Shown here one piece after another: positions 1-64,000 of a DNA stretch of 64,000 nt. The position numbers were made by a program, and so were the translations under genes. The stretch lies in assembly GCA_947593515.1 (NCBI GenBank), contig CANQDQ010000004.1:1-64000 (forward strand). The letters run 5' to 3'. The stretch is from an uncultured Bacteroidales bacterium. GTDB lineage: Bacteria; Bacteroidota; Bacteroidia; Bacteroidales; UBA11471. How positions within the stretch are numbered: position 1 is the stretch's first letter; each line of letters opens with the position of its first letter. A model generated the notes under the pieces. That model had not been told where the DNA came from, did not search any database, and was given only the letters and a program-made list of their open reading frames with translations.

Positions 1-75
1 CATCAGATAAAAGATTTTTTTCATAATAATTTGTATTAAAATTAAAAAAGGTTGTTATTTCGTATCGGAGGGAAA

Positions 76-1335
76 CTACGGGGCATAGAAAAGCCCTGCG
101 ATTCCGGGTTTGATCCATTTTTTCTCCGCAAAGTGGTTCGTCAGGGGATCGAAGGTCAGCAATGTTTCAAAACTTTCACTATCGTTCACGCCGTAGATCA
201 TTCCGGTTTTCGGGGAGTAGACCGGGCAATCGAACCCTGTCCCGGATACGGAAAGGAGTTCCACAGCCCCTTCGCTGCCGATTGACCATCGGCGGACGTC
301 GTCGATCCGCAGCACTTTAGTCCCTATGGCATCGCCGTCGTCCAGCTGCGTGGCGAAACAGTAAAGCCGATCCTCCGCCACGGCATACGCATACCGATAA
401 TTCGCATTGTTCCCCGTACGGAAGACCTCTCCCGTCAGCAAGTCGAGTGTAAAGGTCGATTGCGCCATGCTCTCTCCCTGTCCCATATTGCCGTAGACGA
501 GCAGCACCTGTTCGGCAGGGTAGTAGACGAACCGTTGGTCGGGAACCAGAATGCGTGTGCTGCCGAAAGCCGTAAAATCGAATTTCCGAATCTCCTGTTC
601 ATCCGATGCCGACCACTCCACGAGGGTATAGATCCGATTTTCCTTGATATCGGTTTTGAGCAGGTGAAATTTGCCGTCGATCTGCCCCATGGCGAAAAAA
701 TCCTCGATCTGGCGCGGTGTCGTCCGTACTCCTGTGAGCATGTTGTAGGCCCCTATGTCATACAGCTCCTTGATCCACCCGTCGACGACGTAGACGCCGT
801 GGCTGGCGTAATATAGCATTCCGTCGGGCAATGCTTCGACATAGCCCGAAAAATCGAGGTCTTTGGTGCCGCTGTCGGGCAGCGGTGTGTCGGCGATGAC
901 CTGTTTGGAAACCGATGCGGGATAGACCTCCAACTGTTCTCCTGCCAAGACGTAGATTTCGAAATCGCCCGGTTCATATCTGTCGCTCGAGATATTTATT
1001 CCTCCGATGCGCGTCGTGGCACCGTTCTGTTGGAGAATCACGACATAGAATCCTGTTTGCAGCGTCTCGGGAACGGTAATGCGCACCGAGTTTTCGTCCG
1101 CATGCGCCACTTGAACTTCCGTCGAGGAGGTCGCGCCGTTGAGTTGCAGGGAAATCCGGCAGTCCGCGGCAAATCCGCGCCCCTGTATCGCAACCTCTTC
1201 GCCGGCTGTTCCTTGTCGCGGAATAGTCAGCTCGGCGATCGGCCGGTACGGATTCAGCTGTTCTTTCTCCGTTTCCTTGTCGTCGCAGCCCGCCAACAAC
1301 AGGCATATACTCAATAGCGATAGCAATCGTTTCAT
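76..1335 (-). CDS. TIG-domain surface lipoprotein
   Basis: Lipoprotein of 419 residues, last gene of the set that follows the first susC and susD genes on the minus strand. A type II signal peptide ends in the lipobox LLAGC (Cys17). The acidic stretch DDKETE after the cysteine resembles the Bacteroidetes surface-export signal, so an outward-facing outer-membrane location is inferred. Residues about 33-118 (RPIAELTIPRQGTAGEEV and onward) look like an IPT/TIG immunoglobulin-like fold. The remaining 300 residues are rich in short strands with aromatic residues and could be a beta-propeller, but I do not recognise the family. It starts 21 bp after the thioredoxin-like gene, so it is probably co-transcribed. 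A role as an accessory binding lipoprotein for the same nutrient as the SusC/SusD pair is inferred from position only. Confidence 0.7.
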   Translation of the reverse strand: MKRLLSLLSICLLLAGCDDKETEKEQLNPYRPIAELTIPRQGTAGEEVAIQGRGFAADCRISLQLNGATSSTEVQVAHADENSVRITVPETLQTGFYVVILQQNGATTRIGGINISSDRYEPGDFEIYVLAGEQLEVYPASVSKQVIADTPLPDSGTKDLDFSGYVEALPDGMLYYASHGVYVVDGWIKELYDIGAYNMLTGVRTTPRQIEDFFAMGQIDGKFHLLKTDIKENRIYTLVEWSASDEQEIRKFDFTAFGSTRILVPDQRFVYYPAEQVLLVYGNMGQGESMAQSTFTLDLLTGEVFRTGNNANYRYAYAVAEDRLYCFATQLDDGDAIGTKVLRIDDVRRWSIGSEGAVELLSVSGTGFDCPVYSPKTGMIYGVNDSESFETLLTFDPLTNHFAEKKWIKPGIAGLFYAP

Positions 1336-1356
1336 ACTCCTGTTCCCTTTGTATTC

Positions 1357-2631
1357 TTACAGGTCGTCGATCATGTTTTGTATTTGAACGGACAGTGCCG
1401 GGTTCTGGAACTGCAATGACACGGCATATGCCTGCTTGTAGCACATGCGGGCATTCTCGATGTCGGGAAGCATTTTGTAGCAATCTCCGTTCATGATGAG
1501 CAGCTCCATCTGCTCGGCTACCTCTAATCCCTCGAACTGCAACGCCCGGGTAATCCATTCGATGCCTTTACGGGCGGCCTCGACTGGCAGTTTGCCGTTC
1601 AGTGCATCATAAAGCGTTTGGATTGCGGAAGAGTAGTCGCCGGCTACGGCAGCCTTGTCCAGTTTGCCGAGGTATTCGTCCATCAGCGAAATATATTGCG
1701 CCACATTCTTGCGATTATAGATAATATAGGAAGCGTCGCTCAGGTATTTCATACTGGTATAGGAGTCCATCGGACTGTTTTTGAGCATTCCGTCATAAGC
1801 GGGTTTCAGGTCGCCCTTGATACGTTCGAGCCGTTTCAGGTAATCCATGTCGCCTTTTTCCGCCAGCTTCTGCGTGAGCTGCATGTTCAGCATGAAGAGA
1901 AAGGCATCTACTTGCTCTACGCCCACCTTCGGGGCTACGGCAGCGTAATTTTTCGCCACGTATTCGAACACCTCGTCGTTCTTCGACGTTTCGGTATGGT
2001 AGGCTGCAAGGATTTTGAAATCTTCGGGATTCATCCATTCCGAGAGCGGTTTCCGCTTTCGGTAATCGGCATACAGCCGGTCGACACGCAACTGCCAGCG
2101 ATCCCGTTGGTACCCCTCGGGCTGCCGGGCAAGAAAATCAAAGGCGTCCAGCAGCAGACGGCGGGTCAAGGCATCGTCGGTGCGGTCTTTCTTCTGTTTT
2201 TCGTACATCTGTTCGAATGTCATCGCATCGCCCGTTTCCTCACGCACCCATTTGAGCAACTGCCCGGCATCCATTCCACCTTCGACCGATGCGACCTCTT
2301 CTCCCGCAGCGTTCACGATCAGCAGCGTAGGATAGGCCATTACCTCATACTTCCGGGCAAGAGGCTTGCCCGATTCCGATTCGGCGTCGATTTTGATATT
2401 GATGAAATGCCGGTTGAAATACTCTCCGACTGTGGGATCGGGAAAAGCCTCGGCCGCCATTTTCCGGCAGTAGACGCACCAGTTGGTGTAGAAATCGACG
2501 AACACCTGCTTGTCCTGTGCCTTGGCGGCGTTGAGCGCCTCGTCGAAAGAGCCCTCGAAAAAACGAATGCCCTGAGCCTGTACTCCGCAAGCCACTGCCA
2601 ACAGGAGGATATGTAACAGCATTTTTTTCAT
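1357..2631 (-). CDS. Thioredoxin-like periplasmic protein with C-terminal helical repeats
   Basis: 424 residues with a Sec signal peptide (cleavage near VQAQ, residue 20). The thioredoxin-fold part is residues about 25-130: the redox motif is WCVYC (Cys52 and Cys55) in the context VFVDFYTNWC, and the cis-proline region is MAYPTLLI. The remaining 290 residues are helical, with TPR-like spacing, as in the thioredoxin-plus-helices proteins common in Bacteroidetes. No lipobox is seen, so a periplasmic protein is likely. It lies 7 bp downstream of the small lipoprotein gene and 21 bp before the TIG lipoprotein, inside the SusC/SusD operon. Disulfide reduction or isomerisation for exported partners is the family expectation; the substrate is unknown. 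Confidence 0.75.
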   Translation of the reverse strand: MKKMLLHILLLAVACGVQAQGIRFFEGSFDEALNAAKAQDKQVFVDFYTNWCVYCRKMAAEAFPDPTVGEYFNRHFINIKIDAESESGKPLARKYEVMAYPTLLIVNAAGEEVASVEGGMDAGQLLKWVREETGDAMTFEQMYEKQKKDRTDDALTRRLLLDAFDFLARQPEGYQRDRWQLRVDRLYADYRKRKPLSEWMNPEDFKILAAYHTETSKNDEVFEYVAKNYAAVAPKVGVEQVDAFLFMLNMQLTQKLAEKGDMDYLKRLERIKGDLKPAYDGMLKNSPMDSYTSMKYLSDASYIIYNRKNVAQYISLMDEYLGKLDKAAVAGDYSSAIQTLYDALNGKLPVEAARKGIEWITRALQFEGLEVAEQMELLIMNGDCYKMLPDIENARMCYKQAYAVSLQFQNPALSVQIQNMIDDL

Positions 2632-2638
2632 GATCGAA

Positions 2639-3070
2639 TTATTTTTCTTTCACGTTGAACGTAAATATATTTTCCAAAATCCGAGAATGTCCCTCGTTGC
2701 TGACGCGGATTGAAATGCGATATTCCCCGGGCACGATGTCGCTCACCAGCGGAAACTCCATGCGACCTCCTCCGCGCACTGTCAGCAGGCTGCGGAACAT
2801 CTCGGCGTTGCCGTCCGTACTCTCGACCTTCTCGATTTCGTAGCGAATCGGCTCCGTCCCGATGACGCCCTGCATCTTGGGGCTTACCCACGGGGCGACG
2901 TTGTAAATGCGGTAGGCATCTAATTCCTCGTCAAGAATCAGGCGAATATCCATCTGGTCGGGCACGTAAACGGCGTTGTCGGTTTGCAGATATCCGACCT
3001 CTTGATCCGAGCAACCGGCAATGCCTGCAATCAGCAGGCTGCCCAAGAAAATCCATGCGATTCTTTTCAT
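2639..3070 (-). CDS. Small lipoprotein of unknown function
   Basis: 143 residues from the ATG at 3070. I chose this start because it begins the signal peptide MKRIAWIFLGSLL and lies 4 bp after the upstream stop; another in-frame ATG at 3082 adds only four residues. The lipobox is AGIAGC (Cys20), followed by SDQE, consistent with a surface lipoprotein. The mature part has an Ig-like alternation of strands (YEIEKVESTDG, GEYRISIRVSNEG) ending in FTFNVKEK. I do not recognise the family. Proteins of this size and place, after susD and a fasciclin protein, usually sit in the same outer-membrane uptake complex; that is inference from gene order. Confidence 0.65.
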   Translation of the reverse strand: MKRIAWIFLGSLLIAGIAGCSDQEVGYLQTDNAVYVPDQMDIRLILDEELDAYRIYNVAPWVSPKMQGVIGTEPIRYEIEKVESTDGNAEMFRSLLTVRGGGRMEFPLVSDIVPGEYRISIRVSNEGHSRILENIFTFNVKEK

Positions 3071-3074
3071 AGGA

Positions 3075-3725
3075 TTATTCATAGGGTAAAACTCCGATAT
3101 TGTCCAAATGATAACTGTATTCCAACGCATGCACAACTCCGTTGTAGGGTTGTATGTCGCCCGAAGCGATCATATTGGTGGCCACTTGGGTCTTCATGTC
3201 CGCATCGAGCGTCGTCATGCTCAGGCTTACGGGACCCAGCCCGTCGACGCCCATGTAGGGGTCCTGTTTGGTCCACAGCCAGATGTAATTCCCGTAACGG
3301 GTCTTGCAGATTCGGCCGCCGCCGATATATTCCCCCTTTTCGTTGAGTTCTATCCGCTCGATGTCGTCGCGCAGCATTTTGCCGTCGATCACCAGACTCA
3401 GCACGATAGCCCGACACATCGTTTCGGGAATATCGGCAACCTGTCTGTACCCTGCCTCGTACCCTTTGCCTCCTTGAATCAGCCACTGGCGAATGGAGTG
3501 GTTCGTGAGCCCCATGAAGGTAATTTCGTCGTTGTGGAAAACATCTTGCAACTGGGCTCGGTCGATGATTTTCACGATAGAGTCCCAATTGTAGGAACCG
3601 CTTTGCAGATAGGCGTACATATCGCCCTCGAAATACGGATTCGACACTCCCGTATCCAGATAATTGTATTTCGTACAGGAGAAGAACGCAAAGACGAACA
3701 GCAAGATGATGAGGTGTTTTTTCAT
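3075..3725 (-). CDS. Fasciclin-like lipoprotein
   Basis: 216-residue lipoprotein; lipobox FAFFSC with Cys17. The pattern YAYLQSG, IVKIIDRAQLQDVF, ITFMGLTNHSIRQWL and, near the end, SGDIQPYNGVVHAL is that of a fasciclin (FAS1) domain: the last motif matches the conserved H2 box where an internal site is followed by a hydrophobic GVIHVID-like segment. FAS1 domains mediate adhesion or carbohydrate contacts, and Bacteroidetes often place such lipoproteins directly after susD. It begins 5 bp before the end of susD and is clearly in the same operon. Ligand unknown. Confidence 0.65.
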   Translation of the reverse strand: MKKHLIILLFVFAFFSCTKYNYLDTGVSNPYFEGDMYAYLQSGSYNWDSIVKIIDRAQLQDVFHNDEITFMGLTNHSIRQWLIQGGKGYEAGYRQVADIPETMCRAIVLSLVIDGKMLRDDIERIELNEKGEYIGGGRICKTRYGNYIWLWTKQDPYMGVDGLGPVSLSMTTLDADMKTQVATNMIASGDIQPYNGVVHALEYSYHLDNIGVLPYE

Positions 3726-3729
3726 GGCA

Positions 3730-5268
3730 CTATTTCATTTTGGAGAGCCAGTAGGTATTCTGGATCATCAGATCGTTATCGGTGAATGCTGTTCGGGGTA
3801 CCGGCAAATAGAGTGCCCCGTTGGCAATGTCCATATCGGTCAGTGCCGCGAAGCCCTCGCTCAACTCCCGGCGCACGTAGTCATTTCCGTTGCGCACGAC
3901 GTCGTAATAGCGCTGTCCTTCGAGCAGGAGTTCCTTTTCCCGCTCCCGGAAAACCAATAGCTGCAAGTCGGCGTCGGTTTCTCCGGCGTCGGCATCAGGA
4001 AAGAGATTGGCTCCGGCACGGTCGCGGATAAGGTTCAAGTCTTCGGCAGCCCCGACCATATCGCCCAACTTCACACGGCACTCGGCACGCAGCAGGCAGA
4101 TGTCCGCCAGTCGGATCAGCACTTTGTTGCAGTCCATGTTCGAAAAGATCGGCTCGGCGGAACTCGATTGGAGATAATAGGTATTGCGCCATTTGTAGAG
4201 ATAGGCCAGCCCAAGTGTATTGGCTTCCTGCGGATCGTCCGGTTTGTAAAAATAGGCTGTGCGGCGCTTGTCGCCTGCTCGGTACATCTTGTTCACCGTG
4301 TCGAGATAGATTCCGAAATAGGCGTCCGCCACATCTTCCCGCTGGCTGTTGAGCATGACGGGATAGCTTATCATGTATGTGCCGGGCAGGAAATTGCCCG
4401 GGCTCAACTCATAGAAATTGACCTCCGCCTCGAAGATGCTCTCCTCGCCGGTTCGAACCAACGTTTTTTGACACACCTCTTCGGGATCGGCGGCTAAGGT
4501 ATAGCTCCCGATCTCGGAGGCGTAGGCAGGGTCGAAGAAGCGCGAACACCACGACTCGGCTTCGCGCAGCGCTTGGCTGTCGCTCTGTAAGGAGCCTTTC
4601 CATGCGTAGAGATGGGCAAGTACGGCCGCGGCGCTCCCTTTGCAGCCGTATTGTTTCGAAACCAGCATTTTACCGCCGATGCCCCGCATCTCGCTGTATT
4701 TCGGCAGAATGTCATAGGCACGGTGGGCATAGGCGATTGCTGTGTCGATCACGGCTTCTGCCGGACTTTTGGCATATTTGTCCGAATAAAGGCTGCCCTT
4801 CGTGATGACGGCGTCGCCCCAGATGCGTCCCAGATACATGTAGCAAACCGCCTTGGCGAAATAACACTGTCCGATGCAGAAATTCAGCCGTTCCGGATCG
4901 ACAGACTCTGCTTTATGGTAATTGTCCATGAAAAGGTCTGCGAGCGTGATCACATTGTAGTATTTTTTCCATTGCTCTTGCCGGGTATCGGCAGCTACGG
5001 TGTTCGGATCGAGGTTCCGAAGCCGTTCGTAAACCGAAGCTGCTCCGCTGATGCGGTCGATAATAGCCCCCATGTATTCGTGGTAAGGCACGGTCAACAG
5101 CGTTTCGCGCAACTCGCCGTGAATCTCGGCGACGACAGAGAAGAGGTCTTCTTCGGTCTTGAAAAAATGTTCGAACGTTACCGCGTTTTTCGGTTCGAGA
5201 TCCAGATCACAAGAAACCGTCATCGCTCCCGAAAGCAATATGCAGAGATAGAAAATCGTCCGTTTCAT
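3730..5268 (-). CDS. SusD/RagB-family outer-membrane lipoprotein
   Basis: 512 residues from the ATG at 5268, chosen because it starts the signal peptide MKRTIFYLCILLSG; the longer frame from 5304 would overlap susC for no gain. The lipobox ends at Cys20 (MTVSC). Conserved SusD features are present: the N-terminal LDLEPKNAVTFEHFFKTEEDL, TPR-type helices in the first half, and the C-terminal RagB pattern DICLLRAECRVKLGD, DLNLIRDRAGA, REREKELLLEGQRYYDVVRNG. SusD proteins are surface lids that capture an oligosaccharide or peptide for the partner SusC channel. The start codon lies just inside the susC 3' end, so the pair is translationally coupled. Substrate cannot be read from the sequence. Confidence 0.93.
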   Translation of the reverse strand: MKRTIFYLCILLSGAMTVSCDLDLEPKNAVTFEHFFKTEEDLFSVVAEIHGELRETLLTVPYHEYMGAIIDRISGAASVYERLRNLDPNTVAADTRQEQWKKYYNVITLADLFMDNYHKAESVDPERLNFCIGQCYFAKAVCYMYLGRIWGDAVITKGSLYSDKYAKSPAEAVIDTAIAYAHRAYDILPKYSEMRGIGGKMLVSKQYGCKGSAAAVLAHLYAWKGSLQSDSQALREAESWCSRFFDPAYASEIGSYTLAADPEEVCQKTLVRTGEESIFEAEVNFYELSPGNFLPGTYMISYPVMLNSQREDVADAYFGIYLDTVNKMYRAGDKRRTAYFYKPDDPQEANTLGLAYLYKWRNTYYLQSSSAEPIFSNMDCNKVLIRLADICLLRAECRVKLGDMVGAAEDLNLIRDRAGANLFPDADAGETDADLQLLVFREREKELLLEGQRYYDVVRNGNDYVRRELSEGFAALTDMDIANGALYLPVPRTAFTDNDLMIQNTYWLSKMK

Positions 5269-5273
5269 AGTCG

Positions 5274-8200
5274 TTAAAGATTGATCGTCAAACCGATGGT
5301 CCATTTACGCGAAAGGGGGTAAGCCGCACCGTTGTCGATGCCGGTGTAGACGCTCACCACTTCCGGATCCAGTCCCGAGTAGTTGCTCAACGTGAAAAGA
5401 TTCTCGCCCGTTACGAACACGCGCACTCCCGAAAGCCGGATCTTGCGTGTGATACGCTGTGGCAGCGAGTAGCCCAGTGTCAGCTGCTTGAGTTTGCAGT
5501 AATGCACCTTTTCCAGATTCGACGAGAACAGCCCTGTATACTGAATGGACGCATAAGGATAGAAACCGTATGCCGGATACAAAGGGTTGTCGCCCTCCTG
5601 CTGCCAGAAATCGTTCGGACTTATATGCGAAAAGATCGGGCGCGACGTATGGTCTTCGCCTTGAACGGTCTGGTATCGGAATGCATTGACCATGTTCTGC
5701 CCCAACGTGAAGGAGAGGAAAAAAGTCAGATCGAAACCCTTCCAACGCAGTTCGTGAGACCAGCCGCCGTAAATGGTCGGTAAAGCGCTACCCGCGTAGT
5801 AGCGGTCGTCCTCGTTGATTTGCCCGTCGCCGTTCAGGTCGGCGATCTTACGCATACCCGGCTTGAACGAATAGGCGTCGTCGCCGTCGGGAGAGAGCAG
5901 GTGTTTCTTACCCTCCTCGTCGTAATAGAACGGAACGTCGTCCTCATTCTGGATAAATCCCTCGTCCTTATAGAGCCAGATGCCGCTCAACGGCTTGCCG
6001 ATGACCATTTCGGCGGCGATGTCCGTCCCCGAATAACTTTTTCGGAAACGGTTCCAGTTTCGGGAGATGTTCAAGCGTGTACGCCAGGAGAAATTCTTCT
6101 TACGGATGATGTCTGCCTTGATCTCGACTTCCACTCCGTCGTTGGAAACCGCCATGGCATTTCGCCACTGGAAATTGGCTTCGCCGTACATATCGCCCCG
6201 CATGGGAACTCTGTAAATCAGTGATTTGGTGTATTTGTGATACCAATCGACGCTTAACGAAAAACGGCGGTTGAACATGTCCATATCTAATCCCACGTCA
6301 TACTGATCGGCCTGCTCCCAGCGCAGTTTGCGGTTTACAACCCCCGAGGGGCGCATTCCCTGCACCCCATCGAACTTGTAGCCCGGTTCCATCAAACCTT
6401 GAGCCAGATAGGGAATCTCGAACTGGCTGCCGGTCTGTCCCCAGCTGGCGCGCACCTTGCCGAAATCGAGCCACCATGCCCATTTCATGAATTTCTCCTC
6501 GGAGAAAGCCCACCCGACGGCCACCGAAGGGAAAGTCGCCCAGCGGACTTCCGGACCGAAAACCGATGAACCGTCGCAACGCACCGTGGCTTCCAACAGA
6601 TACTTTTCATTGTAATTATAGGCGATGCGGCCGAAGTAGCTGGTCATGGCTGTCTCCGTGAAATTGGACTGGTAGTGCATCATCGCACGGTAATAGTCCG
6701 ACACGGGATCGTAGACCATCTCGGGAAAGGCACTCGTTACATAATATACATTGTCGCTCGGCCCGCCGGAGCCGGAGCCGCTGATCGTCCAAATCTTGTT
6801 GGCATCGAACGAAATTCCGGCCAGCAGGTCGAAATTGTGCTTCTTCACCGAGAAGTTGTAGTTGATTAAATTCTCGTTGGAGAGAAGAATATCCCGCTCG
6901 ACGGTGCCCGTCGATTTACTCTCTTTGTATGTCGGGTCGAGATAGCTTGGCCGGAAAAAATTTTGATTCACTTGATTGAAATCCATCGACGCCGAAGTCG
7001 AAACCGTCAGTCCGGAGATGATCTCCCACGAGAGCACCATGCTCTCCCGCAGCCGGTAGGAGGTGTTATCTTCCGACTGTCCGTTGAGCATTTGGAGAAC
7101 TTTCTCTTCGACCGAACCGCCGCTGGAATAGAGCGAAGACTGATATCGAGGATCGACAGTCACAGACTCGAAAGCTCCGCCGGCACCGCCGCCTTGACCA
7201 CGGCTGCGATCCGTATAGGCGAGATAGGTGCGGTTGTCGAGTGTCAGGTTTTTGACCGGTTTCACCGAAAGATTGACAATGACGTTCCCGCGGAGGAAAT
7301 CGCTGCCCGGCATGATGCCCCTCTCCTTGTAGATGCCGCCGCCTACCAGATAGTTCATCGTCGCGTTGCCGCCGCTGGCTTGAATATTGGCATTGACGAC
7401 TTGCCCCATGCGGAACATGTATTTGTACCAGTTCGTCGAATTGTTATAAAACGTGTTGAGCGAGTCCTGCACTAACGGCAGCGCCGACATTCCCTGTCCG
7501 CGGTTCCAGAACAGATCGAAATCCACGCCGTTGAGGGCCGCCTCTTCGTAGGAGGTCGGGTATTTGTAGGTTCCTGATGATTTGTCGTAATAGGCGCCGC
7601 TGGTTGCCATGGCCATCTGTATATAGTGCATGCGCTCCATGCGTCCGCCCAGCTGGGCGGGCGCCTCCGGAAGTTCGGCAATCGAGTAGGATACGTTGGC
7701 CGAAAACGAAGCATGCCCCTCGCGCCCCTTTTTCGTCGTGATAAGAATCACGCCGTTTGCGGCACGTGAACCGTAGATCGCCGCCGAAGCGGCGTCCTTG
7801 CATACCTCCACCGACTCGATTGTCGAAGGGTCTATCTCGGCAATGGTGTTGGTTCCGGTTACGGGCGAAGTGAACGAATGTACGGGAACGCCGTCGATTA
7901 CGTAAAGCGGCGCTCCGGAACTCTTGTATCCGGCCTCGTCATCGAGCAGCGAGTTGTAGCCGCGAATGGTCATGGAGGTCGAGCCGCTTCCCGGCGCGCC
8001 CGACTGCTGTATGACGCCGAGGCCGGCCACACGCCCTTGAAGCATGATGTCGAGGCTCGGAGCCGAAACGTCCTGTAAATCTTCGGCTTTCACGGAGGAA
8101 ATGGCCCCGACGACCTTACGCTTCGAGCGCACGCCGTAACCGATTACGGTTACCTCGTCGATGAAGGCGTCTTCTTCTAACTCTACCACGACCTCCGTGC

Positions 8201-8522
8201 CCGCATGAAATTTCTGGCTTTTGGATTTGTACCCCACGAAACTGACTTTCAAGGTTCCCGAATCGACCGGCGAAACGATCGAAAAATACCCTTGCGCATC
8301 GGCATTGGTTCCCACCGTTTTGCCGTCGGCATCGATGATGATGGTAGCTCCGGGCATATTCGCCCCTTTGGAATCGAGCACTTTCCCCGTCACCTTGAAG
8401 GTGTTGGCATTCTCGGTCTTTACCCGTTGAGCGGCGCCCGGATACACTCCTGCCGCCAACAGCAGGACACATATCCAGAAACGTATTTGCCGGACGGCGT
8501 TTTGTGGAGAATTCATTTGCAT
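5274..8522 (-). CDS. SusC/RagA-family TonB-linked outer-membrane transporter
   Basis: 1082 residues, normal length for SusC. Order of parts: signal peptide to about residue 32, a carboxypeptidase-regulatory-like beta-sandwich (about 40-125, TGKVLDSKGANMPGATI), the TonB box region (IDEVTVIGYGVRSKRKVVGA), the plug domain with the SusC signature (LYVIDGVPV, VCKDAASAAIYGSRAANG) and a 22-stranded barrel ending SRKWTIGLTINL. It imports the ligand held by the partner SusD lid, driven by TonB. An alternative start at 8516 is possible. A 200-nt leader with a -7 box at 8729-8736 precedes it, and a promoter inside the invertible segment at 9.23 kb currently points toward it. Confidence 0.95.
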   Translation of the reverse strand: MQMNSPQNAVRQIRFWICVLLLAAGVYPGAAQRVKTENANTFKVTGKVLDSKGANMPGATIIIDADGKTVGTNADAQGYFSIVSPVDSGTLKVSFVGYKSKSQKFHAGTEVVVELEEDAFIDEVTVIGYGVRSKRKVVGAISSVKAEDLQDVSAPSLDIMLQGRVAGLGVIQQSGAPGSGSTSMTIRGYNSLLDDEAGYKSSGAPLYVIDGVPVHSFTSPVTGTNTIAEIDPSTIESVEVCKDAASAAIYGSRAANGVILITTKKGREGHASFSANVSYSIAELPEAPAQLGGRMERMHYIQMAMATSGAYYDKSSGTYKYPTSYEEAALNGVDFDLFWNRGQGMSALPLVQDSLNTFYNNSTNWYKYMFRMGQVVNANIQASGGNATMNYLVGGGIYKERGIMPGSDFLRGNVIVNLSVKPVKNLTLDNRTYLAYTDRSRGQGGGAGGAFESVTVDPRYQSSLYSSGGSVEEKVLQMLNGQSEDNTSYRLRESMVLSWEIISGLTVSTSASMDFNQVNQNFFRPSYLDPTYKESKSTGTVERDILLSNENLINYNFSVKKHNFDLLAGISFDANKIWTISGSGSGGPSDNVYYVTSAFPEMVYDPVSDYYRAMMHYQSNFTETAMTSYFGRIAYNYNEKYLLEATVRCDGSSVFGPEVRWATFPSVAVGWAFSEEKFMKWAWWLDFGKVRASWGQTGSQFEIPYLAQGLMEPGYKFDGVQGMRPSGVVNRKLRWEQADQYDVGLDMDMFNRRFSLSVDWYHKYTKSLIYRVPMRGDMYGEANFQWRNAMAVSNDGVEVEIKADIIRKKNFSWRTRLNISRNWNRFRKSYSGTDIAAEMVIGKPLSGIWLYKDEGFIQNEDDVPFYYDEEGKKHLLSPDGDDAYSFKPGMRKIADLNGDGQINEDDRYYAGSALPTIYGGWSHELRWKGFDLTFFLSFTLGQNMVNAFRYQTVQGEDHTSRPIFSHISPNDFWQQEGDNPLYPAYGFYPYASIQYTGLFSSNLEKVHYCKLKQLTLGYSLPQRITRKIRLSGVRVFVTGENLFTLSNYSGLDPEVVSVYTGIDNGAAYPLSRKWTIGLTINL

Positions 8523-8689
8523 ATCTATCTGCGTAGAACCGTTTTACGGAATATCAGCACACTATCAAACGGCCAACCCCTTCGTTATGGGCGAAAACAA
8601 CCGGTACACTTTTCGTACTCCCTGAATGCAGATTCGAATATCCCGCTAATAATCGTTTAATATTGTTCACGCTTGTAAATCCTCTTAAT

Positions 8690-8712
8690 TTTACTCAAAA
8701 TAAACGAGTAAA
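8690..8712. repeat. Inverted repeat TTTACTC/GAGTAAA in the susC leader
   Basis: TTTACTC (8690-8696) and GAGTAAA (8706-8712) form a 7-bp inverted repeat. It lies about 20 bp downstream of the likely -7 box of the first SusC operon. The motif TTTACTCAAA is shared with the tandem array at 17671-17769. It could be an operator or an mRNA hairpin. Confidence 0.4.
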
Positions 8713-8728
8713 TTTGAAAGATATCGTG

Positions 8729-8736
8729 CAAATGTA
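8729..8736 (-). promoter_or_regulatory. Putative -7 box of the SusC/SusD operon
   Basis: The minus strand reads TACATTTG, a full match to the Bacteroidetes -7 consensus TAnnTTTG. No TTG is found at the usual 19-20 bp distance (the nearest TTTG is 14 bp away), so the promoter may need an activator or may be spurious. Confidence 0.4.
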
Positions 8737-9190
8737 TAAATTAAGTTTGACAAACACGTTAGCCGAATGGGAATTTCATGTTTTTTAACAGAAAAAATGT
8801 GTATGCCGGACAAGCAAAACCCATTACCGGATTTGGGCAACAGCGCAGTGTTTATTTCCGATGTCAGCTGTGAAAATAATTTGTTACTCTATTGTTACTT
8901 AATTCATTAAAATATAGAAGCACTTATTAATCTCCATAAACAATAAAATATTTTTGGTCACATGACCGGTTTTCTACTACAAAGGTATGTTTTTTATTTT
9001 GTTCTTTGTTGCGACCGTCGAACGGAGTGGGGGGGGGAAGCCTGTTATACGCGAAACGATTTACAATTTCGGAGAAATAAAAGGCAAAATACCCACGTGC
9101 AACCTGTAAGGGCTTATCCGCCCATGTCGGAAACTTGTTGATAGACAATGCAAATAGGAGGGAAGGGCGGGAAATCTTGGTGCCGCGGCG
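8737..9190. other. Intergenic region without a supported gene
   Basis: I see no convincing coding region here. It holds a run of nine G (9029-9037) and AT-rich sequence. A minus-strand frame covering 8927-9253 begins inside the invertible segment and resembles no known protein; I do not call it. Confidence 0.5.
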
Positions 9191-9221
9191 TTGTGTTGTC
9201 TCTCTGTAAGAATGAATACAA
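9191..9221 (+). repeat. Left arm of the 31-bp inverted repeat (IRL)
   Basis: Together with 9500-9530 this is an inverted repeat: 23 bp are identical (9199-9221 against 9500-9522) and 31 bp match with two mismatches. Each arm is itself flanked by short inverted ends (TTGTGTTG ... GAATACAA here), with a 15-bp middle, as in core sites of tyrosine recombinases. See the invertible element entry. Confidence 0.85.
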
Positions 9222-9229
9222 ACGACGCA

Positions 9230-9260
9230 CAAAAGTATAATAATAAAATTCACCCATCAA
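9230..9260 (-). promoter_or_regulatory. Promoter inside the invertible segment, pointing left
   Basis: The minus strand reads TTG (9258-9260), a 20-bp spacer, then TACTTTTG (9230-9237), matching the -33/-7 layout of Bacteroidetes promoters. The start point would be near 9223, at the inner edge of the left inverted repeat. Confidence 0.75.
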
Positions 9261-9297
9261 GCAAAATAAGATAAAAATTCTTAAAATTACCCCCCCC

Positions 9298-9326
9298 GTG
9301 TCTATAAATCATTGATTTATAGACAC
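9298..9326. repeat. 29-bp palindrome inside the invertible segment
   Basis: GTGTCTATAAATCA, one unpaired T, then TGATTTATAGACAC: perfect 14-bp arms, preceded directly by a run of eight C (9290-9297). It could be a regulator or recombinase-accessory binding site, or a strong mRNA hairpin that changes strand on inversion. It has no U-tract. Confidence 0.6.
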
Positions 9327-9347
9327 TTGTATTATTCGTATATAAAA

Positions 9348-9367
9348 GGAATAACCGGTGTTATTCC
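9348..9367. repeat. 20-bp palindrome inside the invertible segment
   Basis: GGAATAAC-CGGT-GTTATTCC, perfect 8-bp arms, 21 bp from the larger palindrome. A protein-binding site is plausible. Confidence 0.5.
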
Positions 9368-9499
9368 CCGTCCGGCACGTTTCATTTCATTCGGTTTCAT
9401 ACTCTGCAACAGGGCGTTTGTTGTACATAATGTCACAAAAATCGAGCAAATCGATGGTTTGCACTGACGTATTGTAAAGCAAATCAATTTGTTACGACG

Positions 9500-9530
9500 T
9501 TGTATTCATTCTTACAGAGAGAGAATACAA
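9500..9530 (-). repeat. Right arm of the 31-bp inverted repeat (IRR)
   Basis: Inverted copy of 9191-9221. Its ends are TTGTATTC (9500-9507) and GAATACAA (9523-9530), an exact 8-bp inverted pair around a 15-bp middle, a layout typical of a tyrosine-recombinase core site. Confidence 0.85.
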
Positions 9531-9607
9531 ACTCATGCGATAAGGAGGTCTTGGATTCGCATAACAAGATTGAGTTGAGAAAAACAGTGGGAAAGATAAA
9601 ACAGTAT

Positions 9608-10942
9608 ATGAAAATAGACAAATGGATATTGCTTCTGTTTTTGCTCTGTGGGTGTTATGCCGGCTACGGGCAGGAGCATATATTCGCCGATACGTTGGGT
9701 TTACAGGTGCATTTCCGATACGGCTACTCGATTTTCGAGCCCGAGTTGAACGAAAACGGCGCCCGTCTCGACCGATTCATCGGCCGGCTGTGGGAGTTGC
9801 AGGCCGACACGACCTGCCGCATCGAGCGCCTGACGTTCGTGGGGGCCGCCTCGCCCGAAGGCAATACGGCGATGAACCGCCGCCTCTCCGCACGGCGTGC
9901 GGAGAATATCCTCGCCCATATCCGCACGCAGATCGAGCTGCCCGACTCGTTGGTAAGCGTCGTTTCGCTCGGCATCGACTGGGAGGGCCTGACCGCGCAG
10001 GTCGAGGCCTCGCAGATGCCCTACCGCGACGAGGTGCTGGATATTCTGTACCACACGCCCGAGTGGATACTCCGCGACGGCAAGATAGTCGATGGCCGCA
10101 AGCGCCGGTTGGAGATGCTGTGCGGCGGACAGGCGTGGTGGTATATGTGCGAGCAGTTTTTCCCGAAATTAAGAAGTTCCGATGTACGAGTCGTCTGCCG
10201 GGTCGTGCAGCGCACCGAGCCGCTTGTCCGCTTAGAGGGGAGCGATACCCTCGCGCTCACACCCCGGGAGCCGGTCGTGCCCGTGCCCGTTCCCCGCGAG
10301 ATGCCCGCGCTCAGCGAGATGCCCGCGCTCAGCGATACGGTTCGCCCGTCCGGAGTGGCGCTTCCGCCACAAAAGCCATTCTATATGTCGTTGAAGACCA
10401 ATATGCTCTACGACCTGCTGCTCGTGCCGAACATCGGAGCGGAGTTTTACGTTGGGCGCGGGTGGACAGTCGGCGGCACATGGGCGTATGCATGGTGGAG
10501 CCGAGAAAAGAGCCATTTCTACTGGCGCCTGTACGGCGGCGAGCTCTATGTCCGCAAATATTTCGGGCGCCTTGCAGCGGAAAAGCCGCTTACGGGGCAC
10601 CATCTCGGTGTTCACGGCGAGATATTCACCTACGATTTCGAGTTGGGCGGCCGCGGCTATATCGGCGGCAAACCGGGCGGAAACCTGTGGAACAAAATGA
10701 ATTACGCCGTGGGCGTGGAGTACGGCTATTCGCTGCCGATAACGCGCCGGTTGAACCTCGATTTCACCTTAGGCATCGGCTATTGGGGCGGGGAATACAA
10801 AATATACGACCCCGAAGACGGCCATTATGTCTGGAAAGAAACCCGACAGCGCCACTGGATCGGCCCCACGAAAGTGGAAATTTCGCTCGTATGGCTGCTC
10901 GGCCGCGGGAACTTCAACGAGAAGAAAGGGGGTAAGCGATGA
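9608..10942 (+). CDS. OmpA-like/DUF3575 fimbria-associated outer-membrane protein
   Basis: 444 residues from the ATG at 9608, where the signal peptide MKIDKWILLLFLL begins; upstream in-frame codons run back into the inverted repeat and are not needed. Residues about 30-150 have an OmpA-type pattern (FVGAASPEGNTAMNRRLSARRAENI) that in this family contacts peptidoglycan. A Pro-rich linker follows, with an exact 18-bp tandem duplication at 10298-10333 encoding EMPALS twice. Residues about 255-440 are a DUF3575 beta-barrel-like domain (KTNMLYDLLLVPNIGAEFYV). Genes of this type head Mfa-like fimbrial operons in Bacteroidales and are thought to anchor or assemble fimbriae. The next gene overlaps by 4 bp (ATGA). 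Expression should depend on the invertible promoter just upstream. Confidence 0.8.
   Translation: MKIDKWILLLFLLCGCYAGYGQEHIFADTLGLQVHFRYGYSIFEPELNENGARLDRFIGRLWELQADTTCRIERLTFVGAASPEGNTAMNRRLSARRAENILAHIRTQIELPDSLVSVVSLGIDWEGLTAQVEASQMPYRDEVLDILYHTPEWILRDGKIVDGRKRRLEMLCGGQAWWYMCEQFFPKLRSSDVRVVCRVVQRTEPLVRLEGSDTLALTPREPVVPVPVPREMPALSEMPALSDTVRPSGVALPPQKPFYMSLKTNMLYDLLLVPNIGAEFYVGRGWTVGGTWAYAWWSREKSHFYWRLYGGELYVRKYFGRLAAEKPLTGHHLGVHGEIFTYDFELGGRGYIGGKPGGNLWNKMNYAVGVEYGYSLPITRRLNLDFTLGIGYWGGEYKIYDPEDGHYVWKETRQRHWIGPTKVEISLVWLLGRGNFNEKKGGKR
10298..10333 (+). repeat. 18-bp tandem duplication in the linker
   Basis: The unit GAGATGCCCGCGCTCAGC occurs twice head to tail and encodes EMPALS-EMPALS in the Pro-rich linker. 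Copy number could change by slippage without breaking the frame. Confidence 0.8.
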
Positions 10943-11874
10943 AAAAAACGTATCTCTCTCTCTCGGTTATGCTTGCCCTCGTTTCGTGCGAACATAAGGA
11001 GTTGTGCTACGACCATCTGCATTCGCTGCTGCATTTGCAAGTCGTTTTCGATTGGACGCAAGCTCCGGAAGCCTCTCCGGCATCGATGTCCCTCTATTTG
11101 TTTCCGGCGGACGGCGGCAAGTCGATTCGCAATGAATTCACCGACCCTGCCGGCGGTGACGTACGCACGACAGAAGGCCGTTACGATGCCTTGTGCCTGA
11201 ACAGCGATGCCGAAGGCATCAGATACCGCAATACGGAAAAATGGGAAACGTTCGAAATCACGACGGTCTCTACATCGATGCTGCCGGAGTTCTCTTCGCT
11301 GGGGCTCCGTTCCGACGATGCGCCGAGGGCGCTGGGGGCGGAAAACGAGCGGGTCGCTGCGCCACCCCGAATGGTCTGGAGCGACTGCCGGACGGGTGTC
11401 GATGTGTCGGCCGAGGAGCACCGGCTCACGCTCTCGCCCTCGGCGGCGGTGGGCCGCTGCACGGTGGAAATCCGCCATGCCGAGAACCTCGCTCATGTTC
11501 AGGAATTGAGCGCCTCGCTTTCGGGCATGGCGGGCGGTTTCCTTGTCGGGGCCGGCAAGGCCTCGGCCGAGCGGGTAACGATTCCTTTCGAAATGTCGAA
11601 AAGCGATGCGACCACCCTTACGGGTTCGTTGCAGACCTTCGGCCATTGCCCCGCCGGGCACACCGCGCATACCCTCATCGTCTATGCCCTGCTGGCCGAC
11701 GGCAGAAAATGGTATTACACCTATGACGTAACGGAGCAAATCCATACCGCCCCCGATCAGCACGACATTCGTATTCTGCTCGACGGGCTGCCGCTGCCGG
11801 AGGCGGCGGGCTCCGGCGGATTCCGGCCTACGGTGGAGAGTTGGCGTGACGTGTATATAGATATAGAAATGTAA
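10939..11874 (+). CDS. DUF5119 fimbrial-operon lipoprotein
   Basis: 311 residues; lipobox LALVSC with Cys17, followed by EHKE. The N-terminal pattern CYDHLHSLLHLQVVFDW ... MSLYLFPADGG is that of DUF5119 proteins, which resemble the Mfa2/FimB fimbrial anchor family and sit in fimbrillin operons. The likely role is anchoring or capping the fimbria at the outer membrane. It overlaps the OmpA/DUF3575 gene by 4 bp, so translation is coupled. The fimbrillin gene follows after 62 bp. Confidence 0.75.
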   Translation: MKKTYLSLSVMLALVSCEHKELCYDHLHSLLHLQVVFDWTQAPEASPASMSLYLFPADGGKSIRNEFTDPAGGDVRTTEGRYDALCLNSDAEGIRYRNTEKWETFEITTVSTSMLPEFSSLGLRSDDAPRALGAENERVAAPPRMVWSDCRTGVDVSAEEHRLTLSPSAAVGRCTVEIRHAENLAHVQELSASLSGMAGGFLVGAGKASAERVTIPFEMSKSDATTLTGSLQTFGHCPAGHTAHTLIVYALLADGRKWYYTYDVTEQIHTAPDQHDIRILLDGLPLPEAAGSGGFRPTVESWRDVYIDIEM

Positions 11875-11936
11875 TTCGCTTTTGTGAAAAGAAATAACAA
11901 TTATTCATCTATTTATTCATTACAAAATTATGTATT

Positions 11937-13025
11937 ATGAAAAAGACATTATTTTTACTCGCAGCAGCGGCGATAAGCACCGCCTGCTCGATGGACGAAA
12001 CGACCGAGGTCGTCGCCGAAGGTTTGCCGATCGCCTTCCGTACCGCAGTGGCAACGCGGAGCGCGCAGATATTCAACGCTCCGAGTGATCTCTCGCAATT
12101 CAAGGCTGTGGCGTTCTATCCTGATGGAAATAATTTTTTCAACGAAGAGCCCTTCACTGTGTCGGATGACGATGGTGGTTCCTATACTGCCACGACCTCG
12201 TACTACTGGCCGACGGACGGCAGTGAGCTGACTTTCTATGCCTATGCTCCTACAGACCTCAACGGCGGTACAGTGAATGCTACGCGCGAAAGCACAACGA
12301 TTGAGTATACGCCAGCTTCTGATATTAGTAAGCAAAGTGATTTCATTACGGCTATGAACACGGGCTCCATAAAAAATCAGGAGACGGGGGTGGATCTGTC
12401 GTTCAAACACGCGTTGTCGCAGATCGATGTCCAAGCCTACTACGTGGACGAGGACGGGGGAGACTCCTATACATATAAAATCGATAGCGTTAAAATCGTG
12501 AATGTCGACGGCACTGCAACATACACATTCGCAACAACATCAGAGGGAGAGGGAGTATGGACGGAAGGAGAGACTTCTGACGCCCCAACTACCACCTATA
12601 AGGTGGATAATAACATAAATATGCCCGCCTCCTCGCCCGAAACGATCTTGAGTGGTGGAACGTGGATGCTTATTCCCCAGTCGCAATCGGCATGGGTGGG
12701 CGATGCAACGAACAGTGGAACGTATTTGGCTGTAAAGATTCAAATTACGGACAAAGGTGGTGCCCTCAAATATCCTCGGGGAGAAGATATCACCGCCGAC
12801 AGTGGCGATGACGCTTACGGTTGGACAGCTGTAGGAATCGCTCCAAACTGGGAACAGGGCAACAAATACATCTATCAGCTGAAATTTACGGACACCAATG
12901 CCGGCATAATTCCTCCCGGAGAGCCCGGCGAGGGAGAGCCCGTTCTGGGTGGGCCGATCGTGTTCAATGTTGTTTCGGTCGAAGGCTGGATCGACAACAC
13001 CGAACTCGACGTAGAAATGGAGTAG
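11937..13025 (+). CDS. Fimbrillin-family (Mfa1-like) subunit
   Basis: 362-residue lipoprotein precursor; lipobox ISTAC (Cys17). The conserved fimbrillin pattern is clear: ADGLPIAF-type strand near residue 28, KAVAFYPDG, SYYWPTDGSELTFYAYAP, SDFITAMN, LSFKHALSQIDVQA, and a C-terminal FNVVSVEGWIDNT strand. Family knowledge: the precursor is lipidated, exported, cut after an arginine by an Arg-specific protease, and polymerises by strand exchange. Arg41 in VATRS is a candidate cut site. The middle of the gene is visibly less GC-rich than its flanks, as expected for a diversifying surface antigen. Probably the major shaft subunit. Confidence 0.85.
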   Translation: MKKTLFLLAAAAISTACSMDETTEVVAEGLPIAFRTAVATRSAQIFNAPSDLSQFKAVAFYPDGNNFFNEEPFTVSDDDGGSYTATTSYYWPTDGSELTFYAYAPTDLNGGTVNATRESTTIEYTPASDISKQSDFITAMNTGSIKNQETGVDLSFKHALSQIDVQAYYVDEDGGDSYTYKIDSVKIVNVDGTATYTFATTSEGEGVWTEGETSDAPTTTYKVDNNINMPASSPETILSGGTWMLIPQSQSAWVGDATNSGTYLAVKIQITDKGGALKYPRGEDITADSGDDAYGWTAVGIAPNWEQGNKYIYQLKFTDTNAGIIPPGEPGEGEPVLGGPIVFNVVSVEGWIDNTELDVEME

Positions 13026-13065
13026 TAAACGCCGCTCCGAGGGGCGTCGATTCCTCGGAAAATTT

Positions 13066-13097
13066 ACCCGCGGCGGGTTGAATGTCCCGCCGCGGGT
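13066..13097 (+). promoter_or_regulatory. Strong GC-rich hairpin between the two fimbrillin genes
   Basis: ACCCGCGGCGGG (13066-13077) and CCCGCCGCGGGT (13086-13097) make a 12-bp stem with an 8-nt loop and no U-tract. It probably stabilises the upstream fimbrillin message or lowers read-through to the second subunit, setting their ratio. Confidence 0.55.
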
Positions 13098-13120
13098 GCA
13101 AAGTTAAAAATACGTGAACG

Positions 13121-14278
13121 ATGAAAAAGAAGAACCTGTTTCGCAAAATATACCGGCTCGGAGCGTGGTGTGCGCTTTCCGGCATGTCGGTGTTGGCCGC
13201 TTGCACCGACGAGGCGGCGACCGGACTGCCGGCGGAGGGCGCGGCGATACGTTTCGATGTCGGATTGTCCGAAACGTGGGAATCGGGCGGCTCCGCGCCG
13301 GCAGCAGCGCCGGCGGCGGAACGCCCCGACACGCTCGCGGCGCGCGGCGCGGAAATCCCGATACACTCGCAGAGCACGGCTTCGAACATAACCGTTACGG
13401 TCATCGACGGTCTTCCTCCGCGTACCAAGTTCGCCGGTCCGCAGACGCGGGGAGCACAAAAGGACACGAGTACGTCTTTAAGTGACTACTGCGGCGATCC
13501 GGAAACGTTCGGGATGTTAGCTTATGTTTTAGATAACAGCAGTGAGAATTGGGTGCCATATATAAGTAACACCAAAATGAGCATTGACGGGTCGCTCGCC
13601 GACGGGGGCTATGTCTACTGGCCCGGAACATGGCGGGACTGCTCCATACGTTTCTACGCCTATGCGCCCTATTCCGACGCCGACAATGAAAATAGCGACG
13701 GAACAAAAAGAGGAATAGGAATCCCCTATACGAATCCTTCGAACGCCAACGAACAAATAGATTTTCTCGTGGCCGCCACCGAAGCCTACGAGAGTGGCAA
13801 CTACCCTGAGGCGGTGCCGCTCATATTCAAGCACGCGCTTACGGCGGTGGCATTCAAATTCTCCTTCACAGACCTATACCAAACGGATTATCCGACTCAG
13901 ATTACCGGAATCACGATCAAAAGCGTGGGCATGGCTGGCACATATTCTGTCGCGTCTGGTGAATCGGAAGGGAAGTGGGCGATTTCAGAGCGAGGGGAGG
14001 CTACACTGACCATCAGCGACGACAACCAAAAGTGCAGCTATGTTGATGATCTGAAGTACTGTCAATGGCCACTAAAATTTGATGATCCTCCCGTCGATTA
14101 TTTCTTAATGATACCCCAGTCGATGAACGGTATATCTCTCACGGTGTTTTATATAAACGAATCCGGCGGCCAATCCCGTTATAATGTCTTATATCCTTAT
14201 AAGGAGTTGGAGTGGAAGCCCGGCACAACCGTTGTCTACAACGCAAGCATTAATCCGGATGTAATTGAGAATTGGTAA
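13121..14278 (+). CDS. Fimbrillin-family minor subunit (second)
   Basis: 385-residue lipoprotein precursor; lipobox VLAAC (Cys28). It shares the fimbrillin signature with the gene before it: YVYWPGTWRDCSIRFYAYAP, EQIDFLVAAT, PLIFKHALTAVAFKFSF, and a final WKPGTTVVYNASINPDVI strand. A longer, Ala-rich N-terminal segment (residues about 60-85) separates the lipid anchor from the domain, and PQTRGAQK offers an arginine for processing. Being downstream of the likely shaft gene and behind a strong hairpin, it is probably a less abundant tip or accessory subunit; that is inference. Confidence 0.82.
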   Translation: MKKKNLFRKIYRLGAWCALSGMSVLAACTDEAATGLPAEGAAIRFDVGLSETWESGGSAPAAAPAAERPDTLAARGAEIPIHSQSTASNITVTVIDGLPPRTKFAGPQTRGAQKDTSTSLSDYCGDPETFGMLAYVLDNSSENWVPYISNTKMSIDGSLADGGYVYWPGTWRDCSIRFYAYAPYSDADNENSDGTKRGIGIPYTNPSNANEQIDFLVAATEAYESGNYPEAVPLIFKHALTAVAFKFSFTDLYQTDYPTQITGITIKSVGMAGTYSVASGESEGKWAISERGEATLTISDDNQKCSYVDDLKYCQWPLKFDDPPVDYFLMIPQSMNGISLTVFYINESGGQSRYNVLYPYKELEWKPGTTVVYNASINPDVIENW

Positions 14279-14353
14279 CTTTCCTCTGTGATACGTTGTG
14301 CCGTGTTATGCTGTGCCTATTTGTTCCCCGCCGCGCTATGCTGCACCGTCCGT

Positions 14354-14455
14354 GTTATGTCGGCACCCGAGCGTGAGCAGCATCGTGGCGAAGGTCTGCC
14401 GGCCGGTGTGGAAGTTCACGTTCTTGAAACAGATGGCGATATCTGCCACTCTCAT
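14354..14455 (-). pseudogene. Relic of a tyrosine recombinase (integrase) C-terminal domain
   Basis: The minus strand encodes MRVADIAICFKNVNF followed by HTGRQTFATMLLTLG, which matches the catalytic H-x-x-R box of Bacteroides-type phage integrases (usual form HxxRHTFATxxLTLG). The sequence then diverges and the rest of the domain, including the catalytic tyrosine, is missing. Nothing upstream of residue 1 remains because the ATPase gene ends at 14458. It is a small, dead fragment. Its place directly after a fimbrial operon with an invertible promoter suggests a lost recombinase from this locus or a former mobile element. Confidence 0.65.
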
Positions 14456-14457
14456 AC

Positions 14458-15888
14458 TCACGAATTAAAAAGATCGTCCATCGTTACCTCGCTGTGAACG
14501 ATGCTGTGGCTTTTAACATTGGCAACGCCGTATGTGGTTATAAATGTGTGAACCAACGTCTTGTTCGTCTTGGTCATCTCTTTGAACAGACTTGACCGCT
14601 CTCGTAACTGACGCTCGTATTCAGGTTTGATGCGGTATGCACCAACACTGAATTTCATTTCGCAGAGATGGATAATGCGGTCGGCGCGTTCGATAATCAT
14701 ATCTATCTGCCCGCCGGAAATTCCTTCTTCCTTGTTTGGTTTGAGTTGCCACGAGGATAATGATGTGGCAATACCTCTTATTCCCAATGCGGATTTAATC
14801 TGTTTGTGATGCCTCATGCAGACAAGTTCAAAGCTGCTGCCCATCCAATCGAATACACGACCTGAGTCGCGATGGTTGCTCCACCACTCCTCGTCATGCG
14901 AAAGATTATCGGCAAGGAACCGAAAATAAAACAGCGAAAAGAAATCGGTAAGTCTGTAAACCGCTCCGCGACGCTTGTTGCCATATTGCAGCCACTTCTC
15001 AATCATATCAGACCGTTCAAGATTGTTGATGACCTTGGTGATATTGCTGCTTTTCAGGGGTAGTGATTTGATTATATCACCTCTCGTCAGTCCGGATTCA
15101 TGTTCGCTGAGCAGTTGAACGACGGCAGTGTACAAATCGGCATTATCGAAAAGAGCATGATACAATTCGTCAAACTCCAATTTTAGAAGTGCGCCGTCAT
15201 TAAAGAAAAGCCGGTCGATATTTTGCGTGAAACTCAATTCAGAGTCAAGGAGGCTGTAATAAAATGGAACACCGCCAAGTACCATATATGTTTGGGTTAA
15301 TTGATAGCGGTCCCATTCTATGCCTTTGGTGGCAAGATATCGCTCTGTTTCATTCAATGTAAACGGAGCCAGATGCAGATTACAGGTTATTCGGGCATGC
15401 AGACCGCCTTTGTTGGCGACAATCTTGTCTTTCATCCACGATGTAGCCGAACCGGTAGCGATAAGCATAATGTTCCGCTGCGACATAGCCCAACCGTTCC
15501 AGAAGTTTTCAAGGGCAGATACAAAGATTGACCTCCCGGAATCCATCCAAGGCATTTCATCTATAAAAACAATTCTTTTGCGATCGGCAGGCAAAGTAGA
15601 CAAATACTCTTCAAGGGCATAGAACGCTTCGTCCCAATTGTGCAGATTGCCGAACTGCTTTGTCGAATATCCGTTAAGTACTCTCAAAAAGTTGTTCAAC
15701 TGCCGTCGGGTGGTCATGCCGTGCGCGCCGACATATTTGAAATCGAACTGTTGATTGAAGAATTCTTCGATCAGGAATGTTTTTCCGATACGTCGTCTGC
15801 CGTGAACGATAACCAATTCCGACCTGTCCGAGTTCAGACATCGCTCTAATTCCGCATATTCTTTGTCGCGTCCGATAAGTTTGCTCAT
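14458..15888 (-). CDS. AAA+ ATPase with DUF234-type nuclease-like C-terminus
   Basis: 476 residues. Walker A is GRRRIGKT (residues 30-37) and Walker B is IVFIDE (106-111), followed by the archaeal-ATPase sensor region LIATGSATSWM. A winged-helix segment (residues about 255-310, SGLTRGDIIKSLPLKSSNITKVINNLE) precedes a C-terminal DUF234-like domain in which QIDMIIERADRIIHLCEMKF carries the D...ExK spacing of PD-(D/E)xK nucleases. The family is widespread in Bacteroidetes and archaea, and its cellular role is unsettled. Four alternating copies of a ~21-bp repeat lie upstream at 15943-16082. Confidence 0.85.
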   Translation of the reverse strand: MSKLIGRDKEYAELERCLNSDRSELVIVHGRRRIGKTFLIEEFFNQQFDFKYVGAHGMTTRRQLNNFLRVLNGYSTKQFGNLHNWDEAFYALEEYLSTLPADRKRIVFIDEMPWMDSGRSIFVSALENFWNGWAMSQRNIMLIATGSATSWMKDKIVANKGGLHARITCNLHLAPFTLNETERYLATKGIEWDRYQLTQTYMVLGGVPFYYSLLDSELSFTQNIDRLFFNDGALLKLEFDELYHALFDNADLYTAVVQLLSEHESGLTRGDIIKSLPLKSSNITKVINNLERSDMIEKWLQYGNKRRGAVYRLTDFFSLFYFRFLADNLSHDEEWWSNHRDSGRVFDWMGSSFELVCMRHHKQIKSALGIRGIATSLSSWQLKPNKEEGISGGQIDMIIERADRIIHLCEMKFSVGAYRIKPEYERQLRERSSLFKEMTKTNKTLVHTFITTYGVANVKSHSIVHSEVTMDDLFNS

Positions 15889-15942
15889 ATCTCATGATTT
15901 TGACGCAAAAATAATCATTTGCAATTGAACAGTCAAAAATAA

Positions 15943-16082
15943 AAACCACAAAACTGTATTTATCTATGATTTTTTATGACATAAATACAGTTCTGTGGTT
16001 CGCAAAATAGTGCTGCCATAACTCAAAACCACAAAACTGTATTTATCTCCGATAAAATGGCAGATAAGTTCAGATTTGTGGT
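15943..16082. repeat. Four copies of a ~21-bp repeat in alternating orientation
   Basis: Core ACCACAAAACTGTATTTAT. Copies: forward 15943-15965, reverse 15981-16000 (one mismatch), forward 16025-16048 (identical to the first over 23 bp), reverse 16062-16082 (three mismatches). They form two inverted pairs with 13-15-bp spacers and occupy the region directly upstream of the ATPase gene that starts at 15888. Operator sites for a dimeric regulator, or target sites of the neighbouring ATPase-nuclease, are possible. Confidence 0.8.
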
Positions 16083-16102
16083 CAAGCGTACTTCCGGAGT
16101 CT

Positions 16103-16243
16103 TTACTGCGTTACGAAGACTCTCCAACTTCCATCTTTTTCTCCGCGCTCTACATACTTCTTGGAAATCAGTTGATCCACCAGTTTCTGTATAGCTGTCA
16201 TACTGATGCCGGTTTCCTTTTTCATGTCTGCAAGCGTCAATAT
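16103..16243 (-). pseudogene. Relic of a winged-helix protein C-terminus
   Basis: The minus strand reads ILTLADMKKETGISMTA, then QKLVDQLISKKYVERGEK and GSWRVFVTQ before a stop at 16103. This is a typical winged-helix tail as found at the end of Bacteroidetes AlbA-type ATP-binding regulators. The frame has no suitable start and is closed by a stop a few codons further upstream, so only a fragment remains. Confidence 0.5.
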
Positions 16244-16252
16244 ACAAAAAAC

Positions 16253-16289
16253 ATTCGAAAAGGTTGTACTTACACAATCTTTTTCGAAT
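16253..16289. repeat. Imperfect inverted repeat
   Basis: ATTCGAAAAGGTTGT (16253-16267) faces ACAATCTTTTTCGAAT (16274-16289); arms pair with one mismatch and one bulge. It spans the 3' end of the small minus-strand frame ending at 16270 and may be a hairpin or protein site. Confidence 0.45.
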
Positions 16290-16416
16290 CATTTTCAAAA
16301 GAAAAATAAGTTTCAAACGTCGTTGAATCTATAAATAGCAACGTACGAGCGTCTTCGGGACTGATGTCGAGCAATCGCACAATGCGGTTCCGGCCGGTGC
16401 CGCGACAGGTCGGCAT
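16270..16416 (-). CDS. Possible 48-residue hypothetical protein or gene fragment
   Basis: A minus-strand frame starts with ATG at 16416, 12 bp after the DUF4143 ATPase stop: MPTCRGTGRNRIVRLLDIS, then PEDARTLLFIDSTTFETYF. The composition is protein-like, but I do not recognise it. With the neighbouring winged-helix relic it may be what is left of one decayed gene. Confidence 0.35.
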   Translation of the reverse strand: MPTCRGTGRNRIVRLLDISPEDARTLLFIDSTTFETYFSFENDSKKIV

Positions 16417-16428
16417 TCGGCTTTGCCG

Positions 16429-17613
16429 TCAAAACAGTTCGCGGATATTCCACTGCAAAAATTCTTCGACAGGGACACCGTCCGAGCCGACCACAAACGA
16501 ATGCTTCGGGCGAAAACGTTCGACGAACTCGGGCAGACCGGCATTCGCGATGCGACCGCCGCTCTTGACCTCGATGGCTACGCACCGGTGGTTGCTCTCG
16601 ACCACGAAATCGACCTTTTTGTTGCCGGCGCGCCAGTAATAGACCTTGTAATCCTGTTCTTCGGCGTTGTTAAGGATATGCGCTCCGACGGCGCTCTCCA
16701 CCCAGCGCCCCCACTCGGCGGGTGCGGTATATACCTTCCCGAAAGCAGCTCCCGACAAGGCGCTCAACAGCGAGGTGTTATAGACGCAGAGTTTGGGCAC
16801 GGAATTATATTTGCGCGCATTGTCGTTGGCATACTTTTGCAGACCGCACAAGAGTTGCGACTCGTCGAGCGTCGTCAGATAGTTTGCCAACGTAGTAACA
16901 TTGCCGGCATCTTGCAGCTGCCCGAGCAACTTCGTCAATGAAATCTCTTTGCCGGAATAGGTGCAGCCCAACATGAAGAGCTGTTTCATCAGTTCGGGTT
17001 TATAGACGGTTTTCGTTATCAATATATCGCGCTCGATAGCCGGCGCTATGATGCTGTCTTTGATGTATTTCCGCCAACGGGTCTCGTCGCTCATCAGGTG
17101 CGCACCGCCCGGATAGCCGCCGAAGAAAATATAATGCTCGGCATCTAACCCGAACGCATCGTGCATCTCCCGATAACTCCAATGGGGCATTCGTATCAGT
17201 TCGTAGCGCCCCGCCAGCGATTCCGTAAGACCGTCTTTGAGCAGCAGGCGCGACGAGCCGAGAATGACGACTTTCAAATTCACATCGTGAAATGTGTCGG
17301 CGTCCCACTGCCGCTTGACCGCCTCGCTCCAATTGTCTATCTTGTGCACCTCGTCGATGACGAGCAGATATTCGGCGTGCCCGCCCAAACGCATGCGTGC
17401 CCGTGCAGTCTCCCACACCTCGCCAATCCACGCCGTATTTTCTTTGGGTATGCCGTCGGCCGACACGAGCATATTCGGGATAGCCGTTTCCTGTAACACT
17501 TGTTTGACCATAGTGGATTTCCCCACCTGACGCGGACCGCAGATAACCTGAATCATACGGCGCGGCTCAGCCAGTCGGGCTGCCAATTCATCGTATTGCG
17601 CTCTTCTATACAT
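16429..17613 (-). CDS. DUF4143-family ATPase with nuclease-like C-terminus
   Basis: 394 residues from the ATG at 17613. A TTG at 17637 would lie within the -7 promoter box TATCTTTG, so it is rejected as start. Walker A is GPRQVGKS (26-33), Walker B is LLVIDE (83-88), then a sensor serine in VILGSSRLLL. The C-terminal DUF4143 part contains KVDFVVESNHRCVAIEVKSG, with the D...ExK spacing of PD-(D/E)xK nucleases. Such ATPases are common in Bacteroidetes and often vary between strains; no role is established. A tandem array of 22-bp repeats lies directly upstream of its promoter. Confidence 0.88.
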   Translation of the reverse strand: MYRRAQYDELAARLAEPRRMIQVICGPRQVGKSTMVKQVLQETAIPNMLVSADGIPKENTAWIGEVWETARARMRLGGHAEYLLVIDEVHKIDNWSEAVKRQWDADTFHDVNLKVVILGSSRLLLKDGLTESLAGRYELIRMPHWSYREMHDAFGLDAEHYIFFGGYPGGAHLMSDETRWRKYIKDSIIAPAIERDILITKTVYKPELMKQLFMLGCTYSGKEISLTKLLGQLQDAGNVTTLANYLTTLDESQLLCGLQKYANDNARKYNSVPKLCVYNTSLLSALSGAAFGKVYTAPAEWGRWVESAVGAHILNNAEEQDYKVYYWRAGNKKVDFVVESNHRCVAIEVKSGGRIANAGLPEFVERFRPKHSFVVGSDGVPVEEFLQWNIRELF

Positions 17614-17634
17614 AACTTGCTTATTTATTTGCTG

Positions 17635-17662
17635 CAAAGATACACAAAATGTTCAAATCTCA
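17635..17662 (-). promoter_or_regulatory. Promoter of the DUF4143 ATPase gene
   Basis: Minus strand: TTG, an 18-bp spacer, then TATCTTTG at 17635-17642, only 21 bp before the ATG. The leader is therefore very short. Confidence 0.6.
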
Positions 17663-17670
17663 AAAATATT

Positions 17671-17769
17671 TTACTCAAATCTTTCTTGAAATTTACTCAA
17701 ATCTCATTTGAAATTTACTCAAATCTCACTTAGAATTTACTCAAATCTGTTTTCGATTTTACTCAAAAG
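17671..17769. repeat. Tandem array of 22-bp direct repeats (4.5 copies)
   Basis: Units start at 17671, 17693, 17715, 17737 and 17759; each begins TTACTCAAATCT and has a more variable second half. The period is about two helical turns, so a protein could bind all copies on one DNA face. The array starts just upstream of the -33 box of the DUF4143 gene, reading as repeated AGATTTGAGTAA on that gene's coding strand. The unit is too short and lacks spacers, so it is not CRISPR. Confidence 0.85.
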
Positions 17770-18146
17770 TAAGTATGGGCAATCGTCTTTTACGTTTATT
17801 CTCTCTTTCATATATTATATATTCTTTCTGCATCTTCGGGACATCGGAAAATCGTTGCAACCGGCATTTACAGGTCGGCATAATAAAAAAAGTTTTGCCT
17901 TTTATGCTGTTATCTGTTGATTTATAGCTATATTTGCAGTACGGAGTTACGGTACGAAAACAGGGGGGGGAGGAGGAAATACGCGATGCGAGCGGATTTC
18001 CGGCAATCTCCGAATCGGAGTTGTTATCGTATCATTTTAGGACATATCATTTTGCAGAAATGGCATACCGCCTTCTCTCGCCGGAAAGAAGAATAGGAAA
18101 AGGTTGAAGAAGGGTAAGCCGTTTTTTTAAGAAAAGAATAAAAGTG
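17770..18146. other. Intergenic region before the DUF2461 gene
   Basis: No gene is supported. It has a -7-like box TATATTTG at 17929-17936 on the plus strand without a -33 partner, and a run of eight G at 17963-17970 in what would be the leader of the next gene. Confidence 0.45.
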
Positions 18147-18812
18147 ATGAAAGAGATTTTGGATTTCCTGCGCCGTCTGCGCCAACACAACAACCGCGAG
18201 TGGTTCAATGCCCACAAAGAGGAATACACACGCCTGCGGAAAGATTTTGAGCTGTATATCAACCAAATTATCGCCCTGCTTAGCGAAAAGGACGAGGAGT
18301 TGCGCGGGCTCGAAGCCAAAGACTGCATGTTCCGCATCTACCGCGATATACGTTTCTCGCAAGACAAAACGCCTTATAAAACCTATTTTTCGGCATACAT
18401 GGTGCGGGGCGGCAAGAACTCGCCGCGTGCGGGTTATTACCTCCACATCGAGCCGGATAATTGCTTGTATGCCGGCGGATTGTGGTGCCCTGAGCCGCAT
18501 TTGCTGAAAGCCGTGCGGCAAGCCGTGTACGACAATTGCGACGAATTTCGCGAGATATTGGAGAACCCCGATTTCAAGCGGCTCTATACAGGGCTCGACA
18601 CCGAGCGCAGCCTCAAAATCATGCCGCGACCCTTTCCTAAGGATTTTGCCTATCCCGAGCTGTTGATGCAGCGCGACTACACGGTGTATGGGCACAAGGA
18701 CGAATCGTTTTTCCAACAAAAGGAGTGGCTGCACCGTGCTGCCGAAGAATTGCTGCTGATGCAGCCGTTCAACCGTTTTCTCAACTATACGTGCGACGAA
18801 ATTTTGGAGTAG
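18147..18812 (+). CDS. DUF2461-family protein
   Basis: 221 residues. The start is the ATG at 18147; a GTG directly before it would add one residue. The DUF2461 signature is well conserved: LRRLRQHNNREWFNAHKEEY near the N-terminus, then FRIYRDIRFSQDKTPYKTYF, and YYLHIEPDNCLYAGGLWCPE. The family is widespread in bacteria and fungi and has no settled biochemical function. The gene stands alone and is convergent with pstB, whose stop is 51 bp away. Confidence 0.88.
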   Translation: MKEILDFLRRLRQHNNREWFNAHKEEYTRLRKDFELYINQIIALLSEKDEELRGLEAKDCMFRIYRDIRFSQDKTPYKTYFSAYMVRGGKNSPRAGYYLHIEPDNCLYAGGLWCPEPHLLKAVRQAVYDNCDEFREILENPDFKRLYTGLDTERSLKIMPRPFPKDFAYPELLMQRDYTVYGHKDESFFQQKEWLHRAAEELLLMQPFNRFLNYTCDEILE

Positions 18813-18863
18813 TCGCCGGCAATTTCCGTTTGCTTTGCTGCCGATAGGGTGGGGCGGGCGTTT

Positions 18864-19730
18864 TTAGCTGAATACCCCGCTGAGATACTGTTTGGTAAGT
18901 TCGTGCTGCGGATTTTTGAAAAGCTCTTCCGCCGTGCCTTGCTCTATCACTTCGCCCATGTACATGAATACCACGTAGTCGGCGATGCGCAGCGCCTGAC
19001 GCAGCGTGTGTGTTACCATAATGATGCCGTAGCGTTTGCGCAGTTTGGCGAAGAGGTCTTCGATGTGCTTGCTCGATATGGGGTCGAGCGCCGACGTCGA
19101 TTCGTCGGCGAGAATGAATTGCGGCTCCACCGCAAGACCGCGTGCGAGGCACAGCCGCTGCTGCTGTCCGATGGAGAGCGCCGACGCCGGCGTGTGCAGG
19201 CGGTCTTTCACTTCGTCCCATAGATTCACGTTGCGCAGGTATTTTTCCACGATGCTGTCGAGTTTCTTGCGGTTGCGTTCCCCGTGTATGCGGCAGCCGT
19301 AGGTTATGTTGTCGTATATCGACATGGGCAGCGGGGTGGGGCGCTGCGAGAGCAGCCCTATTTTTTTGCGGATATGGGTGATTTCGGCTTTCCGGTCGTA
19401 AATGTCTTCGCCGTCCACGCACACGCGACCCGTAACGCGCAGGTGTTCGGTCGTTTCTATCATGCGGTTGATGCTGCGCAGCAACGTGGTTTTTCCGCAC
19501 CCCGAAGGACCGATGATGCAGGTTATCTTTTTGTCGTGCAGGGACAAATTGATATTTTTCAAGATATGTTGTTCGCGGATATAGACGTTCAGGTTTTCGA
19601 TGTCGATAACCGCGTCTTCGCTTTTTTCACCCTCTTCTTCGACGAAGGGCGCCTCCGGTTTTTCGGTACTGCTTTTCCAAAAAGCGAACCGCTGCAATAT
19701 ACGGGACGATTCCGATTTTTCTTTCTCCAT
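18864..19730 (-). CDS. pstB: Phosphate ABC transporter ATP-binding protein PstB
   Basis: 288 residues, a little longer than E. coli PstB (257) because of a charged N-terminal extension of about 40 residues (KSSTEKPEAPFVEEEGEK). Walker A is GPSGCGKT, the ABC signature is ALSIGQQQRL, Walker B is FILADESTSALD, and the H-loop is VTHTLRQA. It powers uptake of inorganic phosphate at the inner membrane with PstC and PstA. The start codon overlaps the pstA stop (TAATG). No phoU follows; the next gene is convergent. Confidence 0.96.
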   Translation of the reverse strand: MEKEKSESSRILQRFAFWKSSTEKPEAPFVEEEGEKSEDAVIDIENLNVYIREQHILKNINLSLHDKKITCIIGPSGCGKTTLLRSINRMIETTEHLRVTGRVCVDGEDIYDRKAEITHIRKKIGLLSQRPTPLPMSIYDNITYGCRIHGERNRKKLDSIVEKYLRNVNLWDEVKDRLHTPASALSIGQQQRLCLARGLAVEPQFILADESTSALDPISSKHIEDLFAKLRKRYGIIMVTHTLRQALRIADYVVFMYMGEVIEQGTAEELFKNPQHELTKQYLSGVFS

Positions 19731-20578
19731 TATTTTATTTTGTTTTTAGAGAATCTGTGGGTAATCATGCGCCCGACGATGCTCAATATCAATACGATAA
19801 GCGTAAGCAGCATGGCGGCGGCGTAGGCGCGTTCGCGCACGTCGGGTATGGGGCTGCTCAGCTGGAAGAAGATAGCCAGCGGCAGCGTGGCGGCGGGTTG
19901 GTCGAGCGATGTGGGTATGCTGTCGGTGAATCCGGCGGTGAACATCACGCCTGCCGCGTCGCCTATGGCGCGGCCTATCGACAGCAGCGTGGCGGTGGCT
20001 ATGCCCGGCAGTATCTGCCGTATTGCCACTTTGATGACTTCGTAGCGGGTGGCGCCCAGCGAGTAGGTGGCATCGAGCAGGTGGCGGGGCAGCTGTCGAG
20101 CCACTTCGTCCATCGACCGCACGAATATGGGTATGATGAGCAGCGTGATGACGATGATGCCGCCCAGCAGCGAGGTGCGCAGCCCGAGCGAAATCATGAT
20201 GGCGAATCCGAATGCGCCGTAGACTATCGACGGTATGCCGTAAAGCACGTCGAACGACAGCCGCGAGAGGCTTGCCAGCTTCGAGTCGCTTTTCAGGTAG
20301 ATGTTGATATAGAACACGATAGGTATGCTGATAAGCAGCCCCAATACCGTCGAGGCGCCCACGATGTAGAGCGAGCCGACGATAGCGTTGAGCACGCCGC
20401 CCTCTTTGCCGATGTAGAATCCTCCGCCCGGCAGCTGCGTTATCATGTCCCACGACATGGCAGGCCAGCCGTTGCGCACGATCGTGATAAGAATGCTTCC
20501 CAAAAATCCGAAGACGAGGATTACCGAGATAATCATCAGTCCGAGAAATATTTTTTCAACGATGAATTTGCTTTTCAT
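19730..20578 (-). CDS. pstA: Phosphate ABC transporter permease PstA
   Basis: 282 residues with six predicted membrane segments starting at FLGLMIISVILVFGF. The binding-protein-dependent transporter (EAA) loop is present around LPRHLLDATYSLGATRYEVI. It pairs with PstC to form the phosphate channel. The first segment is preceded by a short cytoplasmic MKSKFIVEK. It begins 19 bp after pstC. Confidence 0.95.
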   Translation of the reverse strand: MKSKFIVEKIFLGLMIISVILVFGFLGSILITIVRNGWPAMSWDMITQLPGGGFYIGKEGGVLNAIVGSLYIVGASTVLGLLISIPIVFYINIYLKSDSKLASLSRLSFDVLYGIPSIVYGAFGFAIMISLGLRTSLLGGIIVITLLIIPIFVRSMDEVARQLPRHLLDATYSLGATRYEVIKVAIRQILPGIATATLLSIGRAIGDAAGVMFTAGFTDSIPTSLDQPAATLPLAIFFQLSSPIPDVRERAYAAAMLLTLIVLILSIVGRMITHRFSKNKIK

Positions 20579-20597
20579 GGCGCAGCTCCTTATCCGG

Positions 20598-21506
20598 TCA
20601 AAGTTTGAAATTCCGTTCGATATTCCGCAGCACCCACCGCGAAATAATGTTGAATATCAAGATGATGAAAAACAAAATGAAGGCGGCGAACATCAGTGCC
20701 GATTCATACAGCGGCAGCGAGAGCATTTCGCCGTAGTTGTTGGCGATGAGAGCGGGCAGGGGGTAACACGGGTCGAACAGCGAGCGCGGTATCGCCGCGT
20801 AGTTGCCGCACACCATCAGCACCGCGATGGTTTCGCCGAAGGCTTTCGATATGGAGAGCACCACGGCGGCGACGATGCCCGGCAGCGCTTTCCGCAAAAT
20901 CACTTTCCAGCAGGTCTGCCACTTGGTTGCGCCCAACGATGCCGACGCTTCGCGATAGTCCTGCGGCACGATGGTGAAAATCTCGATGAGCAGGCTCACC
21001 AATATGGGCAGTATCATCACGCCCAGCACCACGCCGCTCGCCAGCACCGTGTAGCCGCTCGTGTAATCCACGAATTTCGGACCCAGCCGGTCGGCAATCC
21101 ACGGCACGATGATGAGCGTGCCCCACACGCCGTACACGACGGAGGGTATGCCCGCCAGAATATCGAATATGGGAAACACCACCCGCTTCACCCACGAGCC
21201 GGCATACTCCGTCAGGAACAGGGCCGACAGCAGGGCGATGGGCAGCGCGATGGCTATCGACAGCGCCGTAACGAACAGCGTCCCCACGATGAAAGGCAGG
21301 AATCCGAATTCCCCGCTGAGCGGCTTCCACTCCCGCCCCGACAGCAGCCCCCACAGCGAGTGCTCCGACAGTATGAGCCGGCTTTTGAAAAACAGTCCGA
21401 TGCCTATCGCCACCAGTAAAAACAACGACAGCCATGTCAATACACGCATGACCGTGCGCATGGCTTTGTCTTTGTAGAGGCGTCGTTGCAGCAGCGGGAG
21501 ACTCAT
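20598..21506 (-). CDS. pstC: Phosphate ABC transporter permease PstC
   Basis: 302 residues with six predicted membrane segments. The EAA loop reads DYREASASLGATKWQTCWKV. The segment LSGEFGFLPFIVGTLFVTAL is typical of PstC. The gene starts 4 bp before the pstS stop on the same strand, so the four pst genes form one operon in the order S-C-A-B. Confidence 0.95.
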   Translation of the reverse strand: MSLPLLQRRLYKDKAMRTVMRVLTWLSLFLLVAIGIGLFFKSRLILSEHSLWGLLSGREWKPLSGEFGFLPFIVGTLFVTALSIAIALPIALLSALFLTEYAGSWVKRVVFPIFDILAGIPSVVYGVWGTLIIVPWIADRLGPKFVDYTSGYTVLASGVVLGVMILPILVSLLIEIFTIVPQDYREASASLGATKWQTCWKVILRKALPGIVAAVVLSISKAFGETIAVLMVCGNYAAIPRSLFDPCYPLPALIANNYGEMLSLPLYESALMFAAFILFFIILIFNIISRWVLRNIERNFKL

Positions 21507-21510
21507 GATT

Positions 21511-22494
21511 TTAGGGGTTCAGTTTGGCGAGTTCGCTGTCTATCGTACTTTGCGGCAGCGGTATGTAGCCCGTTTCTATGGCGTATTTCTGCCCTTCGGT
21601 CAGGGCGAAACGTATAAATTCCACGACGACCTCGTTTTGCGGCATACCGTTGCTTACCAAGTAGAGGTTGCGGGCGGGGGGCGAGGGGTAGCGACCGTCG
21701 CCTATGGCGGCAATCAAGTCCGGAGTCGTGTCGTAGAAAAGTTCGTCCGCATCGATTTGTCCGTTTTCGTCGGTGTCGATGGGGAGCACTGCCATGCCCT
21801 CGTAAGGCTTGCGCGTGCGCATATCATATATATAGGCGATGTTGTTGTAACCGATGCCCACTTTGTCTTTCTGTATGGCGGCAGCCACGCCCGGGTCGCT
21901 ATATACTGCCGTGCCTTCGAGCTGTTCCTGCCGTTTGCCGAACCACGCCGCCCACGTCTCCGCAGCCCCGCAGGCGTCGGAGCGAGTATATACGTGTATG
22001 GGTATGCTGCTGTCGGTGCCCAACAGGTCGCCGTAGGTGGCGTATTCGTTGTTCCACAGCGCCGATGCCGTTTCGCGGCGCAGCCCTTGGCGGCAAAGCT
22101 CGTCGTACAGCGGATTTTCACGGTTTATCGTAGCCACTACGGCATCTTTCGTAACGGCGAAGCCGAAAGCACCGTTCTCTTTCTCCACGTCGTAAATCTC
22201 GCGCGACACCATGCCCAGATCCACGACCTTCGCCAGCGCGTCGGTCATGCCTTTGCCGGCGCCGCCGCCTGAAATGTCGATGCGCACCTGCGGGTGCAGC
22301 TTGCGAAACTCTTCCGACCATTTCACTACCATCGGATAGAGCGCGAATGCCCCCGAAAACGAAATGCTGCCCGTCAGCGAATCGCCCGCCGCAGCCGTTG
22401 TCGCTTCGTTTGTTGCACTGTTGCCTCCGCTCTTTTGCCGGCAGCCTGCCGATAAGAGCAGCAGCCCTGCGAGAAGTATCGATACGTTTTTCAT
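21511..22494 (-). CDS. pstS: Phosphate-binding lipoprotein PstS
   Basis: 327 residues from the ATG at 22494, where the signal peptide MKNVSILLAGLLLLSAGC begins; the longer frame back to 22551 has no signal-like start. The lipobox cysteine is residue 18. Phosphate-binding motifs: SISFSGAFALYPMV near residue 50, DISGGGAGKGMTDAL, and YTRSDACGAAETWAAWF. It hands phosphate to PstCA. No array like the 11-bp repeats at 52.24 kb is visible upstream; a -7 box TAAATTTG lies at 22556-22563. Confidence 0.93.
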   Translation of the reverse strand: MKNVSILLAGLLLLSAGCRQKSGGNSATNEATTAAAGDSLTGSISFSGAFALYPMVVKWSEEFRKLHPQVRIDISGGGAGKGMTDALAKVVDLGMVSREIYDVEKENGAFGFAVTKDAVVATINRENPLYDELCRQGLRRETASALWNNEYATYGDLLGTDSSIPIHVYTRSDACGAAETWAAWFGKRQEQLEGTAVYSDPGVAAAIQKDKVGIGYNNIAYIYDMRTRKPYEGMAVLPIDTDENGQIDADELFYDTTPDLIAAIGDGRYPSPPARNLYLVSNGMPQNEVVVEFIRFALTEGQKYAIETGYIPLPQSTIDSELAKLNP

Positions 22495-22555
22495 ATCCGT
22501 TTGGTTAAAAATATTCATATCGGAAAACAATCCGATATAAAATCGAAACAATTTG

Positions 22556-22563
22556 CAAATTTA
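22556..22563 (-). promoter_or_regulatory. Putative -7 box of the pst operon
   Basis: The minus strand reads TAAATTTG, 62 bp before the pstS ATG. No TTG is found at the expected -33 distance, as is usual for promoters that need a response regulator. Confidence 0.45.
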
Positions 22564-22764
22564 CGAATAAAATTCGTGATATAGGTTATAATAGACCTAT
22601 TTTAATTTTCTTTCACGCCCGTATGCCTTTTGCCTGCAAGGCGATAAAAAAATTTCAGAAATTCTTCACTTTCATCAAAGATAATTAATAACGCTCCAAA
22701 AGTATTATATAAACCCTCTTTTGGGAGGAATATACTGGGATTAATAAAAATAGGTTAGATAGTT

Positions 22765-22936
22765 ATGGCAATAGAGCGGATAAAAAATCTGCCGTGAAAA
22801 TGGTGCGGAAGCAGAGGCGCAGGCTCCCGTAATCGTGTCGGCGAGCCGTTCGACGGATATTCCTGTATTTTATGTCGACTTCCGATTCGGAGAGAGTTTT
22901 GCAAATAAAGCAAAAATTTTTAGCGGAAAATTTTGA
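22765..22936 (+). pseudogene. Frameshifted N-terminal relic of a DUF1848 gene
   Basis: From the ATG at 22765 the frame reads MAIERIKNLP and stops at 22797. In the next frame it continues ENGAEAEAQAPVIVSASRS, then TDIPVFYVDF, before becoming unrelated and stopping at 22936. VIxSASRxTDIPxFY is the N-terminal signature of DUF1848 proteins. The rest of the gene is gone; the LRR gene starts 61 bp later. Confidence 0.6.
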
Positions 22937-22996
22937 AAATTCATTTTATAAAAATATTTTTTTGCGAAAAGAATTGAATAACCAACAAAATAGATT

Positions 22997-24799
22997 ATGA
23001 AAAAAAGTTTACTGTTTTTAGTCGTTTCCGCGCTTTTGTGGGGCGGAGCGGCAACGGTGCAAGCCGAAATCTATTCCGGCGAATGCGGTGCCGATGGCGC
23101 CAATGTTACTTGGAAACTCGATACCGAGACGGGCTTACTCGAAATTTCCGGTACGGGGGCAATGGAAAATTATTATGGTTATTATTCGTCGTCCCCATGG
23201 CTTAATTATTGCACATCGATTACTTCGTTAACGATAGGAGATGGTGTTACCTCTATCGGTGACTATGCTTTTTCCGATTGCTCCGGCTTGACGTCGGTAA
23301 CAATTCCTGAAAGTGTTCAGACTATCGGTGACGGGGCTTTTTCCGGTTGCAGCGGTTTGACAGAATTTAAGGGAAAATTTGCATCGGACAACGGGCATTG
23401 TCTTATTGTAAATGATACCTTGAAAGCCTTTGCACCGAGCGGATTGGCCCAATATATCATACCTGACGAAGTTAAGGTCATCGGCGGCAGAGCTTTTGAA
23501 TTTTGTACGTGCTTGACGTCGGTAACGATACGCGAGGGCGTTACAAGTATCGGTGAAGATGCTTTTTGCGATTGTGAGAGTTTAACGTCGGTAATGATAG
23601 AAAATGGCGTTCAGACTATCGGCGACGATGCTTTTTACAATTGCACGGGTTTGACGTTGGTAACAATTCCTGAGAGTGTTCAGGTTATCGGTGAGAGGGC
23701 TTTTTACGGTTGCGACGGCTTGACAGAATTTAAGGGGAAATTTGCAGTAGACAACTGTTGTCTTATTGTAAACGATACCTTAAAAGTGTTTGCACACAAT
23801 TGCGGTCTGTCCGAATATACCATACCCGATGAAGTTAAAGTTATCGGCGAGAGGGCTTTTTCCGGTTGCCCGAGCTTGACATCGGTAACGATACCCGAGA
23901 GTGTTACCGCCATCGACAACGATGCTTTTTCGTGGTGCGACGGCTTGACGTCGATAACGATAGGCGAGGGCGTTACCTCTATCGGCGAGAGAGCTTTTTC
24001 CCTTTGTGAGAGCTTGGAGTCGGTAACGATACCCAATAGTGTTACCGTTATCGGCAAGGATGCTTTTGCGTGTTGCGAAAGTTTGATGTCGGTAACGATA
24101 GGCGAAAGTGTTACCTCTATCGGCAACGGTGCTTTTGGTGCTTGCAAGAGCTTGGAAAAATTTGAAGGGAAATGGGCATCGGAAGATAATCGTTGCCTTA
24201 TCGTAAACGATACGCTCCGATTTTTTGCACAGGGTGGATTGCCTTCTTATTCTATACCCAATGGCGTTACCGCTATCGGCAATGATGCTTTTGTCCGTTG
24301 CACGGCTTTGGAGTCGGTAACGATACCCCCAAGTGTTACGTCTATCGGTAACGATGCTTTTGACTGGTGTGAGGCTTTGGAGTCGGTAACGATAGGTGAG
24401 GGCGTTACCTCTATCGGCAAAAGTGCTTTTTTCAGTTGCGAGAGCTTGAAGTCGGTAACTGCCTGTAATCCGACACCGGTGAATATTGTAATAACAGATG
24501 AATGGGAAGAAGTCTACTTTGCTTTCGAGTATGTGAATTGTGCCAAGTGCACGCTCTATGTACCTGCCGAATCGGTAGAAAAGTACAAAGCCGCTGAAGG
24601 GTGGAAAGAGTTCGGAACGATATTGCCGATAGGAGCGTCCGCTATTACGGAAACGCAGCAAGAGCAAGCCGACGGACACATAACGGTGTATAATCTGCAA
24701 GGCGTGCCGGTACTCGAAACCGATGATGCCGCCGCCCTCCGCAAGTTGTCTGCCGGCGCCTACATCGTGAACGGCAAGAAAATGATTATCGCCCGATAG
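22997..24799 (+). CDS. BspA-type leucine-rich-repeat secreted protein
   Basis: 600 residues with a Sec signal peptide (cleavage near VQAE, residue 24). It contains about a dozen LRR_5 (BspA/Treponema) repeats of about 23 residues with the core LTSVTIPESVTSIGxDAFxxC. A higher-order module recurs three times: a line of repeats is closed by an FKGKFASDNGHCLIVNDTL-like strand block at about residues 125, 245 and 390. The last 50 residues (VYNLQGVPVLETDD, LSAGAYIVNGKKMIIAR) look like a type IX secretion or cell-surface sorting tail. Family members bind host matrix proteins or act as surface adhesins; no ligand can be inferred here. Confidence 0.85.
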   Translation: MKKSLLFLVVSALLWGGAATVQAEIYSGECGADGANVTWKLDTETGLLEISGTGAMENYYGYYSSSPWLNYCTSITSLTIGDGVTSIGDYAFSDCSGLTSVTIPESVQTIGDGAFSGCSGLTEFKGKFASDNGHCLIVNDTLKAFAPSGLAQYIIPDEVKVIGGRAFEFCTCLTSVTIREGVTSIGEDAFCDCESLTSVMIENGVQTIGDDAFYNCTGLTLVTIPESVQVIGERAFYGCDGLTEFKGKFAVDNCCLIVNDTLKVFAHNCGLSEYTIPDEVKVIGERAFSGCPSLTSVTIPESVTAIDNDAFSWCDGLTSITIGEGVTSIGERAFSLCESLESVTIPNSVTVIGKDAFACCESLMSVTIGESVTSIGNGAFGACKSLEKFEGKWASEDNRCLIVNDTLRFFAQGGLPSYSIPNGVTAIGNDAFVRCTALESVTIPPSVTSIGNDAFDWCEALESVTIGEGVTSIGKSAFFSCESLKSVTACNPTPVNIVITDEWEEVYFAFEYVNCAKCTLYVPAESVEKYKAAEGWKEFGTILPIGASAITETQQEQADGHITVYNLQGVPVLETDDAAALRKLSAGAYIVNGKKMIIAR

Positions 24800-24864
24800 C
24801 GCGAATATTACAGCAAAAGACGATAGAATGAAAAGAAAATTTTCTGAATAATAATCTTTAACGT

Positions 24865-24895
24865 GCCGCCCTGCCTCACGCAGGGCGGCTTTTTC
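24865..24895 (+). terminator. Intrinsic terminator after the LRR gene
   Basis: GCCGCCCTGC-CTCAC-GCAGGGCGGC followed by TTTTTC: a 10-bp perfect stem, 5-nt loop and U-tract. Confidence 0.9.
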
Positions 24896-24962
24896 TATAT
24901 ACGAAGAAAAAAGTCGTTTGCAGCAGGTGCGAAAAATATTTTGTAATTATTTCGGGAGAAAA

Positions 24963-24994
24963 TTTGGAAGGTATGTTGAAAATCGCTTACTTTG
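24963..24994 (+). promoter_or_regulatory. Promoter of rpmB-rpmG
   Basis: TTTG (24963-24966), a 20-bp spacer, then TTACTTTG (24987-24994), one base from the -7 consensus. The start point lies about 45 bp before the rpmB ATG. Confidence 0.65.
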
Positions 24995-25044
24995 CACTCT
25001 GTTTTGCAAACACCCTTGAATAAAATAATAAAATAGATAGCGAG

Positions 25045-25284
25045 ATGTCTAAAATTTGTCAGATTACGGGAAAGAAAGCCATGGTTGGCAATAACGTATC
25101 CCACTCGAAAAGACGTACGAAGAGAAGATTCAACGTCAATTTATTTACCAAAAAGTTCTATTGGGTAGAACAGGATTGCTGGATCAGCTTGCGCATTTCG
25201 GCAGCAGGTCTGCGCACCATCAACAAAATGGGTCTGGACGCCGCTCTGAAACAGGCAGCCAGCAAAGGTTATCTAAACGCTTAA
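25045..25284 (+). CDS. rpmB: 50S ribosomal protein bL28
   Basis: 79 residues, full length for bL28 of Bacteroidetes. It begins [20 protein letters not shown] and has the typical [20 protein letters not shown] segment. It binds 23S rRNA near the exit site region. First gene of a three-gene ribosomal set; rpmG starts 11 bp later. There is no zinc CxxC pair. Confidence 0.97.
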
Positions 25285-25295
25285 TGTAAGAGGAT

Positions 25296-25484
25296 ATGGC
25301 AAAGAAAGCAAAAGGCAACAGAGTCCAAGTGATTCTCGAATGCACCGAGCAGAAAGAGAGTGGTATGCCGGGTATGTCGCGTTACATCACGACCAAAAAC
25401 AGAAAAAATACCACCGAACGTTTGGAGTTGAAAAAATACAACCCCATACTGAGAAGAGTAACCATTCACAAAGAAATCAAATAA
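25296..25484 (+). CDS. rpmG: 50S ribosomal protein bL33
   Basis: 62 residues, full length. [20 protein letters not shown] and the C-terminal [19 protein letters not shown] identify bL33. It lacks the paired CxxC motifs (only one Cys), so it is the zinc-free form. It lies between rpmB and the DUF4295 gene, the conserved Bacteroidetes order. Confidence 0.97.
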
Positions 25485-25493
25485 TAAGCAGCC

Positions 25494-25646
25494 ATGGCAA
25501 AGAAAACCGTCGCATCGCTCCAAAAAGGTGAAGGTCGCACCTACTCCAAAGTCATCAAAATGGTGAAATCGCCCAAGACCGGAGCTTATGTATTCCAATC
25601 GGAAATGGTTCCCAACGAAAAAGTGAACGAATTTCTCGCAAAATAA
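25494..25646 (+). CDS. DUF4295 small ribosome-linked protein
   Basis: 50 residues: MAKKTVASLQKGEGRTYSKV, then IKMVKSPKTGAYVFQSEMVP and NEKVNEFLAK. This is the DUF4295 family, found only in Bacteroidetes and nearly always right behind rpmB-rpmG. Basic, no signal peptide. It is presumed to bind the ribosome, but its role is not established. It starts 9 bp after rpmG, and the operon ends with a terminator 26 bp downstream. Confidence 0.92.
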   Translation: MAKKTVASLQKGEGRTYSKVIKMVKSPKTGAYVFQSEMVPNEKVNEFLAK

Positions 25647-25672
25647 GGAGAGTCCTTTCAATCTATATCAAA

Positions 25673-25701
25673 GGTCGCATACACGGTATGCGACCTTTTT
25701 T
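25673..25701 (+). terminator. Intrinsic terminator of the rpmB operon
   Basis: GGTCGCATAC-ACG-GTATGCGACC plus TTTTTT: a perfect 10-bp stem, 3-nt loop and six T. Confidence 0.93.
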
Positions 25702-25827
25702 CGTATCGAAAAAAACGGGAAGAAAGGGAAAAGGTTGTTAATCGGGGAACACGGCTCGAACTAACGGGGCGGCAAGGCGTTGTAAGGGTGTAAACAAAAA
25801 ATTAATCATCGGTCTAAAAAAAGGATT

Positions 25828-26082
25828 ATGGAATTTGTGTGGTACATCATCATCGGCATTCTTGCCGGATTTTTGGCGGGCAAACTGATGCGGGGCGGCG
25901 GTTTCGGGCGGCTCGTGAATCTGCTGCTCGGAATTGCAGGCGGCGTATTGGGCGGCTGGCTGTTCGGACTGTTCGGTTTTACGTCGGCAGGGCTGGCGGG
26001 CAATTTGCTGACATCGCTCATCGGAGCGGTGCTGCTGTTGTGGATTGTTTCGCTGTTCAGACGCAGACCGGTAAATCAATAG
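25828..26082 (+). CDS. GlsB/YeaQ/YmgE-family small membrane protein
   Basis: 84 residues, nearly all hydrophobic, with three predicted membrane segments and Gly-rich helices (IIIGILAGFLAGKLMRGGGFG, shown in part; LLGIAGGVLGGWLFGL). This matches the transglycosylase-associated (GlsB/YeaQ) family, linked to envelope stress in other bacteria. It sits before two other small genes that may be co-expressed (24-bp and about 50-bp gaps). Confidence 0.88.
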   Translation: MEFVWYIIIGILAGFLAGKLMRGGGFGRLVNLLLGIAGGVLGGWLFGLFGFTSAGLAGNLLTSLIGAVLLLWIVSLFRRRPVNQ

Positions 26083-26106
26083 GGTTCAATTCTAAAATAT
26101 ACGATT

Positions 26107-26319
26107 ATGAAAAGTATGAATTTCTGTTTGGGCATAGGGCTGGGTGTCGTACTGGGTATGGCGGTGTGCTGCTGCAAAATGTCGGCGAAATCGAAAGAGG
26201 CTGCCGAATGGAAAAAGCGGCTGCTCGACGCCGGTACGAAAGTTGCCGACAAAGCCGCCGAAAAGGTGGAGGAGATGAAAGACAAGGCTCACTCCCTCGC
26301 CGACGAAATGAAGAAATAA
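26107..26319 (+). CDS. Small YtxH-like membrane-anchored helical protein
   Basis: 70 residues: an N-terminal membrane segment (FCLGIGLGVVLGMAVCCC) with three adjacent cysteines at its end, followed by a charged amphipathic helix (TKVADKAAEKVEEMKDKAHS). The layout is that of YtxH/gas-vesicle-like stress proteins. The three cysteines could be acylated or bind metal; there is no standard lipobox. Confidence 0.65.
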   Translation: MKSMNFCLGIGLGVVLGMAVCCCKMSAKSKEAAEWKKRLLDAGTKVADKAAEKVEEMKDKAHSLADEMKK

Positions 26320-26370
26320 AAGCTGTCGGATTTTCTGAATAGCTATGTTTAACTTTTTAATTTTTAAGTC

Positions 26371-26469
26371 ATGAACAAAATGGACGAAAAAAAATCGGGC
26401 AAATGCTGCAACGATGAAGCGCAAAAGGGTGGCAAATCATCTTCGTGCGAGAAGCCGGGCAAGAAATAA
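26371..26469 (+). CDS. 32-residue Cys- and Lys-rich peptide
   Basis: ATG at 26371 gives MNKMDEKKSGKCCNDEAQKG, then GKSSSCEKPGKK and a stop, 51 bp after the YtxH-like gene. It has three cysteines (CC and SSSC), no signal peptide and no membrane segment. I do not recognise it. The position directly before the terminator, after two small envelope genes, supports it being real. It is not a CXXX-repeat peptide. Confidence 0.5.
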   Translation: MNKMDEKKSGKCCNDEAQKGGKSSSCEKPGKK

Positions 26470-26504
26470 TCTGCTCCGACAGGCACACTATTTGTCCTTG
26501 CTTG

Positions 26505-26538
26505 TTTCGGTCGGAAAAATTTTCCGACCGAAATTTTT
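26505..26538 (+). terminator. Intrinsic terminator after the small-protein genes
   Basis: TTTCGGTCGGAAAA and TTTTCCGACCGAAA arms around a short centre, then TTTTTAT. It lies between the plus-strand small genes and convergent cdsA; on the minus strand no U-tract follows. Confidence 0.85.
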
Positions 26539-27385
26539 ATATCGACAATACGAGCGTGAGGTAGACAGCAGCTGCGGGCGCGGCGAGAAATACGCTGTCG
26601 AAGCGGTCGAGCATGCCGCCGTGTCCGGGCAGTATCGAGCCGGAATCCTTGACTTGCAGGGTGCGTTTCAGAAGCGATTCGCACAGGTCGCCGAAGGTCG
26701 AAAAGAGCGACACCACGACGGCGAATCCCAACCATCGCCACAGGTCGAGCATCAACGGGCAATAGCGCGACCATACCCACCCCAATAGCAGGCAGAAAAT
26801 GAATCCGCCGAAAAATCCTTCCCACGACTTTTTCGGAGATATGCGCTCGAAGAGGCGATGCCGACCGAGCGTGCAGCCCACGACGTAGGCGCCGGTGTCA
26901 TTAATCCAGATAAAAGAGAAAAATGCGAGCGCCATTCGGGCGTTGTAGGCGCTTCCCGCTCCCACCGGCGGGTAGGCGACAAGGGCAAGCAAGCCCAGCG
27001 GCAGGGCGATGTAGAGCTGTCCGAGCAGCGACGCGCCCCACGAGGCAATGGGATTTTCTTCTTTGAGGTAAAGGCGTATGATGAACGTATAGAACAGATA
27101 CAGCATATAGGGAATGAGTATGAGCATCACTGCCGATACCGGCAGCACGACCGGATAGGCGAAGATGATGAACAGCACGCCGACTAAATAGGTGCCGCCC
27201 AGTATATCGGCATAGAGCGTGCGTCGAAAGGCATTCGGGCAAACAAGACGGTAAAACTCGGAGAGGCTGAGTATGGTGATGATGAGTACGAGTCCGCGAA
27301 AAGATTCCGCACTGTACCACGTGGCGGCGATGATGACGGCAACGAACAAGATTCCGGTAATGGAACGGGTAAGGAGATTTTTCAT
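26537..27385 (-). CDS. cdsA: Phosphatidate cytidylyltransferase
   Basis: 282 residues, with about eight predicted membrane segments. The CdsA signature is complete at the C-terminus: SPKKSWEGFFGGF, then FGDLCESLLKRTLQVKDSGS and LPGHGGMLDRFDS. It makes CDP-diacylglycerol from CTP and phosphatidate at the inner membrane, the branch point of phospholipid synthesis. It follows ftsH by 50 bp with a hairpin between them, in the rsfS-ftsH-cdsA order common in Bacteroidetes. Confidence 0.96.
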   Translation of the reverse strand: MKNLLTRSITGILFVAVIIAATWYSAESFRGLVLIITILSLSEFYRLVCPNAFRRTLYADILGGTYLVGVLFIIFAYPVVLPVSAVMLILIPYMLYLFYTFIIRLYLKEENPIASWGASLLGQLYIALPLGLLALVAYPPVGAGSAYNARMALAFFSFIWINDTGAYVVGCTLGRHRLFERISPKKSWEGFFGGFIFCLLLGWVWSRYCPLMLDLWRWLGFAVVVSLFSTFGDLCESLLKRTLQVKDSGSILPGHGGMLDRFDSVFLAAPAAAVYLTLVLSI

Positions 27386-27401
27386 GGTTCTATGCGATAA
27401 C

Positions 27402-27427
27402 GCCGCCGACGGACGACCGTCGGCGGC
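27402..27427 (-). promoter_or_regulatory. Hairpin between ftsH and cdsA
   Basis: GCCGCCGACGG-ACGA-CCGTCGGCGGC, a perfect 11-bp stem without a U-tract in the direction of transcription. Probably an RNA-processing or stability element between the two genes rather than a full terminator. Confidence 0.6.
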
Positions 27428-27435
27428 TATGTATT

Positions 27436-29493
27436 TTATTCTTTGTCTTTGGTTTCGACGGAAGTGTCGGCAGCCGGCGTTTCGGCGGCTGCGGGATTTT
27501 CCGCATCAGCCTTTGCCGGTTCGGCATCACCGGCGGAAGCGGCAGATTCTTCGGCTTTCTGTTCTTCCAGCGCCTTATTGTCGCGGAGTATTTCTTCGCT
27601 TCGCGATGCCCATTGGCGTTTGCCGAATATGCGCTCCACGTCTTCGGTAAAGATGACTTCGCGCTCGATAAGCACCTGAGTCAATTGCGCGTGCCCTTCG
27701 GCGTGTTCGGAGAGCAATTTTTTAGCCCGCTCGTACTGCTCGCTGATGATGCGACTCACCTCTTTGTCGATGGTGCGGGCGGTTTCCTCGCTGTACGGTT
27801 TGGTGAAACCGTAGTCCTGCCCCGTCGAGTCGTAATAGGAAATATTGGGCAGCTCGCTGCTCATGCCGAAGTATGCCACGATGGCGTAAGCCTGCTTGGT
27901 AACCCGTTCGAGGTCATTTGCCGCGCCAGTAGATATATGCCCGATGAACAGCTCTTCGGCAGCGCGCCCGCCGAGCGTGGCGCACATTTCGTCGAGCATC
28001 GCTTCCTTCGGCGTAATCTGCCGTTCCTCCGGCAGATACCATGCGGCGCCGAGCGCTTTACCGCGCGGGACGATAGTAACTTTCACCAACGGATTGGCAT
28101 ATTGCAGGAACCAGCTCAATGCGGCATGACCCGCTTCGTGTATGGCAATGGAGCGTTTTTCTTCGTTCGTGGTAATTTTCGTGCGTTTTTCAAGACCGCC
28201 GATAATGCGATCGACAGCGTCCATGAAGTCCTGCTTCTGCACCCACTGCTTGCGCTTGCGCGCGGCGATGAGGGCGGCTTCGTTGCAGACGTTGGCGATG
28301 TCGGCGCCCGAAAATCCGGGAGTCTGGCGCGCCAACAAATCGATGTCCACCGACTCGTCTATCTTCACGCCGCGCAGGTGCACCTTGAAAATTTCCTTGC
28401 GGTCGTTGAGGTCGGGCAGCTCCACATAAATCTGACGGTCGAAACGACCCGCCCGCAAGAGGGCTTTGTCGAGAATGTCCACGCGGTTGGTCGCCCCCAG
28501 CACGATGATGCCGCTGTTCGTGCCGAAACCGTCCATTTCGGTAAGCAGCTGATTCAACGTATTTTCGCGTTCATCATTCGCACCCATGTTCGGGTTGCGA
28601 CCGCGCGCCCGACCTACGGCATCGATTTCGTCGATGAAGATGATGCAGGGCGATTTTTCCTTCGCCTGCCGAAAGAGGTCGCGCACCCGCGAGGCGCCGA
28701 CGCCGACGAACATTTCGACGAAATCAGAGCCGGAAAGCGAGAAGAACGGCACATTCGCCTCACCGGCAACAGCTTTGGCAAGCAGGGTTTTACCCGTACC
28801 CGGAGGACCCACGAGCAGGGCGCCTTTGGGTATCTTTCCGCCCAACTCGTTATAACGTTTCGGATTTTTCAGAAATTCGACGATTTCCTCCACCTCCTCT
28901 TTAGCTTCGGAAAGACCCGCCACATCTTTGAAAGAAACTTTTGTGGAGCCTTCCTTGTCGAAAAGCTGCGCCTTGGATTTGCCCACATTGAATACGCCGC
29001 CCCCGCCTCCTCCGCCACCGGACATGCGCCGCATCAGGAAGAACCAAAAGACGAACAGGAGTATAATAGGTCCGAACGACCAAAGCATATCGCTGAAATC
29101 GCTGCTCTTTTCGTAATTAATCTGCGTAGAAAAACCGAACTTCTCTTTCCACGTGTTCACCTCCTCATTGAAGGTGGCAGCATCGGGAATGTTCACAAAA
29201 AGTTTGGGCGAACGTCCTATCTTCTTGGCATCGTCGGTTTTGAAAACTTTTCGGGCGGTCGAGTCGGAAAGCACGACTTCCAAATAGTCCTTATTGGTAT
29301 AGACGGTGATGCGCTCCACCGTACCGCCCTCCTGCACTATTTGTTCAAACTCCGTCCAACTCACTTTCTTCGACGAGGAGCCGTCGTTCATATAATAGAC
29401 GCCGATAAGCGAAAGGGCTATCAGGGCGTACATCCAATAGAGGTTGATACGGAATATTTTTTTATTGCCTTTTTGCGGATTGTTATTTCTCAT
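27436..29493 (-). CDS. ftsH: ATP-dependent zinc metalloprotease FtsH
   Basis: 685 residues. Two N-terminal membrane segments (residues about 13-32 and 130-150) flank a periplasmic domain. The AAA module has Walker A GPPGTGKT, Walker [11 protein letters not shown] and the [20 protein letters not shown]; the protease active site is HEAGH. A Gly-rich stretch ([12 protein letters not shown]) follows the second membrane segment. The C-terminal tail is Ala/Glu-rich and low-complexity. FtsH degrades membrane and regulatory proteins. It starts 48 bp after rsfS and is probably co-transcribed with it. Confidence 0.98.
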
Positions 29494-29541
29494 AAAACGA
29501 AAACAAATTCACGTTTGACTTTTATCGACGTAGTGCAAAAA

Positions 29542-29901
29542 TCATTCCACATCGGGTAGCTCTGTCAATTTGGCATCGCTCCACAACTGTTCGAGCTTGT
29601 AGTAATTGCGCTGCTCCGGCTGGAATATATGCACATAAATATGTCCGTAATCGATAACGATCCACTGGGCATTCCGGTAGCCGTCGTAATTGAAAGGCTT
29701 CACGCCCATTTTGTCGAGCGCGGTCTCGCGCACCGAGTCGGCAATGGCAGCCACCTGCATGGGCGAACCGCCCTGACAGATAATGAAATATTGCGCCGAC
29801 GACGATTCGATTTTAGTCAAATCGACCGTAACGATTTTTTTGCCTTTCTTCTCCTGTATGCCTTCGATAATGGTCTGTATCAATTTCCGGTTTTCTTCCA
29901 T
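29542..29901 (-). CDS. rsfS: Ribosomal silencing factor RsfS
   Basis: 119 residues from the ATG at 29901; earlier in-frame codons lie between the promoter -7 box and this ATG. The RsfS pattern is clear: IQEKKGKKIVTVDLTKIES, SAQYFIICQGGSPMQVAAIA, NAQWIVIDYGHIYVHIFQPE. It binds uL14 and blocks subunit joining when nutrients are short. Head of the rsfS-ftsH-cdsA operon. Confidence 0.95.
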   Translation of the reverse strand: MEENRKLIQTIIEGIQEKKGKKIVTVDLTKIESSSAQYFIICQGGSPMQVAAIADSVRETALDKMGVKPFNYDGYRNAQWIVIDYGHIYVHIFQPEQRNYYKLEQLWSDAKLTELPDVE

Positions 29902-29928
29902 AAATACAAGTATCACTTTTCTTTCCCG

Positions 29929-29960
29929 CAAAGATAAAGCAATATATGCGTGCCGCCAAA
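29929..29960 (-). promoter_or_regulatory. Promoter of rsfS-ftsH-cdsA
   Basis: Minus strand: TTTG (29957-29960), a 20-bp spacer, then TATCTTTG (29929-29936), an exact Bacteroidetes promoter. The start point is about 20 bp before the ATG. A second TATCTTTG lies at 29986-29993. Confidence 0.8.
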
Positions 29961-30094
29961 TTTTTACGGGTTGGTTTTTTACGTTGCAAAGATAATCCGA
30001 TTTTTAAGAACGACAGCCCCGAAGAAAATAAATCGCCGCACAAAAGCGATGTGCGATGTAACCGGAGCGATACATTAGCGAACGGGAACATACG

Positions 30095-30130
30095 GACACG
30101 GGGCGGAAATTTTCCGCCCCGTGTCTTTGT
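30095..30130. terminator. Terminator-like hairpin after the second SusD gene
   Basis: GACACGGGGCGGAAA ... TTTCCGCCCCGTGTC, a very strong stem, 48 bp beyond the susD stop. The T-rich tail is on the plus-strand side (TTTGTTTTG); in the direction of susD transcription no U-tract follows, so efficiency there is uncertain. Confidence 0.6.
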
Positions 30131-30173
30131 TTTGTGTTGTGATTTGCGTTATCCGATGACAACCATCTTCTCA

Positions 30174-31727
30174 TCACCACGCATTGTAGGGTTCGAAAGG
30201 AGCGTCATTTTCTGCGATGCCCCACTGCGGGTTATATTGCAGTATTGCATTGTCAATAGGCAACGACTGATAATAAGCGTCATTAATGGACTTGCTGTAA
30301 GTCTTCTCACCGATCTTATGCTCGATGATGTCCTTGCTCCAAGGCTTTCCTGCATCTTGCGCATAGCGTTTCAGATCCAGTGTGCGTTGGAAAGAAGCGA
30401 TTGGCTGTTCGCGGCGGCGTTCTGTCAGAATCTCGTTCAGCAACTGGTCTTGCGACAGGGAGGCGCCATCTGGCAAGTCGCTATCGGGACCTTCGTAACG
30501 ATACTTGCGCAGCAGATTCAGATCTGCCAAGGCATCAGAGAGGTTATTGGTGCGAGCTGCGGCTTCAGCCTTCATCAAGAGCAGCAAGGGATAGGTTACG
30601 CCTACCGTAACGGAAAGTTGTTCGCGATCATACTCCAGTTGAATGCCATCATCATAAACGATATCACCCACTGTTTTTTTATAACCATTGTTTGTCAAGG
30701 CAAACTTCTTCCAGCGCAAATCTTTCTCTTTGTCGAAGATAGAAGCCCAATCATCTGATGGATAGAAGCGCTGGCGGTTAGACTGCCAAGGAGCCTCGCG
30801 ATACAACAAGTTTTCACGGTTGTTGGTCTGATCGAAAAGCAAGTCAGGCCCTTTCAAGGTCATGTAGATTTCGGGAGAAACACCAGGCTCTTCTTGGATT
30901 TCTGTAGTAGCTTCATAATAGAAATCAGCAAAATTATAGATCATTTCATCTACACTCTTTCTGTTAGCCAGAGCTAATTCCCATGCTTTCTGGCAGTCGC
31001 TCAGCATATTCTCCCAATTACGCGTAAACATATGATACTCGGCTCGCAAAGCATAGGCGCAAGCACGATCTGCCCGACAGGGATTGGCTATTGAAGTAGG
31101 GCAGTTTTCACAAGCATAGTCCAGATCTTCCTTCACTTGAGCAAGAAGTTCATCGGTAGTGGACAACGGACCATTGGTAGTATTGGGATCACTGTTTGTA
31201 CGGCAAGGGAGCACCTTCGTATCGTTGACCGCTCCCGGCACATACATCGGACCGTATATCAATGCCAAATTCAGATAAATCCAAGCACGTCCGGCTTTGG
31301 CCTGTGCAATGACACCCTTGGCATATTCTGACTCTGCATCGATGTCGCTCACACCATCTATTACGTTATTAAAATAACCGATAGCCCTGTAAGTGTAAGT
31401 CCAAGCCATAGGAGTCATCTTGGGATCCATTACCGGTGTGTAGAAAGTATAGCCTGCCAACAAATCCAAGTTGGGATAAGTTGCTGTAAACTGATATTTT
31501 GCATGGATTTCGCTTATCTGTAAGTTATCACCCATATAAGCATAGAAACAGGTTCTGTTATTATCGTACATGAAATAACTGATCGTATTCGTATTATTCA
31601 AGAGGTTCTCGAACTGTGTTATCTCCGTCGGGATCATCTTCCCCACGGGCTTGACATCCAAGAAATCATCGCAGGATGAGCATACCAATGCACATACCGC
31701 AAGCAATGTATATCCTAATTTTCTCAT
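30174..31727 (-). CDS. SusD/RagB-family lipoprotein (second locus)
   Basis: 517 residues; lipobox LVCSSC with Cys19, followed by DDFLDVKP, the standard SusD N-terminus. Conserved points: QFENLLNNTNTISYF, the middle KAGRAWIYLNLALIYGP, and near the C-terminus LLLMKAEAAARTNNLSDALADLNLLR and LTERRREQPIASFQRTLDLKRYA (shown in part). It captures ligand at the cell surface for the SusC partner, which ends 14 bp upstream. The DNA of this and the next two genes looks less GC-rich than the flanking genes, suggesting later acquisition. Substrate unknown. Confidence 0.92.
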   Translation of the reverse strand: MRKLGYTLLAVCALVCSSCDDFLDVKPVGKMIPTEITQFENLLNNTNTISYFMYDNNRTCFYAYMGDNLQISEIHAKYQFTATYPNLDLLAGYTFYTPVMDPKMTPMAWTYTYRAIGYFNNVIDGVSDIDAESEYAKGVIAQAKAGRAWIYLNLALIYGPMYVPGAVNDTKVLPCRTNSDPNTTNGPLSTTDELLAQVKEDLDYACENCPTSIANPCRADRACAYALRAEYHMFTRNWENMLSDCQKAWELALANRKSVDEMIYNFADFYYEATTEIQEEPGVSPEIYMTLKGPDLLFDQTNNRENLLYREAPWQSNRQRFYPSDDWASIFDKEKDLRWKKFALTNNGYKKTVGDIVYDDGIQLEYDREQLSVTVGVTYPLLLLMKAEAAARTNNLSDALADLNLLRKYRYEGPDSDLPDGASLSQDQLLNEILTERRREQPIASFQRTLDLKRYAQDAGKPWSKDIIEHKIGEKTYSKSINDAYYQSLPIDNAILQYNPQWGIAENDAPFEPYNAW

Positions 31728-31741
31728 AATTCTTTTATTGT

Positions 31742-34700
31742 TTAAAAGCTGAATGAAACACCAATATAAAACTCCGGATTTAAGGGCAAGATGGAATATC
31801 CGGCATTGCTCGATGCACCAAAACCGCCACTGGTATTGAGCTCCATCGTCTCGGGATCGATATCACAATCCTTTGCCGTAACTCGGAAGAGATTACGGGC
31901 TTGCAAATAGATACGTGCATCGCTCATGCCGATTTTGCTGATCAACGATTTGCTGAAATTATAGGTCAGCGTTACGTCGCGCAGCTTGAGATAGCTGGCG
32001 TTGCCCAGATTCACATCGCAGTAGGGGAAGTAGAACATGTCCATATTCCAACTCTGGTAGACCGGATAAATGGTATTGGCCTCATCACCCGTTTTTTGCC
32101 AACGTTCACCAACATGGCGATTGTTTATATTGGAACCTTGGAACGTATCTTTGCGGTATTTATGTCCTAACTTGGCAATGAACATGAAGGAAAAATCCCA
32201 GTTTTTATAGGTAAAGTTGCTGGACAGCGACATATCGAACTTCGGTGTTGCAGTGCCCTGAAAATAAACATCGTCTACTACCGCATCGCCGGCCAGTTTC
32301 ACAGTACCGTCAGCTCCATAAATCTGTACCTCTCCCTTGTCATTCAAACCGGCAAAACGATAACCGAACAAACCATTCATCGGATAACCCGCAGCGTTAA
32401 TAGTCTGTACTGTTGCCCAAGAATTGGGATACGGGCGGTTTACATTGTATTCCAGTACTTTGTTCTTGTTATACGAGAAATTGTAGACAAGATTCCAGCT
32501 GAAGTCTTTTGTCTTCACCGGCGTACCGTGCAGGGTCAGTTCATATCCGCGGTTTTCAATGGAACCCACATTCTTTGTCATTGATGATGCTCCCGTAGTG
32601 GGATCCGTGGCGTCGCTGGCCAGCAAGTCAGTACTTTTCTTGTAATAGTAGTCGAAGCTGAAGCCCAAACGATTCTTCAAAACATCGACATCTAAACCGA
32701 TGTCGGTAGTTTTGGTCTTCTCCCAGCGGAGAGTGTTGTTGGGATAGGAAGAGATGCCATAGGAGATACCTCCCGTAGTGCTGTTATAAGAACCCGTAGA
32801 GAGAATCAGATATGGACCCTGACTCAGCGAAATATTACCGTTGATACCATAAGAAGCACGTATATTCAAGCGGTCAATCCAGTCTACGTTAAAGAAACTC
32901 TCGTTACTCAGTTTCCAAGTTCCACCAACCGACCACATCGGTTTGTGGCGATACTTGGGATCGGTACCGAAGAAATTGGTAAGGTCTTCACGCACACTAC
33001 CACTGATCAGGTAGCGATTGTCGTACTCGTATGATCCGTTGAAATACCAGGAAACGAATCGGTTGTCTCGCAATGAATAAGCTCCATAATTCAAAGAGCT
33101 ACCCAAACTATTACCACCCATCATATCCGAATTATTGATACCGGACTTCAGGTCTTTGATGTTCACCGGAGTAAATGAACCGGCTGTGGAGTTATAGCCC
33201 AGACGACTTGCGTATTGATTGTCATCGTTAGTAAGACGGCGCACTTCGTTACCGACTAAGGCGCTGACACGATGCTTGCCAAACTCTCGGTTGAAGTTCA
33301 CCTGTGTACGCACTGTCCAACTCTCGTTGGTATAGCGGGTTTCATCGATCAAATCACCATCGGGAATGTAATGGTCTGAAGGTGTATCGATAGAGGTGCT
33401 GTTATTGTAAGCCAGACGCATACGATAGCTGTCTGCTTCACTGATAGATTTATATGTACGATTACCACGTGTCCAGTTGCCACCCACTTCGGCTGTCAGA
33501 CCTTCCACAATAGTGAAGCGCACGAAGCCGTTGAAGCGTGCCGCAAAGCTTTTGCTGGTGGTATAGTCATCGTAAGCATCTGTAATGGGGTTGTAGTAAG
33601 TATCTTTCATGCCCCCCACTGAACTATAGAGCTGCTGATTGGCATAGCTGATGGTACGAATGTCGGTCAGGTTGCCGCTATCGTCTTTCAACTGTGTATA
33701 AGGCTTTACGAAAGAGCTGTAGTCTGTCAATGTCTGCCACCCCACGCGCGGAGCATTGGAGCTCGAGTAGTTAATGTTGGCTGCCACGCCTATCGTTACG
33801 AATTTGTAAGGAGTCCACTCATTCTTCAGATCGATCAACAGACGGTTGTCTTCTGTATTGATGTATGAAGAGCGGTTGTTGGTATAATTGACCACCAGAT
33901 TATAACGGTCGGTATCAGTACCTCCGCCGATGCCCACATTATGAGTCTGCGTGAAAGCCATGCGGAACATATGCTTTTCCATATCGTCCAAAAAGTTATT
34001 GCCGCGCAGCTTGTCTATCGCGCTATTGAACTGCTCTTCGCTGATCCTGCCCGCCCTGCGCTGTGTCAGCAGGTAAACCACTTCGCTCTGGCTGGTGGAT
34101 CTGGCAGATAAAGCATAGGAACTTGATGACGGGTCTTGGTCATACAGATTCAACTCCGCGTCGATGTAGTCGGAAGTGGAAGCCATGTGCAGATAGTCCA
34201 AATTGGGCTTAGGCGTAAATTCGAAAGTTCCGCGATAGCTGATCTTGGCTTTGCCTTTCTGTCCACTCTTCGTCGTAACGACAATCACACCGTTTGCCGA
34301 ACGGGAACCATAGATAGAGGCTGCTACACCGTCTTTCAATACGGTGATATTTTCGATGTTTTCCGGATTCAGATCATCTAACGAACATTCCGTAGGGTAG
34401 CCGTCCACCACAACTAACGGAGCGGTCTCGGCATTCAACGTCGAGATACCGCGAATAGAGATATTCCCTTTCTTGTCCAGTACTACACCGGCAATCTGAC
34501 CTTCCATCACGTTCTTCAAATTGGAATTCAGTTTTGCTTCCAACTGCTCGCTGCGCACCGTACCGAAGGCACCCGTTGCCCGCTCTTTGGAAATCGTCTG
34601 ATATCCCGTTACAATGACATCGTCCAGTACATTGGTATCTTCTTCCATCACGATGGTAGTAGCCATGGACAGCTTAGTCATTGGGATCATTTGCGTCTTC

Positions 34701-34945
34701 ATGCCTACAAACGAAAATTTGACAACACTTGCCTTCACTTCGCTCTTCAAGGTCAAGACGAATTTACCATTTACATCGGTTACCGTTCCAATTTGAGTGC
34801 CCGGCACAGAAATTGTAACGCCTACCAGTGGTACGTTCCGCTCATCGGTTACAGTACCACGAATTGTACGCTCCGTCTGCGCCCGCAACCCGGTGCAGGC
34901 ACAAATCAGAAGTACAAAGAGCATAATAAAATACTTCTTAGTCAT
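31742..34945 (-). CDS. SusC/RagA-family TonB-linked transporter (second locus)
   Basis: 1067 residues. Signal peptide to about residue 22 (CTGLRAQ), carboxypeptidase-regulatory-like domain (TIRGTVTDERNVPLVGVTI), TonB box region (LDDVIVTGYQTISKERATGA), plug with VVVDGYPTE and VLKDGVAASIYGSRSANG, then a long barrel ending FYIGVSFSF. Several plug-to-barrel features (LSTLNAETAPLVVVDGYPTE) resemble receptors that sit beside a TlpA-like protein. It is 33 bp downstream of that gene and 14 bp upstream of susD. Confidence 0.94.
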   Translation of the reverse strand: MTKKYFIMLFVLLICACTGLRAQTERTIRGTVTDERNVPLVGVTISVPGTQIGTVTDVNGKFVLTLKSEVKASVVKFSFVGMKTQMIPMTKLSMATTIVMEEDTNVLDDVIVTGYQTISKERATGAFGTVRSEQLEAKLNSNLKNVMEGQIAGVVLDKKGNISIRGISTLNAETAPLVVVDGYPTECSLDDLNPENIENITVLKDGVAASIYGSRSANGVIVVTTKSGQKGKAKISYRGTFEFTPKPNLDYLHMASTSDYIDAELNLYDQDPSSSSYALSARSTSQSEVVYLLTQRRAGRISEEQFNSAIDKLRGNNFLDDMEKHMFRMAFTQTHNVGIGGGTDTDRYNLVVNYTNNRSSYINTEDNRLLIDLKNEWTPYKFVTIGVAANINYSSSNAPRVGWQTLTDYSSFVKPYTQLKDDSGNLTDIRTISYANQQLYSSVGGMKDTYYNPITDAYDDYTTSKSFAARFNGFVRFTIVEGLTAEVGGNWTRGNRTYKSISEADSYRMRLAYNNSTSIDTPSDHYIPDGDLIDETRYTNESWTVRTQVNFNREFGKHRVSALVGNEVRRLTNDDNQYASRLGYNSTAGSFTPVNIKDLKSGINNSDMMGGNSLGSSLNYGAYSLRDNRFVSWYFNGSYEYDNRYLISGSVREDLTNFFGTDPKYRHKPMWSVGGTWKLSNESFFNVDWIDRLNIRASYGINGNISLSQGPYLILSTGSYNSTTGGISYGISSYPNNTLRWEKTKTTDIGLDVDVLKNRLGFSFDYYYKKSTDLLASDATDPTTGASSMTKNVGSIENRGYELTLHGTPVKTKDFSWNLVYNFSYNKNKVLEYNVNRPYPNSWATVQTINAAGYPMNGLFGYRFAGLNDKGEVQIYGADGTVKLAGDAVVDDVYFQGTATPKFDMSLSSNFTYKNWDFSFMFIAKLGHKYRKDTFQGSNINNRHVGERWQKTGDEANTIYPVYQSWNMDMFYFPYCDVNLGNASYLKLRDVTLTYNFSKSLISKIGMSDARIYLQARNLFRVTAKDCDIDPETMELNTSGGFGASSNAGYSILPLNPEFYIGVSFSF

Positions 34946-34978
34946 AACATATATTTAAGTTGGTTTTAGTTAGGATTC

Positions 34979-36125
34979 TTATTTCTTTTCAGACTGTTGC
35001 AATGCATCGACAATGGCAGTACGCACAGCCTCTCCGCGCAAGTGCTTGCGGAAAATACGCCCCTCCTTGTCGATGGCTACGATGAACGGAATGCCTCGGA
35101 ACTGATATTTGTCCATCGCTTCCCGTCCCGAGTTGGGAGCCAGCAATTGTGTCCACTCCATCTTCTCTTCGACCATCGCCTTGCGCCATGCATCTTCATC
35201 GTCGTCAATGGATACACTGAGGAAAGCAACGTCGGGATTGTTCTTGAACTCTTCATAATACTTCTTCAGATTGGGAAGCTCTTGACGGCAGGGACCGCAC
35301 CAACTAGCCCAGAAGTCGATGATCACGACTTTCCCCTTGAAAGAATCCAAACTCACCGGCTTGCCTTTGTCATTGTTGAAGGTAAAGAGGGGGGGCCATC
35401 TCTCCTTCCTGCATCTTGCGCTGCTTCTCCAACTTATCCATCAATCCTTTGCGATACTCCTGCGCCACCGTAGAGCCCGGATTTTTGACCTGCATATTGG
35501 TAAGCGTCGTTTCTATGAGTAAAGAATCTTTGGCATAATCCAATGCCGACAACAGAACCACGCAACTGGTCAGGTAGTCGTAATGCTCCACCAAATAGCG
35601 TATATAGCTGCGCGCATCTTCGTTGTTCATATTATACAAATCCTTGGAGATATCTGCTTTTTGCTTGTCGTCAAGCGACGGTGCCCGGACTGCCTGAGAG
35701 ATGGCAATCATGTTCTGATAATTGCGATAGTTGACATAGTTAGCCAGATTCATCAGCTCGTTCTTGGGGCCGGCCTGAATATATACATAAGGAGGATTCT
35801 TAATACGAATCTTTGCCGTATCGATGCCACGGAAGTTGATTTCCATATCTTCGTCTTCCACCCATGCCCGTACCGACTGCGACCGGCAACAGATAATTGT
35901 TACCGCACCCGGCTTCTCTTTCTGCACCGTCAACGAATAGGTATGGTCAGGGTTTATCTCCGTTTCGCCAAGCGTAATATGCTCGAAACCCTTGCTCTGA
36001 ACCACACTTACCTTTTTGTCAGCACCTATAAATTGAACTTTGCCACTGATTTTCACCGTCTTCTGTGCGAATAGACATCCTGAAGCCAGCACCAATAATC
36101 CCAATAAAACTAGCACTCTTTTCAT
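34979..36125 (-). pseudogene. DUF4369-TlpA-like thioredoxin gene broken by a frameshift in a C7 tract
   Basis: Two overlapping frames make one gene. The upstream part (36125-35370) has a signal peptide (SGCLFAQ) and a DUF4369-like N-terminal domain and runs to EGEMAPP; the downstream part (to 34979) is a TlpA/AhpC-type thioredoxin with VIIDFWASWCGPCRQ and the cis-proline RGIPFIVA. The coding strand has seven C after ATGG near 35387-35393; with six C the reading would pass smoothly from EMAPL to FTFNNDKGKPVSLDSFKGK. As written, translation stops ten residues later. This may be a sequencing error, a true mutation or a slippage switch. Function: periplasmic thiol reductase led by an operon with SusC/SusD. 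It precedes susC by 33 bp. Confidence 0.75.
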
Positions 36126-36568
36126 AACATAGAATCATTTCTTATAATAGGAAATCGTCTCAGAACATTAAGACCTTTCAAATACTACCGAAAGGTATGC
36201 CTAAATATCTCTTTAAAATCCTACTTTCTATATATGACAATTTCGCTGTAAAGATATAAATTAAATTTTAATATTCAAAAAAATCGTAATTTATTGATGT
36301 AATTCTGCATTTTGTTTTAAATAATACTATTTGTACCCGATAAGAGTCCCGTTTTTGAAAGAAGCCGATTCGCCTTACATATCAGCGGTCTCCTCTTGTC
36401 TTGCCGGAGCAAACTCTTTGGAGTTCTGTTCCTCTCAAAATTCGGGATTGACCGATATAATTTCCGACGACAGATGGCCAAATTTGATTGGAAGTAGTAT
36501 GTACTGTTTATATGTACGTGCGTACACGCGCGCGGAACGACAGATTTCGTTTCAGTCGGTGAACCAGC
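36126..36568. other. Intergenic region without a supported gene
   Basis: Upstream of the TlpA-SusC-SusD operon. A near-consensus -7 box TATCTTTA lies on the minus strand at 36249-36256, and a small inverted repeat CCTTTC/GAAAGG at about 36172-36193. An open plus-strand frame around 36331-36606 has no recognisable features and is not called. Confidence 0.45.
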
Positions 36569-36605
36569 AAAAAACAGGCATCGGAAACTGCGTTCCCGAT
36601 GCCTG
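36569..36605 (-). terminator. Intrinsic terminator after ompH
   Basis: On the minus strand CAGGCATCGG and CCGATGCCTG form a 10-bp stem with an 11-nt loop, followed by TTTTTT. It starts 22 bp beyond the OmpH stop. Confidence 0.9.
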
Positions 36606-36627
36606 ACACATATTACATAAAGAGGAA

Positions 36628-37218
36628 TTATTTCTTTGAAATTTTGGAGTAGCGTTTGTTGAGCAGGGTGATGATGTCGCCCGTGATGTTGTATGCCGGA
36701 TTGATGAAAAGCGTGCTGTTTTTGTTTAAGATGACTTCGTATTTGCCGTCCTTGTTGTACTCTTTGATGAAGTTGGTAATGGAGTCGGTAACCTGCGCCA
36801 ACATTTTCTGCTGCTCCTGCAACAATTCGTTTTCGAGTTGTTGGGCGTAGGTCTGCAACTCCTGCTGCTGTTTGAGTAGGCGCTGCTGTTCCTGTTCGAA
36901 GCGGTCTTGCGAGAGGAAAGCGTTATTTTTCACCTTGCGCTCGAACTCCGCCATCTCTTTTTCGAGCTTGCGACCTTTCTCATTTACGGAAGCGCGGGCG
37001 TTTTCCTGACGGGTGAGCATTTCCTCGTTCAGATCGCGGGCGAGGTTGTAGTTGGTGAGCAGCGAATCGATGTCGACGTATGCGATGGGGAGATTTTTTC
37101 CGTAGGAAACCGGTGCCGCCGTCTGATTGTCGGGCGCGGCAGCAGGAGCGGGTTGTTGGCAGCTTGCCACCGTAAGCATGGCAGCCGTGCAGAACGAGAG
37201 AATGATGTATTTGTGCAT
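36628..37218 (-). CDS. OmpH/Skp-family periplasmic chaperone-like lipoprotein
   Basis: 196 residues; lipobox LTVASC with Cys20, then a Pro/Ala-rich linker. Conserved Skp/OmpH elements: LPIAYVDIDSLLTNYNLARD, a long coiled coil (residues about 60-140, rich in Q, E and K) and the C-terminal YEVILNKNSTLFINPAYNIT and DIITLLNKRY. Skp holds unfolded outer-membrane proteins in the periplasm; this copy would be tethered by lipid, as is common in Bacteroidetes. It lies 12 bp after the small membrane protein gene. Confidence 0.88.
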   Translation of the reverse strand: MHKYIILSFCTAAMLTVASCQQPAPAAAPDNQTAAPVSYGKNLPIAYVDIDSLLTNYNLARDLNEEMLTRQENARASVNEKGRKLEKEMAEFERKVKNNAFLSQDRFEQEQQRLLKQQQELQTYAQQLENELLQEQQKMLAQVTDSITNFIKEYNKDGKYEVILNKNSTLFINPAYNITGDIITLLNKRYSKISKK

Positions 37219-37230
37219 TTGTTTATGAAT

Positions 37231-37452
37231 TTAGATTTTTTGTCCGTTATCGTTTGTCGGGTGAAGTCCTTGCCGGTGCCGGTCGGCATAGTCGGTCGAA
37301 AGAGCGCAGGTAATGCCCCGCTTTTTCAATGCCTTGTTATCTCCGATATGCGTCTGCGGAAAGCGCCCTCCCCGCACGAAAAAAACTCTTATTCCCAAGA
37401 GCATCACGGCAACGGCGACAATTATCAGGGTAAGCAAGACGACTTTTCCCAT
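37231..37452 (-). CDS. Conserved small single-span membrane protein
   Basis: 73 residues: a membrane segment (VVLLTLIIVAVAVMLLGI) followed by the conserved motif RGGRFPQTHIGDNKALKKRG and a Cys (TCALSTDY). This short family is widespread in Bacteroidetes, where the motif GGRFPxTHxGxNKALRKRGI is almost invariant; its function is not known. It is the first gene of a pair with ompH. A -7 box TATATTTG lies just upstream at 37473-37480. Confidence 0.8.
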   Translation of the reverse strand: MGKVVLLTLIIVAVAVMLLGIRVFFVRGGRFPQTHIGDNKALKKRGITCALSTDYADRHRQGLHPTNDNGQKI

Positions 37453-37472
37453 AAATTTTCTATATTTGTATG

Positions 37473-37480
37473 CAAATATA
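37473..37480 (-). promoter_or_regulatory. -7 box of the small membrane protein-ompH operon
   Basis: The minus strand reads TATATTTG, 20 bp before the ATG at 37452. No TTG is found at the usual -33 distance. Confidence 0.5.
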
Positions 37481-37611
37481 AAAGAAGAAACCGCGACTTG
37501 GTACTTTTTATCGTTCGATTTGGCTGTTTATATTAATTTATAAATCTTTTTAACATATAAGCACCCTTTTCGGGCGGTAAAAGCCGGTCTTTTCAAAAAA
37601 ATTAAAGAATT

Positions 37612-39066
37612 ATGGAATTGAAAGAATTGCAACCCCAAGTCATCTGGCGTTATTTCGACGAAATAACCCGGGTGCCCCGCCCCTCGAAAAAGGAGGAGAA
37701 AATACGGGCTTATCTGCTCGATTTTGCAAAAAAACACAACCTGCCGGCGAAAACTGATGCCACCGGCAATGTCGTCATCAGCAAACCGGCGACGCATGGG
37801 TGTGAAGCCCGCCCCGGCGTCGTGCTGCAAGCGCACATGGATATGGTGTGCGAGAAAAATGCCGACGTCGTGCACGACTTCGAGAACGACCCCATAGAGA
37901 CCTGCATCGACGGCGAATGGGTGCGCGCCAAAGGCACGACGCTCGGTGCCGACAACGGTATCGGCATGGCGGCAGCTTTGGCGGTGCTCGCCTCCGACGA
38001 CCTGCGACACCCCGCTCTCGAAGCCCTTTTCACCGTCGATGAGGAAACTGGGCTTACCGGCGCTTTCGGTATGCAGGAGGGATTCATTACCGGAAAATAC
38101 CTGCTCAATCTCGACTCGGAGGACGAAGCCGAAATATTCATCGGCTGCGCCGGCGGCGTCGATACCACTTCGACCTTCACCTACGCGCCGCAGCCTTTTC
38201 CCGCCGGTTACGCGGCATTGCGCGTCGCCGTGTCGAAGCTGCTGGGCGGACACTCCGGCAGCGACATCAACGAAGGGCGCGGAAACGCCAATAAAATACT
38301 TGCCCGTTTCCTCTGCGCCTGTCTGAAAAAATACGATATGCACCTCTGCGCCATCGACGGCGGCAATCTGCACAACGCCATTCCGCGCGAAGCGTGGGCG
38401 GTCGTTGCCGTTCCCGCTGCCGACAAGGAGCACCTGCGCGTCGACCTCAATCTCTACCAAGCCGTGATAGAGGCGGAGCTGGCTGCCACCGACCCCGATG
38501 TCGCCCTGTCGCTCGACTCGTGCGACGCTCCGGCGACCTGCATCGACGACACCACTGCCGCCGCATTGCTGCGGGCGCTCTATGCCTGCCCGCACGGCGT
38601 CATGGGCATGAGCCGCGACATTCCCGGATTAGTGGAAACCTCGACCAATCTGGCGTCGGTGAAGATGAAAGAGGGAAACACGATAGTCGTCGCCACCAGC
38701 CAACGCAGCTCGGTGGAGTCGCTCAAACACGACATCGCCGCCCAAGTAGAAAACCTCTTTGCCCTTGCTGGCGCCGTGCCCACGCACGGCGAAGGCTATC
38801 CCGGCTGGAAGCCGAACTTGAAATCGACGCTTCTCGACGTCGCCGTGAAATCGTATGAAGAACTCTACGGCATCACGCCGGCGGTGAAGGCTATCCACGC
38901 CGGTCTCGAATGCGGACTTTTCCTGCAAAAAAATCCCGACTTGGAGATGATTTCGTTCGGTCCCACGCTGCGCGGCGTGCACTCGCCCGACGAGAAAATG
39001 CATATTCCCGCCGTCGAAAAATTCTGGAATCACCTCACCGCGATACTCCGCAAACTCGCCGAATAA
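37612..39066 (+). CDS. pepD: Aminoacyl-histidine dipeptidase (peptidase D, M20 family)
   Basis: 484 residues, full length for PepD. Zinc and catalytic motifs: VVLQAHMDMVCEK (metal His and catalytic Asp), LGADNGIGMAAALA (bridging Asp), and FTVDEETGLTGA (catalytic Glu); GGHSGSDINEGRGNA is the lid-domain dimer motif. It cleaves Xaa-His and other dipeptides in the cytoplasm. It has its own terminator and no operon partners. Confidence 0.95.
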   Translation: MELKELQPQVIWRYFDEITRVPRPSKKEEKIRAYLLDFAKKHNLPAKTDATGNVVISKPATHGCEARPGVVLQAHMDMVCEKNADVVHDFENDPIETCIDGEWVRAKGTTLGADNGIGMAAALAVLASDDLRHPALEALFTVDEETGLTGAFGMQEGFITGKYLLNLDSEDEAEIFIGCAGGVDTTSTFTYAPQPFPAGYAALRVAVSKLLGGHSGSDINEGRGNANKILARFLCACLKKYDMHLCAIDGGNLHNAIPREAWAVVAVPAADKEHLRVDLNLYQAVIEAELAATDPDVALSLDSCDAPATCIDDTTAAALLRALYACPHGVMGMSRDIPGLVETSTNLASVKMKEGNTIVVATSQRSSVESLKHDIAAQVENLFALAGAVPTHGEGYPGWKPNLKSTLLDVAVKSYEELYGITPAVKAIHAGLECGLFLQKNPDLEMISFGPTLRGVHSPDEKMHIPAVEKFWNHLTAILRKLAE

Positions 39067-39085
39067 CCGGCAGACATTTTTTTCA

Positions 39086-39123
39086 GACGCAGCCGCTTCC
39101 TTAGTGGCTGCGTCCGTTTTTTT
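39086..39123 (+). terminator. Intrinsic terminator of pepD
   Basis: GACGCAGCCGC ... GTGGCTGCGTC (one G-U pair) with a 7-nt loop, then CGTTTTTTT. Confidence 0.9.
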
Positions 39124-39154
39124 CTCCGGCTTTCTTTTCCGCCGGAAACGCCGA

Positions 39155-39186
39155 TTTGCATATATGGCGGAAGTGCATTATCTTTG
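39155..39186 (+). promoter_or_regulatory. Promoter of the YhhQ-like gene
   Basis: TTTG (39155-39158), a 20-bp spacer, then TATCTTTG (39179-39186). The leader is about 35 nt and shows no preQ1-riboswitch features. Confidence 0.8.
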
Positions 39187-39227
39187 CACCCGCTCGTGTA
39201 CTTGACAACCACGTTAAAAACAAGATT

Positions 39228-39908
39228 ATGAAACAGACCGTCGATTTGACATTTGCCTTGATGGGCATACTTTTCTGCGTATGCCTTACCTTAGCCAACA
39301 TTTTGGAAGTGAAAATCGTAGCCGCCGGACCGCTCACCCTGACGGCGGGGCTTATCGTCTTTCCGCTCTCTTACATCATCAACGACTGCGTGGCCGAAGT
39401 GTGGGGCTACCGCAAGGCGCGCCTGCTGATATGGACGGGGTTCATCGTTAATTTCATCGCCGTGGCATTCATACAGCTCGCCATTTGGCTGCCGGCTTCG
39501 CCCGCGTGGACGCAGCAGGAGGCGTTTGCTTCGCTGTTCGGACTGACGCCCCGCATTGCCGCCGCCAGCTTCGTGGCGTTTCTGGCAGGCTCGTTCATCA
39601 ACGCCTACGTGATGAGCCGCATGAAAATCGCTTCGGGCGGACGCCGTTTCTCCCTGCGCGCCATCGTCTCGACCCTGCTCGGCGAGGGCGCCGATTCGCT
39701 TCTGTTTTTTCCGCTGGCATTCGGCGGCATACTTCCGCCCGACACGCTCGTCGCCATGATTCTGACGCAGACGGCACTGAAATCGGTTTACGAAATCATT
39801 GCCCTGCCCGTTACCGTGCGGGTGGTGCGTTGGGTCAAACGCTGTTCGGGCGCCGATGTGTACGACGACCAAGTATCGTATAACATCTTCAAAATCGGCA
39901 ATATGTAA
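39228..39908 (+). CDS. Queuosine precursor transporter (YhhQ/VUT family)
   Basis: 226 residues from the ATG at 39228, after a consensus promoter; the longer frame from 39156 would begin inside that promoter. Six to seven predicted membrane segments. The family pattern is strong: LANILEVKIV, GLIVFPLSYIINDCVAEVWG (the conserved DxxxExxG site), and FVAFLAGSFINAYVMSRMK. Members import queuine or its precursors such as preQ0/preQ1 for tRNA queuosine. No queuosine genes are adjacent. Confidence 0.9.
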   Translation: MKQTVDLTFALMGILFCVCLTLANILEVKIVAAGPLTLTAGLIVFPLSYIINDCVAEVWGYRKARLLIWTGFIVNFIAVAFIQLAIWLPASPAWTQQEAFASLFGLTPRIAAASFVAFLAGSFINAYVMSRMKIASGGRRFSLRAIVSTLLGEGADSLLFFPLAFGGILPPDTLVAMILTQTALKSVYEIIALPVTVRVVRWVKRCSGADVYDDQVSYNIFKIGNM

Positions 39909-40016
39909 TTCGCGGCAGCCTTTCCCGCAAACGACCTCTGCGCCGGCGTCCCGCCCTAATGTTTGTTAAGCGGCAAAATAGCTTTTCCCGAATTTCGTTC
40001 GTATCGTTTTTTCTCC

Positions 40017-40024
40017 TATATTTG
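40017..40024 (+). promoter_or_regulatory. -7 box of the UPF0597 gene
   Basis: TATATTTG, 30 bp before the ATG at 40055; the -33 region does not contain TTTG. Confidence 0.5.
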
Positions 40025-40054
40025 TCCGAGAAAAGAATAAAACCTGCCTGAAAT

Positions 40055-41341
40055 ATGGAAAAAGAAGAAAGAGCGCGCATCATCGAACTGGTGAAGCGGG
40101 AGGTCGTTCCTGCCATCGGGTGTACGGAACCCGTAGCCGTAGCGTTGTGCGTGTCGCAAGCAGCCCGTTTGTTGGCGGCAACTCCCGAAAAAATAGAGGT
40201 GCTCCTCAGTGCGAACATTCTGAAAAACGCCATGGGCGTGGGCATACCGGGCACCGGCATGATAGGCTTGCCCATTGCGGTGGCGCTGGGCGCGTTGGTC
40301 GGTAATCCCGATTACCGCCTCGAAGTGCTCAAAGACGTAACGCCGGAATCGGTGGAGGCGGGCAAACGCTTCATCGCTGAAAACCGCATTCAAATCGGAT
40401 TGAAAGAAAACATCACCGAAAAACTCTATATCGAAGTGAAAGCCACGGCGGGCGACCGCTCGGCTGTGGCGATAATCGCGGGCGACCATACCCGATTCGT
40501 ATATGAAGAACGCAACGGCGAAGTGCTGCGCGACGACCGGAGCGACAGCCGCGAAGAAGCCGACGAAGACGATTGCGACCTTACATTGCGCAAAGTCTAC
40601 GACTTCGCCATGACCGCCCCGATAGCAGAAATCGAATTTATTTCGGAAGCTGCGCGCCTGAACAAAGCCGCCGCCGAATATTCGTTCAAAGGCGACTACG
40701 GGCATTCGCTCGGCAAGACGATGCGCGGCGCCGCCGAGCGGCGCATCATGGGCGACAGCATCTACACGCGTGTACTTTCATACACCTCCGGCGCCTGCGA
40801 CGCCCGTATGGGCGGCGCCATGATACCGGTCATGAGCAATTCGGGCAGCGGCAATCAGGGCATCGCCGCCACCATGCCGGTGGTCGTTTATGCCGAAGAA
40901 AATCATAAGACGCGGGAAGAGTTGATACGCGCATTGATGTTGAGCCACCTCACCGTCATATACATCAAACAAAGTCTGGGCAGGCTGTCGGCGTTGTGCG
41001 GCTGCGTGGTGGCGGCGACGGGGTCGAGCTGCGGCATCACCTATCTCATGGGCGGCGGTTACGACGAAATAACCTATGCCGTGAAAAACATGGTCGCCAA
41101 CCTTACCGGCATGATTTGCGACGGCGCCAAGCCGAGCTGCGCCATGAAACTCACCAGCGGCGTATCCACCGCCATGTTCTCAGCCATGCTGGCGATGGAG
41201 CACAAATATGTAACCGCCGTCGAAGGCATCGTCGAAAACGATGTCGATCGCACCATACGCAACCTCACCCGCATCGGTACGCAGGGCATGAACGAAACCG
41301 ACCGCGTGGTACTCGATATGATGACGCACAAATGCCCGTAG
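40055..41341 (+). CDS. UPF0597/L-cysteine desulfidase-like enzyme
   Basis: 428 residues. The family is recognised by AIGCTEPVAVALCVSQAA near residue 22 and by the cysteine-bearing motifs SYTSGACDARMGG, SALCGCVVAATGSSCGITY and ICDGAKPSCAMKLTSG, which supply ligands for a [4Fe-4S] cluster as in L-serine and L-cysteine deaminases. Family knowledge points to L-cysteine desulfidase (CyuA) or a serine-deaminase-like activity; which one cannot be decided here. It stands alone, convergent with the TamL gene 52 bp away. Confidence 0.88.
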   Translation: MEKEERARIIELVKREVVPAIGCTEPVAVALCVSQAARLLAATPEKIEVLLSANILKNAMGVGIPGTGMIGLPIAVALGALVGNPDYRLEVLKDVTPESVEAGKRFIAENRIQIGLKENITEKLYIEVKATAGDRSAVAIIAGDHTRFVYEERNGEVLRDDRSDSREEADEDDCDLTLRKVYDFAMTAPIAEIEFISEAARLNKAAAEYSFKGDYGHSLGKTMRGAAERRIMGDSIYTRVLSYTSGACDARMGGAMIPVMSNSGSGNQGIAATMPVVVYAEENHKTREELIRALMLSHLTVIYIKQSLGRLSALCGCVVAATGSSCGITYLMGGGYDEITYAVKNMVANLTGMICDGAKPSCAMKLTSGVSTAMFSAMLAMEHKYVTAVEGIVENDVDRTIRNLTRIGTQGMNETDRVVLDMMTHKCP

Positions 41342-41393
41342 TCGGGGAGGAGCGCATCTGTTTGTCCGGTGGCGAAAGCCGCAGAATATTTTG

Positions 41394-43718
41394 TTAGAAA
41401 GGATAGCCGACGGCGAAGTGGAACGTGGCGTCGCGCTTGAACGAGTGGTGGGTTATCATCCACGGACGGTTTCCGATGCGTGAGGGGTCGTACATCTTCA
41501 ATCCCATATCCACCCGCAGCAAGAAGTAATTGAAGTCGAGCCGTATGCCAGCTCCATATGCCAGCGCTATTTCTTTATAGAAAGAGTTGAATTTGAATTT
41601 GCCGCCGGGTTGCGACGAATAATCCTTGATTGTCCAGATGTTGCCCGCATCGAGGAAGATCGCCAGTTCCAGTTTCCAAATCAATTTGCTTCGGTATTCG
41701 GCGTTGAGGTCGAGCCGTATGTCGCCGCATTGGTTCATGAAATCGACCATCGGGTTCGTTCCCGCGTAGGTGCCCGGTCCCAATGTCCGCACCGACCACC
41801 CCCGCACGCTGTTGGCTCCACCGGAGTAATACCGTTTTTCAAAAGGTACCATACTGGAATTTCCGTAGGGAAACACGATGCCTGCACCGGCGTGCAGCGC
41901 CAACGCATTCTTTTCGTTGAAATTGATGAGGCGGGTATAGTCGAGGTCGGCTTTCACGTATTGCGAATAGCTGATTCCGAATATTTCGTACTCTCCGCCT
42001 TCGGAGCGTTTCATCGCCGAGAGCGACGATATGGCATAGAGCAGGTTGCCGGCAATTTCGCCGGCGGTGCGCAGCGTATATACCTTGCGCTGCTTGTGAC
42101 TCGAAGCCGTCATGTTGTTCCGTAAGTTACTCAAATAGAATACGTATGACGACCGCATGATGAAGTGGTCTTCGTAGCTGTATCGCAGCAGCGGGTTGTC
42201 GGCGGCGATGCTGTCGAGGTTGTGTTTGAATGCATTGGTCATTTTGGGCAGATATACATAATTTATATCCACCAAATCGAAATTGTGCCGGAACCGGTTG
42301 TTGCGGCTGTTCCATTTGTATGTCCAGCCGGCGCCCGATATGAGGCGCACATATTCGGGGCGTCTTTGGTAGTCGATGTTTATGGAAAAATCGGTTGTGG
42401 AGCGCATACGGCGGGCAAAAGCGCTGCTCGTGAACGGAAAAAGGAATTTCGGAAACGAAATGCCTATTTCGCCGTTCAATTCGAGGTAGTTGTTGGAAAG
42501 CAATCCTCCCAAATCGCCCGTGATGTTTTCGTATGCCGCCCGAAATTTGGCGCTGAATGTCTGCGACCCCTTGAAAATATTCCGGTGCTGGTAGGTAACT
42601 CCTAACGAAAATCCGAAATTGCCTGCCGAGTTGGTACCCTCCACTTCGGTCGATACCACCTGTGTTTTTCCCTCCGTCAGCATGATGTGGCAGTCGAGCA
42701 TATTCCTGCCCTCTTCCTCGACGGGCGTAAATACGATATTGACGTATTTCAATACTTTCAGCCGTGAAAATGCCGAGTAGGTGTTATCGACCATTCGGGC
42801 GGAGTAGAGCGCGCCGGGCATGATGTAGCAATTCTCCGCCAGAATGGAGGGACGCAAATATTTTTTCTCGCCGTAGAGTACGTAAAAATCATTGTACGAC
42901 ACCGTGTCTTTCACGTTTATGCTGTTGTGGTTCATGGGGTCGTATTCGGTAACGAAATAGACGCGGCGTATCGTGTAGGTGCTGTAATTGCGGAATGTTA
43001 CGAGCGGACGGGCGGTCGTGTCGGCAGCGGGATTTTCCATCAGGTGGAGTTCCAAGTCCACTCCTTTGTTGCCTATGGTGGTGTCGGCGGTGTAGGTAAT
43101 AAACTCCTTGTTGAAAGAGTAGTACCCCCGATTGCGCAGACGGGTGGTGATGCGCTGCCGTTCCTCATCGAGCACGTTGCGGTCGAAAAGCCCTCCCGCT
43201 TGTACGAGAAAATAGGCAGAATCCGCCATGACGATTTTCCGTATCGAATCGTCGTGAATGCGGTAGACTATGCGGTCGATGTGGTAAGGTTCGCCCGATT
43301 GCACCTTGTATTTGACCTTGATGCGCTTCTTGCGTTTTATCGTATCGACAGTAACGACGGCTTCTTCGTAGCCTTTGTTGTTGAGCGCTTTCTCTATCTG
43401 GCTGCGCGATTTTTCGGTGAGTTCGCTGTCGTAGATGACCGGCGGCGTGCCGATGCGGCGCAGCCAGCGGTTCCAGCCGTTGTCTTTGTTATTGGAGAGG
43501 TTGTAAAAGAAGAGCGGCAGTCCGATGATACCGAAAGTCTTGTGGTTGGGCTCTTGTCGGATATAAGATTTCAGCTCGCTGTTTTTCAACGCCTTGTTGT
43601 CGGTCGATAGAGATATTCTGTCGAGCAGGTATTCGCCCTCGCCCACGTGTTTGGTAGCCCGGCAGGCAAACAGCAGCGGGGCAAGCAGGAGAACAAGCGG
43701 AAGGTATCGAAATTTCAT
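41394..43718 (-). CDS. TamL-like lipidated BamA/TamA-family outer-membrane protein
   Basis: 774 residues from the ATG at 43718, chosen because MKFRYLPLVLLLAPLLFAC is a lipoprotein signal with Cys19; the frame from 43775 adds residues with no signal character. POTRA-like repeats (residues about 30-400) precede a 16-strand BamA-type barrel (residues about 430-774), with the lid-lock motif region GGANSVRGWSVRTLGPGTY and a C-terminal strand ending FHFAVGYPF, a beta-signal. This matches TamL, the lipidated TamA relative of Bacteroidetes that helps insert outer-membrane or surface proteins. It stands alone behind a consensus promoter. Confidence 0.88.
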   Translation of the reverse strand: MKFRYLPLVLLLAPLLFACRATKHVGEGEYLLDRISLSTDNKALKNSELKSYIRQEPNHKTFGIIGLPLFFYNLSNNKDNGWNRWLRRIGTPPVIYDSELTEKSRSQIEKALNNKGYEEAVVTVDTIKRKKRIKVKYKVQSGEPYHIDRIVYRIHDDSIRKIVMADSAYFLVQAGGLFDRNVLDEERQRITTRLRNRGYYSFNKEFITYTADTTIGNKGVDLELHLMENPAADTTARPLVTFRNYSTYTIRRVYFVTEYDPMNHNSINVKDTVSYNDFYVLYGEKKYLRPSILAENCYIMPGALYSARMVDNTYSAFSRLKVLKYVNIVFTPVEEEGRNMLDCHIMLTEGKTQVVSTEVEGTNSAGNFGFSLGVTYQHRNIFKGSQTFSAKFRAAYENITGDLGGLLSNNYLELNGEIGISFPKFLFPFTSSAFARRMRSTTDFSINIDYQRRPEYVRLISGAGWTYKWNSRNNRFRHNFDLVDINYVYLPKMTNAFKHNLDSIAADNPLLRYSYEDHFIMRSSYVFYLSNLRNNMTASSHKQRKVYTLRTAGEIAGNLLYAISSLSAMKRSEGGEYEIFGISYSQYVKADLDYTRLINFNEKNALALHAGAGIVFPYGNSSMVPFEKRYYSGGANSVRGWSVRTLGPGTYAGTNPMVDFMNQCGDIRLDLNAEYRSKLIWKLELAIFLDAGNIWTIKDYSSQPGGKFKFNSFYKEIALAYGAGIRLDFNYFLLRVDMGLKMYDPSRIGNRPWMITHHSFKRDATFHFAVGYPF

Positions 43719-43762
43719 AGGGTTGGAATACGCACATTGCGCCCACGTTAAAGTTGGGCATA

Positions 43763-43794
43763 CAAACGTACACAATTATTGCCTTATACACAAA
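43763..43794 (-). promoter_or_regulatory. Promoter of the TamL-like gene
   Basis: Minus strand: TTTG (43791-43794), a 20-bp spacer, then TACGTTTG (43763-43770). Divergent from the ilv promoter about 130 bp away. Confidence 0.8.
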
Positions 43795-43920
43795 TTCCCG
43801 TTTAGGAAAAAGATATGAAATAAATTTCTTTTTTTGCGTCGGCACTTTTATAAATTGACAGAAAAACGGGCAAAAGAAAAATATTTTTCTATTTGCATGA
43901 TTATTTTTCCGTCTTTTCTT

Positions 43921-43950
43921 TTGGAATATCGCTATAAAGGCTTACCTTTG
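43921..43950 (+). promoter_or_regulatory. Promoter of the ilv operon
   Basis: TTG (43921-43923), a 19-bp spacer, then TACCTTTG (43943-43950). The start point near 43957 leaves a leader of about 190 nt before ilvD. Confidence 0.82.
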
Positions 43951-43974
43951 CACCGTTATTTCCAAAAGAAAATA

Positions 43975-44040
43975 ATGATAAACACGATTCTGCATATCAT
44001 TAACTTGCTATCTGTCATTATTGTCGTCGTGGTGCGGTGA
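43975..44040 (+). CDS. ilv leader peptide rich in Ile, Val and Leu
   Basis: A 21-residue frame, MINTILHIINLLSV followed by IIVVVVR, with 6 Ile, 5 Val and 3 Leu codons; 14 of 21 codons are the end products of the operon. It starts about 18 nt after the likely transcription start and stops 3 nt before the antiterminator segment. This is the composition of a ribosome-stalling control peptide for branched-chain amino acids. It is the first gene of the ilv operon and is followed by the attenuator at 44044-44132. No other role is expected. Confidence 0.82.
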   Translation: MINTILHIINLLSVIIVVVVR

Positions 44041-44043
44041 TGA

Positions 44044-44132
44044 GAAGAAAGGCTATGCAAAGTTTTTATGCGGAATATAAAATAACGATGTGGAAACCTT
44101 TCTTCGAGTACCGGAAGAAAGGTTTCCCTTTT
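44044..44132 (+). promoter_or_regulatory. Transcription attenuator of the ilv operon
   Basis: Terminator: GGAAACCTTTCTT (44092-44104) pairs with AAGAAAGGTTTCC (44115-44127), perfect 13-bp stem, followed by CTTTT. Competing antiterminator: GAAGAAAGG (44044-44052) pairs perfectly with CCTTTCTTC (44097-44105), which would destroy the terminator. The antiterminator strand begins 3 nt after the leader-peptide stop, so a ribosome at the stop would cover it (terminator forms), while one stalled on the Ile/Val codons leaves it free (read-through). Confidence 0.8.
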
Positions 44133-44149
44133 AATAAAAAACGATTTTT

Positions 44150-45979
44150 ATGAAACACGAACTGCGTAGTGCCACCAGCACACAGGGACGCCGAATGGCG
44201 GGCGCAAGAGCCTTGTGGCGTGCCAACGGCATGAAAGAAGAACAGATGGGGCGCCCCATTATCGCCATCGTCAATTCGTTTACCCAATTTGTGCCCGGAC
44301 ACGTGCATCTGCATGAAATAGGGCAGATTGTAAAAGCCGAAATCGAACGGCTCGGCTGTTTTGCCGCCGAATTCGATACGATAGCCATCGACGACGGTAT
44401 CGCCATGGGGCACGACGGTATGCTCTACTCGCTGCCTTCGCGCGACCTGATTGCCGACAGCGTGGAATATATGGTGAACGCCCACAAAGCCGATGCCATG
44501 GTGTGCATCAGCAACTGCGACAAAATAACGCCGGGTATGCTGATGGCGTCGATGCGCCTCAATATCCCCACGATTTTCGTGTCGGGCGGACCGATGGAAG
44601 CCGGTCGTCTCGGCAACCGTGCGCTCGACCTTATCGACGCTATGGTCGAAGGCGCCGACACCTCCGTCTCCGACGAGCAGGTGGCTGCCGTAGAGCGGAG
44701 CGCGTGCCCCACTTGCGGGTGTTGTTCGGGTATGTTCACAGCCAATTCCATGAACAGCCTCAACGAGGCTATCGGTATGGCGCTGCCCGGAAACGGCACG
44801 ATTGTCGCCACCCATAAAAATCGGAAAGAACTCTTTTTGAAAGCCGCACGGCAAATCGTCGAAAACTGTTACGCCTACTATCGCGACGGCGACGAGAGCG
44901 TGCTGCCTCGCAGCATCGCCACGCGCGCGGCATTCCTCAATGCCATGACGCTCGACATCGCCATGGGCGGCTCCACCAATACGGTGCTGCACCTGTTGGC
45001 GGTGGCGCAGGAAGCCGGCGTCGATTTCACGATGGCAGACATCGATGCCCTTTCGCGCAAGTCGCCCGTGCTGTGTAAGGTGGCGCCGAGTTCGGCATAC
45101 CACGTGCAGGACGTCAATCGTGCCGGCGGCATACTCTCCATTATGGGGCTGCTTGCCGAAAAAGGATTGGTGGAAACCTCCGTCCGTCGCGTCGATCGCC
45201 TCTCTTTGGGCGAAGCCATCGACCGTTACGCTATCGGCGGGAAACAATTCTCTGCCGAAGCCGAAGCGTTGTGGAAAAGCGCTCCGGGCAACTGCTTCAA
45301 CTTGCAGCTCGGTTCGCAGAACGCTGTTTACGACACCCTCGATACCGACCGCACCGCCGGTTGTATCCGCGACTTCGAGCACGCCTACGTGCGCGACGGC
45401 GGACTGGCTGTGCTTCGCGGCAACATCGCCCTCGACGGCTGCGTGGTGAAGACCGCCGGCGTCGATGAAAGCATATTCCGCTTCTGCGGTCCCGCCAAAG
45501 TTTTCGAGTCGCAGGAAGATGCCTGCGAAGGAATACTCGGCGGCAAGGTCGAAAGCGGCGACGTCGTGGTGATTATCTACGAAGGTCCGAAAGGCGGCCC
45601 CGGTATGCAGGAAATGCTCTATCCGACCTCCTATATCAAATCCCGCCATTTGGGCAAGGAATGCGCCCTCATTACCGACGGACGTTTTTCCGGCGGTACG
45701 TCGGGGCTCTCTATCGGACACATCTCGCCCGAAGCTGCCGCCGGCGGAAACATCGGCTTGGTGCGCGACGGCGACCTGATAGAAATAGATATTCCCGCCC
45801 GCACCATTAATGTAAAAGTGAGCGATGCCGAGCTGGCTGCCCGCCGCAGTCAGGAGGAGGCGCGGGGTAAAAAAGCCTTTACGCCGACAGCGCGCGACCG
45901 CCAAATCTCGAAAGCGCTCCGGGCTTATGCCGCTATGGTAAGCTCTGCCGACAAGGGGGCGACCCGCATTGTCGATTAA
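44150..45979 (+). CDS. ilvD: Dihydroxy-acid dehydratase
   Basis: 609 residues, full length. Iron-sulfur cysteines are in CISNCDK and [17 protein letters not shown]; GAPHxx-type substrate contacts include [11 protein letters not shown], and the C-terminal part has [20 protein letters not shown]. It dehydrates dihydroxy-isovalerate and dihydroxy-methylvalerate in valine and isoleucine synthesis. First enzyme gene after the attenuator; ilvB starts 3 bp after its stop. Confidence 0.97.
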
Positions 45980-45982
45980 CGA

Positions 45983-47701
45983 ATGAAAACAGAAGTAAAA
46001 AAGCAAATGAAAGAATTGATAACAGGGGCGGAGGCGTTGATGCGTTCGCTGGAACATCAGGGAGTGAAGACGCTTTTCGGGTATCCGGGCGGTTCTATCA
46101 TGCCCGTTTTCGATGCGCTCTACGACCACCGCAGCACGCTGCATCATATTTTGGTGCGCCACGAACAGGGTGCCACTCATGCCGCACAGGGCTTTGCCCG
46201 CACGTCGGGACAGGTGGGCGTGTGTCTGGTAACCAGCGGACCCGGCGCCACCAACACCATCACCGGCATTGCCGATGCCATGATCGACAGCACGCCGATA
46301 GTCGTCATTGCCGGTCAGGTAGGCACGGCGTTCTTAGGCTCCGACGCTTTTCAGGAAGTCGATTTGGTAGGCATTACGCAGCCTATTTCCAAATGGAGCT
46401 ATCAGATACGTCGGGCGGAAGACGTGCCCTATGCTGTGGCGCGGGCTTTCTACATCGCTGCCAGCGGACGTCCGGGACCCGTCGTTCTCGACTTCGCCAA
46501 AAATGCACAGGTTGAAAAAATCGAATACGAACCCCTCTCGATTGATTTCGTGCGGAGTTACGTTCCCGTGCCCGATACCGACTCCATGTCGGTGATACGT
46601 GCGGCGGAGTATATCAACAAAGCCAAAAAACCGCTGGTATTGGCGGGGCAGGGCGTGGAGCTGGGCGGTGCCCAAGACGAGTTGCGCCGCTTCATCGAGA
46701 AAGCGCAGCTGCCTGTCGGCTGCACCTTGTTGGGTTTGTCGGTATTGTCGTCGGAACACCCGCTGAACATGGGTATGCTCGGTATGCACGGCAATTTGGC
46801 GACCAACGTCAAGACCAACGAATGCGATGTGTTGATAGCCGTCGGTATGCGTTTCGACGACCGTGTAACGGGAAATCTCGCCACGTATGCCCGACAGGCG
46901 AAAGTCATACATTTCGACATCGACCCGTCGGAAATAAACAAGAATGTGAAAGCCGATGTCGCCGTACTCGGCGATTGCAAGCAGACGCTGCGGGCGGTTA
47001 CCGAGCTGCTCGTCCCGACCGACCACAAGGAGTGGATAGCCTCGTTCGAGCCGTACCGCCGGAAAGAAATGGAAAAGGTCATCGAACCCGAAATACACCC
47101 CGCTGCCGGACCGCTCAATATGGGCGAGGTCGTGCGTGCGGTGAGCGAAGCTGCGCATCACGAAGCCGTGCTGGTAACCGACGTGGGACAGAATCAGATG
47201 ATGTCGGCGCGCTACTTCAAATACACCCGTAACCGCAGCATCGTAACGTCGGGAGGACTGGGTACGATGGGCTTCGGACTGCCTGCTGCCGTAGGCGCCA
47301 CTTTTGCCGTACCCGACCGCACCGTGTGCGTATTCATGGGCGACGGCGGCTTGCAGATGAATTTGCAGGAGCTGGGCACCGTCATGGAACAGAAAGCCCC
47401 CGTGAAAATGATTCTCCTGAACAACAACTATCTCGGTAACGTGCGGCAGTGGCAGGCGATGTTCTTCCATCGCCGCTACTCTTTCACCCCGATGCTCAAC
47501 CCCGACTACATGAAAATTGCCGAAGCCTACGGCATACCTTCGCGCCGGGTCATCGACCGTGCCGACTTGCACGCCGCCATAGCGGAGATGCTGACGACCG
47601 ACGGACCTTTCTTCTTGGAAGCCTGCGTCGTCGAAGAGGGCAATGTCTTGCCCATGACTCCTCCGGGCAACTCTGTCGATGAAATGTTGTTGGAATGTTA
47701 A
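45983..47701 (+). CDS. ilvB: Acetolactate synthase, catalytic subunit
   Basis: 572 residues. Thiamine-diphosphate enzyme: the catalytic Glu is in VRHEQGATHAAQG, and the TPP/Mg motif is MGDGGLQMNLQELGTV ... NNNYLGNVRQW. FAD-site features typical of acetolactate synthases are present (GMLGMHGNLATN). It condenses pyruvate with pyruvate or 2-oxobutyrate. The first methionine at 45983 or the one at residue 9 (MKELITGAEAL) could start it; I keep the first, which leaves 3 bp to ilvD. ilvN follows after 13 bp. Confidence 0.97.
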   Translation: MKTEVKKQMKELITGAEALMRSLEHQGVKTLFGYPGGSIMPVFDALYDHRSTLHHILVRHEQGATHAAQGFARTSGQVGVCLVTSGPGATNTITGIADAMIDSTPIVVIAGQVGTAFLGSDAFQEVDLVGITQPISKWSYQIRRAEDVPYAVARAFYIAASGRPGPVVLDFAKNAQVEKIEYEPLSIDFVRSYVPVPDTDSMSVIRAAEYINKAKKPLVLAGQGVELGGAQDELRRFIEKAQLPVGCTLLGLSVLSSEHPLNMGMLGMHGNLATNVKTNECDVLIAVGMRFDDRVTGNLATYARQAKVIHFDIDPSEINKNVKADVAVLGDCKQTLRAVTELLVPTDHKEWIASFEPYRRKEMEKVIEPEIHPAAGPLNMGEVVRAVSEAAHHEAVLVTDVGQNQMMSARYFKYTRNRSIVTSGGLGTMGFGLPAAVGATFAVPDRTVCVFMGDGGLQMNLQELGTVMEQKAPVKMILLNNNYLGNVRQWQAMFFHRRYSFTPMLNPDYMKIAEAYGIPSRRVIDRADLHAAIAEMLTTDGPFFLEACVVEEGNVLPMTPPGNSVDEMLLEC

Positions 47702-47714
47702 AACTTGTGCCTCT

Positions 47715-48275
47715 ATGGAAAAAACATTATATACGCTCATCGTCTATTCCGAGAATATCGCCGGTCTGCTCAACCAGATAACCGCCGTATTCACCCGCCG
47801 GCAAATCAACATCGAAAGTCTGAACGTGTCGGCATCGTCGATAAAAGGCGTGCACAAATACACCATTACCGCATGGATAGATGAGGAGAACATCAAAAAA
47901 ATCGTGTCGCAAATCGAGAAAAAAATCGACGTTTTGCAGGCGCACTATTTTACCGACGACGAAATATTTTCGCACGAGATAGCCCTTTACAAACTCTCCA
48001 CCCCCGTGTTGGAGAAAGACCCGCGCGTGTCGGCGCTCATACGCCGGTACAACGCCCGCGTCGTCGAGGTCAATCCCACCTATTCGGCGTTGGAAAAAGA
48101 CGGTGCGACCGAAGATATCATTTCTCTTCATGACGAGTTGCAGAAACTCGGCTGCGTGCTGCAATTCGTGCGGTCGGGCAGAATAGCCCTCACCAAGAGC
48201 TGCGTGGAGCGCGTCAATGAGTTTCTTGCCGACCGCGAAGCGCGCTATCTTCAACACAAAAACGAAAAAGCATGA
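47715..48275 (+). CDS. ilvN: Acetolactate synthase, regulatory subunit
   Basis: 186 residues from the ATG at 47715 (MEKTLYTLIVYSENIAGLLN). The N-terminal ACT domain (residues about 3-75) has ITAVFTRRQINIESLNVSAS, the usual valine-binding fold; the C-terminal domain is typical of long IlvH-type subunits. It gives feedback control to IlvB. Its last codons overlap the thioesterase start by 4 bp (ATGA). Confidence 0.95.
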   Translation: MEKTLYTLIVYSENIAGLLNQITAVFTRRQINIESLNVSASSIKGVHKYTITAWIDEENIKKIVSQIEKKIDVLQAHYFTDDEIFSHEIALYKLSTPVLEKDPRVSALIRRYNARVVEVNPTYSALEKDGATEDIISLHDELQKLGCVLQFVRSGRIALTKSCVERVNEFLADREARYLQHKNEKA

Positions 48276-49018
48276 CAGAAAAAAACACGGTCGGTTCCTA
48301 CGAGTTCGTGGCAGAGCCTTTCTGCTCCGATTTTACCGGGCACATAGCGTTGGGCGTGCTGGGCAATTTCCTGCTCAACGTGGCGGAGTTTCATGCCTCC
48401 GATCGCGGCTTCGGCATCATCACCCTCAACGAGGGGCATTACACATGGGTGCTCTCGCGGCTGGTGTTGGAGTTCGACGCCATGCCCCGCCAGACCGAAC
48501 GATTCACTATACAGACGTGGGTCGAAAACGTTTACCGCCTCTTTACCGACCGCAATTTCGCCATACTCGACAAGGACGGCAAATACATCGGCTACGCCCG
48601 TTCGGTGTGGGCGATGATCGACCTCGATACCCGCAAACCCGTCGATTTGCTCAACGTATATAGCGGCGGCATTACCTCTTATATCTGCGACAAAGAGTGC
48701 CCTATCGAGAAAGCGGGAAAAATAAAAGTCGTGTCGGAAGCGCCGGTGCGCGAGCTGGTGATGCGGTACAGCGACATCGACATCAACGGACACGTGAACA
48801 GCATTCGTTACATCGACCACATACTCGACCTTTTCCCCCTCGACCTCTACAAGAGCAAGCGGGTAAAACGTTTCGAGATAGCCTACATCAACGAATGCCA
48901 CTACGGCGATACCCTGCTTTTCCTCTGCGACGACAAGGGCGCCGGCGAGTACCACGTGGAGATTAAGAAAAAAGACGGCGGCGAAGTCGTTTGCCGCAGT
49001 AAAGTGATATTTATTTAA
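48272..49018 (+). CDS. Acyl-ACP thioesterase (FAT family) within the ilv operon
   Basis: 248 residues with two hot-dog domains. The FAT pattern is present: the N-terminal domain has NVAEFHASDRGFGIITLNEG and WVLSRLVLEFDAMP; the second has MRYSDIDINGHVNSIRYIDH (catalytic Asp/Asn/His site) and FEIAYINECHYGD. It hydrolyses acyl-ACP to free fatty acid. It is translationally coupled to ilvN and lies 27 bp before ilvC. Bacteroidetes make branched iso/anteiso fatty acids from Leu/Ile/Val precursors, so a link between the operon product and membrane lipid or cofactor supply is plausible but unproved. Confidence 0.88.
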   Translation: MTEKNTVGSYEFVAEPFCSDFTGHIALGVLGNFLLNVAEFHASDRGFGIITLNEGHYTWVLSRLVLEFDAMPRQTERFTIQTWVENVYRLFTDRNFAILDKDGKYIGYARSVWAMIDLDTRKPVDLLNVYSGGITSYICDKECPIEKAGKIKVVSEAPVRELVMRYSDIDINGHVNSIRYIDHILDLFPLDLYKSKRVKRFEIAYINECHYGDTLLFLCDDKGAGEYHVEIKKKDGGEVVCRSKVIFI

Positions 49019-49045
49019 TTTGTTTCATATTAAAAACCAACAAAG

Positions 49046-50092
49046 ATGGCAGTTATCAATTTTGGCGGTGTAGACGAGAATGTCGTTACCCGCGAAGAAT
49101 TTCCTTTGGAGAAGGCGAGAGAAGTCCTCAAAAACGAGGTTATCGCCGTAATCGGTTACGGTGTGCAGGGTCCGGGTCAGAGCCTTAACCTGCGCGACAA
49201 CGGTTTCAACGTCATCGTCGGACAGCGCAAAGGCGGCAAGACGTGGGACAAAGCCGTTGCCGACGGTTGGGTTCCGGGCGAAACACTCTTTGAAATCGAA
49301 GAGGCTTGCAAACGGGCAACCATCGTGCAATACCTGCTTTCCGATGCCGCCCAGATAGAAGTGTGGCCGCGCATCAAACCCTACCTCACCGCAGGCAAGG
49401 CGCTCTATTTCTCGCACGGATTCGGCATCACCTACAAAGAGCGCACGCACATCATTCCTCCCGCCGACATCGACGTTATCATGATTGCGCCCAAAGGTTC
49501 GGGCACGAGCCTGCGCCGTATGTTCCTGCAAGGTCGCGGACTCAATTCGAGCTACGCCATTTTCCAAGATGCCACCGGTCGTGCCAAAGAGCGCGTCATC
49601 GCACTGGGTATCGGTGTAGGGTCGGGCTATCTTTTTGAAACCACTTTCAAGAAAGAGGTTTATTCCGACCTCACCGGCGAACGCGGTACGCTCATGGGCG
49701 CCATTCAGGGTCTGCTCCTCGCTCAGTACGAGGTGCTGCGCGAAAACGGACACGACCCTTCGGAGGCTTTCAACGAAACGGTGGAAGAATTGACCCAATC
49801 GCTCATGCCTCTCTTTGCCGAAAAGGGTATGGACTGGATGTATGCCAACTGCTCGACTACCGCACAGCGCGGCGCGCTCGACTGGATGGGCCCGTTCCAC
49901 GATGCCGTGAAACCCGTATTCGAAAAACTTTACAAAGAGGTGGCTTGCGGCAACGAGGCGCAACGCTCTATCGACACCAATAGCAAACCCGACTATCGCG
50001 AGGGTCTGGAAAAAGAACTGGCTGCTCTGCGCGACAGTGAAATGTGGCGCACCGGTGCTGTGGTACGCAAATTGCGTCCGGAAAACAATTGA
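49046..50092 (+). CDS. ilvC: Ketol-acid reductoisomerase
   Basis: 348 residues, class I KARI length. The NAD(P)-binding loop is VIGYGVQGPGQSLNLRDNG; the catalytic region has IAPKGSGTSLRRMF, and the metal site lies in DLTGERGTLMGAIQGL with Asp and Glu ligands. It reduces and rearranges acetolactate and acetohydroxybutyrate. Last gene of the ilv operon; a strong terminator follows 19 bp after the stop. Confidence 0.96.
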   Translation: MAVINFGGVDENVVTREEFPLEKAREVLKNEVIAVIGYGVQGPGQSLNLRDNGFNVIVGQRKGGKTWDKAVADGWVPGETLFEIEEACKRATIVQYLLSDAAQIEVWPRIKPYLTAGKALYFSHGFGITYKERTHIIPPADIDVIMIAPKGSGTSLRRMFLQGRGLNSSYAIFQDATGRAKERVIALGIGVGSGYLFETTFKKEVYSDLTGERGTLMGAIQGLLLAQYEVLRENGHDPSEAFNETVEELTQSLMPLFAEKGMDWMYANCSTTAQRGALDWMGPFHDAVKPVFEKLYKEVACGNEAQRSIDTNSKPDYREGLEKELAALRDSEMWRTGAVVRKLRPENN

Positions 50093-50111
50093 TTCCGATT
50101 TCCTTCAAAAT

Positions 50112-50150
50112 AAGCGCGGGCGGTTGTAGAACCGCCCGCGCTTGTTTTTT
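50112..50150 (+). terminator. Intrinsic terminator of the ilv operon
   Basis: AAGCGCGGGCGGTT-GTAG-AACCGCCCGCGCTT, a perfect 14-bp stem and tetraloop, then GTTTTTT. It lies 7 bp before the convergent GH140 gene. Confidence 0.95.
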
Positions 50151-50157
50151 GTCCCGA

Positions 50158-51576
50158 TTACCGGGCGTCGGGTATCGACGTCCAAGCGGGATTGATATAC
50201 TCTTTTTCGGCATCGACGACTATCAGCACGCAGTCGCTTGCCGCACCTTTTTTCTTTTTCGGTTTGAATGTCGCGACACCGTTCTCTACCGTTCCGATAT
50301 ACGACAGCGAGCCGTCGGTCGGGTCGTACCACCACGCCCGTTTCTTATCGCCGCTTATTTTGTCCGTGCGTATCGTCATGGGGCGGGCGGTGTAGTTGTA
50401 TACCAACAAATAGCTCCCGCCCCGCGTGGCGATGAGGCGGTCGTATTTTTCACCGTTTTCGCCGGCGATGATGCTTTGGTCGGGCACCCGCTCGAAGTAA
50501 GGAAATGCCAGCATCAGATTTTTGAGATATTTCATTTGGTTGAAGCCGTCGTCGTTCAGTGCGTCGTACCATGCCGTCCGCGCACCGTAGGCAGCCGGTA
50601 TGCCCGGGCGGTAAAATTGCATGATGGAGTTGTGTCCGTAGGTGTGTCCGCAGGCACCCGCAAAGGCCGACCAATAGGCATATCGGCGGCAGTCGCATGC
50701 CTGCCAGCGCGGCTCGTTCGGGTCGTGCAGTCCCTGCGGAATTTTTTCGTACGACGGTTCGCCGTCCAATACCGGTTTCATCGGCGAGGTTGCCAGCGAC
50801 CGTTCCACGTACCGCCAGTTATCCTCCTCCGTATTCTCCTCGATAGGATAATTTTTTTCGCCGTTCCGCTGCCCGTACCGGCGGTGTCCGCTTTGGAACA
50901 TATTGAAGTCGAGCCATTCGGCATCGTTGAAATACGTGGCCGACATCGTCCGTCCGCGCGGGTGAAACGTCATCAGGTGGTCGGGGTCGATGCTTTTGAT
51001 GGTGCGTGCCAGCGCCGTCCATACTTCGGGCTTGACGTCGCCCTGTATGTCGCCGCCGATAATCCAAATGATGTTCGGCGCATCTTTATAGCGGTTTGCC
51101 AGAAACGTGCCGTATTTCACCGCCTGCGCTTCGTCCATAAGCCCCGCTTTCACCAATCCGCCCCAGATGCACACCATGCCGATGTATATGCCGTTCCGTT
51201 CGGCGGTTTGCACGATGTAGTCCATATGCTCCCAATAGCCGTACATGTCTTCACGCGCAGCCTGCTCGAAGTCGTAGCCGCAGGGGTGCGAACTTGCTCC
51301 GTAGGCGTTGTATGTCGGTACGCCGTTCACCGTCTGCACCTGTACCACGTTGAAGCCCGCTTCACGGCAGCGGTCGAGATAATATTCGGCTTCGTCGCGC
51401 GTCAGCCGTTCCGGCAGCAGCCACCCCGTATCGCCGAGATAGAAAAACGGTTTTCCGTTTTCCTGTTTTAGGTAGCGGTGTTCGTCCGATATTTGCAGCT
51501 TGCCTGCAGGGCGCTGGTTTTGTGCGTTCGACAGCGCACAGACAAATAAAATACAAAGAAAAAACATGTGTTTCAT
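50158..51576 (-). CDS. GH140-like glycoside hydrolase (DUF4038, collagen-binding-like C-domain)
   Basis: 472 residues with a Sec signal peptide (cleavage near SNAQ, residue 19). The DUF4038 TIM-barrel begins LKQENGKPFFYLGDTGWLLP and continues EAGFNVVQVQTV, GIYIGMVCIWGG, NIIWIIGGDIQ and KPVLDGEPSYE; the Asp and Glu in these motifs are likely catalytic. The C-terminal 90 residues resemble the putative collagen-binding domain often fused to this family. Characterised relatives act on apiose in pectin (GH140); activity here is inferred. It is convergent with ilvC and divergent from ssrA. Confidence 0.8.
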   Translation of the reverse strand: MKHMFFLCILFVCALSNAQNQRPAGKLQISDEHRYLKQENGKPFFYLGDTGWLLPERLTRDEAEYYLDRCREAGFNVVQVQTVNGVPTYNAYGASSHPCGYDFEQAAREDMYGYWEHMDYIVQTAERNGIYIGMVCIWGGLVKAGLMDEAQAVKYGTFLANRYKDAPNIIWIIGGDIQGDVKPEVWTALARTIKSIDPDHLMTFHPRGRTMSATYFNDAEWLDFNMFQSGHRRYGQRNGEKNYPIEENTEEDNWRYVERSLATSPMKPVLDGEPSYEKIPQGLHDPNEPRWQACDCRRYAYWSAFAGACGHTYGHNSIMQFYRPGIPAAYGARTAWYDALNDDGFNQMKYLKNLMLAFPYFERVPDQSIIAGENGEKYDRLIATRGGSYLLVYNYTARPMTIRTDKISGDKKRAWWYDPTDGSLSYIGTVENGVATFKPKKKKGAASDCVLIVVDAEKEYINPAWTSIPDAR

Positions 51577-51674
51577 GACGGTGAATTTTTGTAAAGGTAG
51601 GCAAAATTTTTATTTGACGACCAATCTTTTGAATATTTAATTTTTTAGGATAGAAGATAATTCGGTAAAAATGC

Positions 51675-51682
51675 TATCTTTG
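51675..51682 (+). promoter_or_regulatory. -7 box of ssrA
   Basis: TATCTTTG, 38 bp upstream of the mature tmRNA 5' end. No clear -33 TTTG; the first bases after it will be a processed leader. Confidence 0.55.
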
Positions 51683-51720
51683 CACCGTCGTAACGGCGGT
51701 TGCGGCAAACGATACTTATC

Positions 51721-52117
51721 GGGGGTGACCGGTTTTGACAGCGGGTCGAAAGGATAAGTAAGCATGCAGAGCGTAGATGGCTTGCTCTATAATCTCAGAC
51801 ATCAAAAATTTAACTGGCGAAAACAACTACGCTCTCGCTGCCTGATTGAAGTACAGTAGATCGGCTTTATTCCGGCAATAGTTGCCGGAACGAGACATCA
51901 CCCGGTTGCTGTTGTTCCGAAGCGTTCCGAACTGGTGGTGCAAGAATATCGGAAATAGCGGAAGTCCGGTCTCGGGGCGACCGTGAAAATTAAGAGACTA
52001 AGATGTGCGTTGGTAGCTCCGGTCTTGCGCACGTCCGACAACCGAAGCGGAGATAAGCATGTAGAAAGCTCATTGTTTCCCTGTTTGGACGAGAGTTCGA
52101 ATCTCTCCACCTCCACC
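51721..52117 (+). ncRNA. ssrA: Transfer-messenger RNA
   Basis: The 5' end GGGGGTGACCGG (51721 on) pairs with CACCTCC (52108-52114) to form the acceptor stem, followed by A and CC (the final A is added after transcription). TTCGAATCTCTC before the acceptor is the T-arm with its stem. The tag reads GGC-GAA-AAC-AAC-TAC-GCT-CTC, then GCT-GCC-TGA (about 51816-51845), giving GENNYALAA, the type seen in Bacteroidales. Rescues stalled ribosomes with SmpB, which is not in the window. Confidence 0.95.
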
Positions 52118-52123
52118 GATTCC

Positions 52124-52161
52124 AACGGCGTGCTGTCATTCGACAGCACGCCGTTGATTTG
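52124..52161 (+). terminator. Hairpin behind ssrA
   Basis: AACGGCGTGCTGTC-ATTC-GACAGCACGCCGTT, perfect 14-bp stem, followed by GATTTG; the T-tract is poor. Its 3' half plus the next six bases recurs at 57369-57389. Confidence 0.75.
52141..52161 (+). repeat. 21-bp direct repeat, left copy (attachment-like)
   Basis: CGACAGCACGCCGTT plus GATTTG, identical to 57369-57389. It is the 3' arm of the hairpin behind ssrA. With the right copy it brackets the islet of TonB receptor, lipoprotein and phosphatase. Confidence 0.8.
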
Positions 52162-52242
52162 TATATTAAACCTATTTTGACAAACAACTGTCGCTACCGA
52201 CCGCGACGGGAAAACACGAGTACGAGCCTATATTTAACCGTA

Positions 52243-52275
52243 TTGTAACAATTTTGTTACCCGATTGTAATATCG
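52243..52275 (+). promoter_or_regulatory. Three 11-bp direct repeats (Pho-box-like operator)
   Basis: TTGTAACAATT (52243), TTGTTACCCGA (52254) and TTGTAATATCG (52265) are three units in exact 11-bp phase with a conserved TTGTWAY head. They replace the -33 region of the promoter at 52282. An 11-bp direct-repeat array ending near -22 is the layout of PhoB-type operators, and the downstream operon includes a phosphatase. Confidence 0.65.
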
Positions 52276-52281
52276 ACGGAA

Positions 52282-52289
52282 TAGTTTTG
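52282..52289 (+). promoter_or_regulatory. -7 box of the islet operon
   Basis: TAGTTTTG matches TAnnTTTG; it starts 6 bp after the last 11-bp repeat and 28 bp before the ATG at 52317. There is no TTG at -33, which fits activator-dependent control. Confidence 0.6.
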
Positions 52290-52316
52290 TGCTGTCAAAA
52301 AAATTGATTCGACAGC

Positions 52317-55049
52317 ATGAAAAAATTTCGTTTTGTTTCGACTTTGTTTTTTTGTTTGGCGTTTCCTTGTATGGTGTCGGCGTATTCCGTACACGGTGTC
52401 GTACTCGATAAACTTACGGGCGATGTCCTTGTCGGCGCGGTGGTCGTTGTCAAGGAGCGACCAGCGACAGGGGCGTCGGCAGGGCTTGACGGCTCGTTTT
52501 TCTTGAAAAACCTACCCGACGATTCGCCGCTGACGCTTGTTGCCACCTATTTGGGTTATTCACCGAAAGAGTATGCAATATCTTCATCGACCGAGCGGCT
52601 GAAAATAGAGTTGATGCCGACGGAGCACGCTTTGAACGAGGTCGTTGTGGCGGCTGCCTACGACCGCTCGACCGAACTCGGCGCCCGCTATATCGAGCGC
52701 AGCGCTCCGACCGTGATGAACATCATGAGCGCACGAAGCATTGAAATATCGCCCGATGTTACGGTCGCCGGCGTATTACAGCGCATATCGGGGGTAACGA
52801 TGGAGCGCAGCGGCACGGGCGAAGGCGAATATGCCGTATTGCGCGGCATGGATAAACGCTATAACTATACGCTTGTCGATGGCGTAAAGATTCCCAGTCC
52901 CGATAACAAGAACCGATATATCCCGCTCGATATTTTCCCGAGCGAGATGCTCGACCGTCTCGAAGTTACCAAATCGCTCACCGCCGATATGGAGGGCGAT
53001 GCCTCCGGCGGCGTGGTGAATATGGTGATGAAAGAGGCGCCTGCGTCGCGTCTGTTCGACGCTAATGTCTCTGTTGGGTACAATTCTCTGTTTTTCGGCA
53101 ATCGCTTTCAGACGTTCGACCGGCGCGGGACGACCCGCACTTCGCCTCGCAAAGCATACGGCAAGGAGTATGATGCAGTGCTTTCCGATTTCGGAAAAGG
53201 TACGCAGCAATTTTCGGAGCGGGCGGCGCTGCCCGACCTCACTTTCGGCACGACGTGGGGCGACCGTTTCCTCCACGACCGGCTGGGCATCGTGGCGGCA
53301 GGGAGTTTGCAGAATTTCAATCGGGGCGTGTCGTCGCTCTTTTTCGAGGATAACATGACGCAGACCGAGCCGACGGTGAGGCTTACCCAAATGAAAAACC
53401 GTTTTTATTCCGAAAACCGAACACAGTACGGGGTGCATCTCAAAGCCGACTGGCGACCGAATCGGTGCAATCTCTTTTCGGTCTATCTCCTGTACGTCGG
53501 CACCCATACGGCGCAGACGAGGGACACCCGTGCCACCAACCTCTCGCTCAACTATGCGCCCGACGAGGGCAATGCGTTGGAGGAGTGGCAGACCCGTTCG
53601 CGCCTTGTTGCCCAACATATCGCGGCGGTTACCCTGCATGGGGAACATTCTTTTGCCCGCGATTTCATGACCGAATGGTCGCTCGTCTATGCCGATGCCC
53701 GCAACAGTCAGCCCGACAATACTTATATTTTGCTCGAAAACGACCGTAACGATTCTATCGACAAGGTGAGAGCCGACAATATGGAGCGCCGCTGGGAGAG
53801 CAGCAGCGACCGCGATTTGTCGGCGGCAGCCGATTTTACCCGCATCTTCAAGGCGTGTCGCATTCCCGTAGAACTGAAATGGGGCGGACTCTATCGCGAC
53901 AAACGTCGCACCAATGATTATGTGTCGTACCGTTTCACGACGGAGTATCAACAACTGTTCGGATACGATTTCGATTCACCCGATGAAATAGCGTGGAAAC
54001 TGCAAACCGCACGCGGCAGCGTGGGACCTCTCGATTACGATGCGCACGAATGTATAGGCGCGCTTTATTTGCTTTGCCGTTTGGGCGGCGAGCGGTGGCA
54101 GCTTATTGCCGGTGTCCGTGCCGAGCATACCGATCAGGGGTATCATATGTATTACCCCAACTACGGCGATTCGCCCGACGGCAGACAACGTTACTGGGAC
54201 ATTCTCCCGTCGCTGCATTTCCGCTATTCGCCGGCGAAGAACATGAATTTGCGTCTTTCCTATTTCCGTTCGCTCAATCGTCCGGGATTTTTTGAAATCG
54301 TGCCGTATTCGATTATCACCGAAGATTATGCCGAATACGGGAACAAGGATTTGCAGCGCGCCCGCATCGACAACGTCGATTTGCGCTGGGAGTGGTTCCC
54401 GCATACGACCGACGAAGTGATGGTCGGACTTTTCTACAAACACCTCCGAAACCCTATCGAATATGCCTATTATTCTGTCAATAACCGGCAATTCGGCTAC
54501 GGTCCTGCCAATCTGGGCAACGCCGACAATGCCGGTGTGGAAATTGATGTCATCAAGTATTTCCGTTGTTTCGGCATCAAGATGAATTATACCTATACAT
54601 TCTCCCGCATCACGACGCCGAAAACGCTTTACACACAAGCCTCTGGCGAGTGGCAGCGTCTTTCAGTGCCGCAGTCGCGTCCGCTGGTGGAACAAACCCC
54701 GCACGTCGCCAACCTTTCGCTCCTTTACAAGGACGGCAGGACGGGTTGGGACGCTCAATTGGCATTTACCTGTACGGGCGAAAAAATGGCGGTGGTGTCG
54801 CATTACTACGATTCCGATTATTGGGACGGCGCCCTATTTTCGCTCGACGCTTCGGTGGAAAAACGGTTCGGACGCCGGTTTTCGGTTTACGCCAAAGCCG
54901 TCAATCTGCTGAATGCGCATAACAAACGCTATATCAAGACGACCAACGCATACAATTTCAAATACCCTTCGCAATCGACCGACCGCACACTGATACGCGA
55001 CAACTGTTCGGGCATCGGCTTCATGGCGGGTGTGCGTTGCAAACTATGA
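52317..55049 (+). CDS. TonB-dependent outer-membrane receptor
   Basis: 910 residues. Signal peptide to about residue 23 (MVSAYS), a carboxypeptidase-regulatory-like domain (VHGVVLDKLTGDVLVGAVVV, about 24-105), a plug with VLQRISGVTMERSGTGEGE and VDGVKIPSPDNKNRYIPLDI, and a barrel ending GIGFMAGVRCKL. It is shorter than SusC proteins and has no SusD partner, so it belongs to the general TonB-receptor class. The operon context (phosphatase downstream, 11-bp repeats upstream) suggests uptake of a phosphorylated compound or phosphate chelate; that is inference. Confidence 0.88.
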   Translation: MKKFRFVSTLFFCLAFPCMVSAYSVHGVVLDKLTGDVLVGAVVVVKERPATGASAGLDGSFFLKNLPDDSPLTLVATYLGYSPKEYAISSSTERLKIELMPTEHALNEVVVAAAYDRSTELGARYIERSAPTVMNIMSARSIEISPDVTVAGVLQRISGVTMERSGTGEGEYAVLRGMDKRYNYTLVDGVKIPSPDNKNRYIPLDIFPSEMLDRLEVTKSLTADMEGDASGGVVNMVMKEAPASRLFDANVSVGYNSLFFGNRFQTFDRRGTTRTSPRKAYGKEYDAVLSDFGKGTQQFSERAALPDLTFGTTWGDRFLHDRLGIVAAGSLQNFNRGVSSLFFEDNMTQTEPTVRLTQMKNRFYSENRTQYGVHLKADWRPNRCNLFSVYLLYVGTHTAQTRDTRATNLSLNYAPDEGNALEEWQTRSRLVAQHIAAVTLHGEHSFARDFMTEWSLVYADARNSQPDNTYILLENDRNDSIDKVRADNMERRWESSSDRDLSAAADFTRIFKACRIPVELKWGGLYRDKRRTNDYVSYRFTTEYQQLFGYDFDSPDEIAWKLQTARGSVGPLDYDAHECIGALYLLCRLGGERWQLIAGVRAEHTDQGYHMYYPNYGDSPDGRQRYWDILPSLHFRYSPAKNMNLRLSYFRSLNRPGFFEIVPYSIITEDYAEYGNKDLQRARIDNVDLRWEWFPHTTDEVMVGLFYKHLRNPIEYAYYSVNNRQFGYGPANLGNADNAGVEIDVIKYFRCFGIKMNYTYTFSRITTPKTLYTQASGEWQRLSVPQSRPLVEQTPHVANLSLLYKDGRTGWDAQLAFTCTGEKMAVVSHYYDSDYWDGALFSLDASVEKRFGRRFSVYAKAVNLLNAHNKRYIKTTNAYNFKYPSQSTDRTLIRDNCSGIGFMAGVRCKL

Positions 55050-55090
55050 TACAACAATACGATAAACCTAACTTTTAATTTCAAACGAAA

Positions 55091-56410
55091 ATGAAACATC
55101 TCAGAAACATGGCAATGTTTTTTGCCGTAGTATGTATCGCCGTTTCCTGTTCGGACGAAAACGACACGCCGAATGTAGTGCCCGACGAAGGCGGTGCTTC
55201 GACCACCGTGAATGGAAAAGAAAAAATCGTGTGGAAGAAAGATTCCACCGTAATCCTTACCGACCATTTCCTTGTTGCCGAAAATCAGGCACTCGTAGTG
55301 GAGGAGGGGGTTACCGTCATCGCCTCCAATCCCGAAGTGAAGCCCGAAATCGTGGTTTTGGGCGATATGTATTGTTTGGGCAGCGCCGCACACCCGATTC
55401 TTTTTACAGTGGAGCCGACTTACCGTGCCGACCGCTTTTCCCGTAAATGGGGAGGCATCATCTGCGGCTTCGATTGCGGCGAACTGGTTTTGCGCCACAC
55501 CACCATCGAATACGGCGGCGCTCAGACTACCGAAAACTCGCTTTCGTTCCGCAATTCGCTGTTCAAGACCGAAACGGGCGAGGGCGTTCCTGCCGTACAC
55601 TTTTGCAACCCTCATGGCAAAATGCTGATACAGAACTGCACGTTCCGCAACAATGCCGAAGACCAAATATACATTACGGGTGGCGAGTCGATTGTGTGCG
55701 ACAATCGTTTCATCTGCAACGGCGAGGACGGTGGCGAAGCCATTAATTACAAGTCCGACTGCAAAGCCGACATCGCTTTCAATCTTATCTACGATGCCAA
55801 TACCAACGGTTTCAAGCTGTCGAACAAAGGTTTCGTCGAGAGTCAGTCGCATCTCTGCTGCTACAATAATACGATTGTCGATTCGGGCTGGCGGCGTCCC
55901 AGCCAAAAAGGCGGTTCGATATGGTTGGAAGAGAATATTCGCGCCGAATTATACAACAACCTCGTGTACGACTGCCGTTGGGGGCTGAAACAGGCTGTCG
56001 ATGCACCTGCCGACACCCGCAGCGTCATTACGCCCAATTACTATTACGCCGCGACGGCGGAGGGTGTCGCCCAAATGCAGGGCGATGACGAAAAAGGGAT
56101 TCTTAACGGTTCGTCTGACATCATGAGCGCTTCGGCTGGCGACAAAAATCCGCTCTTTGTCTATTTCCCGCAACAGAGCGATATGAATATCAACGTCGGT
56201 TCCAACGGTGCGGGCGCGCCTGCCGTGTGGAACGATGCGTGGGATTTTCATCTTATGGTCGGCTCGCCGGCTTTGACCGGCGGCAATACGGCTTTTATCC
56301 GCCATTATGCCGGCGGGCTTTCCTTCGCCGGACTGGGCGAACTTACCGGTAGCGCGCTTGTTTATTCTCCGGCTCCCGCCGCTTGGTTCGGGGCATTCGG
56401 GACGAAATGA
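55091..56410 (+). CDS. Right-handed beta-helix surface lipoprotein
   Basis: 439 residues; lipobox IAVSC with Cys20, then SDENDT, an acidic surface-export signal. The first part (WKKDSTVILTDHFLVAENQA, VVEEGVTVIA) and GELVLRHTTIEYGGA, LIQNCTFRNNAEDQIYITGG and NNLVYDCRWGLKQ are rungs of a parallel beta-helix. This fold is used for polysaccharide or adhesin binding. It lies between the TonB receptor (41 bp) and the phosphatase gene (16 bp) and is clearly in their operon. Specific function unknown; it may present substrate to the receptor. Confidence 0.72.
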   Translation: MKHLRNMAMFFAVVCIAVSCSDENDTPNVVPDEGGASTTVNGKEKIVWKKDSTVILTDHFLVAENQALVVEEGVTVIASNPEVKPEIVVLGDMYCLGSAAHPILFTVEPTYRADRFSRKWGGIICGFDCGELVLRHTTIEYGGAQTTENSLSFRNSLFKTETGEGVPAVHFCNPHGKMLIQNCTFRNNAEDQIYITGGESIVCDNRFICNGEDGGEAINYKSDCKADIAFNLIYDANTNGFKLSNKGFVESQSHLCCYNNTIVDSGWRRPSQKGGSIWLEENIRAELYNNLVYDCRWGLKQAVDAPADTRSVITPNYYYAATAEGVAQMQGDDEKGILNGSSDIMSASAGDKNPLFVYFPQQSDMNINVGSNGAGAPAVWNDAWDFHLMVGSPALTGGNTAFIRHYAGGLSFAGLGELTGSALVYSPAPAAWFGAFGTK

Positions 56411-56426
56411 TAAAGGTAAAAAAGAA

Positions 56427-57368
56427 ATGAAAAAGATTGGATTACTCTTGTGCGTGCTGCTATATGTAGCACGCACTTTCGCCCAGACTCCGGTGCCGGA
56501 AGTACCGCCGATGGGCGAAGACGCCCATTCGTTCATCGTTGCCAACGATTTGGGGCGCAACGGTTGGTACGAACAGAAAACGATTGCCGAACTTATGGGC
56601 GGTTTGGCGGAAAAAATGGACATCGAATTTGTCGCCGCTCTCGGCGACGTGCATCATTTCGAGGGCGTGGCGTCGGTCGATGATCCCTTGTGGCTGACCA
56701 ATTACGAACTTATCTATACCCACCCCGAACTGATGCTCCCTTGGTACGCGATTCTCGGCAACCATGAGTATCGCGGAAATACGCAGGCGGTGCTCGACTA
56801 TGCCCGTCGCAGCCGCCGTTGGTCGCCGCTGGGGCGTTATTATGCCGTTGAGCAAGAAGCCGGCGGCCGCGAAAAGATGCTGCTCGTATTTATTGACACC
56901 ACCCCGTTGATCGATAAATACCGGAACGACCGCGAAGATTATCCCGACGCAGCGAAACAGAATCGCGAAAAACAGCTCCGTTGGATAGAAAAGACATTGA
57001 AAAACAGTACAGCGAAATGGAAAATCGTCATGGGACACCACCCTGTGTATGCCGATACCGGAAAAGACGAATCGGAACGGCAAGATATGCAACGCCGCTT
57101 GAAACCGTTGCTCGATGCCTATGGTGTCGATATGTATATCTGTGGACATATCCATAATTTCCAACATCTACAACCTGCCGGCAGCGAAGTACACTATGTG
57201 GTGAACTCGTCAGCGTCGCTTGCGCGCGAAGTCAAGCCTGTCGCCGGTACGCTCTTTTGCAGTCCCGAAGCAGGATTCTCGGTCGTTTCTGCCGACGACG
57301 ATAGCCTGTCGCTGTACATGATCGACAGCAAGGGAAAAATCATTCACACCATTACCGTCGAGAAATAG
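56427..57368 (+). CDS. Purple-acid-phosphatase-like metallophosphoesterase
   Basis: 313 residues from the ATG at 56427, which starts the signal peptide MKKIGLLLCVLLYVARTFAQ. The five metallophosphoesterase motifs are present: FIVANDLGRNGWY, LGDVHHF, LGNHEYRG, MGHHPVY and CGHIHNFQH. Size and motif order fit the tartrate-resistant (type 5) acid phosphatase group, exported enzymes that release phosphate from esters. The 3' end runs to the right-hand 21-bp direct repeat (the stop is its immediate neighbour). Supports a phosphate-scavenging role for the islet. Confidence 0.85.
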   Translation: MKKIGLLLCVLLYVARTFAQTPVPEVPPMGEDAHSFIVANDLGRNGWYEQKTIAELMGGLAEKMDIEFVAALGDVHHFEGVASVDDPLWLTNYELIYTHPELMLPWYAILGNHEYRGNTQAVLDYARRSRRWSPLGRYYAVEQEAGGREKMLLVFIDTTPLIDKYRNDREDYPDAAKQNREKQLRWIEKTLKNSTAKWKIVMGHHPVYADTGKDESERQDMQRRLKPLLDAYGVDMYICGHIHNFQHLQPAGSEVHYVVNSSASLAREVKPVAGTLFCSPEAGFSVVSADDDSLSLYMIDSKGKIIHTITVEK

Positions 57369-57389
57369 CGACAGCACGCCGTTGATTTG
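57369..57389 (+). repeat. 21-bp direct repeat, right copy (attachment-like)
   Basis: Identical to 52141-52161 and starting right after the phosphatase stop codon. The left half of the ssrA hairpin is not present here, so this is not a second full terminator. Confidence 0.8.
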
Positions 57390-57460
57390 CAATATTACTG
57401 AAAAATTTTCCTCTGCTGTCGGGGGCGGCATGGGAAAATTTTTTGTATTTCTGCGACAAG

Positions 57461-57477
57461 CTGCCACATTCTGGCAG
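57461..57477 (+). promoter_or_regulatory. Palindrome CTGCCA-N5-TGGCAG in the WYL gene promoter
   Basis: CTGCCA-CATTC-TGGCAG is a perfect 6-bp inverted repeat centred 18 bp before the -7 box TATCTTTG (57488-57495). Its position covers the promoter spacer, as expected for an autoregulatory operator. Confidence 0.55.
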
Positions 57478-57487
57478 TATATTGTAC

Positions 57488-57495
57488 TATCTTTG
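57488..57495 (+). promoter_or_regulatory. -7 box of the WYL-GIY-YIG operon
   Basis: TATCTTTG, 25 bp before the ATG at 57521; no consensus -33 box. Confidence 0.6.
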
Positions 57496-57520
57496 CAAAA
57501 GTATTAAATCGATAAAAACC

Positions 57521-58462
57521 ATGGCCGCAACCCTTTTCAACCGTTACATTTGGCTGGCAGATAACATTTTCCGCGCCGGTGAGCGAGGTATTACTTTCGA
57601 GGAAATCAATCGCCGCTGGGTGCGGTCGCAGTACAACGAAACCGAAGGAGAGTACCCCGAACGCTCGTTTCACCGCCACAAGAATGAAATCAAAGAATTG
57701 TTCGACATCGACATCGAATGCAACAAGCGCACAGGCTGTTATTACATAGCCAATGCCGAAGACATGGAGCAGGGCGGCGTGCGCACATGGCTGCTGAACA
57801 CCTTTGCCGTCAATAATCTTATCAACGAGAGCCACCACCTCAAACGGCGGATTCTTTTCGAGAATATCCCTTCGGGGCGGCAGTACCTGACGCCGATTAT
57901 CGAGGCGATGCGCGACGGTATGGCTGTATCCCTCTCTTATAAAAGTTTCAAACGCGACGAGGTATCGACTTTCGAAGTCTGTCCCTATTGCGTCAAAGTG
58001 TTCCGGCAGCGCTGGTATATGCTGGCACGAAGTGTCGGCAGCGAACGGCTGCGCACCTATGCGCTCGACCGCATCGTGGCACTGCTCCCGACCGAAACGC
58101 CCTTTACCCTGCCTAAGGATTTCGATGCCGCAGCCTATTTCGCCGGCGCGTTCGGAATCATTGTCAATGACGGCAGTGCCGTCGAAACGGTTCGCATCAA
58201 GGTCGATGCTTGGCAATGCAACTATCTGCGCACTTTGCCGCTGCACGCTTCGCAGCAGGAAGTTGAAACGACCGATGATTATTCGGTGTTCACCTACCGT
58301 CTGCGTCCGACTTTCGATTTCCGGCAGGAGCTGCATTCGCTCGGCGCGGCGGTCGAAGTACTGGCGCCCGCACAGCTGCGCGACGATTTCGCCGCAGAAG
58401 CCGCCCGAATGGCTGCGATGTACCGAAAAGCCCCTAATGAAAGCTGCCCCGATAAAAAATAA
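57521..58462 (+). CDS. WYL-domain transcriptional regulator
   Basis: 313 residues from the ATG at 57521 (MAATLFNRYIWLADNIFRAG); upstream in-frame codons lie within the promoter. The N-terminal part (about 1-70) is a winged helix with FEEINRRWVRS and ERSFHRHKNEIKELFDI. The WYL domain (about 135-225) contains PYCVKVFRQRWYMLARSVGS (the residues R-W-Y-M replace W-Y-L) and LRTYALDRI; a C-terminal extension (WCX) follows. WYL regulators sense a ligand or nucleic acid and often control anti-phage or DNA-damage genes. The next gene encodes a GIY-YIG-like protein 30 bp downstream. Confidence 0.85.
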   Translation: MAATLFNRYIWLADNIFRAGERGITFEEINRRWVRSQYNETEGEYPERSFHRHKNEIKELFDIDIECNKRTGCYYIANAEDMEQGGVRTWLLNTFAVNNLINESHHLKRRILFENIPSGRQYLTPIIEAMRDGMAVSLSYKSFKRDEVSTFEVCPYCVKVFRQRWYMLARSVGSERLRTYALDRIVALLPTETPFTLPKDFDAAAYFAGAFGIIVNDGSAVETVRIKVDAWQCNYLRTLPLHASQQEVETTDDYSVFTYRLRPTFDFRQELHSLGAAVEVLAPAQLRDDFAAEAARMAAMYRKAPNESCPDKK

Positions 58463-58492
58463 TCTGATTATTAACCCATTAAACTTTCTACA

Positions 58493-59053
58493 ATGACTGT
58501 AACAGAACTTTTTAAGCAAATCGGTATTACCGCCAATATCGGTAAAGTCCGTTGGGGAACAACATTTAATTGTTCTTTGCAGGGAATTTACATCGTTTCC
58601 ACGAGTGGCGATCCCAATGCAGAACTGTCGGGCGAACCCCGATTCGACGAACAGGCGATTCAAACATGGATCGACCGGTTGCCGGACTTTACGCTCGACG
58701 ATAAGAAGCCGACCGTAGAAACCCTTGTGCAGCGTCTTCGCTCTTTCTGGCTTCCCGAAGAAAATGTACTCTATATCGGAAAGACCGACGCAGCGTTGAA
58801 AAGACGTGTCAATGCTTACTACAAGACCGAACTGGGTGCACGCAAACCGCACTCCGGCGGACAATGGTTGAAAACGCTGCGCAACATAGACGAACTGTTC
58901 GTGTATTACGCACCGACAGACCGACCCGAAGAAAAAGAAGCCGCTCTCTTGAAATATTTTTATGATTCGGCAGGAGAACTCCCATTTGCCAACTTAGAGG
59001 GTCCCTACGGTAGAAAACCGCACGGATTGAGAAATCAGCGCGATTCGAGATAA
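58493..59053 (+). CDS. GIY-YIG-like protein
   Basis: 186 residues, no signal. GIYIVST at residues 31-37 and VLYIGKT at 92-98 supply the two strands of the GIY-YIG fold, followed by LKRRVNAYY with the conserved arginine and HSGGQWLKTL, and a late KEAALLKYF helix with the expected glutamate. The gap between GIY and YIG is about 60 residues rather than 10-15, so it holds an insertion. Nuclease activity is possible but not certain. It follows the WYL regulator and is probably its target gene. Confidence 0.65.
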   Translation: MTVTELFKQIGITANIGKVRWGTTFNCSLQGIYIVSTSGDPNAELSGEPRFDEQAIQTWIDRLPDFTLDDKKPTVETLVQRLRSFWLPEENVLYIGKTDAALKRRVNAYYKTELGARKPHSGGQWLKTLRNIDELFVYYAPTDRPEEKEAALLKYFYDSAGELPFANLEGPYGRKPHGLRNQRDSR

Positions 59054-59196
59054 AATCCGAACAACGGTCGTGAAAGAGGACAGTTTCGCTGCAATCCCCG
59101 CCATTGTATCGACGGGGATTTTTTTGAATCGAAATTCACCCGCCGAGCCCTTGTCGAATGGTGCCGGCGCAAGACATAAAATCGGATATTAGTTTT

Positions 59197-59204
59197 TAAC
59201 TTTG
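59197..59204 (+). promoter_or_regulatory. -7 box of the exonuclease gene
   Basis: TAACTTTG, 15 bp before the ATG at 59220. No clear -33 element. Confidence 0.5.
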
Positions 59205-59219
59205 CATCGGATTGGAAAA

Positions 59220-59714
59220 ATGGAAAATTTTGCAGCCATAGATTTCGAGACGGCAAACGAGTGCCGCACGAGCGTCTGCTCGGTGGGCGTCGTGGTGGTG
59301 CGGGGCGGCGAAGTGGTCGATACGTTTTACAGCCTCATTCGCCCCGAGCCCGATTATTACCGCCGCTTTTGCTGTCAGGTACACGGACTGTCCGACGCCG
59401 ATACCTGCCGTGCGCCGCTCTTTCCCGACGTGTGGCGGCAGGTCGCGCCCCTCATTGCCGGGCTGCCGCTGGTGGCGCACAATGCCATGTTCGACGAGGG
59501 CTGCCTGCGCGCCGTGCACCGCGCCTACGGCATGGATTATCCGGAATATGAATTTTACGACACCTTGCAGGCGTCGCGCCGGACTTTCGGTCGTGCGCTG
59601 CCCAATCATCGATTGCAGACGACGGCTCAGGCGTGCGGGTACGACTTGACGAATCATCACCACGCCCTCGCCGATGCCGAGGCGTGCGCCGCCATAGCCC
59701 TGAAAATTCTTTGA
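59220..59714 (+). CDS. DnaQ-like 3'-5' exonuclease
   Basis: 164 residues from the ATG at 59220; a TTG at 59202 overlaps the -7 box and is rejected. The DEDDh catalytic set is visible: AIDFETA (Asp, Glu), LVAHNAMFDEGCL (Asp), and HHALADAEACAAIAL (His, Asp). It is a stand-alone exonuclease domain like the epsilon subunit of DNA polymerase III. Cellular substrate unknown. Convergent with the AraC gene, whose stop is 35 bp away. Confidence 0.9.
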   Translation: MENFAAIDFETANECRTSVCSVGVVVVRGGEVVDTFYSLIRPEPDYYRRFCCQVHGLSDADTCRAPLFPDVWRQVAPLIAGLPLVAHNAMFDEGCLRAVHRAYGMDYPEYEFYDTLQASRRTFGRALPNHRLQTTAQACGYDLTNHHHALADAEACAAIALKIL

Positions 59715-59749
59715 ACCGTTACGCCGAAACGGCGCCGCCCACGCCGCTT

Positions 59750-60688
59750 TTATCGGGAGGAGAGGCGATACTCCTGCGGAGTCATACCCGTATGTTCGCG
59801 AAAATATTTTCCGAAAAAGCTCTGGCACGAAAAGTGCAGGTAGTCGCTGATTTCCTGCACCGTCATGGTGGTGGACGACAGGCAGCGCTTGGCCTCCGTT
59901 ATCACGTAGTCCGAAATGATTTTGCGGGCATAGCGGCCGCTCGTTTCAAAAACGATGTTCGAGAGGTATTTGGGCGTCAGACACATTTGGTCGGCGTAGA
60001 ATTTCACTTTGCGCTCTTCGCGGTAATGTTCCTTCACCAACAGCATAAACCGGTACAGCAGCTCTTTCTGCCGCGACGACGTTTCCACCGGTTCGCGGCT
60101 GTCGCTCTGTATCAATTCCGACGACACGTAGTAGAGCAGGATATGCCGGTATTTTTGCAAAATCAAATCTTTGTAGAGGCAGTCGCTTTCGAGCGTCTCT
60201 TTCATCAGCGCGAAAATCGAAGAGAGAAATTTCATCGTTTCGGTGCGAATCCTGAAACAGCGGCTTTGCTCTATACGGTCGCGTAGCGAGAGCAGCAGCA
60301 GCGTGTTGTTGATGCCGAATATATAGTCCGACTCCTCGCTGCCCGAGCGGTTCAGTATCGTGAAAAACTGAATGTCTTTCGAGGCTTTCACCACCTTGAA
60401 ATTGTCGCCCTGTGATATTACGAAGCAGTCGCCCGCCGACAGGTCGTAGCGGCTGCTGTTGATGTCGAGGCTCAGCGACCCTTGCAGAATGCAGCTGAAA
60501 TTGTTTATATCCTTGCTCGTCAGCGTGTCTTTCAGCATCGCCTCCCGCACGGGATCGTCCATCGACAAAATCTTTTTATAGTCCGACCGGTCGAACATGA
60601 ACAGCGTAATATCGCCGTTGGTCGGGAGCGTATCGTATGAATTGTTGATGACTTCGGAAAAAGATACGTTGCGAAATTTCTTTTCCAT
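59750..60688 (-). CDS. AraC-family transcriptional regulator
   Basis: 312 residues from the ATG at 60688 (MEKKFRNVSFSEVINNSYDT). The N-terminal 190 residues form a cupin-like sensor (LQGSLSLDINSSRYDLSAGD). The C-terminal 100 residues hold two helix-turn-helix units, with KFYADQMCLTPKYLSNIV and the family signature VQEISDYLHFSCQSFFGKYF ... TGMTPQEYR. It is likely to regulate carbohydrate or stress genes; no target is evident. A -7 box TATCTTTG lies at 60720-60727. Confidence 0.9.
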   Translation of the reverse strand: MEKKFRNVSFSEVINNSYDTLPTNGDITLFMFDRSDYKKILSMDDPVREAMLKDTLTSKDINNFSCILQGSLSLDINSSRYDLSAGDCFVISQGDNFKVVKASKDIQFFTILNRSGSEESDYIFGINNTLLLLSLRDRIEQSRCFRIRTETMKFLSSIFALMKETLESDCLYKDLILQKYRHILLYYVSSELIQSDSREPVETSSRQKELLYRFMLLVKEHYREERKVKFYADQMCLTPKYLSNIVFETSGRYARKIISDYVITEAKRCLSSTTMTVQEISDYLHFSCQSFFGKYFREHTGMTPQEYRLSSR

Positions 60689-60719
60689 TTTCTTGCCTTT
60701 CTCTTTGACGTATGTTTCG

Positions 60720-60727
60720 CAAAGATA
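60720..60727 (-). promoter_or_regulatory. -7 box of the AraC gene
   Basis: The minus strand reads TATCTTTG, 31 bp before the ATG at 60688. No clear -33 box. Confidence 0.5.
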
Positions 60728-60842
60728 TACGAAAAGTATGATTCCTCCATACAAAAAACAGACTTTTTGTATAATCCGTTCCCCGCCCTCCGGAAAACCC
60801 TTTTGGCAGCGAGGCGTTCGGAAAATTCGGAGGTGCTGTAAA

Positions 60843-61673
60843 TTATTCCGTTGCCGTATCGTCGGCGGCGGGAGAGGCGTGTCGGGCTATTACGATTCCG
60901 AGCTCGTACAGCAGTGCGATAGGACAGGCGACGAGCAGCAGGGTGAATATATCGACGGTAGGGGTGATGATTGCCGCCACGATGCAGATGACGACGAAAG
61001 CGTGCCGGCGATAGCGTTTCATGTCTTGCGCGCTCATAATGCCCCATTTCGCCAGAAAAAAGGTGAGTATGGGTATTTCAAAAAGGATTCCCATAAGGAG
61101 TATCAGCATGAGAAAAGTCGAGATGTAGGAGTCGAGATTGATTTGATTCACCACCGACGCCGCTACTTGATACGTTCCCAGAAAACGGAAAGATAGGGGG
61201 AATATCAGAAAATAGGCGAGCAGCGCCCCGCAGACGAACAGCAATGCCGCGCTGGCGATAAATGCGACGGCGTACCGCTTTTCGCGTTCGTACAGGGCGG
61301 GAGCTACAAAACCGAACAGCCGGTAAATGATATAGGGGGAGGCGACCACTATTCCCACGTAAAGCGATATGCGCAGGTGTACCATGAATTGCGATACGAG
61401 CTGCGTATTGATGAGCTGTATCTCGAAATCGGGCGGGGCGAGCGAGGTTATTCCCGTGAGCGCCGCCAGATGCGACAACCCCCGATAGAGTATGAAGTCG
61501 GAGCGCGACGGCGCCATTACCGCCTCGAACACCGTATCTTTGAACAGGAAAGCGGCGACGGTGCAGAGGAGCAGCGGAATCAAACAAGAAAAGATGACTT
61601 TCCGCAGCACCTCCACGTGGTCCCAGAAAGTCATCAAACTCTCTTCGTCGGGCAATTTACTCGGCTTTTTCAT
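60843..61673 (-). CDS. tatC: Sec-independent protein translocase TatC
   Basis: 276 residues from the ATG at 61673 ([20 protein letters not shown]); the longer frame is the tatA reading frame region. Six membrane segments. The TatC signature [20 protein letters not shown] and the conserved [14 protein letters not shown], plus the loop Pro-rich segment ASPYIIYRL, are present. TatC is the receptor for twin-arginine signal peptides. It overlaps tatA by 17 bp, so the two are co-translated, and is the last gene of the RiPP-linked operon. Confidence 0.95.
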
Positions 61674-61887
61674 TTTTCTCCGGACGACGCTCTTCGTCGC
61701 TTTCTTTCCCGTCCGTTCGGCTTTCGGGTTCTGCATCTTCGTCGCGACCGTTCAAGCCGTCTTTGAAGCTGCGCACGCCTTTGCCTACGCCCTTCATCAG
61801 TTCGGGAATTTTCTTTCCGCCGAAAAGCAGCAACACCAGTGCGGCGATGAATATGATTTCGGTGCCGCCTATCATGCAGAGTATCAT
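61657..61887 (-). CDS. tatA: Twin-arginine translocase subunit TatA/TatB-like
   Basis: 76 residues: one membrane segment ([20 protein letters not shown]) with the classic FGGKKIPEL hinge, then an amphipathic helix ([17 protein letters not shown]) and an acidic tail. It pairs with TatC; no separate TatB is present, as in other Bacteroidetes. It begins 4 bp inside the end of the upstream modification-protein gene, so translation is coupled to that RiPP gene. Confidence 0.93.
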
Positions 61888-62153
61888 GACTCAACCAGAA
61901 AAATTTCGCACGTGTTGAAGTCTATTTCCCAATTGCCGTTTTCGGCGCTTTCCCACCGGTACTTGGCAGCCATGTCGTCCCACCATTTTTGGAATTTCGT
62001 ACCTGTTGCGCCCATATCGGCAACCACCCGCTCGTAGAGGGAGTCATCGTTTTTGATGATTTTGGCGAGTTCCGTCAATCCGTTGCGCCGCTCAAACAGC
62101 GATTGTATGGCATTGCGTTCTTCCTCTGTTACTTTTCCTACAAGTTTTTTCAT
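61884..62153 (-). CDS. CXXX-repeat peptide modification system small protein
   Basis: 89 residues from the ATG at 62153 ([20 protein letters not shown]); an ATG at 62165 would add four residues and overlap the previous stop. The rest reads [20 protein letters not shown] and [20 protein letters not shown]. This matches the small helper of the CXXX-repeat RiPP systems of Bacteroidetes. It is soluble, acidic, and presumably binds the precursor or the maturases. It lies between the CXXX maturase and tatA, overlapping the latter by 4 bp. Confidence 0.78.
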
Positions 62154-62158
62154 ATCGT

Positions 62159-63112
62159 TTACCATTTGTCGTGATTATCGAAAGGGTCTAAATAGTCTGT
62201 TTCGGGAATATCTGTTTCCGGCATGAATTGTCCTACCTTGCGGATATTGCCGAGCAGCCGGCGGCTTTCGTTGCGTTCCAAGTGTGCTGTGACGCACTGT
62301 TCGTGCGACGGCGTATTCACTTCGAGCGTCGTTTTGCGGTTCAGCCACACGCAGCGTTTGCACTGGTAAGCGTCGCAGTGACGACAGATTGGAGCGTATG
62401 CGAGTTTGTAGAGTTGCGGATTTTTTATGTCCGTGCCGTCGGTCGGCGAGCCGATGCTGTATGCCTGTTCGTAATAGAACGCGGGACACACATAGACGCG
62501 ACCGTCCGGTGCCAGCGTTATCACCTCGTCGCCGGCGTTGCAGTTGTTCATCGCTTCCAACATCATGCGGTCGGTAAGTACATTCAACTGCGGTGCCTGT
62601 CCGTCGATGTAGCGTTTTTCGATGCTTTCGGAAAGAGAGGCTAAGGCACGTTTGTATTTCTCGAAATCCGTTTCCGTAAACGTTTCTACATCGGTGATGA
62701 CCACATTCAACCGTCCGGCTTTGCCGAGCAGCGTTTTCAGCGTGTCGCACCGCTCGAACAGTTCCGCTTTCGGAGTGCGGAGTACATAGGCTTTTTCGCT
62801 ATTCCACGCAAAGTTCTCCATATCGTCCCAGCCGTTGAATACCACGATGTCGGCTGCCTTTTTCAGGTCGGAGCTTTCGCAGTGCGACGAAACGATTTTC
62901 ACGTGGTCGATGCTTTCGACAATCGTTTCGTATTCTGCCGGCAGCGCATAGTCGGGATATACGAATTGAACGTTCAGATTCTCTTTCATGGCAAACAGTA
63001 TGCCGTTGCGTAGCGTTTCGGGTGCAATCGGACGTTTCTCGGTTTTCGATACCGCGTAATGGCAAAACGAAGTTGCCGTGTCGTCCAATAGTATGACAAG
63101 GTATTTCAACAT
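62159..63112 (-). CDS. CXXX-repeat peptide maturase
   Basis: 317 residues, no signal peptide. N-terminal MLKYLVILLDDTATSFCHY and IVESIDHVKIVSSHCES; C-terminal SPASM-like cysteines in VYVCPAFYYEQ, ICRHCDAYQCKRCVWLN. This is the family known as CXXX repeat peptide maturase, which has degenerate radical-SAM character (no CxxxCxxC) and always accompanies a true radical-SAM maturase. It starts 4 bp after that gene and precedes the small helper gene. Together they should modify a ribosomal peptide with repeated Cys-x-x-x units; the precursor gene is not within the window. Confidence 0.8.
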   Translation of the reverse strand: MLKYLVILLDDTATSFCHYAVSKTEKRPIAPETLRNGILFAMKENLNVQFVYPDYALPAEYETIVESIDHVKIVSSHCESSDLKKAADIVVFNGWDDMENFAWNSEKAYVLRTPKAELFERCDTLKTLLGKAGRLNVVITDVETFTETDFEKYKRALASLSESIEKRYIDGQAPQLNVLTDRMMLEAMNNCNAGDEVITLAPDGRVYVCPAFYYEQAYSIGSPTDGTDIKNPQLYKLAYAPICRHCDAYQCKRCVWLNRKTTLEVNTPSHEQCVTAHLERNESRRLLGNIRKVGQFMPETDIPETDYLDPFDNHDKW

Positions 63113-63116
63113 GGCT

Positions 63117-64000
63117 TTAACAGGTCGGATTAACGGGGTTTTCGGGTTTCTTTTCGCCGGTAAGCTCTAACTTGCGATAGAGCTTGTTCCAATAGTAATT
63201 GTTGGCACGCACGCGGGCTTTGTGCATTTTGCAAATGGCAGTCGCCCGTTGGTAAATGGTGGGCGTGTCGGCAGCGTCGTAATTCTCGCCCTGACACCAT
63301 GCACACCCGCTTGCCACTTCGCAGTCGATGCACTCCTGCGGCGACTGCGTGCAGCGGTCGAGTGTCAGGAAAGGACGCAATTTGTTTTTGTCGATACCGT
63401 CTCGAACGTTGCCGATAATCCACGCTTTTTTCTCGCGCAGCGAATATTGGGCAAACCGTGTGCAGGGGTAAAAATTGCCTGCCGCATCGACCGACAGCAT
63501 ACGACCCGCTCCGCACCAGTTTCCGTTGTCCCGCACTTTGTCCATCGGCTTGCCGATGTGTTCGGAGAAGAACGAACAGGCGTAGTCTTGGTAATAATCG
63601 TTGTCGATAATGGCGTCGGCAAGCTGCATCAACTGTTCTTCAAACAGCCGGTCGTCGCCCTCGTGCCAGACATTTTCAAACACACAGTTGATATTCACCT
63701 CGTGTATTCCCAATGAATAGAGGTGCAGCACGCTTTCCTTGATATAGGGAATGTCGGCACTGCTTATCGTTACTTTCGTGCCGCCGTCGGGAAACTGTTG
63801 CAGCCACAGGGGAATGTTGCGCACCACATCGTCGTATGAACCTTTTTCCGGGCTGACACTTTTCCATACACGGTTCAGGTCGTGTTTGCGCTTCGTGCCG
63901 TCTATGGTAATGCCTATCGACAAGTGGGTACGATTTTTTGCGATAAAGGCTTGCACTTTTTCCGAATCGTAATTGATTCCGTTGGTCGAGAAACTAAACC
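63117..64000 (-). CDS. Radical-SAM RiPP maturase (partial; C-terminal part)
   Basis: The frame is open to the window edge, so the N-terminal part, which would hold the CxxxCxxC cluster, is missing. The visible 294 residues start FSFSTNGINYDSEKVQAF and contain SIGITIDGTKRKHD (barrel strand with the usual DG), then a SPASM domain: NWCGAGRMLSVDAAGNFYPC and CTQSPQECIDCEVASGCAWC (with a late Cys in ICKMHKA) give ligands for auxiliary [4Fe-4S] clusters. It fits the CXXX-repeat target family of radical-SAM peptide maturases. First visible gene of the operon that ends in tatC. Confidence 0.82.
   Translation of the reverse strand, partial: FSFSTNGINYDSEKVQAFIAKNRTHLSIGITIDGTKRKHDLNRVWKSVSPEKGSYDDVVRNIPLWLQQFPDGGTKVTISSADIPYIKESVLHLYSLGIHEVNINCVFENVWHEGDDRLFEEQLMQLADAIIDNDYYQDYACSFFSEHIGKPMDKVRDNGNWCGAGRMLSVDAAGNFYPCTRFAQYSLREKKAWIIGNVRDGIDKNKLRPFLTLDRCTQSPQECIDCEVASGCAWCQGENYDAADTPTIYQRATAICKMHKARVRANNYYWNKLYRKLELTGEKKPENPVNPTC

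Follow-up and report, generated by a model that had tools for sequence, protein, structure and literature searches.

Invertible promoters described in Bacteroidales

The fimS element of E. coli, with FimB and FimE, is an invertible promoter of roughly 300 bp for fimbriae. The locus considered here would work alike; its fimbriae, repeats, and promoter type are unrelated to those of E. coli, and the comparison is an analogy only. Invertible fimbrial promoters are also well known in gut Bacteroidales, and the unusual detail of the present case is the orphan state of the switch.

In Bacteroides fragilis, Tsr19 (BF2766) inverts both a local and a distant promoter, IVp-I and IVp-II, respectively, the latter lying far from its recombinase; the ON state of IVp-I amounted to about 1% in one culture (PMC4747536). 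The likeness to our locus consists in a tyrosine recombinase acting on small promoter segments that precede surface loci and are bounded by short inverted repeats, and in a local promoter that is mostly OFF in culture (PMC4747536). In contrast to the Tsr19 system, the promoter in our case stands before a DUF3575/Mfa-like fimbrial operon and no longer has a local recombinase gene, and its segment and arms belong to another sequence family. Another locus of B. fragilis, an outer-surface/fimbrial one under a Tsr recombinase, is likewise phase variable by DNA inversion and encodes a protein that matches a fimbrial subunit, according to a review (PMC12632263, citing Weinacht et al., 2004).

Bacteroidales inverton groups resemble our locus in that invertible promoters are over-represented ahead of fimbrillin genes and have site-specific integrases in their vicinity; those invertons were called from sequencing data of defined strains, whereas the organism studied here belongs to an uncultured rabbit-gut lineage (PMC11892184). 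Finally, promoters on Bacteroidales integrative elements share with it a segment directly downstream of an invertase gene, the Bacteroidales promoter consensus (-33 TTTG / -7 TANNTTTGY), and a large majority of OFF states, predominantly ON switches being observed in only 4 out of 96 cases (PMC8748976). These switches control resistance genes, whereas ours is fimbrial and has no invertase gene.

We analyzed a stretch of 64,000 nucleotides (the window) from an uncultured Bacteroidales bacterium. Taking all evidence into account, we consider it likely that the segment delimited by the inverted repeat at 9191-9530 is an orphan invertible promoter, a phase-variation switch of the type served by Bacteroidales tyrosine recombinases, which is mostly OFF and flipped in trans. 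Comparison of related sequences establishes the architecture, the recombinase family, the loss of the local gene, and the matched changes in the arms; from these we infer that inversion may still be going on in the window organism, driven by the recombinase encoded at C11:27126-28325 or by a close homologue. This would extend recombinase-controlled fimbrial phase variation to an uncultured rabbit-gut genus of Bacteroidales, and would provide a natural case of a switch lacking its local recombinase yet apparently kept, making the cross-talk of dispersed tyrosine recombinases and orphan switches testable. The genus of the window organism is represented here by seven genomes, the named relatives being Bacteroidales MAGs with "Lapin" isolate names, which suggest the rabbit gut as their source.

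The segment, its promoter, and the fimbrial operon

The left arm (9191-9221, plus strand) and the right arm (9500-9530, minus strand) are 31 nt each and pair at 29 out of 31 positions (94% complementary), with a 23-bp perfect core. Both this repeat and its perfect part had been reported by an earlier, sequence-only reading of the same DNA and are confirmed here, while the enclosed region, given there as about 280 bp, measures 278 bp (9222-9499, no strand). The pair is the best inverted repeat of its kind in the window, and its ungapped score of 25 lies far above the scores of randomized sequence, which peaked at 14 when the whole window was dinucleotide-shuffled 20 times and at 15 when the local 1.2 kb was shuffled 1000 times. 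Even with 3 mismatches allowed, the 23-mer of the arm occurs in the 2.26-Mb genome only in the two arms themselves. A search with a relaxed arm pattern yielded a single further arm-like site, where contig C11 ends, next to an N-truncated recombinase. The window thus contains a small intergenic segment between short inverted repeats.

The two arms differ in their internal structure. The right one has perfect 8-bp inverted ends, TTGTATTC...GAATACAA, and, judged by eye, probably a 12-7-12 layout, TTGTATTCATTC-TTACAGA-GAGAGAATACAA. The outer end of the left arm, TTGTGTTG, matches at 6/8 positions only, and hence the 8-bp inverted ends claimed earlier for each arm hold for the right arm but not for the left one. 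The left arm also holds the stop codon TAA (9207-9209) of a remnant recombinase gene.

A Bacteroides-type promoter, CTTG-N20-TACTTTTG, lies on the minus strand 8 bp from the left arm, in agreement with the earlier description of a TTG element and a 20-bp spacer beside one arm. Its -33 element CTTG occupies 9258-9261 (read as 9261-9258) and is separated by the 20-bp spacer from the -7 box TACTTTTG at 9230-9237 (read as 9237-9230). Apart from the initial base of the -33 element, it fits the published consensus (PMC8748976), the -7 element being perfect, and the DNA of the box, CACAAAAGTA, is invariant in three related loci (L016, L017, L018). The promoter is directed leftward, away from the four-gene fimbrial operon, and this orientation, together with the comparative evidence, supports the earlier assignment of the fimbriae as OFF in the sequenced state.

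From the segment up to the ATG of the first fimbrial gene (9608), no other consensus promoter was found. One weaker match, a degenerate second promoter-like box beside the right arm (TTTG-N22-TCAATTTG, 9484-9491, plus strand), is absent from L017 and L018; for this reason we did not count it among working promoters, and it probably is non-functional. A scan of the window for E. coli-type sigma-70 promoters was uninformative and was set aside as well.

Inside the segment, a C8 tract (9290-9297, plus strand), which every related segment has as C8-C9, is followed by a hairpin at 9298-9326 (plus strand), which has a 13-14 bp stem, a folding energy of -16.2 kcal/mol (z -6.3), and a T-rich run after it, TTGTATTATT. 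In the present orientation it resembles a rightward terminator; it is weaker in L017 and L018. Outside the segment, a G9 tract at 9029-9037 corresponds to G6 in L016 and G9 in L017, and both this and the C8 tract are possible slippage sites.

The operon to the right of the segment, described as fimbrial in the sequence-only reading, is intact and has the domains expected of a Bacteroidota (type V) fimbrial operon. It consists, on the plus strand, of genes for a DUF3575 outer-membrane protein (9608-10942), a DUF5119 protein, probably a fimbrial anchor/assembly lipoprotein (10939-11874), and two fimbrillin-like proteins (Mfa_like_1; 11937-13025 and 13121-14278), i.e., two fimbrillin-fold subunits with anchor/assembly genes. 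A candidate upstream start of the first gene (TTG near AAGGAGG at 9542) was ruled out by an in-frame stop there in L017. The dN/dS values of 0.17-0.20 for DUF3575 and 0.32-0.40 for DUF5119 indicate that purifying selection acts on both assembly genes. Upstream of the paralogous DUF3575 loci in G000:C11 and G006:C17, inverted repeats were sought and none were found.

Related switches and their recombinases

Among close relatives, the switch recurs in L016 (genome G005) with 97% identity and unchanged orientation, and the L017 (G006) segment is 80% identical to that of the window. A more distant segment, about 70% identical and with the same operon behind it, is found in L018, from a rabbit-gut MAG labelled Phocaeicola; its arms match each other at 30 out of 33 positions, and their sequence is unlike that of the window arms. 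Every member of the close group, five segments in total (window, L016, L017, L018, L015), is oriented OFF, which is compatible with either a biased or a frozen switch and fits the published mostly-OFF switches (PMC8748976; PMC4747536).

An adjacent tyrosine recombinase gene, usual although not obligatory at such switches, is present in two related loci. In L018, a recombinase frame enters the left arm and stops within it, and in G005:C60 an intact 400-aa recombinase terminates in a near-identical arm with a similar promoter behind it. In the window such a gene is lacking: there is no intact one adjoining the switch or anywhere on contig C4, only a decayed 3' remnant at about 9114-9209 (plus strand; 76% identity to the intact G005:C60 gene, E 3e-23, with indels). 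Judging by this remnant, the cognate gene beside the switch is deleted in the lineage of the window. As the remnant and the same non-recombinase DNA to the left of it are common to L016 and L017, the loss predates the split of these cassettes, this timing argument concerning cassettes, not species.

The recombinase gene in both L018 and L015 reaches its stop codon within its own recombination site, the left arm, and the promoter in the OFF orientation runs antisense into this gene, which may provide feedback on switching.

Elsewhere in the window genome, an intact recombinase of the cognate clade is encoded at G000:C11:27126-28325. This protein of 400 aa keeps R242, K268, R342, H365, and Y374, and is 81% identical to the arm-adjacent G005 enzyme. 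No inverted-repeat pair was found beside its gene, and hence its site preference is only presumed. Homologous recombinases are intact in G005, and the G006 copy is cut off by the contig end.

The arm-adjacent recombinase has the domains Arm-DNA-bind_5, Phage_int_SAM_5, and Phage_integrase, and matches to this recombinase at E <= 1e-60 were obtained in 42 of 393 genomes searched in the order. At about a dozen of the loci read, a segment of 134-367 bp close to the recombinase gene is bordered by an inverted repeat of 15-29 bp (imperfect in some cases), and a TAnnTTTG box near one arm is present in most such segments. Both orientations are seen in the sister loci L085 and L090 from one genus, where one segment occurs in opposite orientations, with minus-strand BLAST matches at both ends; their recombinases pair with 100/100 support in the tree, which leaves out L102. 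As comparative evidence, this speaks for the inversion of such promoters by recombinases of this family. Along with L018 and G005:C60, it supports the design proposed in the sequence-only reading, an invertible promoter of the tyrosine-recombinase type.

In L088 and L078, the same combination of recombinase and inverted-repeat segment apparently precedes probable DNA-methylase/restriction genes, as judged by eye from the gene start.

Proposed switching in trans and alternative explanations

The recombinase would exchange strands in the short core of the arms and thereby flip the 278-bp segment. In the sequenced state the promoter would fire leftward, leaving the fimbriae OFF, and the hairpin at 9298-9326 may insulate the operon by blocking stray rightward transcription. 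After the flip, the TACTTTTG box would occupy 9484-9491 on the plus strand, with the hairpin upstream of the promoter, and transcription would start close to the right arm, giving a leader of roughly 110 nt by arithmetic from the predicted start site and turning the fimbriae ON. With the local gene deleted, fimbrial phase variation would depend on a recombinase in trans, either the one from C11 or a close homologue; such action is plausible, given the Tsr19 precedent (PMC4747536).

That the switch is active is argued by arms that are beyond chance and unique in the genome, by the L018 and G005:C60 recombinases ending in an arm beside a like segment or promoter, by the recurrent association of recombinase and inverted repeats together with the opposite orientations of L085 and L090, and by the comparison with L017, taken with the intact C11 recombinase and the selected assembly genes. 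In this comparison, two positions differ between the window and L017 among the 18 bp comparable in both arms, and within each genome the arms agree (CATTCTTACAG vs. CACTCTTACGG). The chance of two identical matched changes at about 20% segment divergence is, by a rough estimate, 1% or less, which points to recombination between the arms continuing after the loss of the local enzyme. The phase variability of the fimbriae proposed in the sequence-only reading is therefore likely, given these changes and the intact homologue, with the amendment that, the adjacent recombinase being gone, it needs action in trans.

Several observations count against an active switch: the lack of a recombinase on contig C4, the OFF state in 5/5 segments, the loss of half of the right arm in L017, and the absence of own repeats beside the C11 gene. 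The reduction of the local gene to a remnant, the OFF state of every close relative, and the truncated L017 arm would all be expected of a frozen relic, in which the promoter became locked OFF once the adjacent recombinase was lost and the arms are decaying. We find this rather unlikely, as the window and L016 retain the 23-bp perfect core, both arms changed in step after the recombinase loss, and homologous recombinases are intact in the window genome and in G005 (the G006 one ends at the contig end). Moreover, a long-silent operon is expected to decay, yet this one is intact, with dN/dS of 0.17-0.40 in its assembly genes, arguing against silence since the loss of the local recombinase. The single orientation in the five close segments could also mean that the segment does not invert at all and that the inverted repeat serves as a structural element or a binding site for a regulator; this is highly improbable, given that the association of arms and recombinase recurs across the order, that one segment is seen in both orientations in the sister genomes of L085 and L090, and that the arms coevolve.

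Compatible with the orphan invertible promoter is an either/or switch that would drive the fimbrial operon in one orientation and contribute transcription of the left-hand SusC/SusD operon in the other, to which we assign a modest minority chance. At present the promoter faces the SusC/RagA-family TonB receptor gene (5274-8522, minus strand, start at 8522), which is also the neighbour in L016 and L017, with no convincing minus-strand terminator between the promoter and susC; on the other hand, the distance is about 700 bp, and in L018 and L015 the recombinase gene occupies the same side, so that the susC arrangement is likely secondary. Quite doubtful is the combined scenario, in which the switch outlived its own recombinase, was taken over by a dispersed paralogue that acts in trans, and now selects between fimbriae and a SusC/SusD uptake operon.

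Divergence along the locus is uneven. The two fimbrillins (11937-14278) are 53-55% identical in protein sequence to those of L016, vs. 97% for the neighboring genes, and the synonymous divergence rises from about 0.06-0.08 in the neighbors to 0.4-0.7 in the fimbrillins, a pattern suggesting that the pilin genes underwent allelic replacement. The cassette of switch and operon (about 8650-14300) is 83% identical to that of L017, the left flank being 95% and the right flank (14397-16319) 98% identical; since the cassette is more diverged than both flanks, it may have moved between lineages. Further to the right, a cluster of inverted repeats of the ACCACAAAACTGTATTTAT type (15944-16082) lies immediately upstream of a minus-strand AAA ATPase gene starting at 15888.
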